DNA from: an uncultured Halobacteriovorax sp.
GTDB lineage: Bacteria > Bdellovibrionota > Bacteriovoracia > Bacteriovoracales > Bacteriovoracaceae
Length of the DNA stretch: 64,000 nt
Direction of reading: 5' to 3'
Assembly (NCBI GenBank): GCA_913061265.1
Contig: CAJXVS010000003.1
Span: 310,001 to 374,000 of the forward strand
The notes beneath the pieces are model-generated. The model was not told the DNA's origin. It did no database searches and was given only the letters and a program-made list of their open reading frames with translations. Below are positions 1 to 64,000 of the stretch, piece by piece (position 1 is the stretch's first letter; each line of letters begins with the position of its first letter). A program made the translations under genes and the position numbers.

Positions 1-123
1 AATCATAAGAGGAATTGCAGCTCTAGGAAGAATCAAGAGAGCTCCTCCAATAATAAGTAAAATGCTAAAGAAGAAGATTATCCGAATCCATTCTTTATTA
101 GATGAATTACCTTTTCGATGCAT
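1..123 (-). CDS. membrane protein, N-terminal fragment (AI-2E transporter-like?)
   Basis: An open frame on the minus strand starts at an ATG at 123 and runs off the left edge, so only 41 residues are visible. They show a short polar N-terminus (HRKGNSSNKEW) and then one hydrophobic segment at about residues 14-32, ending LPRAAIPLMI. This layout resembles the start of AI-2E/PerM-family permeases, but the fragment is too short to assign. The start overlaps the 3' end of the upstream cNMP-binding gene by 17 bases, which suggests translational coupling in one operon. Identification is weak; the reading frame and membrane segment are directly visible. Confidence 0.5.
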   Translation of the reverse strand, partial: MHRKGNSSNKEWIRIIFFFSILLIIGGALLILPRAAIPLMI

Positions 124-736
124 TTTTTCCTACTTCCACTTGAGAGAGTTTATATTTTAATTCTCTTACTTCTCTGGTTACTGAGAAGAGTCTATTAGCT
201 ATGATAAGCGAAACAGACTGTAAGAGTTTCGCAGCGACAATTGGATAATTAGAAATAAGTAATTCAACATCTGGTTTAAAGATCCCAACCAGCTCTGTAC
301 TACTACCTCTTGCTACAACAGTTGCATTTCTTGCACTATTTTCTTGAAGAAGGGCGAGCTCTCCAAAGTAATCCCTTCTCTCTAACGAAAGAAGGTAGTT
401 TGATCTTTCAGAATCAACTTCTTTATTAGAGTCAACAACCACATCAACATGTCCAGAGTAGATCAAATAAAACCCAACCCCTAGATCATGTTGTCTGAAG
501 ACAACTTCTTTGTTCTCAAATGTTCTCAAGTGCATAAACTTAGAAAGAATCCTTAACTCATTGTCTGAGAAGTTTTTAAGGACTTCAATCTTCCTTAAAA
601 ACTTTGGAAGATTACTTCCTTTTCTCGAAGAAAGTGGGTTAGCTTGCCAAAAATACTTAACCATAGAAATATCTAATTTCTGAGGTAGATCATCGTTGTT
701 TTCAATTTTTTCAGTTATCTCTTTTTCATAGCTCAT
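107..736 (-). CDS. cyclic nucleotide-binding domain protein without DNA-binding domain
   Basis: This 209-residue protein carries one cNMP-binding beta-roll at about residues 45-160. The phosphate-binding cassette is visible as FGELAL (124-129) followed by RNAT (136-139), with the conserved Arg. After the roll there is only a helical tail of about 50 residues, with no CRP-type helix-turn-helix and no catalytic domain. It is therefore probably a cytoplasmic sensor or adaptor rather than a transcription factor. Its start overlaps the stop of the BatE-like gene by 4 bases (ATGA), and its end overlaps a membrane-protein gene, so it sits in the middle of a three-gene unit. Ligand identity cannot be told from sequence. 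Confidence 0.85.
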   Translation of the reverse strand: MSYEKEITEKIENNDDLPQKLDISMVKYFWQANPLSSRKGSNLPKFLRKIEVLKNFSDNELRILSKFMHLRTFENKEVVFRQHDLGVGFYLIYSGHVDVVVDSNKEVDSERSNYLLSLERRDYFGELALLQENSARNATVVARGSSTELVGIFKPDVELLISNYPIVAAKLLQSVSLIIANRLFSVTREVRELKYKLSQVEVGKNASKR

Positions 737-1398
737 TTGATTACACCTACTTCATTAGATTTTATCCATCCAACGTACTCTAAAGGTTTTTCAATCATCC
801 GCCACCCATCAGTTTTCTTACCTAAAACGATCTTACTTCCTGCTGGGACCTTGCCAGTCTTTTCGAAGATGCCGCTAGGCCCTTCGTAGATGGCTGATTC
901 TTGAAAAAGGATTCCAACAGAGAAGTTATCTATGTAAAATACTTTCGCGCTAATTGGCACGAGAGCGACTAGTCCTAGAATGGCGAAGGTGGTTTTCGAG
1001 ACATATTTTTTTAAGAAAAGAACAAGGGCCACAACGGAAATTAGTAAAGTGAGAAAGAGATAGAAGTCATTTCCAAACTCGAGAGATTTTGAGAGGACTA
1101 AATCTTCGATTCTACTTGAGTTACTAATATCTGAAACAGCAAGACTTCCTTGAACACTTTTTAAATTATGCTTTACAGCAACATTCTCATAACCTTCAGA
1201 TAAAGCTTTCTCTAAATGAAAACGCGCAACTGCGTGATTTTCCATTTTTGAATAAATGGTGCCTAGATTAAAGTGAAATTCACCTTTAGGAAATGAGGCC
1301 TTATGCTCTAATAGGCCTTCTTTAACAGATTCGAAATCTCCCTTTAGATATTGGTCCTGTAATGACTTTAGAAGTGGTTTCATGCTAGTATTCTCCAT
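733..1398 (-). CDS. TPR and SH3-like membrane protein, BatE-like
   Basis: This 221-residue protein has one or two TPR-like repeats (about 10-80), then two membrane segments (about 111-130 and 136-155), then a C-terminal SH3b-like domain (about 160-221) with the pattern GxVPAGSKI...DGWxxI...GWI. This order (TPR, two helices, SH3) is that of BatE from the Bacteroides aerotolerance cluster and similar proteins of many Gram-negatives. No BatA-D genes are visible, so the name is by architecture only. The domain probably faces the periplasm. The gene starts 71 bases from the divergent astC gene and is followed with a 4-base overlap by the cNMP-binding gene. Confidence 0.65.
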   Translation of the reverse strand: MENTSMKPLLKSLQDQYLKGDFESVKEGLLEHKASFPKGEFHFNLGTIYSKMENHAVARFHLEKALSEGYENVAVKHNLKSVQGSLAVSDISNSSRIEDLVLSKSLEFGNDFYLFLTLLISVVALVLFLKKYVSKTTFAILGLVALVPISAKVFYIDNFSVGILFQESAIYEGPSGIFEKTGKVPAGSKIVLGKKTDGWRMIEKPLEYVGWIKSNEVGVIK

Positions 1399-1449
1399 AA
1401 GTTAATTATCCTTTTTGGGAAATATTAAGCAACAAGCAATTATGTCCCA

Positions 1450-1462
1450 CTGCTTCAAGCAG
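1450..1462. promoter_or_regulatory. inverted repeat just upstream of astC
   Basis: A perfect 6-base inverted repeat with a one-base centre (CTGCTT C AAGCAG) lies 7 bases before the astC ATG and covers the weak ribosome-binding site. It could be an operator or a translational control element for the arginine-catabolic genes. It does not look like an ArgR box. Function is inferred from position only. Confidence 0.35.
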
Positions 1463-1469
1463 GTTCAAA

Positions 1470-2840
1470 ATGAGTACTGGAATACAAAATAATAGAATAG
1501 ATGAGCATTTAAATCTTCTTTTCTCAGAGATTTTGTTGGCTCAACAAGAATTTTCTCAACTAAGAGAGCCCGATCTTGATAAGCTTGATTTAATTCCTCA
1601 AAAACTAAAAGAATATGAAGAAGTTAGAGGTCGTGGATTTTTCTTTCCCCTCATAGCGAGTGGAAGAGGACATGGTCCATTTTCAGAACTCATAGATGGT
1701 TCAATAAAATACGACCTCATAAATAGTATTGGCGTAAACTTATTAGGACATTCCCATCCACTGTTGATTAGAGCTTCGTTAGAAGCAGCTACTATGGATA
1801 CCAATATGGTTGGCAATCTTCATTTATATGAAGACCCAATTAATCTTTCAAAGGCCATTGTCGATTCAGTCAAAGGCTCTAACTTAAAACACTTTTGGTT
1901 CTCAGGATCAGGTAGTTTTGCCAACGACAACGCCCTGAAGATGATTTGGCAAAAGTCTGAAGGAAGAACTAGGGTTTTAGCTCTCGAAAAGTGCTTTGCT
2001 GGAAGATCTATTGCGACTCAGGACATCACTCATAATGCTGATTATAGAAAAGGAATGCCAACAAGTTTAAATGTTGATCACTTTAAAATTCATGACTCGC
2101 AAGACTTAAATGAGCAAATTAAAAAAACACTAGAAAATCTAGAAGAGCTTTATGCGGTTAATGGCAAAGAATACTGCTGCATCTCTCTCGAATTAGTACA
2201 AGGAGAAGGTGGTTTTAATACTTACCATAGAGATCTTTATATTGAGATCTTCAATTGGGCTCGCTCTAAAAAGCTCTTTATCTGGGTTGATGAGATTCAA
2301 AGCTTTGGAAGAACCGGTCAACTCTTCGCTTTTCAAACATTTGGACTCGATGAATACCCTGACGTTGTTACTGTAGGAAAAGCACTTCAAGTTTGTGGAA
2401 CAATCTTTTCTAATGAACTCAATCCAAAACCTGGCTTGATTGCTGGGACCTTTCAAGGTTCTCTCTCAAGCATCAAGGCTGGATTAAAGATCCTAAAATA
2501 TCTTACGATGGGTAATTTTTTAGGACCAAATGGAAGAGTCGTAAAAATCAGAGAAACCTTTGATAAGGGTTTAAATGATTTAGCTTCTAAAAGAAACGAT
2601 GGTTTTTTTCATTCTTCAACTGGTATCGGGTTGATGTTTGCTTTTCAAGTTAAAGACGGAGAAAAGGATTTCACTGCAAATTATATTAAGGCTCTTTTTA
2701 AGAACGGGATCATTTGCTTTTCTTGCGGAAAAGACCCTTATAAGATTCGTTTTCTATTACCCCTATCAATCACTGATGCACATATAGAAGAAATTTTCTC
2801 AATCTTAGATAAGACTGCGACTGAGCTACTAAAAGGTTAA
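1470..2840 (+). CDS. astC: class III aminotransferase, probable succinylornithine transaminase
   Basis: This 456-residue PLP enzyme of the ornithine-aminotransferase class has the cofactor-binding segment DEIQSFGRTG (from 274) and the Schiff-base lysine K304 in VTVGKAL. It probably moves the amino group of N2-succinylornithine to 2-oxoglutarate, giving succinylglutamate semialdehyde. That substrate is inferred from context, because astA starts 3 bases after its stop and astD follows. The protein is about 50 residues longer than typical AstC/ArgD (about 400), with an N-terminal extension, and is nearer in length to lysine 6-aminotransferases. A lysine or ornithine substrate therefore remains possible. 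The enzyme class is certain, the substrate moderately so. Confidence 0.72.
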   Translation: MSTGIQNNRIDEHLNLLFSEILLAQQEFSQLREPDLDKLDLIPQKLKEYEEVRGRGFFFPLIASGRGHGPFSELIDGSIKYDLINSIGVNLLGHSHPLLIRASLEAATMDTNMVGNLHLYEDPINLSKAIVDSVKGSNLKHFWFSGSGSFANDNALKMIWQKSEGRTRVLALEKCFAGRSIATQDITHNADYRKGMPTSLNVDHFKIHDSQDLNEQIKKTLENLEELYAVNGKEYCCISLELVQGEGGFNTYHRDLYIEIFNWARSKKLFIWVDEIQSFGRTGQLFAFQTFGLDEYPDVVTVGKALQVCGTIFSNELNPKPGLIAGTFQGSLSSIKAGLKILKYLTMGNFLGPNGRVVKIRETFDKGLNDLASKRNDGFFHSSTGIGLMFAFQVKDGEKDFTANYIKALFKNGIICFSCGKDPYKIRFLLPLSITDAHIEEIFSILDKTATELLKG

Positions 2841-2843
2841 ACT

Positions 2844-3866
2844 ATGTTTTATTTAAGAGCTGTCGCTGAAGAAGATTTAGAAGACTTGTTTACTTTAAGT
2901 CAGCATTTGGCTTTTATAAATCTACCTCCTGATAAAAGGATGCTCTTAAGTAAGATTAAGAGCTCTCTTAAGGCCTTTAATGGACCTGAGGAGAATATTG
3001 AAAGTGACTACTTTATATTCGTCCTTATTGACTCAGAGGCTGATAAGTTAATTGGCGTTTCTATGATTCATGGCAAACATGGTACTGAGAAAGAGCCTCA
3101 TTTTTATTTGTCCGTTAGTCACGAAAAGAAATACAGTAAATCAATCAATACTGGCTTTATTCATGGAATTCTTAAGCTTGGAATTGAAACAGATGGATGG
3201 ACTGAAATTGGTGGACTAATTTTATCTCCCGAGTATAGGGGGAATCCATTCAAGCTTGGAAAACAACTGAGTTTTAGCCGCTTCCTTTACATGTGTAATC
3301 ATCCAAAGAAATTCACTCCACTAATCCATAGTGAACTTATGCCGCCATTAGATCAAAATGGTAATAGCCCTCTTTGGGAATCTCTTGGAAGACGATTCAT
3401 GAACATGAACTATCAGGATGCGGATAAATTAAGTAGAGAGAATAAAGAATTTATTTTAAGCCTTTTTCCACAAGGGACTATCTATGAAACTCTTCTCACA
3501 CCTGAAGCGAGAGATTCAATAGGACGAGTAGGAAGAGAGACTGAACCAGTCAAGAAGATGCTCGAGTCAATCGGGTTTAATTATACAAATGAAGTCGACC
3601 CCTTTGATGGAGGTCCTCATTATAGAGCCGCGCTCAAAGATATTAAGCCTGTTAAGGATGCCTTTAACGGTATCCTTGCCATTGACTCATCTGGTTCAGA
3701 TCTTAGCCCCATGCTTTTAGAGTTAAAGCATAAAGATCATCTTTTTTTCGCCTTTATGGCACTCGGAAAGATTGAGGGTGACCAGATTTTAATTGAAGCA
3801 GAGACTTATCATTTATTAGATAAAGAAAAGCTTAGTTTTGAAGAATGTAACGGCATTTACTTATAG
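2844..3866 (+). CDS. astA: arginine N-succinyltransferase
   Basis: This 340-residue protein matches the usual AstA length (about 344) and family landmarks. The N-terminus has the FYLRAVAEEDLEDL pattern, the middle has LSPEYRGNPFKLGKQLSFSR, and the C-terminal half has LGRRFMNMNY, TEPVKKMLESIGF and the VDPFDGGPHYRA block. It transfers succinyl from succinyl-CoA to the alpha-amino group of arginine (or ornithine), the first step of the AST pathway in the cytoplasm. It sits between astC and astD with 3- and 9-base gaps, so the three are almost certainly co-transcribed. The pathway's dihydrolase AstB and desuccinylase AstE are not found in the window. Confidence 0.9.
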   Translation: MFYLRAVAEEDLEDLFTLSQHLAFINLPPDKRMLLSKIKSSLKAFNGPEENIESDYFIFVLIDSEADKLIGVSMIHGKHGTEKEPHFYLSVSHEKKYSKSINTGFIHGILKLGIETDGWTEIGGLILSPEYRGNPFKLGKQLSFSRFLYMCNHPKKFTPLIHSELMPPLDQNGNSPLWESLGRRFMNMNYQDADKLSRENKEFILSLFPQGTIYETLLTPEARDSIGRVGRETEPVKKMLESIGFNYTNEVDPFDGGPHYRAALKDIKPVKDAFNGILAIDSSGSDLSPMLLELKHKDHLFFAFMALGKIEGDQILIEAETYHLLDKEKLSFEECNGIYL

Positions 3867-3875
3867 GAATAGCAT

Positions 3876-5381
3876 ATGAAATTTAAAATGTTAGGTGATT
3901 ACTTTAATGGCTCTTTCCACGATGATTATCCAAGTAAGGACAATCAAATTGAAAGAGAGTGCCCTGCAAATACTGATGAGATCCTCTATAGGATGACTGT
4001 CTCCTATAAGCATCTTGGGAATGTAGTTGAAAGTGCTCATGATGGATTTTATAAGTGGCGCACGATGTCTTTAGAAGACAGAATAAGTTTTTTAAAAAGA
4101 TATCAAGAAGAAGTTAAAAAAGTTAAACCAGCGATTGCGGAAGCTATTAGTTTAGAGACTGGAAAACCACTCTGGGAAGCTACTGGTGAGGCGCAAGCTG
4201 TTATCGGAAAAGTTGATGTTACAATCAACGAAGGCTTAAAAAGAATTGCGAGAAAGTCCTTTCCTGAAATCATGCCCGGAACTCAAGGGGAACTCTATTA
4301 CAAGCCACTTGGACCTTCACTTATCATTGGTCCCTTCAATTTTCCGTGTCACTTAGCAAATACTCAAATACTCAATTCTTTGATCGCTGGAAATAGTATT
4401 ATCTTTAAGCCCTCTGAGAAAACGGCATATAGTGCTCAGCTGATGATCGATTGCTTTCACAAGGCAGGCTTTCCTGCTGGTGTAGTAAACCTCTATCAAG
4501 GTGATGGAGAAGTTGCTCGAAGGTTGCTAAAAGAAAAATCTATTAAAGGGGTTTTCTTTACGGGTTCCAAAGAAGTTGGCCTCAAGATTGTAGAGAATAC
4601 TTATAAGGATTTAAGCAAGCTTGTAAGTTTAGAACTGGGCGGTAAGAATCCGGCTATTATTCATAAAGATACAAACTTAAGACATGCCTTAGCAGAGATG
4701 ATTAAAGGCTCTTTTATGACCACTGGTCAACGATGTACTTCTACTAGTCTAATAATCCTTCATAGATCTCTTTTAGATGAATTCGTCTCTAAGTTTCATG
4801 AATATACTAAAAAGATTATTATCGATCATCCTATTGATCATGAGCTAGAGCCATTGATGGGTCCCCTTGTTGATAAGCAGGCCGTTGATAGCTATTTACT
4901 CTTCATGGGTATGGCCAAAAGAGAAGGCATTGATGAAGTAATGAGAGGAAAGCTTATCGAAAAGAAATATCGAGGGTACTATGTATCTCCTTCAATTCAT
5001 CTAGCTAAAAAGTTTGACCCGAAGAGCCTATTTCTAACTAGTGAAATATTTGGTCCTAATGCTACTATCGTTCCTTATGATGACATCGACGAGGCCATCG
5101 CATTAGCTAATAGCAATGAATACGGATTAGCTTCTGCTGCGTTTACAAAGGATCGAGCCATCTTTAACAAGTGCGCCTTAGAAATTGATAGTGGACTTGT
5201 AAATTGGAATAGATCCACAGCTGGAGCAAGTCCATTACTTCCTTTTGGTGGTGTTAAGAATTCTGGTAATTATAGACCTGCCTCAATCGCGACTATCGAT
5301 GCTTGTGTCTATCAGATGGCAAGTTTAGAAGTTAGTGATGAAGGTGATGATTTAGACTCTATTAAGGGTGTTCAGTACTAG
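3876..5381 (+). CDS. astD: succinylglutamate-semialdehyde dehydrogenase
   Basis: This 501-residue protein belongs to the aldehyde dehydrogenase superfamily. The general base is E253 in LELGGKNP and the catalytic nucleophile is C287 in TTGQRCTS. The N-terminal region has ETGKPLWEA, and GPFNFPCHL follows in the cofactor domain; both are typical of AstD rather than generic dehydrogenases. It oxidises N-succinylglutamate 5-semialdehyde to succinylglutamate with NAD+. It is the last gene of the astC-astA-astD unit. Its TAG stop interlocks with the TAG stop of the convergent gene in the palindrome CTAG, leaving no room for a terminator. Confidence 0.88.
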   Translation: MKFKMLGDYFNGSFHDDYPSKDNQIERECPANTDEILYRMTVSYKHLGNVVESAHDGFYKWRTMSLEDRISFLKRYQEEVKKVKPAIAEAISLETGKPLWEATGEAQAVIGKVDVTINEGLKRIARKSFPEIMPGTQGELYYKPLGPSLIIGPFNFPCHLANTQILNSLIAGNSIIFKPSEKTAYSAQLMIDCFHKAGFPAGVVNLYQGDGEVARRLLKEKSIKGVFFTGSKEVGLKIVENTYKDLSKLVSLELGGKNPAIIHKDTNLRHALAEMIKGSFMTTGQRCTSTSLIILHRSLLDEFVSKFHEYTKKIIIDHPIDHELEPLMGPLVDKQAVDSYLLFMGMAKREGIDEVMRGKLIEKKYRGYYVSPSIHLAKKFDPKSLFLTSEIFGPNATIVPYDDIDEAIALANSNEYGLASAAFTKDRAIFNKCALEIDSGLVNWNRSTAGASPLLPFGGVKNSGNYRPASIATIDACVYQMASLEVSDEGDDLDSIKGVQY

Positions 5382-5902
5382 GCTTGTTTTTTATTTATAA
5401 GCACGCCTAATATTGATGAACTAGATTGGTCTTCATTCTTTGAAGACTTCTCTCTTTCTATATCTACCGAAGCATTTTTTTGATAGAGAGATAGGATTTC
5501 TTTAGACTTGATCTTGTTATAATTATCTTTAAATCTAGTTTTTTCACTAATGATAAAACTAGATGTCTCTTGGCTTACGGGACAGTTCTTCGAAAACCTT
5601 TTATTTAATACAGTGATCCTTTTTACGTAGTCATCGATAATGGTTAAGCACTTTTCTCCACACTTAATATCAACGGCAAGAACACTCGAGCTCGCCACTT
5701 TTGCAGATTGCTCTTCTTCCTTCTTTTTAAAAGGAAGTATCTTTGCCCCTTCATGAGGGGCCTTCTCCTCTTCAAGATCGTTACTTAGCATCTTAGTTAA
5801 AGAGACTAGGTTTCGGCCCTTTGAGGTCGACGTCAGCTCATTTAACTCGTCTGGAGTTAAGATTCTGACTAGATGATATAAAAGGACATTCTTATTAACC
5901 AT
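5378..5902 (-). CDS. hypothetical protein, charged, low complexity
   Basis: This 174-residue soluble protein is not recognised. It has a short N-terminal helical part (about 1-45), a basic-acidic linker (GAKILPFKKKEEEQ, about 53-66), a middle segment with two cysteines (IKCGEKC), and a Ser-rich, Lys-rich tail. There is no signal peptide or membrane segment. The GAKILPF linker after an acidic stretch is a pattern I associate with small regulatory proteins in predatory bacteria, but that is only an impression. It is convergent with astD (4-base overlap) and divergent from tRNA-Asn. Codon use looks like its neighbours, so it is probably a real gene. Confidence 0.7.
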   Translation of the reverse strand: MVNKNVLLYHLVRILTPDELNELTSTSKGRNLVSLTKMLSNDLEEEKAPHEGAKILPFKKKEEEQSAKVASSSVLAVDIKCGEKCLTIIDDYVKRITVLNKRFSKNCPVSQETSSFIISEKTRFKDNYNKIKSKEILSLYQKNASVDIEREKSSKNEDQSSSSILGVLINKKQA

Positions 5903-6006
5903 AAACCTTCCTATTAACCCTATCGGAACAAATCTTTTTTACTTGAGCATTTTCATCAAGCTACAGTATTTTCAACGACTTAGCTTTTTAGGGTAAATTT
6001 GTACTA

Positions 6007-6035
6007 TAGACAAAATAGGCTCAGGTATTTATAAC
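6007..6035 (+). promoter_or_regulatory. sigma70-type promoter of tRNA-Asn
   Basis: TAGACA (6007-6012) and TATAAC (6030-6035) are separated by 17 bases. This places the start near 6042, about 14 bases before the mature tRNA. Each hexamer matches the consensus at 5 of 6 positions. It is probably also the only promoter for the HExxH gene that starts 7 bases after the tRNA. Confidence 0.65.
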
Positions 6036-6055
6036 ATGTACTGATTTCAATCAAT

Positions 6056-6130
6056 TGGGGTGTGGCGCAGTGGTAGCGCAGAAGACTGTTAATCTTTTGG
6101 TCGTGGGTTCGAGTCCCTCCACCCCAGCCA
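6056..6130 (+). tRNA. tRNA-Asn (anticodon GTT)
   Basis: The sequence folds as a cloverleaf. The acceptor strands are TGGGGTG and CACCCCA followed by GCCA, so CCA is encoded. The D arm is GCGC-AGTGGTA-GCGC. The anticodon stem GAAGA/TCTTT carries loop CTGTTAA with anticodon GTT, and the T loop is TTCGAGT. The T stem GTGGG/CCCTC has one T-T mismatch. Discriminator G is usual for tRNA-Asn. The next gene begins 7 bases after the CCA. Confidence 0.95.
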
Positions 6131-6137
6131 TTTTACC

Positions 6138-7463
6138 ATGTCAAAACTATTTTTAGATTACAATTTCCAAGAAACTATCGTTGAGAGTACAAGCTCTCAA
6201 CTTGAAGCATATTGGGATTCGCCAGAAGTCTTAGAGCACCTAAGTTTTTATAAGAGATTCTCAATTGATCCACTTTCCTTAGCGGGGATCATAAAAGATC
6301 AATCACATAAGCCTATTTCTGTTTTTATGACTCAGTTCTTTATCAACACCTCTTACCTAAGGGATTTAATTGAAGAAGAAGAAACTGACGACCTCTTGGA
6401 GTTTTGGGAAGGATCAGAGTTCACTTCTCTTTTTTTCGACTCTAATGAAATAGAAGAAAGTGAATTTTTAAGTAAATCCAAAACCTGTCTCAGAAAACTA
6501 GAAAAAATTTGGGTAACTTACCTGTATGTTCACCTAGAGATATCAATAGAAGGGAAATTAAACTTTAAGCCCATTCCTGAAATTGGCGATTTTGATAATA
6601 CTTTTTATACAGAGAATGGTTATTCTCTCAATTTACAAGACTTCGATAGAAAGTGCTCTAATGAAGATATCATTGAGAACCTTGAAGAGCATAATTTTCA
6701 TAAAGAACTTCCTGCAGAGCAGGTTATTTCAGTAGGCGAATTTGGACTTGGATTTAGATCAGGATCAGCACTTTCTGAAGCCGAACTAAATGCAGCTGTA
6801 GAAAAGCTTGAATATACGCTTAAGTCCCTCGCTGAATTGACGCCAGAGCTCTTTAAGACATTTACTCAGTTCACTCATACAGTTATAGCTTTGAATGTTC
6901 CCGAGATGGTCAGCTTTTCCTTACAATCCTTACCAGGATATTCTTCGATAAATCTTTTCCATAGAGATAAAGTAGATTGCTTTGATGACCTTCTACATGA
7001 GAATGGGCATCATTTTTTAAATACCATCCTGAATCACAGTGAATTAATAGTCGAAGATCCCGAGAAAGATTATCCGTCCCCATGGAGGATGTCTTTTAGA
7101 CCCATTAGAGGAATCTATCATGGTGTTTTCACTTTCTATTGGGCCCTAGAATTATTTGGTCAATTAGCTAACTCAAACGATCTAAAATCTTATTTTTCTA
7201 TTGATGAGATTTCGAAGATTAAAACCCGTTATGTTGAAGAGTTCTATAGACTTGTTTATTGCGAAGGTAGTTTAAATACGGCACGGGAAAATGAGTTAAT
7301 TACTGACGAGGGCTGGGACCTAATACAAAAGGTTCTAGAAGATATCAAATCCCATTTAGAATCAGTCTCAATGATTGAAAAGTCTCTTTCAGATAAAGAG
7401 AAGAAAGAAATAAGTTTAGTTAAGAGTTCGTTAAAGAGCTTAGAAGAGACTGCATTTCATTAG
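6138..7463 (+). CDS. HExxH-motif protein, putative 2-oxoglutarate-dependent peptide beta-hydroxylase
   Basis: This 441-residue protein has a metal motif HENGH (287-291) and downstream the conserved block PWRMSFRPIRGIYHG (315-329), in which H328 is a likely third ligand. This combination is what I recall of the HEXXH-motif (mod_HExxH) family. That family was first noted beside peptide-modification genes and later shown to include 2-oxoglutarate/Fe-dependent peptide hydroxylases; it does not belong to the peptidases. The N-terminal 200 residues are acidic and not recognised. There is no signal peptide and no adjacent obvious precursor peptide. The ATG lies 7 bases after tRNA-Asn with no Shine-Dalgarno sequence. 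The 3' end overlaps the convergent YgfZ-TPR gene by 44 bases. The fold assignment is moderate, the substrate unknown. Confidence 0.7.
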   Translation: MSKLFLDYNFQETIVESTSSQLEAYWDSPEVLEHLSFYKRFSIDPLSLAGIIKDQSHKPISVFMTQFFINTSYLRDLIEEEETDDLLEFWEGSEFTSLFFDSNEIEESEFLSKSKTCLRKLEKIWVTYLYVHLEISIEGKLNFKPIPEIGDFDNTFYTENGYSLNLQDFDRKCSNEDIIENLEEHNFHKELPAEQVISVGEFGLGFRSGSALSEAELNAAVEKLEYTLKSLAELTPELFKTFTQFTHTVIALNVPEMVSFSLQSLPGYSSINLFHRDKVDCFDDLLHENGHHFLNTILNHSELIVEDPEKDYPSPWRMSFRPIRGIYHGVFTFYWALELFGQLANSNDLKSYFSIDEISKIKTRYVEEFYRLVYCEGSLNTARENELITDEGWDLIQKVLEDIKSHLESVSMIEKSLSDKEKKEISLVKSSLKSLEETAFH

Positions 7464-8916
7464 CCAAGACAAAGTCACCTTTCTTTCCCGCTAATTCAAT
7501 AATTTCTGGAAGACTATTTAAGGCATATCCAGAATCACCATCCTTCATTTTAATCTTAGCTTTGATACCCATGGCCTTAAAGTCTTTATCGTTGAGAGAA
7601 ATAAGCTTATCACAGTATTTTAAGGATTCTTCGTATTTGCCTAGATTAAAGTAAGAGCGGCTAAGACCTTCATTTGCCATATGATCATCAGCATCTATTT
7701 CCAAGACTTGTTCAAACATAGAGATCTTTCTTTCAATCTCTTTAATATCTGATTCTGCTTTCTTCTTACTATCTTCCGCCGCGACTTCAAAACCTTTAAC
7801 AGTTGCTTTAGCCTTTTCTTCTTCTGCTTTTTCAATGTCACCGATCTTCATATAAAAGAGGGATTTATTTGTACTTGCCATTACTGAGCTTGGATTTACT
7901 CTTTCTAATTCATCCATCAGTTCAATTGCACGCTTATAATTACCTAAACGCCCTTCAAGAGCTCCTAAGGACTCTAGAATATCAACATCCCCTGGAACAA
8001 AGCGAAGTGCTAGTTCAAAGACTGACTTGGCTTCTTCATCTTTATCTTTTGTGAAAAGATCAATGCCCTTTTCGAAAAGATCACTAGCAAATATTGATTC
8101 GCAATCTAACGAGAAAGGTTTCGCCGTAACTTCTAAGTCTGATCCACCAATTGTAGCTTTATAATTTTTCCCATTAATTCTATGCTCTCTAGAAGCTTTA
8201 ACTTTTAGGATCTGACCCGAATCATTCTTTATGTGTTCTAAGATCGAGTATTCTGTTTTTTCAATTAATAGGGATGAATCAACTATTTCAGAGAACTCTT
8301 TAGGCACGTGAAAGAGTATTTCTTTCTTTCCTGCCCCTCTATTAGTTTCAATCTTTTTTACAGTTTCTTGTCCTACAAAGCATCCTTTGCTCAATGAAAC
8401 CCCAAGATCAACTAATCCAGTTTCATTCACTAATGTTTTCTCATCTAAGACTAAGTCATTACTAGGAAGTCCGAACTCAATACCCATTGTTTTAATCTCT
8501 TCTTGTGGATATAGGTTGGTTGTCTTTTTTAAGAAAAGTGTTGCTGGCCTATTCAGGAAAAAGAAATCTACACAACCTTCTTCAGATAAGGCTCCATCAA
8601 AACTTAAAGAAACCCCTTCTTGATTAGATTCAATTAAGACATCTTCCATAATAATGAACTTCTCTAAATCGTTTTTTAGTTTTTCTTCTAGAAATTTTGG
8701 ACAATAGAGAATGAATTTATTTTTAGATAAATGAACAATATAACAATAAGCCTTTAATTGACCTGTTCTTGAAACTCTAGTTGAGAAATGAGCCCTATTT
8801 TCACAAAGCAATTCAATATCACTTGTGAATTGACCATTGAGAAAGGTGCTAACATCTTCGCCAATCATCTTGAAAGAAGTCCAGCTCTCTATATTAAACA
8901 GGTTTTTTTCAGACAT
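7420..8916 (-). CDS. YgfZ-type Fe-S maintenance protein fused to TPR domain
   Basis: The first 260 residues of this 498-residue protein are a GcvT-like folate-binding protein of the YgfZ type, with the signature KGCFVGQE (177-184) that holds the essential cysteine. From about residue 278 to the end there are at least four to five TPR-like repeats (for example the LFEKGIDLFTKDKDEEA and YFNLGKYEESLKYC helices). YgfZ helps build or repair certain [4Fe-4S] enzymes using tetrahydrofolate; it is normally about 300 residues and stands alone. The TPR tail suggests a protein-docking role. The gene starts 3 bases after the stop of the A-type Fe-S carrier, which supports the Fe-S assignment. Confidence 0.85.
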   Translation of the reverse strand: MSEKNLFNIESWTSFKMIGEDVSTFLNGQFTSDIELLCENRAHFSTRVSRTGQLKAYCYIVHLSKNKFILYCPKFLEEKLKNDLEKFIIMEDVLIESNQEGVSLSFDGALSEEGCVDFFFLNRPATLFLKKTTNLYPQEEIKTMGIEFGLPSNDLVLDEKTLVNETGLVDLGVSLSKGCFVGQETVKKIETNRGAGKKEILFHVPKEFSEIVDSSLLIEKTEYSILEHIKNDSGQILKVKASREHRINGKNYKATIGGSDLEVTAKPFSLDCESIFASDLFEKGIDLFTKDKDEEAKSVFELALRFVPGDVDILESLGALEGRLGNYKRAIELMDELERVNPSSVMASTNKSLFYMKIGDIEKAEEEKAKATVKGFEVAAEDSKKKAESDIKEIERKISMFEQVLEIDADDHMANEGLSRSYFNLGKYEESLKYCDKLISLNDKDFKAMGIKAKIKMKDGDSGYALNSLPEIIELAGKKGDFVLANEMQSLLSSLTNS

Positions 8917-8919
8917 AAA

Positions 8920-9255
8920 TTAAACTGAGAATGATTCGCCACAACCACAAGTGTTTGAAGCATTTGGATTTACGAATACAAATCCCTTACCAGTAAGACC
9001 GTCTTTGAAGTCTAAAGTGATGCCTTTAAGATAGATAGCAGACTTCAGATCGATAAAAACATTAACTCCATTAAAGGTTAAAACATGGTCTTTTTCTTTC
9101 TTAGAGTCAAAATCGATCTTATAGCTAAGCCCACTGCAGCCGCCACCAACTACGCCTAAGCGTAAACCAACATTCTCTTCGCGGGTCTCAGCACTATAGA
9201 TAACAGCTATCTGGTCTAATGCTTTTTCTGTAATATCAACTAGTTGTTCTTCCAT
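8920..9255 (-). CDS. erpA: A-type iron-sulfur carrier protein (ErpA/IscA family)
   Basis: This 111-residue protein has the three cysteines of A-type carriers: one in GGGCSGLSY and two in the C-terminal NTCGCGESF. The usual length is 107-115. It carries Fe-S clusters from the assembly scaffold to target enzymes in the cytoplasm. ErpA, IscA and SufA cannot be separated safely by eye; I use erpA because no isc or suf genes are nearby. It is the first gene of a pair with the YgfZ-TPR gene, 3 bases apart, and so the two should be expressed together. Confidence 0.85.
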   Translation of the reverse strand: MEEQLVDITEKALDQIAVIYSAETREENVGLRLGVVGGGCSGLSYKIDFDSKKEKDHVLTFNGVNVFIDLKSAIYLKGITLDFKDGLTGKGFVFVNPNASNTCGCGESFSV

Positions 9256-9333
9256 AGGGCCACAATGTTATAAGGTAAACTATTACTATCAACTATATTT
9301 TAACACATGTTTCAGGGATCAAATAGGTTCATT

Positions 9334-9361
9334 TTGTAAACTTTTGATATTGAATTATAAT
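9334..9361 (+). promoter_or_regulatory. promoter of FHA gene
   Basis: TTGTAA (9334-9339) and a consensus TATAAT (9356-9361) are 16 bases apart. The start would fall near 9368, and a GAGG ribosome-binding site follows at 9369-9372 before the ATG at 9380. The mRNA leader would be about 12 bases. Confidence 0.6.
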
Positions 9362-9379
9362 ATTTATTGAGGATTAGCT

Positions 9380-10087
9380 ATGTCAGTAATTGTCGTCATC
9401 ATTTCAGAAGGTGAAAGGATCAAAAAAAAGATCTCAGGGGCGCCCTTGGTCCTAGGCCGCTCTAGCTCCTGTAGTGTAAAGCTAATAGATTCAAAGGTTT
9501 CAGGTAAGCACCTTACCATTTCATTAGGAAAAGATGGTGTAACCCTCTTTAAGGACCTAGGAACGACGAATGGAACCTTCTTGAATGGGTCAAATATCGA
9601 AGAAGGCTTTTTATACATCAATGACGAGATAGCCATTGGAGAAGTACGAATTTCGATAAACCCTAATGAGCTTACGGCAAAAGAAAAATTACTTCACACA
9701 AGGCCTATTGAAAAAACACAGCATACTTTTGTTAGTTTACCCGTTGATGAAGAAACGGCTGTTCGTCAGGCTATGAAAAAGGCCAAGGAATCTAAAAGAG
9801 AAAAAATTGAGAAGGCTTCTTCTAAAACGAGGCAACAAGAAATAGTTCGGTTATTGCAAGAAGATGGTTCTTCAGAAGTTGAATATGATACTGATGAAAA
9901 GAGTGTTTCAGAACCAGGATTAAAAACTAGAGTTATCAACAATGTAAATAAAGTTAAGAGGCCTGATTCTTCAGATATTGGTGAAGTTAGAGATGGGCAG
10001 AATTTTGATTTAGAAGAGTCCTCAGGTGAAACTCAGCTTTTAAAGATATCTAGAGTTCCAGCAAAGAAAAAAAAGAGCAAGCTCTAG
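9380..10087 (+). CDS. FHA domain protein
   Basis: The N-terminal half of this 235-residue protein is a forkhead-associated domain. The phosphothreonine-binding motifs are visible: GRS (26-28), SGKHL (41-45) and TTNGTFLNG (62-70). The C-terminal half is a charged, Lys/Glu-rich and probably disordered tail ending in a run of lysines (KKKKSKL). FHA domains bind phosphorylated Thr, so this is likely an adaptor in Ser/Thr-kinase signalling, but no kinase gene is near. A good promoter and a GAGG site support the start. Its stop interlocks with that of the convergent adenosyltransferase gene in CTAG. Confidence 0.88.
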   Translation: MSVIVVIISEGERIKKKISGAPLVLGRSSSCSVKLIDSKVSGKHLTISLGKDGVTLFKDLGTTNGTFLNGSNIEEGFLYINDEIAIGEVRISINPNELTAKEKLLHTRPIEKTQHTFVSLPVDEETAVRQAMKKAKESKREKIEKASSKTRQQEIVRLLQEDGSSEVEYDTDEKSVSEPGLKTRVINNVNKVKRPDSSDIGEVRDGQNFDLEESSGETQLLKISRVPAKKKKSKL

Positions 10088-10632
10088 AGAGTCCACTCAA
10101 TTTCTTTTTTATTTGCTTCAAAGTTTATCATTCTTCCTAAGCTAAAGAAAAAATCCGATAGCCTATTGATAAATTCAATTGAATTCACAGGCAGTTCATT
10201 AACTTCATCTTTAAGCTCAACCATTAGCCTTTCCACATTTCTCGTTTGTGTTCTGCAAAGATGAGCTCTCGAAGCGGCCTCGCTTCCACCAGGGAGAATA
10301 AAGTTTTTTAAAGCAGGGAGTTTTTCAGTATGTGAATCAATCTTTAGTTCTAATTCTTGAATATCGTTTAATGAAATATTTTTAAGTTTGTACTTTTCTC
10401 TAGAATCAACATCGCAAGCTAACAAAGAGCCTAAATCAAAGAGACGGTTTTGAATTTGTATTAAAAATTCCGATTTCTCTTCATCCACGACTTGAACAAG
10501 GCTTCCGACAACTGAATTCAAGTGATCCAACTCGCCATATGTTTTCAATCTTATATTGGATTTCTTAACTCGATCTCCTGATAAAAGCCCAGTCGTTCCA
10601 TCATCACCTGTCTTTGTATAAATCTTGGCCAT
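10084..10632 (-). CDS. cob(I)alamin adenosyltransferase, PduO type
   Basis: This 182-residue protein has the N-terminal ATP loop YTKTGDDGTTGLLSG (5-19) and the C-terminal NRLSDFFFSLGR motif, with the central CRTQTRNVERLMVEL helix, typical of PduO/MMAB enzymes. It makes adenosylcobalamin from cob(I)alamin and ATP. Its ATG overlaps the stop of icmF by one base (TAATG), so cofactor enzyme and user are translationally coupled: IcmF needs adenosylcobalamin. The usual family length is about 180-190. The assignment is secure. Confidence 0.92.
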   Translation of the reverse strand: MAKIYTKTGDDGTTGLLSGDRVKKSNIRLKTYGELDHLNSVVGSLVQVVDEEKSEFLIQIQNRLFDLGSLLACDVDSREKYKLKNISLNDIQELELKIDSHTEKLPALKNFILPGGSEAASRAHLCRTQTRNVERLMVELKDEVNELPVNSIEFINRLSDFFFSLGRMINFEANKKEIEWTL

Positions 10633-13600
10633 TACATATTTCTCCTATAGCGACCACCTACTTCATATAAAATAGAGCTTATCTCTCCTAGGGAACAACT
10701 ATTTACAGTCGTTAATAATTCTTCAAAGATATTATCCCCTGCTAAAGCAACTTCTCTTAATCTATCTAATGCTTTAGTAGAGTTTCCATTTCGTTCTTTA
10801 AAGTTATTTAAGCGAGTAATTTGATTATTCTTTTCATCATCACTACAACGAGAGATTTCTATTTCTTGGCTCATTTGATCCGCAATATTCTCAGCGATAT
10901 AAGTATTCACGCCAATAATTGGAAACTCACCACTATCTTTTAAGCCTTCATAATATAATGATTCTTCTTGAATCTTGCTTCGTTGATACATGCTCTCCAT
11001 TGCTCCTAAGACTCCGCCCTTGTCTGAGATTCTTTCAAATTCAGCTAACACGGCATCCTCAACAATTTCAGCAAGCTCTTCGAAGATATAAGAACCCTGA
11101 AGAGGGTTATCGGTTTTATTTAAACCAAACTCTTTGTTAATTATCATTTGAATGGCCATGGCGCGCCTAACTGATTCTTCTGTTGGCGTAGTAATGGCCT
11201 CATCATAGGCATTCGTGTGAAGAGAGTTACAATTATCTGATAAGGCTAAGAAGGCTTGAAGAGTTGTTCTAATATCGTTGAAGTCAATTTCTTGAGCATG
11301 CAAAGATCTTCCAGAAGTCTGAACATGATATTTAAATTTTTGTGACCTTTCGCTAGCACCATAACGATCTCTCATGGCGACGGCCCAAATTTTTCTGGCA
11401 ACTCGCCCTATCACTGTATATTCAGGATCTAGTCCATTACTAAAAAAGAAAGACAGGTTATTTGCGAAATCATCTACCTTCATACCTCTACTTAAATAGT
11501 ATTCTACAAAAGTAAATCCATTAGAAAGAGTAAAGGCTAGCTGGCTAATTGGATTCGCTCCAGCTTCTGCAATATGGTATCCAGATATTGAAACCGTATA
11601 ATAGTTTCTAATCGCATTCTTACAAAAGTATTCTTGAACATCGCCCATCATTTTCAGAGCAAACTCTAGACTAAAGATGCATGTATTCTGAGCTTGATCT
11701 TCTTTTAAAATATCGGCTTGAACTGTCCCTCTCACTTGTCTCATGATCTCTAGGCGTTTTTCAATATCCCAAAAGTTCTCACCTTCTAAGTTTTGAGAAA
11801 TAGCCGTGTTCATAAACATGGCAAGGATGATAGGCGCTGGTCCATTAATAGTCATCGAGACAGAAGTTTTTGGATCTTTTAAATCAAATCCAGAAAAGAG
11901 GTCTTTCATATCATCGAGAGTCGCTATACTAACTCCAGCTTCTCCAATCTTTCCAAAGATATCAGGTCTTTTATCCGGGTCTTCCCCATAAAGAGTCACA
12001 GAATCAAAAGCTGTTGAAAGCCTTTTTGCCGGATCATCTTCAGATAAGTAATGAAATCGTTTATTTGTTCTACCTGGCCCACCTTCTCCAGCAAACATTC
12101 TCTTAGGGTCTTCATCAGCTCTTTTAAAAGGAAAGATACCGGCAACATAAGGAAAGTGCCCTGGTAGGTTCTGTTGTCTAATAAACCTAATCTTTTCAGA
12201 GAGTACTTCAGTTGAAGGGTAAGAGACCTTTGAAATTTTTAGGCCAGACAGACTTTCATATTTAGAGGCTATCGATAACTTCTTGCCCCTAACTTCGAAA
12301 CTGAATTCACCTGATTTATATTCTTTAACAGTGCTATCAAAGAGCTCGATTGCTTGAAGCGTCTCAGCCCCAAGATTTTTCTTTGCATTCTTAAGCTCGT
12401 CACTAATTTCTTTATTCTTTGGAAGTATCTTAGATGCTCCTAGAAGTGATTCGTATTCTTTTACTTTCTCAACAAGCTCTAAGCTATCTTGATTATAAGT
12501 TTTCAAAGCACTAGAGATGTCTCTTAAGTAGAGGCTTCTTTCTGGTGCAATAATTCTTGATTTTAATTTTGGGACTTTCTGGCAATCAAGACCTATGAGT
12601 GGCTCCGTCTCTAGTTTAAACTCAAGACATAGATCTTTGAAAAGGGCATTCACACCTGGATCATTAAACTGGGAAGCTATTGTTCCATATATAGGAAGCT
12701 CTTCATCAGTTGGACTTCCAGGGTGTCCCGCAAATAGTTCATGATCTCTTCTATATTGCTTTCGAATATCTCGCATTGAATCTTCAGATCTTGGCTTCTC
12801 AAACTTATTAAGAACAACAAAGTCTGCTGATTCAAGCATTTCAATCTTTTCAAGTTGTGACTGTGCTCCATATTCTGGTGTCATCACATAGATACACTTA
12901 TCAGCGACTTTAGTAATTGCGTCAGAAGCTTGCCCAATACCGCTTGTTTCGACCAAGATTAGGTCAAAAGACTGAGTTTTTAAGAAGCTTACAACCTTTT
13001 CAATTTGTGGACTAAGCTCAGTACCTGAATTACGAGTCGCAAGTGATCTAACAAAGAAGTTTTCATACTGAGCTGACCCTAAACGAATTCTATCTCCGAG
13101 CAAAGCTCCTTGAGATTTCTTCTTAGTTGGATCAACAGAAACAAGAGCAACTTTTTTATCTTTATAAACGCGGTTAAATCTCAATAAGATTTCATCTATC
13201 AAACTAGATTTCCCTGCTCCACCAGTTCCAGTAATTCCAAGAACAGGAGTGTTAGAGGCCGCGACCTCTATTGGGGATTCCCCTTTGTTTTCAATATGAG
13301 TTATGCATTTAGAAATATCTCTGAAATTTAAGTCTTTCTTTTTAAACTCAAAGTTTTCTAGTGTGGAGAACTCACTCTTAGCAACCATATCTTCGATGAT
13401 TCCTTTTAGACCCATATTCATTCCATCTTCTGGACTATAGATCCTAGTGATTCCTTTTTCATGAAGGGCCTTAATCTCTGAAGGAGTTATAACCCCTCCT
13501 CCTCCGCCAAAGATCTTCACATTCTGAGCCCCGGCTTGATCGAGTAATTCTCTTATGTATGCGAAATATTCATTATGACCGCCCTGATAAGAACTTAAAG

Positions 13601-13775
13601 CGACGGCATTTGCATCTTCTTGAATGACGGCATCGACAACTTCTTGAGCCGAGCGGTTATGACCTAAATGGATGACTTCAACTCCGTTTGCTTGAAGAAG
13701 CCTTCTCATAATATTAATAGAAACATCGTGACCATCGAACAAACTGGCTGCTGTGACAAACCTGATAGCTTTCAT
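10632..13775 (-). CDS. icmF: fused isobutyryl-CoA mutase / G-protein chaperone
   Basis: This 1047-residue protein has the full IcmF order. First comes a B12-binding domain (about 1-130, D14 and H16 in SLFDGHD). Next is a MeaB/ArgK-type GTPase (P-loop GITGTGGAGKS 180-190, VETSGIGQ 275-282, NKFE 323-326). Last is the mutase TIM barrel, with FPFKRADEDP, RMFAGEGGPGRTNKRFHY, SISGYHIAEAG and VQTSGRSLHAQEIDFND. The Phe-containing FPFKR loop and the KYHVQTSG segment are those of IcmF rather than methylmalonyl-CoA mutase. It interconverts isobutyryl-CoA and n-butyryl-CoA, and the internal GTPase helps load and repair the cofactor. It is followed by its adenosyltransferase. The acyl-CoA dehydrogenase and ETF at 27-30 kb could oxidise the products. 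Confidence 0.93.
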   Translation of the reverse strand: MKAIRFVTAASLFDGHDVSINIMRRLLQANGVEVIHLGHNRSAQEVVDAVIQEDANAVALSSYQGGHNEYFAYIRELLDQAGAQNVKIFGGGGGVITPSEIKALHEKGITRIYSPEDGMNMGLKGIIEDMVAKSEFSTLENFEFKKKDLNFRDISKCITHIENKGESPIEVAASNTPVLGITGTGGAGKSSLIDEILLRFNRVYKDKKVALVSVDPTKKKSQGALLGDRIRLGSAQYENFFVRSLATRNSGTELSPQIEKVVSFLKTQSFDLILVETSGIGQASDAITKVADKCIYVMTPEYGAQSQLEKIEMLESADFVVLNKFEKPRSEDSMRDIRKQYRRDHELFAGHPGSPTDEELPIYGTIASQFNDPGVNALFKDLCLEFKLETEPLIGLDCQKVPKLKSRIIAPERSLYLRDISSALKTYNQDSLELVEKVKEYESLLGASKILPKNKEISDELKNAKKNLGAETLQAIELFDSTVKEYKSGEFSFEVRGKKLSIASKYESLSGLKISKVSYPSTEVLSEKIRFIRQQNLPGHFPYVAGIFPFKRADEDPKRMFAGEGGPGRTNKRFHYLSEDDPAKRLSTAFDSVTLYGEDPDKRPDIFGKIGEAGVSIATLDDMKDLFSGFDLKDPKTSVSMTINGPAPIILAMFMNTAISQNLEGENFWDIEKRLEIMRQVRGTVQADILKEDQAQNTCIFSLEFALKMMGDVQEYFCKNAIRNYYTVSISGYHIAEAGANPISQLAFTLSNGFTFVEYYLSRGMKVDDFANNLSFFFSNGLDPEYTVIGRVARKIWAVAMRDRYGASERSQKFKYHVQTSGRSLHAQEIDFNDIRTTLQAFLALSDNCNSLHTNAYDEAITTPTEESVRRAMAIQMIINKEFGLNKTDNPLQGSYIFEELAEIVEDAVLAEFERISDKGGVLGAMESMYQRSKIQEESLYYEGLKDSGEFPIIGVNTYIAENIADQMSQEIEISRCSDDEKNNQITRLNNFKERNGNSTKALDRLREVALAGDNIFEELLTTVNSCSLGEISSILYEVGGRYRRNM

Positions 13776-13797
13776 ATAAAATCCCTTAAACTAACGC

Positions 13798-13826
13798 ATA
13801 ATAGCATTTTTATCTAACTCACTAAA
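13798..13826 (-). promoter_or_regulatory. promoter of icmF
   Basis: On the minus strand TTTAGT (13826-13821) is followed after 17 bases by TATTAT (13803-13798), which is preceded by TGC, giving an extended -10. The start would lie about 15 bases before the icmF ATG. The -35 box is poor. Confidence 0.45.
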
Positions 13827-13913
13827 TTTACACCTCGGGGAATATATCTTATAAAACCATCTTAGCAAAATTGCTTTGGAATAAAGACACTTTGATATAA
13901 ACTGTTAATACTT

Positions 13914-14351
13914 ATGACTGACGAAAGAAACATTATAGTTGAAAACCCATTTCACACAGCGCGTCTAAAGCCTATTAGAAAAGGGAAAAGACCACCAAAG
14001 CTATTAGCTGTAGTCCATCAATCAGGTTGCACTGGTTGTGAAGTCTGTATCGCTGGTTGCCCTGTAGATAGCATTGAGCTTGTTCCAGGGCCGAACCCTG
14101 CGAACCCGCAGTTTCAACAAACAGTTGAGATTGACCTCGCCAGGTGCATTGGTTGTCAGAACTGTAGTCAAGATTGCCCATGGGAAACCATCATGATGTA
14201 CGAAAGTAATGATGCCTTTTCTGCTTGGGGTAATGAGACTCTTTTTAGTGAACTCTATGTAGAGGAAACTAAGATAGATGAGATTAAGGATCAATACGGA
14301 CTTAATGCTGCTGAAGAAGCTCCTACTGAGTCTAGCGAAGACGCTTCTTAA
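13914..14351 (+). CDS. ferredoxin-like protein with two [4Fe-4S] motifs
   Basis: This 145-residue protein has two classical cluster motifs: CTGCEVCIAGCP at about residues 39-50 and CIGCQNCSQDCP at about 77-88, separated by a 26-residue loop longer than in simple bacterial ferredoxins. The N-terminus is basic, and the C-terminal 40 residues are acidic (ending ESSEDAS) and probably flexible. It should carry electrons in the cytoplasm. No partner oxidoreductase is adjacent; icmF is divergent and lgt convergent (20-base overlap). There is no ribosome-binding site before the ATG, and a TATAAA lies 12 bases upstream, so the mRNA may be nearly leaderless. Confidence 0.85.
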   Translation: MTDERNIIVENPFHTARLKPIRKGKRPPKLLAVVHQSGCTGCEVCIAGCPVDSIELVPGPNPANPQFQQTVEIDLARCIGCQNCSQDCPWETIMMYESNDAFSAWGNETLFSELYVEETKIDEIKDQYGLNAAEEAPTESSEDAS

Positions 14352-15066
14352 TAAAGAAACCAATTGAAATAATAAGTAGACCAACCGCAATCCACTGACT
14401 TGTAGATATGCCCACTTCGTCGACCCCCCTAATTAAGTCACCTCTAAAGAATTCTGTAGATAGTCTTAGAGCCGAGTAAAAAATAATATAAAGAAGGTAG
14501 TCATCACCCTTACTTTTATTTTTTAAAATTTTCCACAAAAAGAAGCCTCCCATTGTGAACAAACCAATGGCTTCATAGATCTGAACCGGATGGCGTAATT
14601 CCCCATGCTGAAAAACGGCTATAGGTAAATCACACTGGGAACCGAAGCAGCAACCAGCCAAAAGACACCCAACCCTTCCGAGCCCATGTGAAAATGCAAT
14701 CGAGGGAAGTAGGTACTGAAACTTATTGAGGTCCCATTTTTTTAACCATAAGGTGTAAATCAGAACAAATGCCGTGGCCATAAGAAAGCCACCGTAAAAA
14801 ACAAACCCACCACCAAGCCAAAACTCGGAAGCCCCTGCATATTCATCAACCTTTGAAGCAGCAGATGAAAGAAGATAGAGCAGCTTTGAACCTATCCAAC
14901 TAAAGATAAAGATCCCTAGAAAAAGTGAACCAAAGCCTTTTGTAGATATTTTTTTCTTATCAAAGATATAAAGTGAGAGCTGGTAACCCAGCCCCCATGA
15001 GAACCCCATAAAAAAGGGGTAGGAGAAAACTTGTGAACCAAATAATTCAAAAAGGATCGGACGCAT
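14332..15066 (-). CDS. lgt: prolipoprotein diacylglyceryl transferase
   Basis: This 244-residue polytopic membrane protein has the Lgt signature HGLGRVGCLLAGCCFG (127-142), RHPVQIYE (158-165) and the C-terminal R...E.FRGD helix (201-210). It transfers diacylglyceryl from phosphatidylglycerol to the lipobox cysteine of prolipoproteins at the inner membrane, which fits the many lipoproteins here. In the GG.xFHGG loop of E. coli Lgt the important His is replaced by Tyr (FVFYGG, 88-93), a variant I believe occurs in other deltaproteobacteria-like lineages. The protein is somewhat shorter than E. coli Lgt (about 290). It starts 5 bases after the response regulator stop and is the last gene of that operon. 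Confidence 0.85.
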   Translation of the reverse strand: MRPILFELFGSQVFSYPFFMGFSWGLGYQLSLYIFDKKKISTKGFGSLFLGIFIFSWIGSKLLYLLSSAASKVDEYAGASEFWLGGGFVFYGGFLMATAFVLIYTLWLKKWDLNKFQYLLPSIAFSHGLGRVGCLLAGCCFGSQCDLPIAVFQHGELRHPVQIYEAIGLFTMGGFFLWKILKNKSKGDDYLLYIIFYSALRLSTEFFRGDLIRGVDEVGISTSQWIAVGLLIISIGFFIKKRLR

Positions 15067-15071
15067 AAAGC

Positions 15072-16565
15072 CTAATAGTATGACTTAGGACTTATTTCGT
15101 ATTTTTCAATCTTTCTTAAAAGGGTCTTCTTTGGAATATTCGCCTTTAGTGCAGTCTGATTAATCTTACCTTTATTGAGCTGAAGAGCATGAATAATGAA
15201 TTCTTTTTCAAATAGCTCTTTTGCTACTTGAAAATCCATCTTGATTTCATTGTTTTCGTTCTTAGTTGCAAAGGTAAATTGATAACCTTCAGATTGCTCA
15301 AAGGTAGGTCTCTCAGAGACAACTGAGTCTTGAATATCTTTAAAGTCGATAATACTTTGATGATTTTCGTCTTTCTCACCTTTAGTGCCAGAAGACTTTC
15401 TGATGACATCAGGAAGTGCACCGGGGTGAATTGTATCAGAAGATTCAATAATAAAGGCATGCTCTACTACGTTACGAAGCTCTCTAATATTTCCAGGCCA
15501 TGTGTATTCTTTAATGAGCTCTGTAGATTCAGGACTAAGCCCTTTAATTTCTAAATTATGAACACCATTAAAGTACTTAATATAGTAATCAATCAAATGT
15601 GGAATATCTGAAAGTCTTTCTCTAAGCGGCGGAAGATAAACAGGAAGAACATTTAATCTATAGAATAAATCTTCTCTAAAGATTCCTTCCTTTATCATCT
15701 CTTCAAATGGCTTATGTGAAGCCGCGATAATTCTTACGTCTACTTTTACATCTCTATTAGCACCAACTGGAGTGAATGATCTTTCTTGTAGAACTCTAAG
15801 TAGTTTTACTTGCATCCCAGGAGAAATATCTCCAATTTCATCGAGAAAGATTGTTCCGCCATCTGCGTACTGAAACTTACCAAGCTTTCTCTCAGAGGCA
15901 CCAGTGAAGGCTCCTTTTTCATGTCCAAAAAGCTCAGACTCGATAAGGTTCTCTGGAACAGCTGCTAAGTTAATCGTTACAAATTTCTCATCTTTTCGTG
16001 GTCCATTATAATGAATTGCTTTTGCTACAAGCTCTTTACCTGTACCTGATTCACCACGAATCAAAACCGGTGTGTTTACTTGAGCTAGCTTGCTAATGAC
16101 ATTAAAAACTTTCTGCATTACATCTGATTCACCGACAAATTTATCATCAGAGTTTCCGCCTAGGGATAACTGAGGAGCAGAGAAAACAGAAGTTTCAACA
16201 AGTGACCTTGCTTTTAGAGCTCTTTTAATAAGGGCCACTAAATTATCTGAAGTAATTGGTTTTTCTAAATAATTATAGGCGCCTTCTTTAACAACCTTAA
16301 CCGCGTCTCCAACATTTGAATAAGCAGTTAAGATTAGAACGATGATTGAAGGATCATATTTTTTAATATGCCCAAGAGCTTCAATACCATCCATCTCTGG
16401 CATATTGACGTCCATGACAACGAGGTCATATTTTTCGGCAGTAACTTTGTTTAAAGCTTCTTTTCCATTATCAGCCACATCAACAAAGAAGTGATGATAC
16501 TCAAGCGCTTGCCTGACTGAGTCCTGTAAAATCTTATCATCATCAACTACTAGTACCCTATGCAT
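15072..16565 (-). CDS. NtrC-type sigma54-dependent response regulator
   Basis: This 497-residue protein has a receiver domain (acidic D8-D10, phospho-acceptor D52, T80, K102). An AAA+ sigma54 activator domain follows (Walker A GESGTGKE 171-178, GAFTGA 218-223, LDEIGD 241-246) and then a Fis-type helix-turn-helix at the C-terminus (about 455-497). It is a complete transcriptional activator that works with RNA polymerase-sigma54 on phosphorylation. The CHASE2 histidine kinase gene ends 19 bases upstream and is the obvious partner. Between AAA+ and HTH there is an unusually long linker of about 60 residues, Ser/Glu/Lys-rich. Targets are unknown; no clear sigma54 promoter was seen in the window. 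Confidence 0.93.
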   Translation of the reverse strand: MHRVLVVDDDKILQDSVRQALEYHHFFVDVADNGKEALNKVTAEKYDLVVMDVNMPEMDGIEALGHIKKYDPSIIVLILTAYSNVGDAVKVVKEGAYNYLEKPITSDNLVALIKRALKARSLVETSVFSAPQLSLGGNSDDKFVGESDVMQKVFNVISKLAQVNTPVLIRGESGTGKELVAKAIHYNGPRKDEKFVTINLAAVPENLIESELFGHEKGAFTGASERKLGKFQYADGGTIFLDEIGDISPGMQVKLLRVLQERSFTPVGANRDVKVDVRIIAASHKPFEEMIKEGIFREDLFYRLNVLPVYLPPLRERLSDIPHLIDYYIKYFNGVHNLEIKGLSPESTELIKEYTWPGNIRELRNVVEHAFIIESSDTIHPGALPDVIRKSSGTKGEKDENHQSIIDFKDIQDSVVSERPTFEQSEGYQFTFATKNENNEIKMDFQVAKELFEKEFIIHALQLNKGKINQTALKANIPKKTLLRKIEKYEISPKSYY

Positions 16566-16584
16566 TATAATTCTCCATCATGCT

Positions 16585-18468
16585 TTATTCGTTCTTTAAT
16601 TTTACCGTAAATTTGGTACCTTGTCCTAATGTCGAGTCAGCGATAATTGTACCGCCATGAAGTTCTACAAAGTACTTCACTAAATATAGTCCAAGTCCGG
16701 TTCCTTTTATACTATGACTCGCATCATTCTTAACCCGATAAAACTTGTCAAAGATATGTTCTAGGTCATCAGGAGGGATTCCGACACCATTATCTTGGAT
16801 TTCAACATAAACCCATTTTTCGTCATCCCAAGTTTTAACTTTGACTGCAGTATTTTCGCCTGAGTATTTTATAGCATTTTCAACTAAGTTACTTAGAACG
16901 CGCTTCATTAAGTTCTGATCAAACTCTATTGGATAAAGTGGCGAAAGCTCCATTTCGACTTCAACATTTTTACTTGCTGCTTCATAACGTAGGCCTTCTA
17001 CCGTACTTTCTATAACCGTATTAATATCCCTTGAAACTAAAGAGAGGTCTAAGTTTCTCGATTCGATCTTTGTTAAATCTAGAATAGAAGTAATGAATTT
17101 ATTAAGCTCTTTTGTAGACTCCATTATTGAATGAAGATTTCTTTTATTTTGAGCCTCATCAGCATTTTGATTAAGCATGATATCTGCAAGACCAGCAATT
17201 TTTGCTACTGGAGTTTTAAGATCGTGGCTCATTAGTGAAATAAAGTTTTGTTTGAGATTCTCAACCTTTTTAAGAAGCTTTGTCTCTTCCTGAATCGCAT
17301 ATCGTCTTTGGTATTCACCGATGGCCCTAAAGGGTACCCAAATATAATAGACGACAAAGACTGTGAGCACTAAATGCGTAACGTAGAGCCATAGGCCGAA
17401 CATTGAAAAAAGAATATAGGAAATAAGGAAGATTCCGAGCATGACAATTATAGTTATAAAGAGTCCACTCGTTGGTTTTACTTTTGAAATTGTAACGGAC
17501 AAGAAAATCGCAATGATAATAGCAAGCGTATAGGTTACAGACCTTGGTATCTGATAAACCGTTTTGTTATCAGTTAAAGCTTGGATTATTGCGGCGTGAA
17601 CCATTAACTTAGGCGCTTTATATTCCTCTTTATTAAAAGGAGTGAGGACAAAGTCAGGAGCATTGGTCATGTAGGATGGACCAATGAGAACAATCTTATT
17701 TGTGAAGAACCCCTTAGGAAAATTTCCTACTCGCACCCTATGAAAAGGAATTTTTTTAATCCGTCCATTCGACTCTAACGGCGAGGTGTAATATCTAAAG
17801 AGAGTAAAGGTAGCATCTGCTTTTCGGACGTAATAGGCACCTAGAATAGAATTAATATTTAAAGGTGCCTCACTCTTAGTTTGCCTATATTGATTAGCGG
17901 TCCATAAATGAATCGTATCTTCTCCGCCCACATTCAGAATAGCCCTACGGCAAACATCATCTTTGGCGAAGGTTAGACCATCTAGGTTAATCAAGGCCGA
18001 TGAATGCCCAAAGGACCTTAATTCGGTAGGTGGTAGTAGTTCACCCCATGCATCCCATTCTGTTCCAAAGCGAAACTGCCCCCCCTGGCCCTTAAACATC
18101 TCGATTGATTTAGTGAATTGACCTAAATGCTTTTGATCTTGATTCGTTACAGGTTCAAGAAAGTTAACAAAGTAATTTATTAAAAGAGGTTCATCCTGAA
18201 TAAGCCTTTCCATCATTTTACTATGGGAGGCATATGTATAAGGGTAAGATTCACCAAGAAAACGATCACTATCATCATCTAAAGTGATGAGCACTATATT
18301 GTCTTTGTAACTAGTACCGATGTCCCATTTAACTCGAAGATCGTAGAAGATGGCTTCTTGGGCTGAGAACGAATACTGAAAAAGGATGACTACAAATATG
18401 ACCGTAAAGAAGAGCGGATAATATTTAGAAATATCAATGACACGCTTCTTTTTTGGCTCCTTACTCAT
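16585..18468 (-). CDS. CHASE2-domain sensor histidine kinase
   Basis: This 627-residue protein has a membrane segment at 17-34, then a periplasmic CHASE2 domain (about 38-300, beginning FYDLRVKW and including IVLITLDDDS and the final NKIVLIGPSY), then three membrane segments (about 312-378). Next come a HisKA domain with phospho-acceptor H415 in LMSHDLKTP and a HATPase domain (N531, DNGVGI 559-564, GTGLGL 589-594). CHASE2 senses an unknown external signal. The kinase gene is 8 bases after an HtpX-like membrane protein gene and 19 bases before the NtrC-type regulator gene, so the three and lgt form one operon. Confidence 0.93.
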   Translation of the reverse strand: MSKEPKKKRVIDISKYYPLFFTVIFVVILFQYSFSAQEAIFYDLRVKWDIGTSYKDNIVLITLDDDSDRFLGESYPYTYASHSKMMERLIQDEPLLINYFVNFLEPVTNQDQKHLGQFTKSIEMFKGQGGQFRFGTEWDAWGELLPPTELRSFGHSSALINLDGLTFAKDDVCRRAILNVGGEDTIHLWTANQYRQTKSEAPLNINSILGAYYVRKADATFTLFRYYTSPLESNGRIKKIPFHRVRVGNFPKGFFTNKIVLIGPSYMTNAPDFVLTPFNKEEYKAPKLMVHAAIIQALTDNKTVYQIPRSVTYTLAIIIAIFLSVTISKVKPTSGLFITIIVMLGIFLISYILFSMFGLWLYVTHLVLTVFVVYYIWVPFRAIGEYQRRYAIQEETKLLKKVENLKQNFISLMSHDLKTPVAKIAGLADIMLNQNADEAQNKRNLHSIMESTKELNKFITSILDLTKIESRNLDLSLVSRDINTVIESTVEGLRYEAASKNVEVEMELSPLYPIEFDQNLMKRVLSNLVENAIKYSGENTAVKVKTWDDEKWVYVEIQDNGVGIPPDDLEHIFDKFYRVKNDASHSIKGTGLGLYLVKYFVELHGGTIIADSTLGQGTKFTVKLKNE

Positions 18469-18476
18469 TGATCATC

Positions 18477-19178
18477 CTAGGCATACTCTTTTCTAAAAAT
18501 CATACTTACTAAATCGTGACTTTCATTCTTATAGATACCCAGTATTCTAACAAGCATTAATGAGAACGAGTTTAACTCAAGCTCTGCTGGCGCATTTTGA
18601 ATAATAGGATCCATTTCTAGTTTTGTTTTTTCATTTGATTCGCAGAGTAAATTAAAAGGCGTTATCCACATAGAAATTATCAAGTGCGTAATCCTTAATC
18701 TGCCAAGCATCTTTTCAAGGAGCACCACTGGTAAGTTATAGAGCGTAAAGATAAAGGCTAAGTTTCTATTTCTTTTAACCGTCCCATTCCTAAAGCCTGC
18801 AAGAGTGTGAATAATATAATCCTCTAGATTTGAGGAGTTTCTACAGTCCTGACCGATGATAATAATCTTCCGACCGAACCATTGAATGGCGACGATGTTT
18901 TTTAAAGCTAATCTTGAGTAGTAAAAACTAATTTCTCTAACGTTGTGTGTATAAGATATCGATTCGAAGTTATCGAGGAACTTATCGCTACGCTTCAGAG
19001 GCGCTGCCAAAAAAAACAACAAAACCCATTTATCTAAAAGGAGGCAAGTTGTTAACAAATAAATAAAAGCTATGGATAAACCAACAACTTCTCCTCGAAA
19101 CGGGAGAATAAGAAATGAAAAAGCAGCAATCGTGACCGCCCATAAAGTGAATAAAATTAGAAACTTCACGCTCTGCAC
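18477..19178 (-). CDS. membrane protein resembling HtpX but without the zinc motif
   Basis: I place the start at a GTG at 19178, with GAGG 6 bases upstream; a TTG 72 bases further out has no ribosome-binding site. The 233-residue protein has two N-terminal membrane helices (about 3-26 and 30-58) and a soluble part. Then comes IIHTLAGFRNG (about 122-132), where an M48 peptidase would have HExxHxxNG, followed by two further hydrophobic stretches (about 139-176). After those an LEMD element (about 187-190) sits at the place of the E.xAD ligand. The layout is that of HtpX, but His-Glu-x-x-His is lost, so it should not be a zinc protease. It is first in the operon with the CHASE2 kinase. Homology is inferred from layout; the sequence is highly diverged. 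Confidence 0.6.
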   Translation of the reverse strand: MQSVKFLILFTLWAVTIAAFSFLILPFRGEVVGLSIAFIYLLTTCLLLDKWVLLFFLAAPLKRSDKFLDNFESISYTHNVREISFYYSRLALKNIVAIQWFGRKIIIIGQDCRNSSNLEDYIIHTLAGFRNGTVKRNRNLAFIFTLYNLPVVLLEKMLGRLRITHLIISMWITPFNLLCESNEKTKLEMDPIIQNAPAELELNSFSLMLVRILGIYKNESHDLVSMIFRKEYA

Positions 19179-19288
19179 AATAAACCTCAACACGGTGCGT
19201 TTTTCGAAATTACTCGAAGCAGTGATAATTATAGACAATATAATCTCCAAGGGCTATAACGCAGCTACGTATATGCAGCCTTTTTAGA

Positions 19289-19322
19289 AACTAGTTAATT
19301 TGCCTTATTGACCTAACTAGTT
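19289..19322. promoter_or_regulatory. pair of AACTAGTT palindromes in a divergent intergenic region
   Basis: Two copies of the 8-base palindrome AACTAGTT lie at 19289-19296 and 19315-19322, 26 bases centre to centre. They sit between the HtpX-like/CHASE2 operon and the endonuclease IV-like gene. The same octamer occurs inside a 12-base palindrome at 42933-42944, again in an intergenic region. They may be binding sites for a dimeric regulator. Confidence 0.35.
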
Positions 19323-19353
19323 GATTTAATGGCGCTTTGGATGGGATAACATT

Positions 19354-20190
19354 ATGAGTCTAGAAACATTACTTTTTGGTACCGCAGGTGTTCCGAACAG
19401 CACACAGAAAAAGAATAACCCTATTGAAGGTGTTAAGCAGATCCACGCCCTTGGCCTGGACTGTATGCAACTTGAGTTTGCACATGGTGTGAGAATGAAA
19501 GAAGAGGTCTCTTCAGGCCTCAGAAAGATCTCTTATGAACTAGGTGTTCCTCTAACTTCACATGGTCCTTATTATATTAATTTAAATGCTAGAGAGCAGG
19601 ATAAGATTGATAGCTCTGTAGAAAGAATCATTCAGACGGCAAAGATTTCAGATCTTTGTGGCGCAGAAAGCATGACCTTTCACGCTGCATTCTACATGAA
19701 AGATTCTCCTTATGATGTATTCGACCTTGTTGAAAAGTCGATGAATGTAATCGAAGAAAGACTCGGAAGACTTGATATTGAAATTGAACTTAGACCTGAA
19801 CTAACAGGTAAGACTAGTCAGTTTGGTTCTCTTGAAGAACTTATCAGCCTAACTAAAAATGTAAATAGCTGTAGACCTTGTATGGACTTTAGCCACCTTT
19901 TCGCAAGAACTGGTAAGTACAATACTGAAGTTGAGTTTGACGAAGTTATTCAAACCCTAAAGTCTGAGCTCGGGGAAGAAAGTGTTAAGAACATGCACAT
20001 TCACCTATCAGGAATCAGTAGTAACTCCAAAGGTGATTTAAAGCATTTGAATCTTGATGATTCTTCTTTTAACTGGAAAGACTTACTTAAGGTTTTAAGA
20101 AAGAATGATTGTCGTGGTTATGTGATTTGTAATAGTCCAAACCTTGAAGATGATGCTCTTAAGATGAAGACATTTTTTAAAGAAGCCTAG
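19354..20190 (+). CDS. endonuclease IV-like TIM-barrel protein
   Basis: This 278-residue protein is an AP-endonuclease family 2 barrel of the endonuclease IV type. Most zinc ligands are visible: H70 (SHGPYYINL), H110 (FHAAFY), E149 (LRPELTGK), D178 and H181 (DFSHLFAR), H215/H217 (MHIHLSG) and H231. The last ligand, Glu in the C-terminal ESP motif of the family, is Asn here (N260 in CNSP). If active, it would nick DNA at abasic sites; the change may reduce or alter activity. The gene has a GGA site before the ATG and is divergent from the CHASE2 operon. Its stop interlocks with the convergent gene in CTAG. Confidence 0.8.
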   Translation: MSLETLLFGTAGVPNSTQKKNNPIEGVKQIHALGLDCMQLEFAHGVRMKEEVSSGLRKISYELGVPLTSHGPYYINLNAREQDKIDSSVERIIQTAKISDLCGAESMTFHAAFYMKDSPYDVFDLVEKSMNVIEERLGRLDIEIELRPELTGKTSQFGSLEELISLTKNVNSCRPCMDFSHLFARTGKYNTEVEFDEVIQTLKSELGEESVKNMHIHLSGISSNSKGDLKHLNLDDSSFNWKDLLKVLRKNDCRGYVICNSPNLEDDALKMKTFFKEA

Positions 20191-20585
20191 GCTGATATTT
20201 TAAATTCTGTTTTATCATTGATTAACTCATGGAGGTCTTTCAAATTGGCCTCCATAGTAGTCGGAACAAAAACCAGATAAGTCTCATGGCCTTTATAAAC
20301 GAAGGCCGTCTTCACTTCTTGCCCTACTAAACTCCCAAAGATAGAATTGAAATGCTCTAAATCATTTTCAAGAATCACTCCATCACCGGAGCGCTCATCT
20401 ACTAATTTAAAAGGACCCCAATTACTTGGAAAAGTATAAAGCTTTTCAGCTATCTCTACTTGGTAGCACTGGATATTTCTATGGTAAGTGACTTCATAAG
20501 AAACCATTTCCTGAGGGCTTTCGTTTTTCTCAAAAGTCTTCTCAACCAATAAATTTAATAAATTATCATCTTCAGGAAAGCTCAT
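20187..20585 (-). CDS. hypothetical protein
   Basis: This 132-residue soluble protein is not recognised. It looks like one compact alpha/beta domain with alternating strands in the middle (VSYEVTYHRNIQCYQVEIAE, FKLVDE, GVILEN, KTAFVYKGHETYLVFVP) and helices at both ends. There is no signal peptide or membrane segment. It overlaps the endonuclease IV-like gene tail to tail by 4 bases. It lies 55 bases after a lipoprotein gene on the same strand and may be the last gene of that small operon. Confidence 0.7.
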   Translation of the reverse strand: MSFPEDDNLLNLLVEKTFEKNESPQEMVSYEVTYHRNIQCYQVEIAEKLYTFPSNWGPFKLVDERSGDGVILENDLEHFNSIFGSLVGQEVKTAFVYKGHETYLVFVPTTMEANLKDLHELINDKTEFKISA

Positions 20586-20640
20586 ATTACTTTATCGACA
20601 TATGAGAGAAAAACTTAAACCAGAGTAAAAGCATCGAGTA

Positions 20641-21072
20641 TCAAGGAGCAATCTCTTTTTTCGAGCCAAAATAGCTCTTTAGACCGCCAACACTGCTGAT
20701 TCTCCATTCGCCATCTTCATTTACTAGCTTAGCGATATTACGAATTTCTGCCTTATAGGGGTTTTCTTTATTTCTTTTTTCATAAGAGATTATATAGGTA
20801 ATATCGCATTTCTTCTCTGAACAGTCTTTAGAGAGGATCTTCAGAGCATTCTTCTTAAACTGACTACTTTGATCAAATTTAGCTTTTTCATCTTTTGAGA
20901 GAGATTTTAGGTTGGCCTTAAGTTCACCTGTAGTTTTATCCAGTAGATCATTGAAGTTTTGCTTCTCTTGAAACCTGATGCTGATATAGCTTCTCAATAC
21001 TTGCTCAGGCCCTTCATCTTGATTACAAGAAGCCACTAGTAGAATGAGAAAAGAAAAAAAGAAAATTTTCAT
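20641..21072 (-). CDS. small lipoprotein, DUF4878-like
   Basis: This 143-residue protein begins with a lipoprotein signal (MKIFFFSFLILLVASC), so the mature protein starts at C16 and is lipidated by Lgt. The mature part has a helix (EQVLRSYISIRFQEK) and then a cystatin-like alpha/beta layout with a C-terminal DGEWRISSVGG strand pair, as in many NTF2/DUF4878-type lipoproteins. There is a Cys pair in DCSEKKC. It lies 4 bases after the gene for a polytopic membrane protein, so the two are probably co-expressed. Function unknown. Confidence 0.75.
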   Translation of the reverse strand: MKIFFFSFLILLVASCNQDEGPEQVLRSYISIRFQEKQNFNDLLDKTTGELKANLKSLSKDEKAKFDQSSQFKKNALKILSKDCSEKKCDITYIISYEKRNKENPYKAEIRNIAKLVNEDGEWRISSVGGLKSYFGSKKEIAP

Positions 21073-21076
21073 AGTA

Positions 21077-21808
21077 TTACGCCATTAACTCGGAGGTATA
21101 TCCTCTAGAGTTTATTATATCATAGAACTCAGACCAACTAAAAACGCCCGATTCTTCAATATTATAGTCAGTAAGCTTGATTCCTATTCCTAGTCCTTCA
21201 GCACCAGTCACTATAAGCCCATTACACTTATAGGTATTGCCCTCAAAGTTCCAGGCTAGGTCAACATTTCCTTTGATCTTGGAAATAGGACCTTCGATTT
21301 TAACAAAACAAGTCGTCTCATCCCAATTAATAAACTTAGCCTTTATTTCTTTAGCTGTAGTCTTGACCACGAGGTCACTATTAATCGTTAAACCAGTATA
21401 AAGATCACCCGCTTCTATAGTTGGAGTGTTTGATGCCTCTTGGAGGTCTGAACTCATAAAGAGATAAAAATTATAAGAAAGAATTATATAAGCAAAATTT
21501 AAGATCAATATAAATTTATCTAGTGCAACCATGTAGTGAGTAAAACCTAAATAGATCCCTTGAAAAATAAAGATGAGGTAAAGGTACTTCGAATACTTGC
21601 GACCTCTAAATAAAGCGATACAGAAAATAATAAGGGTTGCGATTAAGTAAATATTCTCCAGAAGAAAATCTACAGTAGTCCCTGTCGCAAGAGCTGAAAC
21701 ACCTTTAACAAAGGAGGTCGTCACTCTTAAATAAAGAACTGAAAAGATCGCGAAGAGAGCTGTATTTCTCATTACCGGACTTTTTTTATAGATCTTTAAT
21801 TTCTGCAT
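21077..21808 (-). CDS. membrane protein with possible C-terminal PilZ-like domain
   Basis: This 243-residue protein has about four hydrophobic segments in the first 120 residues (for example NTALFAIFSVLYLRV, IYLIATLIIFCIALF, YLIFIFQGIYLGFTH and ILILNFAYIILSYNFYLFM). A soluble beta-rich domain of about 115 residues follows. In it, FINWDETTCFVKIEG and GAEGLGIGIKL resemble the second half of a PilZ c-di-GMP domain, but the usual RxxxR motif is not seen. A GGAG site lies before the ATG. It is divergent from a ferredoxin gene over only 30 bases. PilZ identity is a guess; the membrane topology is clear. Confidence 0.65.
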   Translation of the reverse strand: MQKLKIYKKSPVMRNTALFAIFSVLYLRVTTSFVKGVSALATGTTVDFLLENIYLIATLIIFCIALFRGRKYSKYLYLIFIFQGIYLGFTHYMVALDKFILILNFAYIILSYNFYLFMSSDLQEASNTPTIEAGDLYTGLTINSDLVVKTTAKEIKAKFINWDETTCFVKIEGPISKIKGNVDLAWNFEGNTYKCNGLIVTGAEGLGIGIKLTDYNIEESGVFSWSEFYDIINSRGYTSELMA

Positions 21809-21821
21809 AATATCTCCACAT

Positions 21822-21833
21822 CTATTATAATAG
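21822..21833. promoter_or_regulatory. palindromic -10 region between divergent genes
   Basis: CTATTATAATAG is a perfect 12-base palindrome that contains TATAAT on both strands. On the plus strand the TATAAT (21826-21831) is 7 bases before the ferredoxin ATG, with CTGCAT 17 bases upstream. On the minus strand the same element could serve the membrane-protein gene. Whether both directions are used cannot be told. Confidence 0.45.
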
Positions 21834-21838
21834 TACCT

Positions 21839-22045
21839 ATGAAGCCTGTATTGGAAATTAATAATACCTGTATTTCTTGTGATAACTGCCGATTAATTTG
21901 TCCGGAAAATGCAGTCCTTAAGAACGGCGATGAATACCGTATTGAGAGCTGGAGCTGCACTCTGTGTCAGCTCTGCGTTGAAGTATGTCCTATCGATTGT
22001 ATAAAAGTGGTTGAAGTAGATAGTTCTGACGAATTTATTAACTAG
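21839..22045 (+). CDS. small ferredoxin with two [4Fe-4S] motifs
   Basis: This 68-residue protein has CISCDNCRLICP (about 12-23) and CTLCQLCVEVCP (about 41-52), the two motifs of a 2[4Fe-4S] bacterial ferredoxin. It should carry electrons in the cytoplasm. It stands alone, so its partners are unknown. There is no ribosome-binding site, and a TATAAT lies 7 bases before the ATG, so a leaderless mRNA is likely. Its stop overlaps the convergent murU gene by 8 bases. Confidence 0.9.
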   Translation: MKPVLEINNTCISCDNCRLICPENAVLKNGDEYRIESWSCTLCQLCVEVCPIDCIKVVEVDSSDEFIN

Positions 22046-22910
22046 ACTCTATGACTCCATTTATTTTAAAGATCTTACCTTGATCTAAAATAATCTCTCC
22101 ATCTTTGGCTTCTTGCGAGATATCTTGTGAAAAATTTAAGCCCTTTCCTTTTAGATAATTAAACTTACTAGAGGTTTTTATTAACTCTATAAGAGAATTT
22201 GTTTTTCCTTTATCGAGAAGGTCCTTGGTCAAGAAGCAAAGGTCATAATATTCACTAAGCTTTCCGAAGTCGAAGTACTCACCCATTAATACTTCCTTAA
22301 CTTTTACCTTCATGTTTTTATAGTTTGCTACTGAATTGAAAAATGAAACTGGCTTATCATCAAAATCTTGCTTCTTTACAGATAATAAAGATAGCCCAGA
22401 GTAAGTAGAAAAAGACTCTTCCTCAACAAGCTTATTTTTGGTTATCTCTTCGAGGTAACCTTCGTTTCCTATGCTTAGCTTATTATATCCCTTTTCTTTT
22501 TCAACACTCAAACCAAACAAAGTAACAGGGTTAAGTCCTAAGGAATCTACTGAATCTTTGAAATAACTCTTATCGAAGAAATAAAATTGATCTGCATTAT
22601 TAATAACAAGAGGTTCTTCGAAGAGGTTAAATCTTTTACAAATATTTAATATTCCTCCACCTTGATCTAGTAATTCAGGCTCATAGACAATGTTTACCTC
22701 ATTGCTACTTAAATTTTCGAGTTGTTTATAGAGATGGTGGCTATTTAAAAATATAGTTTCAACCCCAAATTGTTCTTTAAGAAATAGAAGTTGGATTTCT
22801 AAGAATGTTAAGCCAAAAAAAGGCCACATCGGCTTTGCTAATTTCTCACCGATAGGACCCATTCGAGTTCCTTTACCAGCGGCTAGTACAATTGCTTTTT
22901 TAACTAGCAT
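22038..22910 (-). CDS. murU: sugar-1-phosphate nucleotidyltransferase, probable MurNAc-1-P uridylyltransferase
   Basis: This 290-residue protein is a nucleotidyltransferase with the N-terminal motif LAAGKGTRM (10-18), KPMWP and later NNADQFYF (about 98-105) for the metal site. On family features alone it could be any hexose-1-P uridylyltransferase. Its start overlaps the amgK gene by 11 bases, and the AmgK-MurU pair is the known Gram-negative route for MurNAc: AmgK makes MurNAc alpha-1-P and MurU makes UDP-MurNAc, by-passing de novo synthesis. The C-terminal 70 residues are longer than in Pseudomonas MurU (about 223 residues in all) and may be a small extra domain. Confidence 0.8.
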   Translation of the reverse strand: MLVKKAIVLAAGKGTRMGPIGEKLAKPMWPFFGLTFLEIQLLFLKEQFGVETIFLNSHHLYKQLENLSSNEVNIVYEPELLDQGGGILNICKRFNLFEEPLVINNADQFYFFDKSYFKDSVDSLGLNPVTLFGLSVEKEKGYNKLSIGNEGYLEEITKNKLVEEESFSTYSGLSLLSVKKQDFDDKPVSFFNSVANYKNMKVKVKEVLMGEYFDFGKLSEYYDLCFLTKDLLDKGKTNSLIELIKTSSKFNYLKGKGLNFSQDISQEAKDGEIILDQGKIFKINGVIESS

Positions 22911-23898
22911 AATAGAATTTTGCGAGGGTTAACTTTAGTTCCATGTATTGATCATACTTAGATAAGAGGGACAGTATTCTTTCAAAAGACCTCCCAATGA
23001 ATTTCAAGTATCGACTATCTCCTCTCACATTATAGATCATAGAGAAGCTGCCTATTGCTTTGTAGAGTCTTTGAATGGCCATAAAATCATAGTTCTTTTC
23101 AAAATTTTCTAACGATATACTAGAATTCGATTTATAATATTTAATAAGCTCATCTTTAACGTCTGTTTCAACAAAGAAATAGCAATCTTCAAGAAGGCTT
23201 ACTAAATCATATTGAGGAATACCAAGCCTTGCATCTTGAAAGTCGATGATAACGGGCTTGCCATTTTTCATCATAATATTCCGACTATGAAAGTCTCTAT
23301 GTGTTACACACCAAGGCCCTCTATCAAGATACTTACAAATACTAGTAAAGGACTGATCCACTAAATTAACTCTTTGATCTTCTGGTGACACGCCCAGGAG
23401 CTTAATCAAAAAATTGGCGTTCGTTACCCTAGTTTCATCTAGTAACTTAGCCGTATCAAATCTAAGTTTTGAAAAAGGCGCATCCTTGGATTCATCAAAT
23501 TTGATATTGTGAATCTTTAAAAGTTCATCCATAACTGGAAGATATAAGTTTTTTACATCTTCATTTGACCTGGCTTGGCCTAGCTCTTCTAAGAAAGTCA
23601 TATTCCCAAGGTCTTCTTGAACGATAAACCCTTTATTCCTATCTAGGTAATTGATTTCTGGAACTCTAATGCATTCATTACTAAAGGCTTCTTGAACTAT
23701 CTCGAAAGTATATTTTTCATTATTTTGAGTAGGGTCATCTAAGCAAATAACAAAGGATTCATTTTCTTGTTTAACTCTAAAATACCTTCTCGTTGAAGCA
23801 TCACCTGTTAGCTTTTCAACATCTATTGTTTCTTTGGAAAGGCCCGAGTCTTTAAATAAACTTTCTATGAATAGCCTTTCTGTTTCTTCTGGTTTCAT
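22900..23898 (-). CDS. amgK: anomeric sugar kinase, probable MurNAc/GlcNAc kinase
   Basis: This 332-residue protein is an aminoglycoside-phosphotransferase-fold kinase with the AmgK-type phosphate loop TGDASTRRYFR (31-41), catalytic loop HRDFHSRN (200-207) and metal motif IDFQDAR (218-224). The GDAS.RRYFR and DFQDA..G..YDL patterns separate AmgK from drug-resistance kinases. It phosphorylates MurNAc (or GlcNAc) at C1 for peptidoglycan recycling. It overlaps murU by 11 bases and the pseudo-M48 lipoprotein gene by 4 bases, so the order LysM, pseudo-M48, AmgK, MurU is one tightly packed unit. In a predator it could also use prey wall sugars; this is inference. Confidence 0.87.
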   Translation of the reverse strand: MKPEETERLFIESLFKDSGLSKETIDVEKLTGDASTRRYFRVKQENESFVICLDDPTQNNEKYTFEIVQEAFSNECIRVPEINYLDRNKGFIVQEDLGNMTFLEELGQARSNEDVKNLYLPVMDELLKIHNIKFDESKDAPFSKLRFDTAKLLDETRVTNANFLIKLLGVSPEDQRVNLVDQSFTSICKYLDRGPWCVTHRDFHSRNIMMKNGKPVIIDFQDARLGIPQYDLVSLLEDCYFFVETDVKDELIKYYKSNSSISLENFEKNYDFMAIQRLYKAIGSFSMIYNVRGDSRYLKFIGRSFERILSLLSKYDQYMELKLTLAKFYYAS

Positions 23899-24695
23899 AA
23901 AAGTGACCTTTGTAATAGATAAAAACCTCGTGAGGAATTTGTTTCTGTATTCTCAGAGTCTATTTGTTTCTTTCCTACCTCTAAAGCTAGAAAGCTTTTA
24001 AATAAAAACTCCTCCCTAATCCTTGCATGAGATGTTCCTAATTGAATAGAGAACTCAAGGCTGTTTTTGTTTTGCATCTGAAGCCAGTTTAAAACTGCAT
24101 ACGGATCATAACCGGATCTCTTTAAAAGAAAGTAGGTCCATTTCAAAGATTCAACTCTTACTTCTATAGGGAGCTTATATAAAGAGAGCATTTTCTTTGT
24201 ATTCAAATAACCTACAGGTATTAGAATTTTTTTCTCATATAGTTCTTTATGAACTCTATAGATTTCAGTAGCAATAAGTGAGACAAAAAGGTTTTCACTT
24301 TTTAGATATTTTTTAATCAAGGTATCACTAAAGAAAAACCTCCCACTTGGTAAACTAAAATAAAAAGGTAGGGGGGATTTGATTATATGAAAAATCGGTT
24401 TTATATCTTTCTTAAGAATCAATTCATTATTTACAACAATTCTTTTGTAGATTTCTCTTAAATAGTCTTGGTTCTTTTTCGAAATTCTTCTTTCCTGAAT
24501 TTTGGGGCTTTTCAAGTAATCTTTCGCTAAATGTTCGAAGTGATTTATATAATCTATACGATTAACAGAGAAATTATCCTGGATTTCAAGATAGCGGCTA
24601 TTCTTACTCGCACATCCATTAAAGGACATTGTGATTATTAGTAGGAATAAAAAAGCCCTCTTGTTGAGGGCTCTATATAAGTTAAAGGTATTCAT
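23895..24695 (-). CDS. lipoprotein with degenerate M48 peptidase domain
   Basis: This 266-residue protein has a lipoprotein signal ending SFNGC, so the mature N-terminus is C28. The rest follows the M48 (BepA/YcaL-type) pattern: a strand pair FYFSLPSGRFFFS (111-123) like the family's nAFalPgG.i, a helix where HExxH should be, but with TEIYR (143-147), and a helix ending SGYDP (194-198) as in RaGYDP. Both zinc-binding His residues are lost, so peptidase activity is not expected. The start at 24695 is 2 bases after the lysM stop and has no clear Shine-Dalgarno sequence, which suggests coupled translation. A terminator-like hairpin lies in its signal-peptide codons. Confidence 0.75.
   Translation of the reverse strand: MNTFNLYRALNKRAFLFLLIITMSFNGCASKNSRYLEIQDNFSVNRIDYINHFEHLAKDYLKSPKIQERRISKKNQDYLREIYKRIVVNNELILKKDIKPIFHIIKSPLPFYFSLPSGRFFFSDTLIKKYLKSENLFVSLIATEIYRVHKELYEKKILIPVGYLNTKKMLSLYKLPIEVRVESLKWTYFLLKRSGYDPYAVLNWLQMQNKNSLEFSIQLGTSHARIREEFLFKSFLALEVGKKQIDSENTETNSSRGFYLLQRSLL
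24649..24672 (-). terminator. terminator-like hairpin inside the start of the pseudo-M48 gene
   Basis: On the minus strand AGCCCTC, loop AACAA, GAGGGCT is followed by a run of six T in all (24654-24649), a good intrinsic terminator. It lies 26-49 bases after the lysM stop but also within codons 8-16 of the pseudo-M48 gene. It could end most lysM transcripts and let some pass on to amgK-murU, perhaps depending on translation. Confidence 0.7.
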
Positions 24696-24697
24696 AA

Positions 24698-25324
24698 TTA
24701 TTCAGAAGCTACATCTCTTTCAGGCACATAGTATAGAGTAAACCCTGCAAAGATCAAATTCGCATCGTGAATCATTGGACGGTTGTTTTCATATAGTAAC
24801 TTCCATTTTGTGGCAGTTCCATACTTATCATTTGAGATTGTCCCAAGTGTTTCACCATTTTGAATTAAATGAGGAAGACCAGCTGGACTCCAAACAAACT
24901 TCTCTGAAGGCTCACTATACTTAAGTGAAGCACCTTCAACTAAGCTATCCATAGATGGATTCATATCTTTTAGTGTTTTCCACTTTCTGTAATCACCATA
25001 AATCTTAAAAGCAATTAGCATCATGGTATCGCCTCTTTGAACTGTATAATCACCTACAGCGTCAGTCATCGATATACTTGTCGCGTTATCAGCTCCATCC
25101 ATAATCACTGTTTCATCTGTCGCCAGCATCTCTGTTGCTTCAGAATCTGCGGATTCTACAGATAATTCGAGATCTTCCTCATCAGAGTCGACGATAAAAT
25201 CAGATTCATCCTCCATCTCTAGAGCTGCATCTTCAGCCTTATTAGCGGCCGCTTTCTTCTTGTTATTTGAACAAGAGACCAAAGCGAAAATTGAAATAAA
25301 AAATAGCACTTTTAAAAGCTTCAT
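24698..25324 (-). CDS. LysM-domain lipoprotein
   Basis: This 208-residue protein begins with a lipoprotein signal (FISIFALVSC, C18), followed by a very acidic linker (about 30-90). A clear LysM domain follows (about 92-140, starting GDYTVQRGDTMMLIAFKIYGD), and then a second LysM-like unit (about 150-200, HLIQNGETLGTISNDKYG to FAGFTLYYVP). LysM binds the glycan chains of peptidoglycan, so this is an envelope protein anchored by lipid. It has a strong ribosome-binding site (AAGGAG). It is the first gene of the unit that leads to pseudo-M48, amgK and murU. Confidence 0.88.
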   Translation of the reverse strand: MKLLKVLFFISIFALVSCSNNKKKAAANKAEDAALEMEDESDFIVDSDEEDLELSVESADSEATEMLATDETVIMDGADNATSISMTDAVGDYTVQRGDTMMLIAFKIYGDYRKWKTLKDMNPSMDSLVEGASLKYSEPSEKFVWSPAGLPHLIQNGETLGTISNDKYGTATKWKLLYENNRPMIHDANLIFAGFTLYYVPERDVASE

Positions 25325-25423
25325 GGCTCTCTCCTTGAGTTTGTTTGGCTTTTACAAATTATCGGCTAGTTCTATTTTAACCTTTAATAAATTTCACTAC
25401 TTGATAGGTGAGGTAGGGAATTT

Positions 25424-25452
25424 TTGCCGCTCACCGCTAGACACAGCATAAT
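25424..25452 (+). promoter_or_regulatory. promoter of the exported protein gene at 25474
   Basis: TTGCCG (25424-25429) and CATAAT (25447-25452) are 17 bases apart, giving a start near 25459. An ATG at 25453 would then lie upstream of the mRNA start, which supports the ATG at 25474 as the true start. Confidence 0.55.
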
Positions 25453-25473
25453 ATGGTTAGGTACTATTACTTG

Positions 25474-26439
25474 ATGAAAGTTTTTTTCTTAACATTCCTT
25501 TTTCTCATATCTAATCCGGCCCATTCACAGTCTGTGCTCGATGACCTTACTGGTGGGGATGATAGCTTCAACAGCTCTACGCTTGCGAATGAAAAGATTG
25601 AGAAAGTTTCGATTTCTAAAAGAATATTTATCCTCTCTAATAATGAGAGATCCTTTGATAAAGGTGACTTTATTAGTTTGATTCTCAATGGAGAATTAGT
25701 TTGTAGAGCGATTGCTGCTAAAAACATCAATAGCCAAGCAGGTGTTAAGATTGTGAAAATTTATAATCTAGACCTATGGAATACACTTAAAAAAGGCTCA
25801 GCCGTAAAAGTACTCCGTGGCGATGATAGCTATTATAGAAAAGATAAAAATAACAGTGTCGCTGAGTCCAAGATTGACGATGAAGCAGACCTTTTCAATG
25901 AAACGGCTATCCTAGAAGATGATCTTAATGTTGAAGATAATAAGAAAAGGATCATAAAAACTGATAATCTCATTAGCCTCGGCATCGGGAAGATTGAAGC
26001 GCTTAATAACGATGGTAGCCCCCAAAGATACACTCAGCTTAATCTCTATTGGGCATTTCAAGTTGACGATAACGTCTATGTAGAAGCTGGTTACGGTCAA
26101 AACTTGATAAATGATTACCCAAGCCAAGGCCTTGATACAAAACTCACAAATATTGTTGTTAGGGGGAAATACACTTTCGCTGGCCCTATGTTCAGTTATA
26201 TTCAGCCTTATATTGGCTTCCAGATATTAGGAGCAGATAGCCCAGGAGCCGGCCAACAAGACCCTGTTGATACTAGAGATGAAGCTGAATTACAGCTAGA
26301 ACTTCAAAAGCTTGAAGACGTTAAAAAGAAAGCAATCATATTTGGCGTTACGGCCTTAAAGAGATTAGTTCCAGGCTGGTTTGTTAGGCTTGATCTTGGA
26401 ACAGATATTATCTCTGGTGGGTTTAGTCTTGAGTTTTAA
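25474..26439 (+). CDS. exported protein, probable outer-membrane beta-barrel
   Basis: I choose the ATG at 25474, which gives a clean Sec signal peptide (MKVFFLTFLFLISNPAHS) and agrees with the promoter; a frame start 7 codons upstream lies before the likely mRNA start. The 321-residue protein has a central acidic, low-complexity region (about 115-165). The C-terminal half has alternating strands typical of an eight-strand barrel (YTQLNLYWAFQV, YVEAGYGQNL, KYTFAGPMFSYIQPYIGFQI) and ends in Phe (GGFSLEF). The next gene starts inside its last codons. Function not recognised. Confidence 0.75.
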   Translation: MKVFFLTFLFLISNPAHSQSVLDDLTGGDDSFNSSTLANEKIEKVSISKRIFILSNNERSFDKGDFISLILNGELVCRAIAAKNINSQAGVKIVKIYNLDLWNTLKKGSAVKVLRGDDSYYRKDKNNSVAESKIDDEADLFNETAILEDDLNVEDNKKRIIKTDNLISLGIGKIEALNNDGSPQRYTQLNLYWAFQVDDNVYVEAGYGQNLINDYPSQGLDTKLTNIVVRGKYTFAGPMFSYIQPYIGFQILGADSPGAGQQDPVDTRDEAELQLELQKLEDVKKKAIIFGVTALKRLVPGWFVRLDLGTDIISGGFSLEF

Positions 26440-26593
26440 ATCACTTGTTTCCCTTATGTTCTTCTTCATTCTTAATTCTTGTGGTGTAAAATCTGAACCA
26501 ATAGCCCCGGAAGGCAGTCTCTTACCATCTTATCCAGACCAATTCACTCAACAGATTGAAGAAGTAGAGCAAAAGATAAAGAAAAAGAAATGA
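26429..26593 (+). CDS. small lipoprotein, LptM/YifL-like
   Basis: A TTG at 26429 has a strong ribosome-binding site (GGTGGG, 7 bases upstream) inside the end of the previous gene and gives a 54-residue lipoprotein. It has a short hydrophobic signal ending FILNSC, then GVKSEPIAPEG. This Cys-Gly-x-Lys...Pro pattern right after the lipid site is that of the short LptM/YifL-type lipoproteins, which help mature the LPS transporter LptD. The C-terminus is Lys-rich. A frame start further upstream (26381) has no ribosome-binding site. It overlaps folK by 4 bases. Confidence 0.65.
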   Translation: MSFKSLVSLMFFFILNSCGVKSEPIAPEGSLLPSYPDQFTQQIEEVEQKIKKKK

Positions 26594-27057
26594 GTTTAAT
26601 CATCTCTCTTGGAACTAACCTCGGTAACAAGTCAGAGAATTTAAATCTAGCAAAACTGGAACTTCAAAAAAATTTCGTACTAAAACAAGAAAGCACAATT
26701 TATCAATCAAAGGCTGTCGATTATACCGAACAACCTAGCTTCTTAAATCAAATCCTCGAATTTGAATTGCCAGAGTTAAAACCTATTTCGGTATTAAACA
26801 TTGCGTTAGAGATTGAAAAAAGACTTGGCCGCCGTCGTGATATCCCAAAAGGTCCTAGAACTATAGACATTGATATTCTTTTCTGGGGACTCGACATAAT
26901 TGATATGCCTGACTTAAATGTTCCTCACCCAAGACTTTTTGAAAGAAGTTTTATTGTTTTACCTTTAAAAGAGCTCGCTTTTTATAATACGTTACAGCAA
27001 AAATTCTCTTTTCCTCAAGTTTTTTGTAACGAAGCCTTTCCTTTAGAGGGCATCTAA
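26590..27057 (+). CDS. folK: 2-amino-4-hydroxy-6-hydroxymethyldihydropteridine diphosphokinase
   Basis: This 155-residue protein has the HPPK landmarks: ISLGTNLGNK at the N-terminus, a middle QPSFLNQILEFEL, then LGRRRDIPKGPRTIDIDILFW (the ATP and magnesium site with the two Asp) and VPHPRLFERSFIVLPLKEL. It transfers pyrophosphate from ATP to the pterin in folate synthesis. It is slightly short but complete. It overlaps the small lipoprotein gene by 4 bases. The next gene begins 60 bases later. Confidence 0.95.
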   Translation: MSLIISLGTNLGNKSENLNLAKLELQKNFVLKQESTIYQSKAVDYTEQPSFLNQILEFELPELKPISVLNIALEIEKRLGRRRDIPKGPRTIDIDILFWGLDIIDMPDLNVPHPRLFERSFIVLPLKELAFYNTLQQKFSFPQVFCNEAFPLEGI

Positions 27058-27116
27058 AATTTACTAGATTGACCCTAATCACTCTCGTCCATATAATTCT
27101 AGTCACTAGGAATTAT

Positions 27117-28259
27117 ATGGAATTTAACTACACAACAGAACAGCAAGAAATCAAGGAACAAACATTCAAGTTTGCCCGTAACGAAATGCTACCTTTCGCT
27201 TCAGAATTTGATCAATCTGGCGAGATGCCTCTTACTATCCTTAAAAAGGCATGGGAGTTAGGCTTCGTAAATACATGCATCCCTGTCGAATATGGCGGAG
27301 TCGGATTCACTTCACAAGATACAGTCAATATCACTGAAGGACTCGCCTACGGTTGTATGGGAATGAATACTGTTTTGATGGCAAATGATCTCGCCTTACT
27401 TCCTATTGTAATTGGCGGTACTCACGAACAAAAAGAAAAATTCTTAAGACCATTTACTGAAGACTATAAGATCGCTTCATTTTGCTTAACAGAACCTGGT
27501 AATGGATCTGATGCTGCTGGTATTAAGACAAATTTTAAAGAAGATGGTGATGATTGGGTTATTAATGGCGATAAGATGTGGATCACAAACGCTGGCTTTG
27601 CTGACCTCTTCGTTGTCTATGGAACTATCGATTCAAGTCTTAAGCACAAGGGTATCTCTTGTTTAATTGTCGACGGTAAAACAGCTGGTATCGAGATTGG
27701 AAAAGCAGAAAAGAAGATGGGTCATAGATGCTCCGATACAAGAGGAATGAGATTCAATAATGTACGAGTTCCAAAAGAGAACATGATAGGCGCTCCCGGT
27801 GATGGCTGGAAGATCGCTATGAAAACATTAGACCATAGCAGACCAATGGTCGCTGCAAGTGCATTAGGCGGAGCCCTTTGTGCTTACGATCACTCTGTTA
27901 AATACGCCACTGAAAGAAATCAGTTTGGAAAACCAATTTCAAGCTTTCAGGCAATTCAGTTTATGATCGCAAATATGGCAATGAAGATTGAAGCATCTAG
28001 GCTTTTAATTAATAAGGCTGCATGGATGCTGGATAACGATATCCCAAATACAAAGATTGCTAGTTATGCAAAAGCTTTTGCTGCTGACTCATGCATGGAA
28101 ATTACAACTGATGCAGTTCAAATTTTTGGTGGATATGGTTATTCAATTGAATACCCTGTAGAAAAATTAATGAGAGATGCTAAACTGATTCAAATCTATG
28201 AAGGCACTTCTCAAATACAACGAATGGTTATAGCTAAAGAAATTTTTTCTAGGCATTGA
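27117..28259 (+). CDS. acyl-CoA dehydrogenase, short-chain (butyryl-CoA) type
   Basis: I choose the ATG at 27117 (MEFNYTTEQQEI), which has TAGGA 6 bases upstream and the usual N-terminus of the family; an open frame extends 16 codons further without a ribosome-binding site. The 380-residue protein has FAD motifs FCLTEPGNGSD and WITNAGFADLFVVY, the signature FGGYGYS, and the catalytic Glu in IYEGTSQIQR near the C-terminus, the position in short-chain enzymes. It oxidises acyl-CoA and passes electrons to ETF, whose two genes follow at once. Butyryl-CoA or isobutyryl-CoA from IcmF is a plausible substrate. Confidence 0.9.
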   Translation: MEFNYTTEQQEIKEQTFKFARNEMLPFASEFDQSGEMPLTILKKAWELGFVNTCIPVEYGGVGFTSQDTVNITEGLAYGCMGMNTVLMANDLALLPIVIGGTHEQKEKFLRPFTEDYKIASFCLTEPGNGSDAAGIKTNFKEDGDDWVINGDKMWITNAGFADLFVVYGTIDSSLKHKGISCLIVDGKTAGIEIGKAEKKMGHRCSDTRGMRFNNVRVPKENMIGAPGDGWKIAMKTLDHSRPMVAASALGGALCAYDHSVKYATERNQFGKPISSFQAIQFMIANMAMKIEASRLLINKAAWMLDNDIPNTKIASYAKAFAADSCMEITTDAVQIFGGYGYSIEYPVEKLMRDAKLIQIYEGTSQIQRMVIAKEIFSRH

Positions 28260-28276
28260 ATAAGGAGAATTCCAAT

Positions 28277-29065
28277 ATGAATATTTTTGTATGCGTAAAG
28301 CAAGTTCCAGATACGGAAACTAAAGTAATACCGAATGGTGACGGTTCATTCATCGAAACAAACTCAATCAAATGGATCATGAATCCTTATGATGAATTTG
28401 CTGTAGAGCAAGCCTTACTCGTAAAAGCCAGTAATGCTGGATCAACAGTAACTGTTCTAAGAGTAGGTGCAGTTCATGATACTGAAGCTTTAAGAACAGC
28501 TTTAGCTATGGGTGCTGATGATGCAATTCTTGTTGAAGCTGATGATAATATCGATTCATACATGACAGCAAAGGCCCTTAAAGGCGCTATTGAAAAATCA
28601 GGGAACTCTGCTGATCTTATCTTTTCCGGTAAACAATCAATTGATAGCGATTGTTTACAGGTTCCTCAACTGCTAGCTCAGATGCTTAACCTGCCATCTG
28701 TATCAGTAGTTGTAGGTTATGAGGGTGATTCATCTAATATTGTTTTAAAAAGAGAAATTGAAGGTGGAGCCTTAGAAGTTTATAACTGCTCATCTCCTGC
28801 TCTTATCGCATGTAATAAAGGAATCAACACTCCTAGATATGCTTCACTTCCTGGGATCATGAAAGCGAAGAAAAAGCCACTCGCTCAACACTCTTTAGCT
28901 GATGTCGGTGTATCAGCTGATGACAGACGAATTGTTTATTCAGACTTTCACTTACCACCTGAGAAACCAGCTGGGAAAAAGTTTGATGCTATGGATGAAG
29001 CTGCGCAAGCAGGAATTGTTAAAGAAGTTGTGGGTTTACTCAGAACTGAAGCTAAAGTTTTATAA
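28277..29065 (+). CDS. etfB: electron transfer flavoprotein beta subunit
   Basis: The ATG at 28277 has AAGGAG upstream and starts the typical MNIFVCVKQVPDTE. The 262-residue protein has NPYDEFAVEQAL, the VLRVGA and ALAMGADDAILV strand-turns, DSDCLQVPQLLA and the C-terminal ARYASLPGIMKAKKKP-like signature (here PRYASLPGIMKAKKKP). It binds AMP and, with EtfA, takes electrons from acyl-CoA dehydrogenases. It lies 17 bases after the dehydrogenase stop and 9 bases before etfA. Confidence 0.95.
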   Translation: MNIFVCVKQVPDTETKVIPNGDGSFIETNSIKWIMNPYDEFAVEQALLVKASNAGSTVTVLRVGAVHDTEALRTALAMGADDAILVEADDNIDSYMTAKALKGAIEKSGNSADLIFSGKQSIDSDCLQVPQLLAQMLNLPSVSVVVGYEGDSSNIVLKREIEGGALEVYNCSSPALIACNKGINTPRYASLPGIMKAKKKPLAQHSLADVGVSADDRRIVYSDFHLPPEKPAGKKFDAMDEAAQAGIVKEVVGLLRTEAKVL

Positions 29066-29074
29066 GGATTTATT

Positions 29075-30034
29075 ATGGCAAAAATACTCGTATTTACAGA
29101 AACAAATAAAGAAAATGTTAAGACTGTTAGTTTAGAAATTCTAGGTAAGCTAGCCGGTCATGAAGTTGATGTCGCTACAATTGGTGATATCGGCGCAGAA
29201 GGTACACAAGAGCTCGCCAAGAACGGAGCTGCTAATATTCATTGCCTCAAAGGCGATAAGCTTGATCAGTATTCTCCTGAAGGATATGCAAATGCACTAA
29301 AAGAGTTTATTTCTTCAAACTCTTATGACTATGTCTTTGCCGGTTCAACTCCTACAGGTAAAGATCTAATGCCACGACTAGCCGGTATGCTTGATGCAGG
29401 TATGGCCAGTGAAGTAACTAACTTTCAGTTTGAAGGTGATGAATTCCAAGGAACTAGACCAATGTTTGCAGGGAAATGTCTTTGCAAAGTAAGGATCCAA
29501 GGTCCTAAGCCTCATTTTGTAACAGTTAGACCAAATGCTTTAGGACTTACAGAGTCACCTACGGCTGGAGCTGGGAACAAAGCTGATGTTGCTGCTAATG
29601 CAGGTGAGATTAGAGCTACTATTAAAGAAATTATCAAAGGGGCTTCTGAAAAAGTCGATCTATCTGAAGCCAATATTATTGTTTCAGGTGGTAGAGCAAT
29701 GAAGAACGCTGAGAACTTTAAGATTCTTGATGAGTTAGCCGAAGTTCTAGGGGCCACAGTTGGTGCTTCAAGAGCTGCTGTTGATTCTGGTTATGCTCCT
29801 CACTCAATGCAGGTAGGACAAACTGGTAAAACAGTTGCTCCAACATTATATATTGCATGCGGAATCTCTGGAGCGATCCAGCATCTAGCTGGTATGAGAA
29901 CTTCTAAAGTTATTGTTGCCATCAATACTGATCCAGATGCACCTATCTTTACTAAGGCTGATTATGGAATCGTAGGGGATTTATTTCAAATCGTTCCTAT
30001 TTTAAAAGAAGAATTAAAGGCTTTATTGTCTTAA
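29075..30034 (+). CDS. etfA: electron transfer flavoprotein alpha subunit
   Basis: This 319-residue protein carries the FAD domain at its C-terminus: [39 protein letters not shown] and [21 protein letters not shown]. It pairs with EtfB and transfers electrons to ETF-quinone oxidoreductase, which is not in this window. It is the last gene of the dehydrogenase-ETF operon and is followed 10 bases later by the best intrinsic terminator in the window. Confidence 0.96.
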
Positions 30035-30044
30035 GAAATAGAAG

Positions 30045-30070
30045 GGGGACCGATTGGTCCCCTTTTTTTT
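30045..30070 (+). terminator. intrinsic terminator after etfA
   Basis: GGGGACC, loop GATT, GGTCCCC makes a 7-base-pair stem (30045-30062), followed at once by eight T. It ends the acyl-CoA dehydrogenase-ETF operon. This is the only convergent junction in the window with a gap and a clear terminator. Confidence 0.95.
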
Positions 30071-31235
30071 ATTTTACGCTAGCCGGCTTTCTTTCACTGT
30101 TACCAAATGAAAACCCATATTTTTTTACATGATCTAATTTCTTCTCGTTATCGATGAAGAGAACTACGTCTTCATCATTATCAAGTTCCTCAGCTGGTAC
30201 TCTTTCTATTCCTGGCTCACCTTCGTTTCTTTCTGAATTCATAGGTCTTACTGGTCTAGCATTTTGAGCTGGTGCAGGTTGCTGAACTTCTTCGAAGTTA
30301 GCAAATTTTTCTTGAGTTTGGTCATACTTCTCTCTTGTAACGAAAGTTAAGATTGCTCCTTGAAGTGGGCCTGTTGCAAATCTAATCTTGTAACTATTCT
30401 CACCGTTATTTGAAATTATTCCAGTTGCAATTTGTCCGGCAATGTCAGTTTCAAATTGACCGCCATCTTTAATTTCTGCGAAGGAAAAATCTAAATTTAC
30501 TTCTTTATTAGAGCCTGAGTTTAACGATGCTCTAAAGTCTTGGATGCTGCCATCGAAGACACTTAAACTTCCATTTACTTGTGTAACATTAAGGATATTT
30601 CTCGATTGTAATGGATTAAGAGCACTCTCTAAAAGAAGGTCCATATCATTGATTCTGATCCCTTTCTTAGACTCTTTAGCCTTATTAGTTGGTTGAATTA
30701 CCGGGGCTGCAGCTAGAGTTGGTCTCTTAAATCTTGGTTTTTCTATTAGTTTCTTTGCTTCAAGAATTTCGTAACCACCATTAACAACCTTAAAGAGAGC
30801 AATTGTGTTCTTATCTGTTAATAAAGAAATCTTAAATGTCTGATTCTTATCTTTATCTAGAACGACTGTACTCGTTGATACCATTTCCATCTTTACTATA
30901 ACGATTGATTTCTTATCGTTGGCATTCTTATATGAATCATAAATAGCGTTACCTTTAGTATCTAAAACTCTAGTAACTTCCCACTTACCATTGATCTTCT
31001 TTTTATTTTCTTCATTTACACCTAAATAACTCACAGCTGGTAAATTAAAGTCGTGAACCCTTGAGGCTACAATCCTTTTTGTCTGCTCAGGAGTAAAAGA
31101 GACGATATCTATTTTGTTTTCAAACATAAAAGCATTTGACTTGAGCTTAAGATCTGCATAAGTTCCGGCCAAAACAGCACTCCCTAATAAGGTGCTTAGA
31201 AAATAAGTTTTAAATGTCGATATTGTTCTTTTCAT
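30069..31235 (-). CDS. hypothetical exported protein
   Basis: This 388-residue protein has a basic start and one hydrophobic stretch (YFLSTLLGSAVLAGTYA, about 11-27), a signal peptide or anchor. The middle has two beta-rich regions, about 60-165 and 215-300 (for example IVIVKMEMVSTSTVVLDKD and YKIRFATGPLQGAILTFV), joined by a Pro/Ala/Lys-rich linker. A second Pro/Glu-rich linker (about 315-350) leads to an acidic-basic tail. The family is not recognised. It is likely periplasmic. It stands alone, with 187 bases upstream that hold a 15-base inverted repeat. Confidence 0.7.
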   Translation of the reverse strand: MKRTISTFKTYFLSTLLGSAVLAGTYADLKLKSNAFMFENKIDIVSFTPEQTKRIVASRVHDFNLPAVSYLGVNEENKKKINGKWEVTRVLDTKGNAIYDSYKNANDKKSIVIVKMEMVSTSTVVLDKDKNQTFKISLLTDKNTIALFKVVNGGYEILEAKKLIEKPRFKRPTLAAAPVIQPTNKAKESKKGIRINDMDLLLESALNPLQSRNILNVTQVNGSLSVFDGSIQDFRASLNSGSNKEVNLDFSFAEIKDGGQFETDIAGQIATGIISNNGENSYKIRFATGPLQGAILTFVTREKYDQTQEKFANFEEVQQPAPAQNARPVRPMNSERNEGEPGIERVPAEELDNDEDVVLFIDNEKKLDHVKKYGFSFGNSERKPASVK

Positions 31236-31378
31236 AACTACTCCTACCCAATTTAATGCAACAGTCGTGCCATGCGTTAAAATCGTAATAAAAGAGTGTA
31301 TTGACTCTATTGTGGTGTTAACTTATTGAAAATACGTAGGAAATATGTAGGTATTCTAGGCGCTTAGGAAGAGGAGTT

Positions 31379-31393
31379 GTCTAAAGTTTAGAC
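31379..31393. promoter_or_regulatory. inverted repeat in the 31236-31422 intergenic region
   Basis: GTCTAAA G TTTAGAC is a perfect 7-base inverted repeat with a one-base centre. It lies 30 bases after the stop of the DUF4388-like gene and about 144 bases upstream of the exported-protein gene on the minus strand. It may be an operator. It has no T-run, so it is not a terminator. Nothing else stands out in this 187-base gap. Confidence 0.3.
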
Positions 31394-31422
31394 GGCTATA
31401 TAAATTATTACATTATAGAAGC

Positions 31423-31956
31423 TTAGGAGACGACCTTTAAGGCTCCCTTTTTCCTAAGGGAAACAAGGCCTAATGTGACCTCAAAATCCAGCAAAGGTGA
31501 GTTCTTGTAGATATCTGCTACTTTTCCAAAGTCGCTAATAGTGCATAAGATATCAAATTCAGTAGCTGAAATCTTATCACCTCTGCAAACAAAGTCGGAA
31601 TTGATTACCAAACGTTTTCCTGGTGGCGGTTTAAGTTTTTTGCTCGATTTGATCTTTTCGTATACTTCTCGAAAAGAATCTTCAAAGTCTGTTAGTGTAG
31701 ATTCAAATTGAATCTTATCCTGACTAATAACCTCAGGCTCTACAGTATAGTTAAACTCAGCTACCTCAGCAAAGTCTTCATAAGCTAAATTGAGCAAGGC
31801 CTTCTTTCCTGAAGATCCATTGTAGTTACATCCCACAATGTCACCACTATGAACTAATACCTCACCCTTCAATTGACCTGAATCATTTCCTTGAAAAACG
31901 ATTCTTCCATCAAAGCCTATAGCTGACTGTTCCCGTAGGATTTTAAAAATACTCAT
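31423..31956 (-). CDS. DUF4388-like protein
   Basis: The N-terminal half of this 177-residue soluble protein follows the DUF4388 (PATAN-like) pattern: GFDGRIVFQGNDSGQLKGEVLVHSG, then GDIVGCNYNGSSGKKALLNLAYE. Proteins with this domain are common in myxobacteria-like and Bdellovibrio-like lineages and are linked to signalling and gliding. The C-terminal half (about 115-177) is a small winged-helix-like unit (SATEFDILCTISDFGKVADI...LGLVSLRKKGALKVV). There is no partner gene on the same strand. Assignment is by pattern. Confidence 0.65.
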   Translation of the reverse strand: MSIFKILREQSAIGFDGRIVFQGNDSGQLKGEVLVHSGDIVGCNYNGSSGKKALLNLAYEDFAEVAEFNYTVEPEVISQDKIQFESTLTDFEDSFREVYEKIKSSKKLKPPPGKRLVINSDFVCRGDKISATEFDILCTISDFGKVADIYKNSPLLDFEVTLGLVSLRKKGALKVVS

Positions 31957-32049
31957 CTCGAACTCAATTCTGCCGTTTTTTATTTATGTAGATACTAATT
32001 CAAATAGATATTATCATTAATAGAGGTTATTTAAAATTCGGAAATCACA

Positions 32050-32607
32050 TTGGCCTATAAAAGATCTATTTTACTCATTAATCCAAAGTTTCAACTAAAA
32101 ATTAGTGGACTAGTTTGTTTACTTGCGGTTGCTTCTTCGCTGATCTACCCCTGGACTATTTCAGACCTGCTGACTGATTTTGCAAACTTTTTACAATCAA
32201 CTAATCCCGAAGCCGCTAAGAATATTGCTGCCAAGAAAACTAATCTCATGTCTTTTTTAGTTCTATGGCAGATTGGTTTTAATGGATTTATCTTCATTTA
32301 TTTTATCAGAGTAACCCACAAGATTGCAGGCCCTATGTTTAAGATGCAAAACTTTTTAGAGGAAATTAAAAACGGGGCGCCTATTTCAAAGCTCTTTTTT
32401 AGACAAGGTGATGCTTTTCAAGAAGTTGCAGACTCTCTCAATGAAACTTTAGACGTGATTCAAGAAGAAAGAAAACAAGATTTTATGTATCTATCTGAAG
32501 TTAATTCATACTTAAAGAATCTAGAAGTTGTATTACCTGAGGACAAAAAAGTTGTTCTTCAAGAAATTAATCAGAAACTTTCTGATATTCAAAATAGATT
32601 TAATTAA
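32050..32607 (+). CDS. membrane protein with HAMP-like domain
   Basis: The start is a TTG with GGAA upstream. The 185-residue protein has two membrane helices (about 15-33 and 66-86) around a short periplasmic loop. A HAMP-like linker follows (RVTHKIAGPMFKM, about 87-99) and then a coiled coil with the pattern LEEIKNGAPISKLFFRQGDAF. There is no kinase, cyclase or methyl-accepting domain after it. It may regulate or tether another protein. It overlaps the Slt-type transglycosylase gene by one base (TAATGA region), so they are co-translated. Confidence 0.75.
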   Translation: MAYKRSILLINPKFQLKISGLVCLLAVASSLIYPWTISDLLTDFANFLQSTNPEAAKNIAAKKTNLMSFLVLWQIGFNGFIFIYFIRVTHKIAGPMFKMQNFLEEIKNGAPISKLFFRQGDAFQEVADSLNETLDVIQEERKQDFMYLSEVNSYLKNLEVVLPEDKKVVLQEINQKLSDIQNRFN

Positions 32608-34577
32608 TGATATTTAAGTACACAAAGGCTTTATTCCTAGTTGGACTTCTTGCTATCCTTGCGAGCAACAGCCTCTATGCTTCAATTAGTAAATTAAGGG
32701 ATAGGGATGGTCAAAAAATAAAGCATTATTTCAAATACCTTGAATCTGGTGTTCACAAGTCGAGATTGAACAAAAAGGTTATCTCTCTATTCCAAGATCT
32801 AAAACCACACTTTGACGGTGAGATTAGCCTTATCAGGTTACAAAACAAGATCAATGAAAAACCATTTAGGTTCACAAACTGTAAGAACTCTTTCAAACCG
32901 AATTCTAATGAAGTTAGCAACTACCATTATTTGCAGGTCATTAGGTTTTGTCATGATAAACTGGTCAAGAAAACAAAGGAAGAAAACTTAACTAAAGAAG
33001 AGTCGGTTTTTGTAAAAAGATACTATGATCTTCTTATCGAAACTGAAAATCTTGGCCTCATTAAACTTAGGTCATCTGCTTCTGTTTATCCGCGTATCTT
33101 AGCCGAAGAACTTAGTTTAAAGAAACTCAATATCGATGAACTAACAGAGCTTTTTAGAAAAACCTATGCTGGAAAGCATATTCATTACGGCACGAGCTTA
33201 ACAACGCATTTACAAAAGATAGGATTATTTCCCACTAAAGAAAGTAAATTATTCAAAAAAGAATTTAAAGACTTATCAAGGCTCGCCCTCGATGAAAAAG
33301 ACCCAGTCCTAAAAAACAGACTCCTAGAACAAATTCTCTCTTTTTATTCAGAAAACAAACGACTTATAGGTCACAGATATAGCAATAAAAAATTTAGGCA
33401 ACTCACTCGAAACTTACTACGGGCTAAGCAGTCAACTGAAGCTAAAAGGTTTATCGTAAAAGCTATTTCAACACAAAATGATAAACATAAAGCCCCTCTT
33501 TATTTTGAAAGGCTTTATATCGATCTCAAAGTTAATGATCATGAATCTGCATTAAAATTTATAAATCGCTCAGGACTTTTAGGTTTAGAAAATATCTATG
33601 ATTCAAAGCTAAGATTCTGGATTGGTCGTATTTTCTACTTAAACAAGGAAAGATCGATCTCAGAATTTTTGTTTAAAGCTCAAGTAACCAAGAAGCCATT
33701 AAATTATTACTCCGTTTTAAGCTCTGCTCATTTAAGAGATATGGGTGAAACAAAGTTTCTAGAAAAAAGTTACCTGTACAAGAACCAACAGCCACTAAAC
33801 CTTTTTCCTCATAAAGAAGAGGCTAGTAAAGAGAATTTCACTAGGCTTAGGCTATGGTTAAAAACCCAAACAAGAAAGATCGCCAAACTAGAAATTAGGA
33901 ATCTCTTAGAAAATTCTAGTAAGCCACAATCGATGAGAAAGATTGCTTCAAACTCTGAAAGTTATAAAACCTCTTTTGAAATCCTGAGACTCTTCCAAGA
34001 AGAAGATGACTATTTAAGCTCATTTAGATTTTTTAGTCGAAACAACCTGCTCAGTAATTTTGAGTTTTTACCAACCGCAACAAAGATTCTTTTTCCAACA
34101 CCTTTTGTAGGAGAAATAAAAAAGGCAACTAAAGAACTTGAGCCAGAATTTGTCTTATCTTTAATTCGCCAAGAAAGTGCCTTTGACCCAAGGGCCAAGT
34201 CTCATGCAGGAGCCAGAGGGCTTATGCAACTCATGCCAAATACTGCAAGAATGTATAGAAAAAAGCTTCGAAAGTCTGATCTCTATAGACCAAAGTTAAA
34301 CGTTAAGCTTGGGACAAAGTACTTAAAATACCTAAAGAAAAAATATGATGGATCTTTCGTTTCAACTCTCTCAGCTTATAACGCCGGTGAGACAAATGTT
34401 AGAAGGTGGCAGGGCAAATACATTACCAATACTAATGAATTAATAAATGTAGAGTCCATACCCTTTGAAGAAACTGAAGCCTACGTAAAGTATATTACCA
34501 GAAATCTTTTTTTCTATAAGATGATCTTCGGCAAACCAATGTTATCTGGACTAGAGTGGGTTACAAAGTCGATTTAA
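32607..34577 (+). CDS. slt: soluble lytic murein transglycosylase, Slt type
   Basis: This 656-residue protein has a signal peptide (about 1-24, LFLVGLLAILASNSLYA), a long alpha-helical superhelix region (about 30-500), and a C-terminal goose-lysozyme-like domain. The catalytic Glu is in LIRQESAFDP, followed by GARGLMQLMPNTAR, GTKYLKYL and LSAYNAGETNVRRW. It cleaves the glycan of peptidoglycan, leaving 1,6-anhydroMurNAc ends. That fits the AmgK/MurU recycling genes only partly, since those use MurNAc. It is coupled to a HAMP-like membrane protein. Its TAA interlocks with the convergent ychF stop in TTAA. Confidence 0.9.
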   Translation: MIFKYTKALFLVGLLAILASNSLYASISKLRDRDGQKIKHYFKYLESGVHKSRLNKKVISLFQDLKPHFDGEISLIRLQNKINEKPFRFTNCKNSFKPNSNEVSNYHYLQVIRFCHDKLVKKTKEENLTKEESVFVKRYYDLLIETENLGLIKLRSSASVYPRILAEELSLKKLNIDELTELFRKTYAGKHIHYGTSLTTHLQKIGLFPTKESKLFKKEFKDLSRLALDEKDPVLKNRLLEQILSFYSENKRLIGHRYSNKKFRQLTRNLLRAKQSTEAKRFIVKAISTQNDKHKAPLYFERLYIDLKVNDHESALKFINRSGLLGLENIYDSKLRFWIGRIFYLNKERSISEFLFKAQVTKKPLNYYSVLSSAHLRDMGETKFLEKSYLYKNQQPLNLFPHKEEASKENFTRLRLWLKTQTRKIAKLEIRNLLENSSKPQSMRKIASNSESYKTSFEILRLFQEEDDYLSSFRFFSRNNLLSNFEFLPTATKILFPTPFVGEIKKATKELEPEFVLSLIRQESAFDPRAKSHAGARGLMQLMPNTARMYRKKLRKSDLYRPKLNVKLGTKYLKYLKKKYDGSFVSTLSAYNAGETNVRRWQGKYITNTNELINVESIPFEETEAYVKYITRNLFFYKMIFGKPMLSGLEWVTKSI

Positions 34578-35683
34578 ACGTTAAATCTAAAGTGCATAAC
34601 ATCACCATCTTTTACAAGATACTCTTTCCCTTCAACTCTGAATTTACCGTTCTCTTTTACTTTAGCTTCGCTTCCAAAAGTGAATAGGTCTTCACAAGCA
34701 TAGACTTCGGCTTTAATAAATCCCTTTTCAAAGTCAGTATGGATAACTCCAGCTGCTTGAGGAGCTTTATCACCCTCTTTAAACGTCCATGCTCTTACTT
34801 CTTGAACTCCGGCAGTAAAATATGTTCTAAGCCCAAGCATATTATAAGCAGCTTTGGTTAAGATTTCTAAACCAGAAGTTTCAATACCAGCAGCGTCTAA
34901 GAACTCTTCTTTTTCTTCTTCAGTCTCTAAAGCAGAGATTTCTGATTCTAATTTTCCGCAGATCTTTATGACTTGACCGTTTTCCTTAGCAGCCATTTCT
35001 CTAACCTTCTTAACTAAGTCGTTATCTTCTTCTAAGGCTTCTTCATCAATATTACAGGCGTAGAGAACTTTCTTTAAAGTTATTAGGTTAAGATCACTAA
35101 TAAGTTCTAAGTCTTCTGCACTGAAATCCAGTGACCTTGCTTGAATACCTTCAGAAAGACTTTCTTTTAGTTTTTCAAGAACAGGCAGCTGCATCTTAGC
35201 TTTGCTGCTTATATCTTTATTTTGATTCTTCATTAGCCTAGGTAGGTTCTGAATTCTTTTTTCTACAGAATCCAAATCAGCCAGGGCTAATTCGATATTA
35301 ATTACATTAACATCTTCAGTAGGGTCTACCTCTCCGGAGACATGAATAATGTCTGGGTCAACAAAGCAGCGAACTACGTGAACAATGGCATTAACTTGCC
35401 TAATATGGCCTAAAAACTGGTTACCTAGTCCTTCACCTTGGCTGGCACCTTTTACAAGTCCCGCAATATCGACAAATTCTATAATGGCTGGAATTTCTTT
35501 CTCAGGTCCAACCAACTTTGAAATCTTTTCCATTCGACTATCAACAACATTTACAATGCCAACATTAGGCTCGATTGTGCAGAATGGATAATTTGCCGCC
35601 TCAGCTGGTGCTGATGTTATTGCCTGAAAAATCGTTGATTTTCCAACATTAGGTAGTCCTACAATTCCACAATTTAAGCCCAT
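34574..35683 (-). CDS. ychF: redox-regulated ATPase/GTPase YchF
   Basis: This 369-residue protein is the Obg-family protein YchF (about 363 in E. coli). The P-loop GLPNVGKST (9-17), NYPFCTIEPNVGIV, DIAGLVKGASQGEGLGNQFL, a coiled coil in the middle and a C-terminal TGS domain (RTYFTAGVQEVRAWTF...HFRFNV) are all visible. It binds ATP better than GTP and associates with ribosomes. It lies 8 bases after pth, a common bacterial order. The stop interlocks with that of slt. Confidence 0.96.
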   Translation of the reverse strand: MGLNCGIVGLPNVGKSTIFQAITSAPAEAANYPFCTIEPNVGIVNVVDSRMEKISKLVGPEKEIPAIIEFVDIAGLVKGASQGEGLGNQFLGHIRQVNAIVHVVRCFVDPDIIHVSGEVDPTEDVNVINIELALADLDSVEKRIQNLPRLMKNQNKDISSKAKMQLPVLEKLKESLSEGIQARSLDFSAEDLELISDLNLITLKKVLYACNIDEEALEEDNDLVKKVREMAAKENGQVIKICGKLESEISALETEEEKEEFLDAAGIETSGLEILTKAAYNMLGLRTYFTAGVQEVRAWTFKEGDKAPQAAGVIHTDFEKGFIKAEVYACEDLFTFGSEAKVKENGKFRVEGKEYLVKDGDVMHFRFNV

Positions 35684-35691
35684 ATATTATC

Positions 35692-36252
35692 CTAAGAAAT
35701 TAAAGAGGCTTTTTTATATTTTTTAGCCACTTTTTCAAATCCATTATTGATTACATCTTTCACAGCGTCTGCTGATCCTTTAACTACTTTATCTAAAATT
35801 ATTTGATCGTCAGTTCCAAACCTCGAAAGTACATAATTTGAAACATCACCATGAACAGGCCTTCCGATTCCTATGCGTAATCTAAGAAAGTCATTTGTTC
35901 CATAATGTTGTGCAATGGATTTTAAACCATTATGACCTGCCAAACCGCCGCCATTTTTTAGAGCTATAGTGCCAAAGGGCAGATCAAGCTCATCGTGGAT
36001 GACTAAAGTCATATCAGGCTTTACCTTAAAAAACTGCGCAGCTTTTTGAACACTTTCGCCACTTAAGTTCATAAAGGTCATAGGCTTCAATAAGTATCCA
36101 TCAGAAAAACTAGTATACTCGCCCTTGAATTTCTCTTTCCAACTAGAACCTACAACTTCAAGGAGACTATCAAGAACCATAAAGCCTATATTGTGCCTAG
36201 TTTCTCTATATTCATTTCCTGGATTACCGAGTCCGACTATTAATAATGACAT
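35692..36252 (-). CDS. pth: peptidyl-tRNA hydrolase
   Basis: This 186-residue protein has the Pth landmarks: IVGLGNPGNEYRETRHNIGF with N10 and catalytic H20, LLKPMTFMNLSGE, VIHDELDLPFG with the catalytic Asp, and GGGLAGHNGLKSI. It frees tRNA from dropped peptidyl-tRNA. It sits between prs (6-base gap) and ychF (8-base gap), the arrangement seen in many proteobacteria. Confidence 0.96.
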   Translation of the reverse strand: MSLLIVGLGNPGNEYRETRHNIGFMVLDSLLEVVGSSWKEKFKGEYTSFSDGYLLKPMTFMNLSGESVQKAAQFFKVKPDMTLVIHDELDLPFGTIALKNGGGLAGHNGLKSIAQHYGTNDFLRLRIGIGRPVHGDVSNYVLSRFGTDDQIILDKVVKGSADAVKDVINNGFEKVAKKYKKASLIS

Positions 36253-36258
36253 ATAAAT

Positions 36259-37203
36259 CTAAATAAAGAGCGAACTAACAGAGTCATTATTAAATGTTCT
36301 GTGGATTGCTTTTGATAAAAGCTCAGCTGTTGATAGAACTACAATTTTATCAACTTTCTTAGCTTCTTCACTGAGGGGAATTGTATCTGTAACTATTATT
36401 CTATCTAAATCTTCAGATGCATTGATTCTATCGATTGCAGGGGCTGAAAAAACAGGGTGAGTCGTACAGCAGTAAACTTTTGTAGCTCCATTTTCTTTAA
36501 GGGCTCGGCAAGCTTCAATCAACGTGCCAGCAGTATCGACCATGTCATCGATGATAATACATTCTTTACCACTTACATCCCCAATAATATTCATGGCCTT
36601 AGCTACGTTCTTTCCTGTTCTTCTTTTATCAATCATAGCGATATCGGCCTTAAGCTTTTTGGCATAGGCTCTAACTCTTTCAACTCCACCTGCATCTGGC
36701 GAGACGAATATCGAGTTTTCAGTGAAGAGTTCATTTTTAATATAATTAACTAGGATAGGTGAAGCATAAATATTATCGAAAGGAATATTAAAGAAACCCT
36801 GAATCTGTCCTGCGTGAAGATCCATTGTGATGACTCTCGAAGTTCCAGCTACTGTTAAAAGATCAGCTACTAACTTTGCTGAAATTGGAGTTCGTGGACT
36901 TACCTTTCTATCTTGCCTTGAATAACCATAGTGAGGAATAACCGCAGTGATACTTGCTGCTGATGCTCTCTTTAAGGCATCTACAGTTATTAAAAGTTCC
37001 ATCAAGTTATCATTCACTGGTGTACAAGTAGATTGAATGACAAAGACATCTGCCCCTCTAACATTTTTTTCTATCTCACAAAAAATTTCACCGTTAGCAA
37101 ACTTAACAAGCTGTGGATCAACTAAAGAGACATCTAAAAAATCTGATATTCTACGAGATAAATCTATATTGGATGAGCCTGAGACAAGGACGATTCGCTT
37201 CAC
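36259..37203 (-). CDS. prs: ribose-phosphate pyrophosphokinase
   Basis: I choose a GTG start at 37203, with GGGAG 5 bases upstream; a TTG 4 codons earlier lies inside that site. The 314-residue protein has KFANGEIFCEI, the ATP region HYGYSRQDRK, DLHAGQIQGFF and the PRPP loop DDMVDTAGTL. It makes PRPP from ribose 5-phosphate for nucleotide, His and NAD synthesis. It begins 29 bases after tRNA-Gln and is probably transcribed from the tRNA promoter with pth and ychF. Confidence 0.96.
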   Translation of the reverse strand: MKRIVLVSGSSNIDLSRRISDFLDVSLVDPQLVKFANGEIFCEIEKNVRGADVFVIQSTCTPVNDNLMELLITVDALKRASAASITAVIPHYGYSRQDRKVSPRTPISAKLVADLLTVAGTSRVITMDLHAGQIQGFFNIPFDNIYASPILVNYIKNELFTENSIFVSPDAGGVERVRAYAKKLKADIAMIDKRRTGKNVAKAMNIIGDVSGKECIIIDDMVDTAGTLIEACRALKENGATKVYCCTTHPVFSAPAIDRINASEDLDRIIVTDTIPLSEEAKKVDKIVVLSTAELLSKAIHRTFNNDSVSSLFI

Positions 37204-37232
37204 AATAACTCCCAAAATCTAGAGAAGGAAAT

Positions 37233-37307
37233 TGGTTGGGGTGCTAGGACTCGAACCTAGGCATGACAGAATCAAAATCTGTTGACTTACCACTTGTCGA
37301 CACCCCA
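37233..37307 (-). tRNA. tRNA-Gln (anticodon TTG)
   Basis: On the minus strand the cloverleaf has acceptor TGGGGTG/CACCCCA, anticodon stem CAGA/TCTG with loop TTTTGAT (anticodon TTG), T arm CTAGG-TTCGAGT-CCTAG, discriminator A and encoded CCA. Its acceptor sequence is the same as that of tRNA-Asn at 6056. It lies directly upstream of prs. Confidence 0.95.
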
Positions 37308-37324
37308 ACAATTTCAGTGGGTTG

Positions 37325-37353
37325 AATATACACAAGCTCATTTTAATTTGCAA
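37325..37353 (-). promoter_or_regulatory. promoter of tRNA-Gln and prs-pth-ychF
   Basis: On the minus strand TTGCAA (37353-37348) and TATATT (37330-37325) are exactly 17 bases apart. This places the start about 10 bases before the mature tRNA. No terminator follows the tRNA, so the mRNA of prs probably begins here. Confidence 0.65.
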
Positions 37354-37394
37354 TAGGATCCTGAGAATGAATCACAAGAAAATTTAGCATAATT

Positions 37395-39293
37395 TCAGTT
37401 AGTTAGCTCAAGATTTGTACATGTGAACTCACCAAACCTCTTTCCTGAATTTAAATAGAAATCTTTAAAAATCTGAAAAGAGGTCGTTCCCCCGTAAAGT
37501 TTAAGATCTTTGCCAGATCTAGCCCCTTCGAGACCAACCCATAATACCCCAAGACGAGTACCTTCATAAAAGACAAACCAATTATCGAAGCCATTATTAG
37601 ATGTTCCTGTTTTACCAAAGAATCTTAAATTCCCAAAATCACTTCCTACTAATCTTCGGATTGTCGTTTCTTTCGGGTCAGATAAAATCTTAACAACACT
37701 TTGCTTATCTCTCGTACAATCTCTAATGATAAACTTTCTATAGATATTGAATAGCTCTTCCATAGTGACTTCAACTGTTCCCAATAATTGAGCAGGGTAT
37801 TCTCGTAGGGGTACCATTAGATTTGGAAAAAGCTTAAGCATTTCTTTTTCTACATTATCTAAACCTCTATTAATGGACTCACGAATAAGCGGCCTATTGT
37901 AGGAAAGTTTTAGGGCTTGGGATAAGCTAATAAAAGGCTCTGCTATCTTATGCGCTTCTCTTGGTTTCCATTCACCTGACTTGATCTTTACGGTTAGAGG
38001 GCCAGTTTCAACCTCTGATTCCATCTCTGTTCCTAATTCAATCAGCATAGAGTAAATAAGCGGTTTTATAGTGCTTCCTAAAGTATGTTTTTCAACTTTC
38101 TCTGCTTGCTCCCAACTTCTTTCGTACTTTGAGTAGTAAAAATAGTTTTGGGTCTTCTTCTTTAAGTCTCCAAAAAATGCTTTAACAGCAATGTCTTTAT
38201 CAGGAAGGCGTTTTTTAATACCTTTTAGGGTCTTTCTTACTGAATTATGAAAGACGTACCTTTCATAAATTCCAAGTTCGCCTTTATTCAAATTCTTACT
38301 CAGCCACCAATTATTACGAAAAGGCTTTATGACCTGCCTGTCCTTAAGCTCCGCTAACCACTTCTCCCAAGTCTTATCATTCCACTTCTCACTTAAACCA
38401 GACGGAAACAAATTCATCCGGACCAATTTTTCAAAGACCAAGTTAGCCCTCTTTCTCAATCGGTTTGATTTTCCTAAGGGATTATAGAAATTAGGGCCTT
38501 TTAAAAGAGATATTAAGATTGCTGCTTCATAGGGAGTAACCTTTTGTGGTTTTTTATTAAAGTAGAATAAAGACGCTGAATAGAGACCTTTTATTTTTAT
38601 TCCCTGCTTTCCACCCCAAATGACTTCATTAAAATAAGCCTGCAGAATGGCATCTTTTTCAAATTTTGACTCTAGATAAACAGCAATGATCATTTCTTTA
38701 ATCTTTCGAGAAAACTTTTTTTCGTTTGTGTAAAAAAGGTTCTTAACAATTTGCTGGGTTAAAGTTGAACCACCTTGCTCTAAGCGCATCACCATTACAT
38801 CATGGATAAAGGCACGAAGAAGTGACTTAAAATCAATTCCTTGATGAAGAAGGAATCGCTCATCCTCAATTCCAATAAGACCCTTCCAAAAGATAGGGGG
38901 GATCTTTTCAAATCTTAATCTTTTCTGAAAACAGTAAACTAAATTACATTCATTATTGAGAGGAAGAGGCATTTCGATCGTATCTTTTATAACAACTTTG
39001 TTATTTTTAATTTCAATCTTATCCGCATTAGATTTAAACCAATGATCCGCTCCAAACTCATAGCGTGAGAATAAAATATAGTCTTCTAAGAGGGCCTTAT
39101 CTGTTACTGTTCCCGTTTCTAAAGAAAACTTATCTGCTGACTCATTCCCAGACTCTTCGCTTATTGCAATGTTTTCAAATATTTCCATGGGCGCAGTCAT
39201 AATCGTATAAGTCGAAAATGCCAGGATACCTACAAGGAAGACTCCTATGAGAGTAATAAAGAAAACTGTTAATTTTTTAATGCTTATGGCCAT
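37395..39293 (-). CDS. bifunctional class A penicillin-binding protein
   Basis: I choose the ATG at 39293 (MAISIKKLTVFF); a TTG 7 codons upstream is also open. The 632-residue protein has an N-terminal membrane anchor (about 8-27). The GT51 glycosyltransferase follows with catalytic Glu in IEDERFLLHQG (about 142-152) and QGGSTLTQQ (about 173-181). The transpeptidase has STIK (407-410), SYN (474-476) and KTGT (561-564). It polymerises and cross-links peptidoglycan in the periplasm. The transpeptidase part is short, and the C-terminus ends soon after the KTG domain. It most resembles PBP1B/PBP1C-type enzymes but is too diverged to name. Confidence 0.9.
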   Translation of the reverse strand: MAISIKKLTVFFITLIGVFLVGILAFSTYTIMTAPMEIFENIAISEESGNESADKFSLETGTVTDKALLEDYILFSRYEFGADHWFKSNADKIEIKNNKVVIKDTIEMPLPLNNECNLVYCFQKRLRFEKIPPIFWKGLIGIEDERFLLHQGIDFKSLLRAFIHDVMVMRLEQGGSTLTQQIVKNLFYTNEKKFSRKIKEMIIAVYLESKFEKDAILQAYFNEVIWGGKQGIKIKGLYSASLFYFNKKPQKVTPYEAAILISLLKGPNFYNPLGKSNRLRKRANLVFEKLVRMNLFPSGLSEKWNDKTWEKWLAELKDRQVIKPFRNNWWLSKNLNKGELGIYERYVFHNSVRKTLKGIKKRLPDKDIAVKAFFGDLKKKTQNYFYYSKYERSWEQAEKVEKHTLGSTIKPLIYSMLIELGTEMESEVETGPLTVKIKSGEWKPREAHKIAEPFISLSQALKLSYNRPLIRESINRGLDNVEKEMLKLFPNLMVPLREYPAQLLGTVEVTMEELFNIYRKFIIRDCTRDKQSVVKILSDPKETTIRRLVGSDFGNLRFFGKTGTSNNGFDNWFVFYEGTRLGVLWVGLEGARSGKDLKLYGGTTSFQIFKDFYLNSGKRFGEFTCTNLELTN

Positions 39294-39396
39294 ATTCAAA
39301 AAACTCAATAACAATCGGGGGTTACTTTGACTTCAAGTCTACCAAATTCTATATTAACAGGATTAAAGGGCGAGTAAAATCCTGGAGTTTTGTGTT

Positions 39397-40833
39397 ATGC
39401 AAAAAATAATCTTGTTATTGTTAGTTTTTCCTATTTACGCACATGCGGTTCCTATTGATTGGCATGGAGTTTTCGGAGTTGATACAACCCTAATAGACAA
39501 CTTTAGGCGAGTAGAGAGCAAAGTAGACAATAGCGCTACTGCAGGGACTCAGGAAGTTGCCCTGGCCAATGGTGCTCATGCAAATGCTTCATTTCAGAGC
39601 TACCTTTTTAGGCTTAACCCAACAATGATCATTAATGACGCAGCCACTTTCAAAGGTGAGCTAACTTCTGGTTACGGAAGAGGCGGAAGACTTGGGGATG
39701 ATTCAACTAGATCATTTGATGATGATATGGGGAACGCTCTATTTTTAAACAATACAGCTACAGGAAATAACTCACTCATCATTAATAAGCTTTATGTTGA
39801 ACTATATTCCGACACAGCAACTTATGTAATTGGACGACATTCTGCTCACTGGGGCCTTGGTGCTCTTGTAAACTCTGGAGACGATACTTGGGATAGACAT
39901 ACGTTTGTTAGAGACGGTGTTACTCTTAAGTTTAAGATCGGAAATTTCAAGATCGAGCCTTATTGGTCAAAAGTATCTAGCAACAGTAGTTTAACTCGTG
40001 CGACTAAAGTTAAAGAATACGGATTCTCACTTCTTTATGATAACAACGATAGTGACCTTGCTTTAGGTATTCTCTTTGGGAAAAAAGCTAGTTCAAAGTT
40101 CGATACATCAATCACGAGAGATCTTTCAACGCCTGCTTCTTCACTAGGAGAAACGGATGTTAAGATTACCGATCTTTATTTCAAAAAAGGTTTCGGCGAC
40201 ATAAGCCTTGCTCTTGAAGTTCCTATTATTAGTGGTGACTTGGGTTTTGCCTTTGCTGCTGGACAAGAAGCAAAATACAAAGCTAAAGCGGTTATCTTCA
40301 AAGGTGAATACCAAGCTAGTGATAGCTGGTCATTTGGAGTTGATGCGGGGACAGTTAGTGGTGAAAATGGCCAAACAAATAGTTACGATGCCATGTACTT
40401 AAACCCTAATTACCAAGTTGCAAAATTACTTTTTAGATATAACAGAAGAGCAGTAAGCGACACTACTAAGAATATTTACGATAGCTATATAACCAATGCT
40501 CTTTTTGCCAAGCTAGGAATGGATTATTCAAGTGAAAGCTGGGTTCTAAGAACTGCTTTCATATGGGCCGTTGCTCAAGAAACAGCCTCAGCTGGTCAAA
40601 CTGCTTTTAATCATACTAAGAACCAAACCTTTACAGCAGTAACTAATCAAGATGATCAACTTGGTTATGAATTAGATTTTTCTATTGATTATAAGTGGAA
40701 CAATGAGATCACAGTCGGCTCTTCGGCAGCTTATTTATTCACTGGCGATTACTGGGCCTATACGAATTCGACCACAAAAAATGTGGCCGATAATTCATTT
40801 CTATTACAGTTAAGAACTTCTATAGACTTCTAA
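39397..40833 (+). CDS. outer-membrane beta-barrel protein
   Basis: This 478-residue protein has a signal peptide (MQKIILLLLVFPIYAHA) and then about 14-18 amphipathic strands with short turns and longer acidic loops (for example SFQSYLFRLNPTMI, TYVIGRHSAHWGLG, EYGFSLLYDNND, ELDFSIDYKW). It ends LQLRTSIDF, with the C-terminal Phe used by the BAM machinery. It resembles porin-like proteins of predatory bacteria. It stands alone between divergent and convergent neighbours. Substrate unknown. Confidence 0.82.
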   Translation: MQKIILLLLVFPIYAHAVPIDWHGVFGVDTTLIDNFRRVESKVDNSATAGTQEVALANGAHANASFQSYLFRLNPTMIINDAATFKGELTSGYGRGGRLGDDSTRSFDDDMGNALFLNNTATGNNSLIINKLYVELYSDTATYVIGRHSAHWGLGALVNSGDDTWDRHTFVRDGVTLKFKIGNFKIEPYWSKVSSNSSLTRATKVKEYGFSLLYDNNDSDLALGILFGKKASSKFDTSITRDLSTPASSLGETDVKITDLYFKKGFGDISLALEVPIISGDLGFAFAAGQEAKYKAKAVIFKGEYQASDSWSFGVDAGTVSGENGQTNSYDAMYLNPNYQVAKLLFRYNRRAVSDTTKNIYDSYITNALFAKLGMDYSSESWVLRTAFIWAVAQETASAGQTAFNHTKNQTFTAVTNQDDQLGYELDFSIDYKWNNEITVGSSAAYLFTGDYWAYTNSTTKNVADNSFLLQLRTSIDF

Positions 40834-42848
40834 TATCCGCGGTATCCACCGTTGAAATAGCCTTGCTGAGGAACAAAACCTGGTGTCTGTCCATAAGGGA
40901 CAGCATATGGGTTTTGCCCAGTCATAGGTCCCATGATTGGATAACCAGGAACTCCTTGACCTTGCCCTTGTTGCTGAATTCCAGCTGGCTGCCTACCCAT
41001 TCCTCCAAAATTTGGAGTAGTTGGCATTCCCATTGAGAAATCAGAACTATAATCTGTTTCGCCACCTGGGTTATATGAGTAAAAACCAAATGGGTCATTA
41101 TCATCGCCATACTCGGCTGATTGTCTTTGAATCGCTGCAGAATACCAGCCGTTAAGCTCGTCATACTTTCCTTTTCGACTAGCTATATAACCTAACTGGT
41201 TCTCTCTAATCTTAAGGTATTTTTGCATTCTACCTTGGCTACCCTGCTGATGCTTCTGGCATCTTCGTTGATGGTATTGTTGGTTAAACATAACAAAGCT
41301 TGGCTGGCAGTATTTCTTATAGAGCTTAGCCTCATTACTTTTGTAGGTTTGTTCATCTTTTTTGAATCTTGATAAGGCGAATTGATATTGCTTTTGAGTT
41401 CTTCCAATTGGCTCGTTGTAACCACGCTTAGCGAGGTAAGCATCTTCCCAATCGGTAGTTCTAGTTTCAAACTTTCTTAAGTTAGATTTAATTTTAGAGG
41501 CAGCACTATCAAGAGTCATCATAGGCTTTCTTTCTCTATCACCCGTTCTTCTGTCTTTATGAACTTTGTTATACAGATCCGACTTCAATCTAAAGCCTTC
41601 AATATTATAAGCTTGATCAACTAGAGAATATTCTTTCAGTCCTTCAAATATAACCTTTAAGTCTGTTCTATTTTTAGAATCAAATTGCCCAATAACTCCA
41701 TTAAGCCTTTTAATTTCATCGTCAATAACTTCTCTTGCTTCCGATGTAATTCCTTTCTTCTTTCTAGCTTCCAATAGTGCCTCAACCATCTTAATAGAAG
41801 GATGTATAGAGATCTCATCTAACTCTTCTAATAGCTTCACATATTTTTTAGCACTGTCTTTTACTATTTCTTCATCTTCTTCTTTGAATCCTTCTTTTTT
41901 GAATTCTTTAAATTCATTAGTGATCCCTTCCATTTCTTCAAAGATAGTTGTTACTCTTGAACCTCTTGCTTCTTCTAAAGCACTATTCAGGATTTTTTCA
42001 AGTTTACCGGCATTTCTTAAAAGTTGGTTTGCATTTCCTGCTGTTCTTAAGCGTTCTAATTCGCTTAAAATTTCTCTATGGTCTTTACTCGTACAAGCTT
42101 CATAGGCCCTTTCTGCAGCCGTAGTTTCAGGTGACTTATAAAGAACATATCCATCTTTCTTAAAATTTTCAGACTTAAAGCAACTTACGATATCTTTAGG
42201 TTCACCATTAACAAAACGGTGACTTCCATTTTTTGGAGTTGGTGTAGGGCTATCAAAATAAACATCTACATTCTTTCCTGGATCTACATCAATATCAAAT
42301 AACATATGCTGGACACTGCTAATAGTTGCTTGTGGGTGGGACTTGTCATATTTTCCACCATCAAATAATGCCGTTCCACCTTCAGTTTTACCTTTCAGAC
42401 ATGTTAGGTATTCGTCATAGGTTTTACCCATTTTCATTCTTACATGTAGAGTTTGATTTTTTGCTTTAACAGGAACAAACTTAAGGTCTTCAAGACAAGC
42501 ATTATAAAAAGGTGGAAGAGTTACTTTAACTTGTAACTTTGAAGTTGATCTATCATTTGAATCAACATTCTTTACCATTTCAACTTTAAAGTCAGAAGGT
42601 TTAATCATTAGTTTTTGAATCAGTCTGTAAGGAGCATATTGATCCGCCTTTTCACAACTTGTTGTTGGAACATTATAGGCTATCTCGGTATCACCCTGAG
42701 AGTTTGAATCTACTACGATGGTTCCATCACTTGCTGATCCTTGTCCCGAAATTCCATCGGATCCGGACATTTCGAACTCAGCATAAACGGGAGTCATACT
42801 TAGAGAAGCAATGAGGCAGAAACACTTAAAAGCTTGCACCTTTTTCAT
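40830..42848 (-). CDS. exported protein with coiled-coil core and Gly/Pro/Gln/Tyr-rich tail
   Basis: This 672-residue protein has a signal peptide (about 1-23, ending VYAEF), a Ser/Gly/Asp-rich start, a beta domain with several Cys (about 58-250), and a long charged helical region (about 250-500, many Glu/Lys heptads). It ends in a low-complexity tail of about 90 residues (from about 580) rich in Gly, Pro, Gln, Tyr and Met. It is not recognised. The tail resembles surface or adhesive proteins. A good site (AAGGAA) precedes the ATG. Its stop overlaps the porin-like gene by 4 bases. Confidence 0.75.
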   Translation of the reverse strand: MKKVQAFKCFCLIASLSMTPVYAEFEMSGSDGISGQGSASDGTIVVDSNSQGDTEIAYNVPTTSCEKADQYAPYRLIQKLMIKPSDFKVEMVKNVDSNDRSTSKLQVKVTLPPFYNACLEDLKFVPVKAKNQTLHVRMKMGKTYDEYLTCLKGKTEGGTALFDGGKYDKSHPQATISSVQHMLFDIDVDPGKNVDVYFDSPTPTPKNGSHRFVNGEPKDIVSCFKSENFKKDGYVLYKSPETTAAERAYEACTSKDHREILSELERLRTAGNANQLLRNAGKLEKILNSALEEARGSRVTTIFEEMEGITNEFKEFKKEGFKEEDEEIVKDSAKKYVKLLEELDEISIHPSIKMVEALLEARKKKGITSEAREVIDDEIKRLNGVIGQFDSKNRTDLKVIFEGLKEYSLVDQAYNIEGFRLKSDLYNKVHKDRRTGDRERKPMMTLDSAASKIKSNLRKFETRTTDWEDAYLAKRGYNEPIGRTQKQYQFALSRFKKDEQTYKSNEAKLYKKYCQPSFVMFNQQYHQRRCQKHQQGSQGRMQKYLKIRENQLGYIASRKGKYDELNGWYSAAIQRQSAEYGDDNDPFGFYSYNPGGETDYSSDFSMGMPTTPNFGGMGRQPAGIQQQGQGQGVPGYPIMGPMTGQNPYAVPYGQTPGFVPQQGYFNGGYRGY

Positions 42849-42932
42849 AACAAATTCCTTATTAATTCATGCCCAAAGGGGCCCTTTACTCCTAACTTAT
42901 CGGAAGTTTTGGTACAAACTTAAGCTTTTTGC

Positions 42933-42944
42933 TTAACTAGTTAA
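42933..42944. promoter_or_regulatory. 12-base palindrome with AACTAGTT core
   Basis: TTAACTAGTTAA is a perfect palindrome, 85 bases upstream of the exported 672-residue protein gene and 19 bases after the priA stop. Its core equals the two octamers at 19289-19322. A possible operator; no T-run, so it is not a terminator for priA. Confidence 0.35.
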
Positions 42945-42962
42945 ATGGCTGTTATTACTAGA

Positions 42963-44945
42963 TTAAATGATAAATTGAGGATCTATATCTATCTTTATAG
43001 TAGCTTGACTCTGCTTTGGTATTCCTTCTTTCCACGTTCTAAGAAGGTTATGAAGACTATTTACTTCGCTAGACTTTAAAAGCACTACCCAAGTAAATTT
43101 ATTAGCTCGCTTCTCTATTACGCTCGGCCTCGGACCAAAAATCTGTACGCCTTTGAAGTGAGTTGATGAAAGCTTCTTTAGAACTGCTGTACAGTTTTCT
43201 GAATAGGTTACTAATTGATCTCTATTCTTTCCGTTAAAGTAAACAACCGCCAACTTATAGAAAGGCGGGCACGAACATAGTTGGCGAACCTCAATCTCAT
43301 CTTTATAGAACCCATCGAATGAAGCACTAGTTATATACGAGAATATCTGATTCTCTGGTGAATGAGTGTGAATTAAAACAGAACTGTCTTTTCCAAATCT
43401 ACCTGAACGTCCTGATATTTGAGTTAGCAATTGAAAGGTTCTTTCGTTAGAGCGGTAGTCTGGATAATTCATTTGAGAGTCTATACCTAAGACAACTACC
43501 AAGTTAACTCTTTTAAAGTTATGACCTTTAGAGATCATTTGGGTTCCAACTAGTATATCAGTTGTCCCGTCGTGAAATTTATTAAGTACTTCTTCGAGTT
43601 TCTTACTAGTTTTGATTTCGTCTCTATCAAATCGTTCTATCCTCTTATCACCAAAATGCTGCTCTAAAACTTCTTTAACTTTTTCGGTCCCAAAGCCTTT
43701 ATTAAGAAGCTGCATATTTTGGCATTTTGGGCAAAGGTCTGGCATCGGCTCACAATATGTACAGGAGTGACATACGAGCTCTTTTCTTCCTTTAAACATA
43801 GTCAGGCTAACTGAGCAGTTCGGACAATCAAATGTATGTCCACAAGAGCGGCATTGTACAAAACTTGCGAAGCCTAGCTTATTAACAAAAAAGATGACTT
43901 GCTCACCACGATCCAACCTTTCCTTAACTCTTTCTAGTGTGTCTTCTGGAACAGGCCATTTTTCAAAATCTGTTCCGTAACTTGAATTTCTGAGGTCAAC
44001 CATTTCAATATTAGGTGGTGCTCCTGTTGAATATCTCGTTTTCAATGTTAAGTAGTCGTCATTCTTTTGAAAATTTGAGTATGTCTCCATAGCAGGAGTA
44101 GCACTCCCTAAAATGATTGGAACACTCTTCATATGAGCTTTTTTAATCGCTATATCTCTAGCATTATATGGACAACGATCGTCTTGCTTAAAAGAGTTAT
44201 CATGTTCTTCGTCTACAACTATGCAGCCTAAGTTCTTAATAGGGATAAAAATACTGCTTCTGACTCCGATGATTAAAGCTTTCTCAGTATTATTAATCAT
44301 CTTTATCCACAAATTATACCTATCTGAGTTTGAAATATCACTATGGTATAAAAAGACAGGAACATTTAAGTGACTTGTAAAAAAAGAAATAAACTGAGGT
44401 GTTAGGTTAATTTCCGGAACTAAGAAGAGAACCGTTTTATCTTCAGAGAAGACCCTCTTTATAAACTCTAAATAGAGGATTGATTTACCACTTCCGGTAA
44501 TTCCATGAATTAGTTTCTTGGAGAACTTATTTAGCTCTACCTTTGATAGCGTTTCCCAAACCTTTGCTTGTTCCTCTTCGAGAACAACCTCGATCTCTGT
44601 ACCTGGAGAAGAATAGGCCTTTAAGTCTTTAGGTCTTTTCATTAACTTCGGTAGAATATCTTTAACAAATTGACCAAGTGGATAATGATAGTAGTTGGCG
44701 GTCCATCTATAGAAATCAACCTCATCTCCTAGAGTAAGATTGTCATCGAGAATTGCTCGGATTTTTTTTATTTTAAATTTATCATCAATTGAATCGACTA
44801 GATCAATAATACAACCAGTAACAAACCTCTTTCCAAGAGGGACTTCAACTAAGTCACCTTTATTAAATTCAACTTCACTAGCATAGGTCAAGAGTGAATT
44901 ATTAAAGGGTGTGTTTACCGCTACTTGGTAGAACCTTTCGCTCAT
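42963..44945 (-). CDS. priA: primosomal replication-restart helicase
   Basis: This 660-residue protein has the PriA order: an N-terminal DNA-binding part (about 1-110), a helicase with Walker A GITGSGKS (148-155) and DEEH (245-248), then the zinc-binding insert with paired cysteines (CRSCGHTFDCPNC, CHSCTYCEP, CPKC). Helicase motifs V-VI follow (GTQMISKGHNFKRV, QISGRSGR), then the C-terminal domain. It reloads the replisome at stalled forks. The start overlaps the stop of the upstream exported-protein gene by 4 bases, in one unit with galU. Confidence 0.95.
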   Translation of the reverse strand: MSERFYQVAVNTPFNNSLLTYASEVEFNKGDLVEVPLGKRFVTGCIIDLVDSIDDKFKIKKIRAILDDNLTLGDEVDFYRWTANYYHYPLGQFVKDILPKLMKRPKDLKAYSSPGTEIEVVLEEEQAKVWETLSKVELNKFSKKLIHGITGSGKSILYLEFIKRVFSEDKTVLFLVPEINLTPQFISFFTSHLNVPVFLYHSDISNSDRYNLWIKMINNTEKALIIGVRSSIFIPIKNLGCIVVDEEHDNSFKQDDRCPYNARDIAIKKAHMKSVPIILGSATPAMETYSNFQKNDDYLTLKTRYSTGAPPNIEMVDLRNSSYGTDFEKWPVPEDTLERVKERLDRGEQVIFFVNKLGFASFVQCRSCGHTFDCPNCSVSLTMFKGRKELVCHSCTYCEPMPDLCPKCQNMQLLNKGFGTEKVKEVLEQHFGDKRIERFDRDEIKTSKKLEEVLNKFHDGTTDILVGTQMISKGHNFKRVNLVVVLGIDSQMNYPDYRSNERTFQLLTQISGRSGRFGKDSSVLIHTHSPENQIFSYITSASFDGFYKDEIEVRQLCSCPPFYKLAVVYFNGKNRDQLVTYSENCTAVLKKLSSTHFKGVQIFGPRPSVIEKRANKFTWVVLLKSSEVNSLHNLLRTWKEGIPKQSQATIKIDIDPQFII

Positions 44946-45970
44946 AATACTAAGGGATGCTCACTATACAGTTCGCCACTTTCTCGAACTTCTTTTTCAC
45001 TCTTACTTAGGTTTTTAATGGCTTTAGAAAAAGATTTTTTATAAGACTGATAATGCTTCAAACTTAAGAACCTTATTTTATAGACTCTATCATTACTTGA
45101 TTTGAAAATTATAATCTTTGGAAGTTCATGTATACCATTGAATAGAACATGATCCCCTGTTGTAACTTCTATTGTTCCATTTGATTGAAGGTTTAGGTTT
45201 TTAAGACGATGCCCCTCATTTGTAAATTCAGCATTGATTGTTCCTAAATCCACTTTCCACCGAAACTCATCTTGAACCTTAACTAAGCTAACTTGATTCG
45301 TTTTCTGATAGATATTCTTTTTCATTAAGTCTAATACTTTACCCTTTTCTTCTAGATCCGTCGGGTTTAACGGAGATGATAGTTCTGCACGTAAATCAGG
45401 ATCTTCCTTTGTAGCAATAAGATATTCTTTGTAAGTTTCTAATAGTTTTGTTTTTTCGGAATTAAGAATTTCTTTGTTTGATAAATAGTTATTTCCTTTA
45501 TCTTTTAAGAGATTTCCTATTATTTCTGAGTTATTTCTGAGGTACATCAATGAGAGTGAGCTTAACAATCTCTTATTTATATTAAACTCATTTATAATCT
45601 TAGCTTTATAGTTAGGGCTGTACTTAAATTTAATTAGGTCCTTCTTCTTCATCTCACCAGAGTTATATAGATACTTAATTGACTGGATTGTGTTGGAGTC
45701 AGTTTGTTTATAGAGGGTTTCTTTAACAAATATTGGTTTAGTTTTTTCTTTCAACATTTCTGTTTCAAGTTCGTTATTGATAACCTCACTTTCAGTTTTC
45801 TGCATAATCATCTCATTTTGCTGCTCTTCTATTGAGTAAGAGACAATGACAGCTTCAGCAGTTACATCTTTATTCGAAGAGTTCCTAAAAAGACCTTCGA
45901 CGGTCGGAACAGATCCTAGAGCCACTGCTTGGGTGAAAAGTAAAAATGCTAACGAAGTTACTAATTTCAT
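44942..45970 (-). CDS. hypothetical exported protein
   Basis: This 342-residue protein has a signal peptide (about 1-20, LAFLLFTQAVALGSV), followed by a long Glu/Lys/Asn-rich, mostly helical part (about 45-225). A small beta domain near the end (about 230-310) has FRWKVDLGTINAEFTNEGH and VLFNGIHELPKIIIFKSSN. It is not recognised. It is likely periplasmic. It lies between galU (8-base gap) and priA (4-base overlap), so it is expressed with housekeeping genes. Confidence 0.7.
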   Translation of the reverse strand: MKLVTSLAFLLFTQAVALGSVPTVEGLFRNSSNKDVTAEAVIVSYSIEEQQNEMIMQKTESEVINNELETEMLKEKTKPIFVKETLYKQTDSNTIQSIKYLYNSGEMKKKDLIKFKYSPNYKAKIINEFNINKRLLSSLSLMYLRNNSEIIGNLLKDKGNNYLSNKEILNSEKTKLLETYKEYLIATKEDPDLRAELSSPLNPTDLEEKGKVLDLMKKNIYQKTNQVSLVKVQDEFRWKVDLGTINAEFTNEGHRLKNLNLQSNGTIEVTTGDHVLFNGIHELPKIIIFKSSNDRVYKIRFLSLKHYQSYKKSFSKAIKNLSKSEKEVRESGELYSEHPLVL

Positions 45971-45978
45971 ATTATTAC

Positions 45979-46842
45979 CTATTTGTATTTTTCAACTGCA
46001 TTTAATAAAGCTTCTTTTAAACTCTTATCTCGCATAGAGAAGGCAACTGTTGCTTCTATATAACCTTCCATACTACCCGTATCAAATCTTTGTCCTTCCA
46101 TTTTTTTACCAAAGACTTTTTTCTCTTCCGCCATTAATTTAATAGCATCAGTTAGTTGATATTCGCCGCCTTTCCCTTTTTCAATTTTTTCGAGATACTT
46201 AAAGATCTCTGGGGTAAAAACATAACGACCAGGTACTGCTAGATCCGAAGGAGCATCTGCAGGGTTTGGTTTTTCAACCATTGACTTTAATTCATATAGA
46301 TCATCTCCTAGATCGACTCCATCAATTATTCCATACTTTGAAGTTTCTTCTTGGGGAACTTGTATCAACCCAATTACTGCTGAACCTTTCTTTTCTTCAT
46401 GAACATCTATCAGTTGCTTTGTAGCGGGATAACTATTTTCCATTAAGTCATCACCTAGCAAAACAACAAAAGGCTCATCTCCAACTAAGGACTCAGCACA
46501 TTTTATAGCATGCCCTAAACCTAACTGTTCTTTTTGCCTTACCGTAAAGATCTCAACCTTTTCACCGATTTCTCTAATCTGACTTGCTTGACTTTTTTTG
46601 TCGGCTAATTCCAAAAATGTCTCGAGAGCCTGATTCCGATCAAAGTAGTCGGCTATTGATTCCTTACCTCTAGCTGTAACAAAGATGATCTCTGTTATCC
46701 CTGAAGCAATTGCTTCTTCAACTACGAGCGAAATCATAGGTTTATTGAGAATAGGGATCATCTCTTTCGGGATTTCCTTAGTTACTGGGAGAAATCTGGT
46801 ACCTTTACCTGCAACAGGGATGACGGCCTTTTTAATCTTCAT
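45979..46842 (-). CDS. galU: UTP-glucose-1-phosphate uridylyltransferase
   Basis: This 287-residue protein has PVAGKGTRFLPVTKEIPKEM near the start, then LLGDDLM, and the downstream MVEKPNPADAPSDLAVPGRYVF and EYQLTDAIKLM blocks typical of GalU (about 290-300 residues). It makes UDP-glucose for LPS and other glycans. It is the first gene of the galU / exported protein / priA unit and is divergent from an outer-membrane protein gene over 42 bases. Confidence 0.95.
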   Translation of the reverse strand: MKIKKAVIPVAGKGTRFLPVTKEIPKEMIPILNKPMISLVVEEAIASGITEIIFVTARGKESIADYFDRNQALETFLELADKKSQASQIREIGEKVEIFTVRQKEQLGLGHAIKCAESLVGDEPFVVLLGDDLMENSYPATKQLIDVHEEKKGSAVIGLIQVPQEETSKYGIIDGVDLGDDLYELKSMVEKPNPADAPSDLAVPGRYVFTPEIFKYLEKIEKGKGGEYQLTDAIKLMAEEKKVFGKKMEGQRFDTGSMEGYIEATVAFSMRDKSLKEALLNAVEKYK

Positions 46843-46884
46843 TATACTTACCTTAATATAATATTAATTTCCGGTGTGAATATT

Positions 46885-47745
46885 ATGACTAATTTTACCT
46901 TAAGACACTTAAAAATAATTCCTATTCTTTTTCTTTTTTCTCAGAGTATTTCTCTAGCCTCTATTCGAGACTTTGAAACGACTCGATTAAAATCTACTGC
47001 CGGCGCTGGTGTGGGCTCAATCCTAATGGATGAAGCTACAATCTTGAACCCTGCACCAATTGCTTTTTACAACGTAGGATCTATTTACCTGAATAAAGGT
47101 AGCTCTACTGCCACTTCAGAAAATACTCCTTTAGGAGAAACAGACCATATGGGTGTCATAGTTTCTGACTCGAAAGGGGCCACTGCAGGTTCTCTCTCTT
47201 ATCAGATTCAAAAAGTCGGTGAGACTAAAAAAACTTTGATGGCCGCGGCGATGTCTCGTCTTATAAAAGAAAAAAGTGCTATGGGTGTTTCGCTCCGCAA
47301 GACAACAGAAGAGACTTCTGGAAATGAAACTCTCAACGTTCTTCAAACCATCGTTGGTGTAACTCATGCTGTTAATCAAGAGTTTACTATTGGTTTTGTT
47401 GTTGTCGATCCTCTTAAGCAAAATATTGATGATTCAAAGGGTACTTTTGGCATGCAATATGTTTTCAAAGATTTCATAAGTGTCATGCTTGATGCAGGTG
47501 CAAATTACTACAAAGGGCTAGGGGAAACCTTTCTTTATAAGTCAGCTATTCAGTTTAAGCTTCTCGATGATTTTTATGCTCGCTTTGGTTATTTTAGAGA
47601 CCGTGGAACAGAAGAGACTGGAACTGGTGCTGGACTAGGCTGGGTTCAACCTAGACTAGTTTTAGAAGCTGCTCTAAAAAACTCTGAAGATAAACAAGGA
47701 AAGGAAGTTTCTGAAACCTCATTCAGCCTTTCTTACAGGTTTTAA
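46885..47745 (+). CDS. outer-membrane protein, TraF/PorV-like barrel
   Basis: I prefer the ATG at 46885 with GGTG 8 bases upstream; a GTG 3 codons earlier is also open. The 286-residue protein has a signal peptide ending SISLA, then SIRDFETTRLKSTAGAGVGSILMDEATILNPAPIAFYN. That is the pattern of FadL/PorV/TraF-like barrels, in which the N-terminus describes a start of barrel with N-P-A. It ends FSLSYRF. It is followed 3 bases later by the CFI-box gene, so the two may act together. Function unknown. Confidence 0.75.
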   Translation: MTNFTLRHLKIIPILFLFSQSISLASIRDFETTRLKSTAGAGVGSILMDEATILNPAPIAFYNVGSIYLNKGSSTATSENTPLGETDHMGVIVSDSKGATAGSLSYQIQKVGETKKTLMAAAMSRLIKEKSAMGVSLRKTTEETSGNETLNVLQTIVGVTHAVNQEFTIGFVVVDPLKQNIDDSKGTFGMQYVFKDFISVMLDAGANYYKGLGETFLYKSAIQFKLLDDFYARFGYFRDRGTEETGTGAGLGWVQPRLVLEAALKNSEDKQGKEVSETSFSLSYRF

Positions 47746-47748
47746 GTT

Positions 47749-48456
47749 TTGGCAAACGACCCATCAGAGAGTGCTAAGAAAAATTATAGAGATAGATTAA
47801 AATACCTCCGTAAAGGACAAGAATCCTATCAAGGAAAAGAAATAAGTAAAGCTGTTCAGTATTATGCAACTTACTTAAAGTCGCTTGCGGAGTATTTTGA
47901 GGTTACTGAAACTCAACTAGATCCAAAGTTTTTCGATCCAAGACAAGATAAAGCAGAGCTGTTATTAATTTCTCAAGTTTATTGGGATTTAGCTAAAGCT
48001 TATGACAGGAGTCCAGGTCTTCAGTCTGAATGTATTAGGTGTCTAGGACAATTTGTGAAATTCACCATTGGTTTTAGGCATCAACATATCAATGCACAAT
48101 TACTAAAAAAATATTTACGACAGAATAGAACCGTTAATCAAGCGGCCTTTAAGTCAGCACAGTCAAAGATTCTTGTAGAGTCTAAAAAATGTTATATCGC
48201 TACCTTTGCTTATGGTGAGGATAGTTTGATAACAAGTGACCTTAGAGTATTCAAAGAAAAAGCACTTAACAATAGTAAGGCTGGGCGTCTTTTTATTGAT
48301 CAATACTATCAATATTCACCTAAGTTAATCGAATTTTGTGATAGATATAAGGCAACTGGAGCCCTAGTAACAACTTTTTTCTTTAAGCCATTAATAAATA
48401 CACTTCATTTTTTGGTGAAGCGCGGAGACTGGGTTGTTAAAAAAACTAATTCTTAA
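47749..48456 (+). CDS. CFI-box-CTERM domain protein
   Basis: The start is a TTG 3 bases after the previous stop. The N-terminal 140 residues of this 235-residue protein are helical and TPR-like (RKGQESYQGKEISKAVQYYATYLKSL). The C-terminal 75 residues carry the CFI-box pattern KKCYIATFAYG (about 145-155), then LRVFKEKAL, GRLFIDQYYQYSPKL. This short domain is common at the ends of diverse proteins in Bdellovibrio-like and other bacteria, with unknown function. There is no signal peptide. It overlaps the LptG-like permease gene by 23 bases. Confidence 0.78.
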   Translation: MANDPSESAKKNYRDRLKYLRKGQESYQGKEISKAVQYYATYLKSLAEYFEVTETQLDPKFFDPRQDKAELLLISQVYWDLAKAYDRSPGLQSECIRCLGQFVKFTIGFRHQHINAQLLKKYLRQNRTVNQAAFKSAQSKILVESKKCYIATFAYGEDSLITSDLRVFKEKALNNSKAGRLFIDQYYQYSPKLIEFCDRYKATGALVTTFFFKPLINTLHFLVKRGDWVVKKTNS

Positions 48457-49537
48457 AGAATGGTTTCGGTTTTTTCTATCTTCCGTTGCTGTTCTCTTTT
48501 TACTTTTAACAGTTGCAAATCTTATCAGTGGTTTTCTAAGGGGTAATGTTACTCCTGTAGAAGTTTTATTCAACTACATCATTGAGATTCCTGGGTTTCT
48601 ATTAAAAATATTTCCAGTCAGTTGCCTGACTGCAAGCCTTTTCAGTATCAATAAATTAAAGAATAGAAATGAACTTACAGCAATCTTCGCTAGTGGATTT
48701 AGTACTAAGAAATACTTTATAACATTGGTCCAAGCCTCTGCAGTAGTTGCACTAGCTCAGTTACTAATGGGTGGCTTGATTCAACCTAAAACTAGATCAT
48801 ACCGAGATTCTTTGATTGAAAATAGTGATAATAAGTTTAGAAACCTAAAAGCTAAAGGCCTTAGAACATCAACCATTGGCTCTGGAAAAATTTGGTTTAA
48901 AAGTGGAAATTATTTCTTTTCGTTCTCTAGTTTCGATAAAGTTAAGGGTGTCTTAAATAATGTAACTCTCTACTTCTTTAATGATTCATTCAAGTTAGTT
49001 AGCAAGATAGATTCCCCTAAACTTACCTATCAAGAAGCAGGTGGTTGGCTCGCTACTTCTCCCACTATTTTTAAAGAGGCAGATAAGAAGGGAAGTTTTC
49101 CTCACGTCGAAAAGAAAGACTTTCATCATATAGACATTAAAGAAGATCTAAGTGACTTCAAAAAGATTGAATCAGATATCACCACACTCGGATTGGTTAG
49201 TCTCTACTTGTACATCAATCGCCTTAGCGAGAGTGGCATTAATACTAATGAATATTTAGTTATGTTTCTAGACAAGATTGCCTCTAGTCTAGTTTGCATT
49301 ATTTTGGCCCTAGTCGCCGCTGTGGCAATTTACAGTCCGAATAGAAGAACTAGTAGTTTTGGGAAGAATTTAGGAATGGTTTTCTTGCTGACATTAATTT
49401 ATTGGTTAGCTTATGATTATTCCCTCGAACTAGGGAGAAGCTCAAAAGTTAACCCTTATTTAGCATGTTTTTCTCTGCCTTCTCTCTTTATGCTTTATGT
49501 AATTTATCAATTTAAGACCAATCAAAAACTAAAATGA
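48434..49537 (+). CDS. LptF/LptG family permease
   Basis: The TTG start at 48434 has GGAG 6 bases upstream, inside the previous gene. The 367-residue protein has the family layout: two to three N-terminal helices (about 10-110), a periplasmic beta-jellyroll-like part (about 120-250), and three C-terminal helices (from about 285). NRNELTAIFASGFSTKKY is the conserved coupling loop. It moves LPS from the inner membrane toward the Lpt bridge. Whether it is LptF or LptG cannot be told, and no second copy is in the window. It overlaps the ArnT-like gene by 4 bases, so envelope lipid genes are coupled. Confidence 0.88.
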   Translation: MLKKLILKEWFRFFLSSVAVLFLLLTVANLISGFLRGNVTPVEVLFNYIIEIPGFLLKIFPVSCLTASLFSINKLKNRNELTAIFASGFSTKKYFITLVQASAVVALAQLLMGGLIQPKTRSYRDSLIENSDNKFRNLKAKGLRTSTIGSGKIWFKSGNYFFSFSSFDKVKGVLNNVTLYFFNDSFKLVSKIDSPKLTYQEAGGWLATSPTIFKEADKKGSFPHVEKKDFHHIDIKEDLSDFKKIESDITTLGLVSLYLYINRLSESGINTNEYLVMFLDKIASSLVCIILALVAAVAIYSPNRRTSSFGKNLGMVFLLTLIYWLAYDYSLELGRSSKVNPYLACFSLPSLFMLYVIYQFKTNQKLK

Positions 49538-51132
49538 AGAAATTAATAATTGCGGCTATTCTAATTTTCATTTGCCTCCTACTTGATCTTGGGAACCCTG
49601 ATGCTTTAAGGCAAGGGACTGAGGGCTTCTATCTTAAGGTAACAGAGGAGATGTTCCAAAAAGGAAGTTTTCTAACTCCGTATTATCTAGGACAACCGCA
49701 CTGGTCTAAGCCACCCTTTCTTTTTTTACTTCCTCAGATATTCTACTTTATTCAAGGTGAATCTTCACTGTTCTTGAGCCGTTTATCAGTCCTACTCCTT
49801 TCTATAGGACTAAGCTTTGTTGCTGCTAGAAAAATTGGTAAAATAACAGGAGAGAGGTCTTATAAGATTTTCTTTTTTCTCTTCGCGACTTTAGGGTTTT
49901 TCAAGTACTCAAGAATCTTTATGATGGAGTTTCCCCTCCTAATTCTTTGCTTTCTCGCTAGTATTTATTTTTTCTCTTATCTTCAAACTAAAAATAAAAG
50001 AGATTTTCTCCTATCCATTCTTTTTAGTATTCTAAGCGTACAGGTCAAAGGCCCTGTTTCATTGGCAATGCTTGGCCCAGCTTTCACTCTATATGCTTGT
50101 TACCATTATTTAGTTTTCAGAAAGCTCTACTGGAAAGAAATAGCTGTTTGGGCCTTAAGCTCTTTATTTTTATCAACTTTTTGGTTTTTACATCAGTATA
50201 TAAATTTCGGGCAAGATTTTATTGACTACTTTTTCCTACGTGAGAATTTAGGAAAGTTTTCTTCGAAGTCTTATCCAATCCTAAATGTATTTCAAGGGCT
50301 GGTTTTGTATGGCCTTCCTTGGACTATTTTGATTCCTACTCTCATTTGGAATATAAAGAAAAAAGGAATTGAAGAACTAACGAGATCTAAGAATAAATTC
50401 ACAGTTTTCCTTTGGTCATGCTTTTTAGTCTTTTTTATTATTTGGCTGATTCCTTCACAGAGAAGTCATCACTATGCCATCCCTTCTCTACCCTTTTTGC
50501 TAACAATAATATATTTTGAGTTCTTTAAAGACGCTCAATTTTCTTCAAAAATCTCTACTCTATTTAAAACTTATCTATTAGTACTATGCTCACTAGGGAT
50601 TTTTCTTTCAATCTTTCCCATTTCTTTTCACGACCAGTTTCCTAACTCAAACATCTATATTCTCTCGCTTGGAGTCTTCTTATTGCTTGGGGCTATTTCT
50701 TTGACCTTTTTTGGAAAGAATAGAAATATATTCATGGCCTATTCACATGTCATAATCGTGACCGTTTTTTGGTCGGTTCTCGTTCCTAACTTTCTTCTTC
50801 CGCTAGTCCCAGACAAAGCGATAGAAAACACAAAAGTGTTCAAATCTATTGGCGCAGTTCATCGTAAACCATATTTTATTTCTGAATCCTTGGGTAGAGA
50901 GGTAACTGTTTTGGGTCTTGATGGCATTGCAGCATTCCTAGAAAAAGAAGGCACAGCCGTTATAATAGACGGCGATATCTTTCCCCTTATCGACTCAAGT
51001 TCTAAGTATAAGAAATTGCAGGTTTGGAAAGTTTGGAGAAGAGGAATAAAGCCTGGTGAAATTATAAGAAGCTTAAAAAATAAAGAGCTATCAAAATTAA
51101 AATCTAATATGCTTATTATTACAAATCCATGA
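49534..51132 (+). CDS. ArnT-like membrane glycosyltransferase
   Basis: This 532-residue polytopic protein is of the PMT/ArnT type. Near the N-terminus it has the catalytic loop with Asp and Arg (NPDALRQGTEGFYLKVTEEM), then PHWSKPPFLFLLPQ. About 11-12 membrane helices follow, and SQRSHHYAIPSLPFL precedes the C-terminal soluble part. Such enzymes move a sugar from a polyprenyl carrier to lipid A or other acceptors on the periplasmic side. Its place just after the LptF/G-like permease supports a role in LPS modification. The sugar is unknown. Confidence 0.82.
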   Translation: MKKLIIAAILIFICLLLDLGNPDALRQGTEGFYLKVTEEMFQKGSFLTPYYLGQPHWSKPPFLFLLPQIFYFIQGESSLFLSRLSVLLLSIGLSFVAARKIGKITGERSYKIFFFLFATLGFFKYSRIFMMEFPLLILCFLASIYFFSYLQTKNKRDFLLSILFSILSVQVKGPVSLAMLGPAFTLYACYHYLVFRKLYWKEIAVWALSSLFLSTFWFLHQYINFGQDFIDYFFLRENLGKFSSKSYPILNVFQGLVLYGLPWTILIPTLIWNIKKKGIEELTRSKNKFTVFLWSCFLVFFIIWLIPSQRSHHYAIPSLPFLLTIIYFEFFKDAQFSSKISTLFKTYLLVLCSLGIFLSIFPISFHDQFPNSNIYILSLGVFLLLGAISLTFFGKNRNIFMAYSHVIIVTVFWSVLVPNFLLPLVPDKAIENTKVFKSIGAVHRKPYFISESLGREVTVLGLDGIAAFLEKEGTAVIIDGDIFPLIDSSSKYKKLQVWKVWRRGIKPGEIIRSLKNKELSKLKSNMLIITNP

Positions 51133-51173
51133 GGCAAGCACTTGCATTTAATAGACTTGTGCAGTGCTCGCGT

Positions 51174-51181
51174 GCTATACA
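51174..51181 (+). promoter_or_regulatory. extended -10 element before def
   Basis: TGCTATAC A (TGn plus TATACA at 51176-51181) lies only 6 bases before the def ATG. The start of transcription would fall on or next to the ATG, and no Shine-Dalgarno is present. The -35 region is not recognisable. Confidence 0.4.
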
Positions 51182-51187
51182 ACCGGC

Positions 51188-51778
51188 ATGACTAAACTAA
51201 CTCTTGGTGAACAATATAAGCTTGAGGGTGAGCCGCTTAAGGTTCTAACTTACCCTTCCGCAATTCTAAAGAAAATCGCTGAACCAGTCGTAAACTTCAA
51301 TGAGGAAATAGCAGAGTTATCAAAGAACATGCTCTTCACTATGTATAGAGCGCCAGGTATCGGTCTTGCCGCTCCTCAAGTTGGCCACTCAATTAGAATC
51401 TTTTGTATTGATACCGACTTTGAAAGAGAGAGGGTTACCGATTCAGATGGTAGAGACTCTTTTCGTTATTCAAGCTTTAATCCAATAGTCCTTATCAATC
51501 CAGTTATTAAAGAGAAGATTGGTGAAATGGTCTATCAAGAAGGCTGCCTTTCATTTCCTGGTGTCTTTGAGGATGTTAAGAGAGCCGAGAAAGTTACTGT
51601 TGAATATCAGAACACAGAGGGAGAACTACAGGTTCTTGAAGCAGAAGGTGTTCAAGCTATCTGTATCCAACACGAGTTAGATCATCTAGATGGAATTGTC
51701 TTTATTGAAAGGCTCAGCCAATTAAAACGAACTTTCCTTTTAAAGAAATTTAAAAAGAAGAAACCTAGGAAGTCTTAG
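51188..51778 (+). CDS. def: peptide deformylase
   Basis: The ATG at 51188 (MTKLTLGEQY) is chosen; the open frame extends 8 codons upstream without any support. The 196-residue protein has the three motifs GIGLAAPQVG, EGCLSFPG and QHELDHLDG, with the metal ligands Cys, His and His. It removes the formyl group from new proteins. The fmt gene follows directly (its GTG shares bases with the def stop, TAGTG), the classic def-fmt pair. There is an insert of about 15 residues before the second motif (ERERVTDSDGRDSF). Confidence 0.96.
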   Translation: MTKLTLGEQYKLEGEPLKVLTYPSAILKKIAEPVVNFNEEIAELSKNMLFTMYRAPGIGLAAPQVGHSIRIFCIDTDFERERVTDSDGRDSFRYSSFNPIVLINPVIKEKIGEMVYQEGCLSFPGVFEDVKRAEKVTVEYQNTEGELQVLEAEGVQAICIQHELDHLDGIVFIERLSQLKRTFLLKKFKKKKPRKS

Positions 51779-52737
51779 TGAAGAAACTTTCTGTAGTTTT
51801 TTGCGCTACCCCAGAAATAGCAAATAATTGCTTAGTCTTCTTAAATGAATGCCAAGGTGTTGATTTGAAGCTAGCCGTCTCAATGCCAGATCGACCGGCA
51901 GGAAGAGGCAAGGAATTAAGAAGTCCGGCTGTCATTTCAAAGGCCAAAGAATTAGGAATTGATACTTTCCAAAGTGAAAACTTAAACAAAGATGAAGCTT
52001 TTAAGAAATGGCGTAGTGAAAATCAGGTTGACCTCTTCATCGTCTTTGCTTTTGCTCAATTCCTTGGAAAAAGCATCTTAGAGTATCCAAAAATAGGCTG
52101 CTTTAATATTCACACATCTTTACTGCCAAAATATAGAGGTGCCGCTCCTATGCAGTACGCCCTATTTAATGGTGACACCGAAACAGGTATCTGTATTCAA
52201 AAGATGGTTAGTAAGATGGATGCTGGTGATATTGCCCTTGATATCAAGGTTCCAATACATGAGCATGATAACCTAGGCACCTTACATGACCAGTTTCAAT
52301 CTATTGCTCCAAATCTATTAGAGAATTTTATCTCTCAAGTTCAATCGGATTCTGTCGTATTAACTAAGCAAGATGAGAGTAAGATTTCTTTTGCACCATC
52401 AATCCCTAAAGAGAAAACAGTTCTAAATTTCCTAAATAATAACTCAAAAGACCTCCTGAATTTAATAAGGGGGATTTCTCCTATTCCTGCTGCTTATTGT
52501 TTTCTGAATAATAAGCGTTTAAAGGTATTCGAGGGCGAACTTAGTGAAGTTAATCTCAAGCCTGGCGAGACCTCAGTTAGCTTCAACTCATTATTGATTG
52601 GGACTAAAGAGGGAGCCCTAAGGTTGAAAACAGTTCAGATCGAAGGCAAGGGTAAATGCAAAGACAACGAACTTCTTAATGGCCTTAAAAACTCATTTGA
52701 TAATTTTACTCTCACTAGTACCAAGGAAAAAAAATGA
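51778..52737 (+). CDS. fmt: methionyl-tRNA formyltransferase
   Basis: GTG start in TAGTG. This 319-residue protein has the formyltransferase core CATPEIANNCL, FNIHTSLLPKYRGAAPMQYAL with the catalytic Asn and His, and MDAGDIALDI, then a C-terminal OB-like domain (about 205-310, FLNNNSKDLLNLIRGISPIPAAYCFL). It formylates initiator Met-tRNA. It overlaps rpe by 4 bases. Confidence 0.96.
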   Translation: MKKLSVVFCATPEIANNCLVFLNECQGVDLKLAVSMPDRPAGRGKELRSPAVISKAKELGIDTFQSENLNKDEAFKKWRSENQVDLFIVFAFAQFLGKSILEYPKIGCFNIHTSLLPKYRGAAPMQYALFNGDTETGICIQKMVSKMDAGDIALDIKVPIHEHDNLGTLHDQFQSIAPNLLENFISQVQSDSVVLTKQDESKISFAPSIPKEKTVLNFLNNNSKDLLNLIRGISPIPAAYCFLNNKRLKVFEGELSEVNLKPGETSVSFNSLLIGTKEGALRLKTVQIEGKGKCKDNELLNGLKNSFDNFTLTSTKEKK

Positions 52738-53393
52738 AGACAATTATAGCACCTAGCTTATTGGCCTGTGATTTCTTAAATATCGAATCGGAACTAAAGC
52801 ATTTTGAGGGTCAAGATGACTTCTGGTTTCATCTCGACATTATGGATGGGCATTTCGTCCCAAATTTAACTTTTGGTCATCCTATAATTTCTTTAATAAA
52901 TAAGAAGACGACTATTCCTTTAGATGCCCACTTAATGGTTTCAAACCCTGAGTTCTATATCGATACTTTTTCAGATCTCGGAATTCATAACTTAACTTGG
53001 CACTATGAAGCTAGTATAGAAAACACTCTTTCTCTCATTGAAAAAGCGAAGAAGAATTATTCTTCCGTGGGTATTTCTATAAAGCCAAAAACTAAAATAG
53101 AATCGGTCTCATTAGAGATTTTAAAAAATATAGACCTTCTACTCATTATGAGTGTTGAGCCAGGCTTTGGCGGGCAAAAGTTCATTGAAGAAACTTATAG
53201 TCGTATTAAGTTCTTCAAAGGTTTAAGGGAAAAACATTCTCTTAGTTTTCAAATTCAAATAGATGGTGGTGTAAAAGATTCTAATGCTAAAGAATTATTA
53301 GAAGCTGGCGCCGATAACCTTGTTGCAGGATCTTATGTTTTTTCTGCAAATGAAGGTGAATATATTAATAAAGTTAATTCTTTGAGGTTATAA
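52734..53393 (+). CDS. rpe: ribulose-phosphate 3-epimerase
   Basis: This 219-residue TIM barrel has IAPSLLACDF, HLDIMDGHFVPNLTFG, PLDAHLMVSNPE, SVEPGFGGQKF and IQIDGGVKDSN, with all metal ligands (His, Asp, His, Asp). It interconverts ribulose 5-phosphate and xylulose 5-phosphate. It overlaps fmt by 4 bases and touches hutH directly: the hutH ATG follows its stop with no gap. Confidence 0.96.
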   Translation: MKTIIAPSLLACDFLNIESELKHFEGQDDFWFHLDIMDGHFVPNLTFGHPIISLINKKTTIPLDAHLMVSNPEFYIDTFSDLGIHNLTWHYEASIENTLSLIEKAKKNYSSVGISIKPKTKIESVSLEILKNIDLLLIMSVEPGFGGQKFIEETYSRIKFFKGLREKHSLSFQIQIDGGVKDSNAKELLEAGADNLVAGSYVFSANEGEYINKVNSLRL

Positions 53394-54935
53394 ATGACAA
53401 AGCAGTTGATCCTAGATGGTAAATCTCTTACCTCTCTTGATGTTTACAAAGTTTCTCATGCGAAAAAAGGTGAATACGAATTAGTTTTATCCAAAGATTC
53501 GATAAAGAAAGTATTAAAAAGTAATGAATATGTAATTGGTAAATCAAAGTCTGACGAAGCCATTTATGGAATTAATACAGGGTTTGGTGCTTTAAGCTCT
53601 ATGAAAATTGAGGAAGAAAACCTCGAACAACTTCAATTAAACTTAATTAGATCTCACTGTACGGGGGTTGGTCCAAATTTTGACAGAGAAACAACTCGAG
53701 CCATTATGCTCCTTAGGGCCAATTGTTTAATTAGTGGTTACTCTGGAGTTTCAATCTCGGCGATCAATCTGCTTCTAGATTTTATCAATGAAGACGTAAA
53801 TCCTTTGGTTCCTAAAAAAGGAAGTGTCGGCGCCTCCGGAGATTTAGCTCCTTTGGCCCATGTAGCTCTTTGCCTCATTGGTGAAGGACAAGTTATTTAT
53901 AATGGAAAAGAAATAAGCTCTAAGTTTGCTCTTCATGAAATTAAAAAAGAAGCTATCACATTAGGTCCTAAAGATGGACTGGCCCTTATTAATGGAACAG
54001 CCGTTATGGCCGCCCTTGGCTGCGTAGGTATTCATAGGGCCATCAATATTGCTAAGATTGCTGATATTGCAGGCGCACTTACTCTAGATGGCGTGCAAGG
54101 AACTTCGGTTGCCTTTTCTCGAAGAATCTCTGAGCTTAAACCACATAAAGGACAACTTAATGTCTGTGATAACTTAGCTGTCCTTCTAAAGGGATCTGAG
54201 ATTATTGAATCCCATGAAGATTGTGGCAAGGTTCAAGACCCTTACAGTCTTCGTTGTATTCCTCAAGTTCATGGGGCTTCAAGAATGACGATAGATCATT
54301 TCAAGACTCTTCTTGATGTCGAAATTAATTCAGTCACAGATAACCCTCTAGTTTTCCCAGATGAAGATCTTATTATTTCTGGGGGGAATTTCCACGGTGA
54401 GGCTATGGCCCTAGGAATGGATTATATGACGATGGGACTTTCTGAGTTTGGTAATATTTCAGAAAGAAGAATTGAAAAGATGATGAATCCTACTTTTAGC
54501 GACCTTCCACCGTTTCTTATCGAAAAAAGTGGGTTAAATAGTGGACTCATGATTGCTCATGTTACAGCGGCAGCTCTAGCTTCAGAAAATAAAGCCTTAT
54601 GCACTCCTGCCTCTGTCGACAGTATTCCGACCTCAACCGATAAAGAAGATCATGTTTCTATGGGTGTGACCAGTGGTCGTATGCTTATTGAATTAATAGA
54701 TAACCTTTATTATATCTTAGCTATTGAGTTCCTTTGCTCTTCACAGGCATTAGATTTTCAAAGGCCAAAGAAAACTTCAAAAGCATTAGAGAATGTTCAT
54801 GCTCTTATTCGTAAACATGTTCCGAAGATTACCCAGGATAGGGTCTTTCAACCAGATATTAATAATATTGAATCTCTACTAAGATCAGGTGAGCTAGTTG
54901 CCGCCGCTGAAGAAGAAACAGGAGAATTATTCTAA
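53394..54935 (+). CDS. hutH: histidine ammonia-lyase
   Basis: This 513-residue protein has the self-forming MIO cofactor site A147-S148-G149 in [14 protein letters not shown], with YGINTGFG before it and the downstream [15 protein letters not shown] and [12 protein letters not shown] blocks. It converts histidine to urocanate plus ammonia. It begins immediately after rpe and ends with a one-base overlap with hutU. The hut genes therefore appear joined to the def-fmt-rpe unit rather than forming a separately controlled operon. Confidence 0.97.
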
Positions 54936-56593
54936 TGAACACAAATATTCCATTACCTCCGACGGGGTCGAAACTTGTTTGTAAGGGCTGGCACCAAGAA
55001 GCCGCATTAAGATGTTTATTAAATAATCTACACCCGGATGTTGCCGAAGATAGAGACAATCTCATTGTCTATGGTGGAAACGGTCAGGCTGCTAGAAATC
55101 ACAAAGCTCTAAACGATATAATAAGTTCTCTTAAAGATTTAGAAAATAACGAAACCTTATTGGTTCAATCTGGTAAGCCAGTTGCCGTTATTCCTTCTAA
55201 TCCTAATGGGCCTAGAGTTTTGATTGCAAATTCTAACTTGGTTCCTGAATGGGCTAATTGGGATTACTTTAATAAGCTAAAAAAAGATGGCTTAATTATG
55301 TATGGTCAAATGACAGCTGGTTCATGGATTTATATTGGAAGCCAAGGCATCCTTCAGGGAACATACGAAACCTTTATGGCTGCAGCTGAAAAGCATTATG
55401 GTGTAAATTCAAACCTAAAATCGAAGATTGTTCTAACTGCTGGAATTGGTGGAATGGGTGGAGCTCAACCACTAGCAGTAAAGATGGCCGGTGGTGTGTT
55501 TATAGGTTGTGATATTGATAGATCACGCATCGAAAAAAGAATCAAAACGAAGTATCTAGATGAATTAGTTGAAACATATGATGACGCCATTAAGGTAGCC
55601 AAAGAGAAGAAAGAAAAAGGCGAAGCCTATAGTGTTGGTGTTGTTGGAAATGCTGCTGACTTTTTTGAGTTTGTTTTAAATTCCGACTTATTACCAGACT
55701 TAGTGACTGATCAAACATCTGCTCATGATCCTTTAAATGGTTATGTCCCTAGGGGATATAAATTTGAAGAGGCCATGAAGTTAAAAGAAGAAGACCAAGA
55801 AAGGTTTTCAAAAGAAAGTTATAAAACAATGGGTGATCAAGTTTTAGCAATGCTTGAGTTTCAAAAGAAGGGAAGCCACGTCTTTGATTATGGAAATAAT
55901 CTTAGAGAAGGCGCTCGAATCTCAGGTGTTAAGAATGCCTTTGATTTCCCTGGCTTCGTACCTGCTTATATTAGACCTCTTTTTTGTGAAGGCTCAGGTC
56001 CCTTTAGATGGATCGCCTTAAGTGGAGACCCCGAAGATATTAGAGTTACTGATGAAGCTCTTAAAGAAGCTTTTCCTGAAAATAAAAAACTAATCAATTG
56101 GTTAGAAAAAGCCAATGAAATGATCAGCTTTCAAGGGCTCCCTAGTAGAATCTGTTGGCTTAAATATGGCGAGAGAGAGAAAGCCGGTTTGCTCTTTAAT
56201 AAATTAGTAAGAGATGGAAAAGTTAAAGCTCCTATCGTTATTGGAAGAGACCATCTAGATTGTGGTTCAGTAGCTTCTCCAAATAGAGAAACAGAAGCAA
56301 TGAAAGATGGCTCAGATGCTATTAGTGATTGGCCCATCCTTAATATGGCCATCAATACAATGAATGGCGCTTCTTGGACTAGTTTTCATCATGGTGGTGG
56401 AGTAGGGATCGGATACTCTCAACATGCTGGAATGGTTATTGTAGCTGATGGATCAGAAGAGATGGATACTAGACTTAGCCTCGTCTTAAATGCTGACCCG
56501 GGAATGGGAATCATTAGGCATGCTGATGCTGGCTACGAAGAAGCTGAAAGAGTAATGAGTAAAACAAATATTAAATTTCCTTCAAAAGGATAA
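54935..56593 (+). CDS. hutU: urocanate hydratase
   Basis: This 552-residue protein is typical in length. It has [51 protein letters not shown] (the NAD loop), [16 protein letters not shown] and [18 protein letters not shown] with the active-site Cys. It adds water to urocanate using NAD+ as an electrophile. It is coupled to hutH and hutI by one-base overlaps. Confidence 0.97.
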
Positions 56594-57816
56594 TGATGTT
56601 TCTATTAAAGAATATACGAGAAGTGCTTACTTTAGAGGGCTCAGATAAAAAAGATGGAAGAAATCTTCTTCCATCAGACCTCTCTATCTTAAAAGATTGT
56701 TCGATAGTCTTTGATGATCAAATTAGGTTCGTAGGGAAATATTCCGATATACCTGATTCAATGCTTAAAAGTATTACAAATGAAAAAGACCTTAAAAATT
56801 ATGTTTTAACTCCAGAGTTAGTAGATTCACATACTCATCTTATCTTTGGTGGAAATCGAGCAAAAGAATACTCCATGAGACTAAACGGTGCAGACTACCA
56901 AGAGATCGCAAAAGCTGGTGGAGGTATCTTAGAGTCCTCTAGAGGAACAAATGCTCTAAGTGATGAAGAGCTCTTTGAGTTATGCTGTGAACGAGTACAC
57001 CGACTGAACTCTTATGGTGTTGGGACAATAGAAATTAAAAGTGGATATGGGCTAGGTTTTAATGAAGAGTATCGACTTTCAAATATTATAAATAAGTTAA
57101 GGAATAAGTTCTCTCCTAAAATACAAATTAAAAACACCTATATGGCGGCCCATGCCGTTCCTAAAGAATCTACTTCTAAGAAGTATATCGATGAAGTCTG
57201 TATCCCTTTACTCGACAAACTCTCAAGTGAAAAAATAATCGATGCTGTAGATATCTTTCATGAAGAAGGTTATTTTGATAGCGAAGATGTAACTAAGCTT
57301 TTAGAACATGCTACTAGTTTAAATCTTCCCGTGAAAACACATGCTGATGAATTCAAAGATAACAAAGGCGCTCTACTTGCTTCAAATCTAAAGTCTTTAT
57401 CAACAGATCATCTACTCAATACTTCAATTGAAAGTATTAAAGCTCTTTCTAGCTCTTCAACAGTTGCCACTCTACTTCCAGGAACAGGATATTTTTTAGG
57501 TAAAGAACAGGCTAACGCACGCGATTTCCTAGATGCTGGAGTAAAAGTCGCTATTGCCTCTGATTACAATCCTGGTAGCTGTCACTGTGACAATGTTCTT
57601 CTTCTTGCCTCCATTGCCGCTCCTAACTATAGAATGAATATGGCCGAACTTTGGACAGCTATAACTTTAAATGCCTCACATGCGCTAGGCCTCAAAGACC
57701 AAGGTTCAATATCTATTGGAAAGAAGCCAAGGTTTTCTTTATTTAAGTTAAATTCAATTGATGAGATTACTTATAATTGGGGAAGAAACTTTTCTGTTAA
57801 TTTAGACTCTATTTGA
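56593..57816 (+). CDS. hutI: imidazolonepropionase
   Basis: This 407-residue protein is an amidohydrolase with the metal site DSHTHLIFGGNRAKEY (about 79-94), EIKSGYGLG, the His of HADEF and the Asp of ASDYNPG. It opens imidazolone propionate to formiminoglutamate. Two ATGs in a row (56593 and 56596) could both start it. The pathway's next enzyme (HutG or HutF) is not in the window. It overlaps the convergent TlpA-like gene by 8 bases. Confidence 0.95.
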   Translation: MMFLLKNIREVLTLEGSDKKDGRNLLPSDLSILKDCSIVFDDQIRFVGKYSDIPDSMLKSITNEKDLKNYVLTPELVDSHTHLIFGGNRAKEYSMRLNGADYQEIAKAGGGILESSRGTNALSDEELFELCCERVHRLNSYGVGTIEIKSGYGLGFNEEYRLSNIINKLRNKFSPKIQIKNTYMAAHAVPKESTSKKYIDEVCIPLLDKLSSEKIIDAVDIFHEEGYFDSEDVTKLLEHATSLNLPVKTHADEFKDNKGALLASNLKSLSTDHLLNTSIESIKALSSSSTVATLLPGTGYFLGKEQANARDFLDAGVKVAIASDYNPGSCHCDNVLLLASIAAPNYRMNMAELWTAITLNASHALGLKDQGSISIGKKPRFSLFKLNSIDEITYNWGRNFSVNLDSI

Positions 57817-58378
57817 TTATTGAATCTACTGTCTCTAAGAATTCACCTGAAACAAAATCTTTCGCTCCATTACTAATCTCAAGAACCTTTCCTTGATTGA
57901 AGATTATAGTAATTGGTATGGCTGAAACCTTAAACTTAGAAACCAATTTACTATCCTCATCAAAAACAATGGGGAAATTGATCTTATATTTTTCTAATAC
58001 TTTCCTAGCATCTTTTATTGAGCGTTTATCATCTGTATTAATACCTACAATCTCAATATCCTTTTCCTTGTATTTATTCTTTAAAGTGACTAAAGAAGGG
58101 AACTCTTCCAAACAAGGGACGCACCAGCTAGCCCAAAAGTTTACGATAATAATCTTGGAGTCTAATTCTTTTAAAGACGTCATTTTTCCATTCTTTTCAA
58201 TAAAGACGTCTTTAAGATTATTCTGATAGTGAAGGTTTAATTTATTCTGAACCTTCCCGGGTGATGCATTGATCTCTTTTGATTTTAAGAATACCTGACT
58301 AATAAGTACGACTAGCCCTAGAGAAAGAGTTGCTAAAACGGGAATATATTTCTTTATTGATGTCATAGTTAGACGCAT
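57809..58378 (-). CDS. TlpA-like thioredoxin-fold protein
   Basis: I place the start at an ATG at 58378 (MRLTMTSIKKY); the open frame runs 31 codons further but gives no sensible N-terminus. The 189-residue protein has a membrane anchor or signal (about 9-28, IPVLATLSLGLVVLISQVFL), then a thioredoxin domain with WASWCVPCLEEFP and cis-Pro in VSAIPITIIF. It should reduce or exchange disulfides in the periplasm, as ResA/CcmG/TlpA do. A TATAAT lies 9 bases before the ATG. No cytochrome-maturation genes are near. Confidence 0.87.
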   Translation of the reverse strand: MRLTMTSIKKYIPVLATLSLGLVVLISQVFLKSKEINASPGKVQNKLNLHYQNNLKDVFIEKNGKMTSLKELDSKIIIVNFWASWCVPCLEEFPSLVTLKNKYKEKDIEIVGINTDDKRSIKDARKVLEKYKINFPIVFDEDSKLVSKFKVSAIPITIIFNQGKVLEISNGAKDFVSGEFLETVDSIIK

Positions 58379-58433
58379 AATATTCTTATTATATAAAGAG
58401 TCTAGAAATTTTATTAGGAAGAAAGCTTTACCT

Positions 58434-58640
58434 ATGAAAAACGATAACGACCCTAAATTACTGCTTACCAACCAGAAAGGTCAGTCATTCATTGAATTTG
58501 TCCTCCTTTTGGTGATGCTTATTGGTATAAGCTATGGGCTTTTAGCTGGTATCAATGGAAACGTCGCGAAACGATGGAAGGCTCTGGTCTCTATCATTGT
58601 AAAGCCTACAGACTCTTCACTAGCCCTCAGAGGCGAATAA
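58434..58640 (+). CDS. short prepilin-like protein (TadE/Flp type)
   Basis: This 68-residue protein has a polar leader (MKNDNDPKLLLTNQK), then the processing site KGQSFIEF with Glu at +5 relative to Gly, then a hydrophobic helix (VLLLVMLIGISYGLLAGI). This is the layout of Flp/TadE-type pseudopilins cleaved by a prepilin peptidase. No tad or pil genes lie near; it sits 12 bases before glpK. It is probably a real gene, given AGGAAG upstream of the ATG. Confidence 0.7.
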   Translation: MKNDNDPKLLLTNQKGQSFIEFVLLLVMLIGISYGLLAGINGNVAKRWKALVSIIVKPTDSSLALRGE

Positions 58641-58652
58641 TCTAGGACATTA

Positions 58653-60143
58653 ATGAAATACCTACTTGCTATTGATCAAGGGACTACAGGAACAACTGCT
58701 GTTCTTGTTGATACTGAAAACTATAAGATTATTGCCAAAGAAAACCAAGAGTTCCCACAGATCTTTCCATCACCAGGTTTAGTTGAGCATGACTTGAATG
58801 ATATTTGGAGAACAGTTGAGTTCACCGTAAAGGAAGTACTATCTACGGCAAAGATTAAGGCCACAGATATTGCCGCCATCGGGATTACAAATCAGAGGGA
58901 AACTATTTGCCCTTTTAACAAACATGGAAAGCCACTTCATAATGCGATTGTTTGGCAGGACCGTAGGACTGGTGAGTTTTGTGAAAACTTAAAGAAAAAG
59001 GGAGCAGAATCACTTATTAAATCAAAAACGGGACTTCCCGTTGATCCCTACTTCTCTGGCAGTAAGGTAAACTGGTTATTGAATAATAGTGAAAGTGTTA
59101 AAGAGGCATTGAAAAAAGATGACCTCCTTATGGGGAATATTGATTCATTTCTCCTCTATAAACTCTCTGGTTGCGTAAGCTTTTATACAGAAGGGTCAAA
59201 TGCCTCAAGGACCATGCTTTATAATATTAATGATGGGCAATGGGATGATGAGCTTTGCGAATTAATGGGTGTTCCTAAATCTATTCTACCTGAAGTTAAA
59301 AATAGTTTTGATCAATTTGGAATCACTAAAGGACTAAGTTTCCTACCAGATGGCATACCTATTACTGGAATCTTAGGTGATCAACAATCAGCTCTTTTTG
59401 GACAAGCTGGTATCAGCAAGGGTGATCTAAAATGCACCTATGGTACCGGAGCCTTTATTCTTCTCAATACTGGGGAAGAGCCTTTTGAATCTAAGAATGG
59501 CCTTATTACCACTATCGCCTATCAGCGAGCTGGTAAAACATACTATGCTCTAGAAGGGTCCTCCTATATTGCCGGTGCCGCTGTTCAATGGCTTCGTGAT
59601 AATCTAAATCTTTTTCCAAGCAGTCCTGATGTTGAAGATATGGCGCTAAAAGTGAAAAACCTAAAAGAGATGGAAAATATACTCTTCTTCCCCTTCTTCA
59701 CAGGAATTGGATCTCCCTATTGGGAAAGCGAAGCAAAGGCGGCTATTGTAGGTCTTACAAGAGATACGAATAACCATCACCTCTCTCTTGCTTGCTTAGA
59801 TGGTATCTGTCTTTCAATTGAAGACTTGATCCGCTCTATGAGATCTGACTCTGGATTAGAAATAAAGACTTTAAAGGTTGATGGTGGGGCAGTATCTAAT
59901 AATCTATTAATGGAGACTCAGGCTACAATATCAAATACTCAAATAATTAGGCCTCAAGTAATTGAAACTACCGCTTTTGGTGCTTGTTTGGCCGCAGCCA
60001 TTGGTGCAAAGATCATAGATATCGATTCACTTAATAATCTCTGGAAAGAAGACCGTGTCTTTGATCCTTGTGAAGATAAGATCAAGCATTATGATAAAAA
60101 AAAGGTTCAATGGACAAATACAATACAGAAGCTCTATCTATAA
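58653..60143 (+). CDS. glpK: glycerol kinase
   Basis: This 496-residue FGGY-family sugar kinase has LAIDQGTTGTTAVL, HDLNDIWRTVE, IGITNQRETICPF, IVWQDRRTGEFC, ILGDQQSALFGQAG and LKVDGGAVSNNLLMETQA. It makes glycerol 3-phosphate. No glycerol transporter or dehydrogenase is adjacent. It lies 12 bases after the prepilin-like gene. Its stop overlaps the radA stop by 6 bases. Confidence 0.96.
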   Translation: MKYLLAIDQGTTGTTAVLVDTENYKIIAKENQEFPQIFPSPGLVEHDLNDIWRTVEFTVKEVLSTAKIKATDIAAIGITNQRETICPFNKHGKPLHNAIVWQDRRTGEFCENLKKKGAESLIKSKTGLPVDPYFSGSKVNWLLNNSESVKEALKKDDLLMGNIDSFLLYKLSGCVSFYTEGSNASRTMLYNINDGQWDDELCELMGVPKSILPEVKNSFDQFGITKGLSFLPDGIPITGILGDQQSALFGQAGISKGDLKCTYGTGAFILLNTGEEPFESKNGLITTIAYQRAGKTYYALEGSSYIAGAAVQWLRDNLNLFPSSPDVEDMALKVKNLKEMENILFFPFFTGIGSPYWESEAKAAIVGLTRDTNNHHLSLACLDGICLSIEDLIRSMRSDSGLEIKTLKVDGGAVSNNLLMETQATISNTQIIRPQVIETTAFGACLAAAIGAKIIDIDSLNNLWKEDRVFDPCEDKIKHYDKKKVQWTNTIQKLYL

Positions 60144-61505
60144 ATAATTAGTAATCTCTTTGACTGAACTAAGGCCTATCATTTCAAATGAGAATTTCTT
60201 TTTTTGAAATTCTTCCTTAACTTTCTGACTAGTAATCACGGTCTTAAAGTTAAGGTGGGCCATTTCATTCAAGCGTTTTTCCATCTGAGGAATCTTTCTA
60301 ATCTCTCCGGTTAACCCTACCTCACCAATAAAGACAGTTCCTTCAGGTATTTCAGACTTTTTAAATGATGAGATTATTGAAGCTAAGACACTGAGATCAG
60401 ATTCTCTTTGTGTTAATTTTATTCCACCTGCGATATTCACATAAATATCACTCGTAATAAGATTTATATCTAAGTACTTTTCAAGAACGGCAACAATCAT
60501 TGCGACCCTATTTGCATCGAGCCCATGGGTTGTCCTTCTTCCTGAACCAAATTTATTTTCGACAACTAAAGCCTGAATCTCAACAAAAAGAGGTCTGCTT
60601 CCTTCTAGAACACAGGTCAAGCTTCTCCCATAAGCATCTTTTGTTAAACCATCCACAAAGTATTCTGATGGGTTCTTAACTTCTTCAAGTCCGGTTTCTT
60701 TCATTTCAAAAAGGCCAACCTCATTGGTATTTCCAAATCTATTCTTTATGGCCCTTACAATCCGGTACTGACCAAACTGATCACCTTCAAAATAGAGAAC
60801 CGTATCAACCATATGCTCTAAGATCTTTGGACCGGCGATATGACCATCTTTTGTAATATGACCCACTATAAAGCAGTTGATCCCACGGGCCTTTACTTGG
60901 TTCATGATCTCATAAGTAACTTCTCTGATTTGTGAAACTGTCCCAGGAGGAGATGTTATGTCTTCAGACACTGTAGTTTGAATTGAGTCTATAACTACAA
61001 ATTGAGGTTTAATTCTGCTTATTTCTTCAAGGATTGATTGCCAGGAGGTTTCATTAAGAACAAAAAATGATCCTTCTTTAATCCCTAACCTTCTTGCCCT
61101 ATTGGCAATCTGCCCGACACTTTCTTCACCACTAATATAGAGGACATTACCTAAGTTTTTCTTAGCAAGATTATCCATCACCTTGGTTAATAAAGTAGAT
61201 TTACCAATTCCAGGCTCACCTCCAACCAGAATAAGACTTCCACTAGCAATTCCTCCACCTAATACACGGTCAAATTCGGATATACCTGTGTTAATTCTTT
61301 TATAAGACTCTGAAGTGATATCTTCAATTAATTGAGCGGTGTTTCTTCCGTTTCCAGTGTTTACACCTTTGTGCTTTGCCTTTTCGTTCTTCTTCTTTTC
61401 CTCAACGAAAGAGTTCCAGGAATTACATTCACGGCACTGACCAGACCACTTAGGGCTATTCAAACCGCAGTTCTCACAAATAAATATAGTATCTTTTTTG
61501 GCCAT
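60138..61505 (-). CDS. radA: DNA repair protein RadA/Sms
   Basis: This 455-residue protein has an N-terminal C4 zinc finger (C10, C13, C24, C27), Walker A GEPGIGKST (96-104), the RadA motif KNRFGNTNEVGLFEM and a C-terminal Lon-like domain (GLTGEIRKI, INIAGGIKL-like NIAGGIKLTQRE). It drives branch migration in recombination. It lies 11 bases after ligA on the same strand, so the two repair genes are probably co-expressed. Confidence 0.96.
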   Translation of the reverse strand: MAKKDTIFICENCGLNSPKWSGQCRECNSWNSFVEEKKKNEKAKHKGVNTGNGRNTAQLIEDITSESYKRINTGISEFDRVLGGGIASGSLILVGGEPGIGKSTLLTKVMDNLAKKNLGNVLYISGEESVGQIANRARRLGIKEGSFFVLNETSWQSILEEISRIKPQFVVIDSIQTTVSEDITSPPGTVSQIREVTYEIMNQVKARGINCFIVGHITKDGHIAGPKILEHMVDTVLYFEGDQFGQYRIVRAIKNRFGNTNEVGLFEMKETGLEEVKNPSEYFVDGLTKDAYGRSLTCVLEGSRPLFVEIQALVVENKFGSGRRTTHGLDANRVAMIVAVLEKYLDINLITSDIYVNIAGGIKLTQRESDLSVLASIISSFKKSEIPEGTVFIGEVGLTGEIRKIPQMEKRLNEMAHLNFKTVITSQKVKEEFQKKKFSFEMIGLSSVKEITNYL

Positions 61506-61516
61506 CTTTTTGTCCC

Positions 61517-63391
61517 CTAGAGGAGACTATTAAGATCATCCTCTGAAATTATTTCTATTCCAAGCTCTGTGGCTTTTTTGAACTTACTTGATGCTGAAGT
61601 TTGCTGATTTGTTAGCAAGATATCAGTGTTTTTGGAGATCGAACTGACGACAGTTCCTCCTATTGATCTAATCTTAGCTTCCACTAAGGTTCTTTTTTCT
61701 GAGAGGCTTCCTGTAATGGCGACCTTCTTTCCACTTAGAGAACCAGCAATTTCTTTAGGGGCTTCAAATTTAAAGCCTAATTTTCCTAAAGCCTTAATCA
61801 ACCCTTCTTTCTCATGAATTGAGTTTAAGAATTCGACCGATGATTTTTCAGCAAAACCATCAATATTCATAAGTTCTTCTAACTTAATCTTAAGTATTTT
61901 TTCAATGGTGTTAAATCCACTAGAGACAACTTTTTCACATTTATTATAGGCTCCACCTTGAATCCCTAAAGAACTTAGAAAAGTTGTGAAATCGACTGAT
62001 TTAGATTTGTCTATATTCTGAAGAAGTTTTTCTTCTAACTTATCTTTCACTTTATCTAACTCAAGAAGCTGTCCTTTCTTGATGCTATAAAGGTCTTCGA
62101 TCTTATTAACCAAGCCTTTTAAAATCATTTCATCTAATCTTTTTGAACTTAGGTCATCAATTCCAATTTTTTGAATAAAATTTAGGATTGATTCTTTATT
62201 CTTTCCGGGACAGTTTTCATTTACGCAAAGGATACGAATATCAACGATTTCGGTTTTCTCTGAACAAGAAGGACAGCTTGAAGGAACAGAAAAGGCTCCT
62301 TTGCCATCTTTAGAAACTGATAAGAACTTTGGAATCACTTCACCAGAACGAACTATTTCAATTTCATCACCGACTTTCAAATCATTTTGTTTAACCATGC
62401 CATAATTATGAAGAGTCACTCTAGAGATCTTTGCGCCACTTAATTCCACTGGTTCGACTTCAGCTACAGGAGTTAAGATTCCATTTCTAGAGACAGACCA
62501 TTTTATTTCATTAATTTTCGTTTTCTTAGTGTCGCCTTGATACTTGAAGGCCATCTTGAATCTAGGATGATGGGCTGTGGCCCCTAATTCTTCGTGAAGA
62601 GCTACTTCATTCAGACTTATAACAAGGCCATCTATTTGATATTCTCCAGTCGACATAAATTCTGCTGCAAAATCTAGTTCTTTCTTGAGGGAACTAAACT
62701 TCTTATGCAATTTAAATTCTTCAGGAGTAAAACCATATTTCTTTAGGATATTCTCTTTTTCAAGTTCAAATTTAAGGACTTGTTTATCATCAATTAAATC
62801 AAAGGCTCGAAATTCGATATAGCGGCATAGCTCTATGCTTTCTTTCCTAGAAATAAGGCCTGCTACTATATTTCTCTGAGATGTAGGTTTTTCTTGTCCA
62901 ATGGTGACCATTTCTTCTGATAGGGTGTAAAAACTCTTTTCATCACAAAAGAGTTCACCTCGGATTTCAAGTTTATTTTTATTGGGAATTGTTTTTGGAA
63001 CCGTAGAGATCCATTTAACTTTTTCAGTAATGTCCTCACCAAAAGATCCATCGCCTCTAGTCTTAGCAATTAAAAGTTTTCCATCTTCATACTCAATCGA
63101 ACAACTAACTCCATCAATCTTCAATGTACTTACAACTGGCCTGTCTTCGATCCATTTTTCAAGGTCTTCAACCTTATAGGTTTTATTTAAAGAGAGCATC
63201 TTCGTTTTATGCTGAACCTTATTACCAGTTTGTGTCGAACCTACTATTTCAAGGGCAGCATTCTCAGGATCTATCTCTCTTAATTTTTCTTCGAGTTTAT
63301 CGTATTCAGAATCTTTAATTTCAGGGCGCCCCTGATAATACAAAGCTTTATGATGCATTATAAGGGATTCTAGTTCCTTAGTTTTTTCCAC
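61517..63391 (-). CDS. ligA: NAD-dependent DNA ligase
   Basis: This 624-residue protein has an Ia domain (HHKALYYQGRPEIKDSEYDKL), the adenylated lysine K91 in TLKIDGVS, an OB fold, a four-Cys zinc finger (CPSC...CVNENCPGK), helix-hairpin-helix repeats and a C-terminal BRCT domain (about 545-624). It seals nicks in DNA. It is shorter than usual LigA (about 670). The region normally reading PRNAAAGSLRQ is QRNIVAGLISRK, so this is a diverged ligase. Whether the genome has a second ligA cannot be seen here. Confidence 0.92.
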   Translation of the reverse strand: MEKTKELESLIMHHKALYYQGRPEIKDSEYDKLEEKLREIDPENAALEIVGSTQTGNKVQHKTKMLSLNKTYKVEDLEKWIEDRPVVSTLKIDGVSCSIEYEDGKLLIAKTRGDGSFGEDITEKVKWISTVPKTIPNKNKLEIRGELFCDEKSFYTLSEEMVTIGQEKPTSQRNIVAGLISRKESIELCRYIEFRAFDLIDDKQVLKFELEKENILKKYGFTPEEFKLHKKFSSLKKELDFAAEFMSTGEYQIDGLVISLNEVALHEELGATAHHPRFKMAFKYQGDTKKTKINEIKWSVSRNGILTPVAEVEPVELSGAKISRVTLHNYGMVKQNDLKVGDEIEIVRSGEVIPKFLSVSKDGKGAFSVPSSCPSCSEKTEIVDIRILCVNENCPGKNKESILNFIQKIGIDDLSSKRLDEMILKGLVNKIEDLYSIKKGQLLELDKVKDKLEEKLLQNIDKSKSVDFTTFLSSLGIQGGAYNKCEKVVSSGFNTIEKILKIKLEELMNIDGFAEKSSVEFLNSIHEKEGLIKALGKLGFKFEAPKEIAGSLSGKKVAITGSLSEKRTLVEAKIRSIGGTVVSSISKNTDILLTNQQTSASSKFKKATELGIEIISEDDLNSLL

Positions 63392-63403
63392 TTAATACTC
63401 CGA

Positions 63404-64000
63404 CTAAAATGTAAAAGTCGCTCCAACTTTAAAAGTATTCTCTTTTAGCTTTAAAGACTGGGCTGTGGTGTTGAACTTAGCTTTATTTGAAGTAACTTCA
63501 TAGGCACCTAGCAGTGAAATATTCGGGCTATAAGCAAAACTTCCACCAAACTCCATACCGTAACTAGAGGCTGAATCAGCAGGCCCATAAACAGTAACGT
63601 CTTCTTCAAAGCCTGCATTAAAGAGAAAAGATAGTTCCATATGAATACGATATTGTTTCTGAAGAGGCATGCTACCTCTTGCGCCCATTAGAAGACCTTT
63701 AAAGCCAAACTCTGTAAAACCATCGGCAATTTGAGTATCAAGGCCATAAGAATAACTTCCATAACCAATAAAACCATCTACCTGAGGTCCATAGAAATAC
63801 CCCATTGGTAAATACTTATATCCCATTCTAACTTCATACTTAGAAATTGTTGCAGAGTTACTATTATTAACTAGAGTTCCTTCTTCTTTTTTCAAACTGC
63901 CTAGTTTTCTTCCAATTTCTAAAGAGGCCCAATAGTTTCGAGTTGCCCAAATCTCACCAAAGAGATCTATACCTAATAGGAAGCCTTTTATTTTATTTTG
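63404..64000 (-). CDS. outer-membrane beta-barrel protein, 5'-truncated by the window edge
   Basis: The frame is open without a stop from the right edge (64000) to 63404, giving 198 residues. Its true start lies outside; a TTG at 63895 is internal. The visible part has barrel strands (FLLGIDLFGEIWAT, YEVRMGYKYLP, FIGYGSYSYGL, FGFKGLLMGARGSMPL, GMEFGGSFAYS) and ends FKVGATFTF, with terminal Phe. It lies 12 bases upstream of ligA on the same strand. Function unknown. Confidence 0.8.
   Translation of the reverse strand, partial: QNKIKGFLLGIDLFGEIWATRNYWASLEIGRKLGSLKKEEGTLVNNSNSATISKYEVRMGYKYLPMGYFYGPQVDGFIGYGSYSYGLDTQIADGFTEFGFKGLLMGARGSMPLQKQYRIHMELSFLFNAGFEEDVTVYGPADSASSYGMEFGGSFAYSPNISLLGAYEVTSNKAKFNTTAQSLKLKENTFKVGATFTF

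Follow-up and report, generated by a model that had tools for sequence, protein, structure and literature searches.

Our analysis suggests that a hairpin and T-run written into the first codons of a lipoprotein gene on the minus strand of the window, i.e. the whole stretch of 64,000 nucleotides analysed, are probably the intrinsic terminator of the preceding lysM gene, that the next gene has come to overlap this terminator in several lineages, and that partial termination here would set the ratio between the gene products. In minus-strand order, the junction comprises lysM (24698..25324), which encodes a LysM-domain lipoprotein and the 3' end of which would be marked by the terminator; the lipoprotein gene with the terminator in its signal-peptide codons (23895..24695), the product of which is weakly M48-like and has no HExxH; an AmgK-like sugar kinase gene (22900..23898; 147.6 bits against a curated cut-off of 550), which overlaps the end of the lipoprotein gene; and a MurU-like nucleotidyltransferase gene (22038..22910; 48.1 bits against a curated cut-off of 250). 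AmgK and MurU are the best matches for the latter two genes, and the neighbours named in an earlier note on this DNA are thus confirmed, with both of these matches below the curated cut-offs. The gap between lysM and the lipoprotein gene is two bases, bringing the stop of the former and the start of the latter close together (TAATTATG). The lipoprotein ATG at 24695 is without a Shine-Dalgarno-like motif and lies 24 nt ahead of the GC stem. A later start codon in the window was considered and rejected, as none 3' of the hairpin leaves a signal peptide. The hairpin has to be read through for the lipoprotein gene to be transcribed, since no start codon 3' of it in the window is usable, and the lipoprotein can be made from read-through RNA only.

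The minus strand at 24674-24652 reads AGAGCCCTC-AACAA-GAGGGCTTT, followed by TTTATTCC, and RNA folding returned as the strongest minus-strand structure there a 9-bp extended stem with a loop of 5 (24652..24674). The core of this hairpin, GCCCTC-AACAA-GAGGGC, occupies 24671-24655, and the U-tract of six T after the GC stem occupies 24649..24654. The 7-bp core AGCCCTC/GAGGGCT with six T (24654-24649) described in the earlier note is exact in the sequence, and the coordinates agree with its placement inside codons 8-16 of the ORF at 23895-24695 and 26 bases past the lysM end (ORF end at 24698 versus 24672). The lipoprotein N-terminus is MNTFNLY-RALNKRAFL-FLLIITMSFNGC; codons 8-16 hold AGAGCCCTC-AACAA-GAGGGCTTT-TTTATT, and the six-T run is also part of the codons with which the hydrophobic core begins (the last base of A14, F15, and L16), supporting the proposal that the form of a terminator doubles as signal-peptide codons. 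With a U-rich tract immediately behind its GC-rich hairpin, the element fits an intrinsic terminator on the minus strand only. A plus-strand terminator was rejected because the hairpin lacks a T-run in that orientation and does not mark the end of any gene on the plus strand. A simple terminator scan found seven sites in 10 kb versus 6.3 in shuffles and would not by itself be evidence of non-chance. That the hairpin is more than chance follows from its exact stem (0.01 expected per window), from its conservation in place at 93 of 116 junctions, and from comparison with synonymous recodings (p=0.002 for the window's own hairpin).

We compared the junction across the 116 relatives of the Halobacteriovorax family with enough DNA upstream of the lipoprotein gene. 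In all 116, lysM is the direct upstream neighbour, and the order lysM-lipoprotein-amgK is conserved among the relatives; the terminator, present in place at 93 junctions, accordingly lies between co-directional neighbours of a conserved cluster, as an operon-internal terminator does. It is embedded in the following gene's signal-peptide codons at 41 junctions, lies in the gap before the start codon at 44, and is borderline at eight; in several of the eight, the ATG comes after the T-run and is closer to the Cys than the rule used allows. Across these classes, the GC stem follows the lysM stop at a median of 28 nt, with an sd of 6.7; the distance from the terminator to the lipobox Cys of the next gene has an sd of 20.7, and that to its start codon an sd of 36. 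Hairpin energies and T-runs are alike whether or not a copy is embedded, and nearly all copies have 6-8 T among the eight bases past the last GC pair. The hairpin is most simply taken as the terminator of lysM, because its position follows the lysM stop rather than the downstream gene and the same stem is recurrent at gene ends in the genome (see below). By the rule used, 23 of the 116 genomes are without the terminator, and an imperfect hairpin is present in only one of the 23, indicating that the terminator is not essential to the gene pair. On a tree built from lysM and the mature lipoprotein, the embedded state requires 9-11 changes, at least four of them forced by well-supported branches; because the tree is unrooted, gains and losses of embedding are indistinguishable. 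Members of the largest embedded clade have an interrupted T-run, and termination efficiency may therefore differ in that clade.

Two further arrangements were seen among the relatives. L022 and most of L083-L113 (genus code g24, many species) have a different stem (AAACCCTCGC/GCGGGGGTTT), and their lipoprotein start is mostly a GTG or ATG within the lysM end, ~23-32 nt before the end of the stop codon. The junctions L032, L033, L035, L037, L040, L047, L063, L079, and L117 are among ~12 with the start codon 4-9 nt after the T-run; because the 3' arm of the hairpin (AAGG, GAGG or GGAG) is the sole Shine-Dalgarno-like motif in these relatives, one stem may serve there as both terminator and ribosome-binding site.

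We examined selection on base pairing by recoding the signal-peptide codons of each embedded genome synonymously 1000 times with local codon use. Forty of the 41 embedded hairpins pair far better than their recodings (p<0.01), where the individual p-values are optimistic because the recoded set was picked for having the hairpin; 40 such p-values among 116 genomes is nevertheless far beyond chance. Control stretches from the mature region gave a comparable hairpin in 0 of 41 cases. Covariation was assessed in an alignment of 20 sequences from the largest embedded clade, including L088, which failed the terminator rule. In this alignment, 93.8% of cells are standard pairs (40-59% paired in slid-register controls), five pairs changed on both sides, and the covariation score was reached by 0 of 500 shuffles. 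L088 keeps the hairpin with compensatory changes and has a poor T-run, and the stem may, therefore, have a use besides termination there. The check on relatives that the earlier note had proposed, for pairing kept with compensatory changes, thus found both, in the recodings and in the 20-sequence clade, and loss of pairing in close relatives, which that note regarded as speaking against it, did not occur in the two same-genus genomes. As judged from these alignments and recodings, selection on pairing maintains the hairpin, the distance of which to the lysM stop is almost constant.

Within the genome, the stem GCCCTC/GAGGGC occurs at nine sites versus none for the reversed control, and the other eight copies each lie just 3' of a gene, mostly with a T-run. 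In 1.2 Mb of the genome, surveyed with crude gene calls and a crude signal-peptide rule, four of 391 tight co-directional gene pairs have a terminator-like hairpin in the first codons of the next gene, and all four hairpins precede signal-peptide-like starts (4/126 versus 0/265; Fisher p 0.01), the window junction having the cleanest stem and T-run of the four. The three others, all outside the window (G000:C3:403639, G000:C7:142302, and G000:C2:101598), lie in signal-peptide-like codons shortly past the upstream stop and have weaker T-runs; G000:C3:403639 follows a gene resembling gyrA by its N-terminus.

In this lineage and several others, the reading frame of the next gene begins upstream of the proposed terminator, the bases of which thereby also encode the last part of the n-region and the first part of the hydrophobic core in the signal peptide. 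In our working model, most transcripts would end at the terminator and yield lysM mRNA, and a minority would read through into the lipoprotein gene. The same minority would carry amgK and murU too, except if these two are transcribed from a separate promoter, which may lie inside the lipoprotein gene. The outcome would be a set ratio with much LysM protein and little of the rest. Because the codons of the next gene include the terminator, some read-through is expected, and the sequence shows that any mRNA carrying the whole downstream lipoprotein gene has to extend across the putative terminator. The terminated lysM RNA would carry the start of the next gene without a stop codon. A Shine-Dalgarno-like motif is missing at 40 of the 41 embedded start codons and present at 54% of long genes in the genome versus 11% at a control position; its lack would fit weak or stop-coupled initiation, which would limit wasteful translation of the non-stop lysM RNA. 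For an engineered terminated non-stop RNA of a like kind in E. coli, upstream expression was down by about half (PMC4824070).

The earlier note had instead suggested that a ribosome starting on the lipoprotein ORF opens the hairpin, with downstream transcription depending on translation or secretion of the lipoprotein. An ATG 24 nt upstream of the GC stem means that an elongating ribosome would cover the stem, and the proximity of the lysM stop to the lipoprotein start would allow a lysM ribosome to restart; however, the start is without a Shine-Dalgarno-like motif for fast initiation, and the terminator is kept at like strength before the start codon in 44 relatives and most of the eight borderline ones, where it is not translated by the lipoprotein gene, while its position follows the lysM stop. 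Nor is there a competing antiterminator fold, as no strong upstream structure formed with the 3' arm left out (z +0.68), and a search of Rfam returned only sub-threshold leader matches (Phe_leader with 22.5 bits versus 55; Trp_leader with 21.6 versus 41). Thus, neither the mutually exclusive antiterminator of a leader-peptide attenuator nor, given the 44 relatives, a translated stretch conserved with the terminator was found. In E. coli, translation cost a terminator 30 bp past an AUG only ~10% of its efficiency because at that point the ribosomes still lagged behind RNA polymerase, and a ribosome at a stop codon no longer disturbs a terminator >27 nt away (PMC4824070); the stop-to-stem distance of ~28 nt in the family matches this non-disturbing distance, with the caveat that the values come from another organism. 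We conclude that opening of the hairpin by lipoprotein translation or secretion is unsupported and consider it quite improbable. Coupling would be conceivable only as a later gain in the embedded lineages, in which initiation at the lipoprotein start or a restarting lysM ribosome would alter termination a few codons on and so make AmgK and MurU supply depend on the translation of an envelope lipoprotein; we give this version, too, only a slim chance.

Two other explanations bear on the same observations. Stem-loops within operons can stabilise upstream segments, and the hairpin might accordingly, instead of ending transcription, shield the lysM mRNA at its 3' end once a longer transcript has been cleaved, an idea with which the conserved pairing and the stem kept by paired changes in L088 despite its poor T-run agree. 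The 6-8 T in the eight bases after the last GC pair of nearly all copies would, however, be unneeded for stability, and the genome has this stem repeatedly as a gene-end signal, in most cases with a T-run; we therefore regard a stability or processing hairpin as unlikely. Alternatively, signal-peptide codons of the KRAFF type could happen to form a hairpin, since signal peptides are T-rich and T-runs come easily, and all four tight pairs with such a structure in 1.2 Mb precede a signal-peptide-like gene. That chance alone accounts for the hairpin is very hard to believe, given that synonymous recodings almost never yield it, that it covaries in the 20-sequence clade, and that its distance to the lysM stop is nearly fixed across classes.

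The lipoprotein downstream of the terminator belongs to a family present in 125 of 129 genomes of the Halobacteriovorax family and in all 73 of good quality. Pfam gave no match for the window lipoprotein, and an M48 match was obtained in one of 20 relatives (E 0.083). The single M48 structure match of the profile, 3c37 at E 0.27, ranks second to the gallate decarboxylase 6w54 at E 0.13, and the best Foldseek matches, 3c37 followed by BepA, derive from a low-confidence structure model (pLDDT 48.5; predicted from three sequences). The HExxH zinc motif is absent in all 20 aligned relatives, in which a Glu is the sole invariant residue of the equivalent stretch. These matches are weak evidence for the label "pseudo-M48", and the family may be related to the M48/BepA type without being catalytic.

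If the hairpin is indeed lysM's terminator, the junction is a natural, family-wide case of one DNA stretch under two selections, as terminator and as signal peptide, for which the relatives with the terminator outside the coding region provide built-in controls. It would also illustrate that a reading frame can repeatedly come to run through a terminator, possibly because GAGGGC-TTTTTT reads (K)R-A-F-F in one frame, the basic-to-hydrophobic step that a signal peptide needs, and that the genes of an apparent single operon (lysM, lipoprotein, amgK, murU) may differ greatly in mRNA levels. The kind of element is already known, and its conserved embedding in signal-peptide codons, of which we found no description in a small literature sample, is a variant. 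Operon-internal terminators in Clostridia, with efficiencies of 20.7-96.1%, set the level of a first-placed extracellular protein against those of later genes (PMC9045158). The ABC importer operons of Ruminiclostridium cellulolyticum resemble the lysM junction in having the terminator right after the gene for the first-placed extracellular protein and in partial read-through, which is inferred here; the stem-loops analysed there lie in intergenic regions after the first gene (PMC9045158), whereas at 41 of the 116 lysM junctions the terminator sits among the codons of the gene that follows. Closer in placement is tR2 in the E. coli construct W48, which lies after an upstream stop and 30 bp past the AUG of a second ORF and works almost unhindered by translation (PMC4824070). 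W48 is engineered, whereas the terminator at the lysM junction is natural, conserved, and must also encode a working signal peptide. Leader-peptide attenuators of the pyrBI and trp type likewise place a terminator in or just past a short translated stretch, but at the lysM junction there is no separate leader peptide, no alternative antiterminator was found, and translation over the terminator yields the N-terminus of a full-length lipoprotein.
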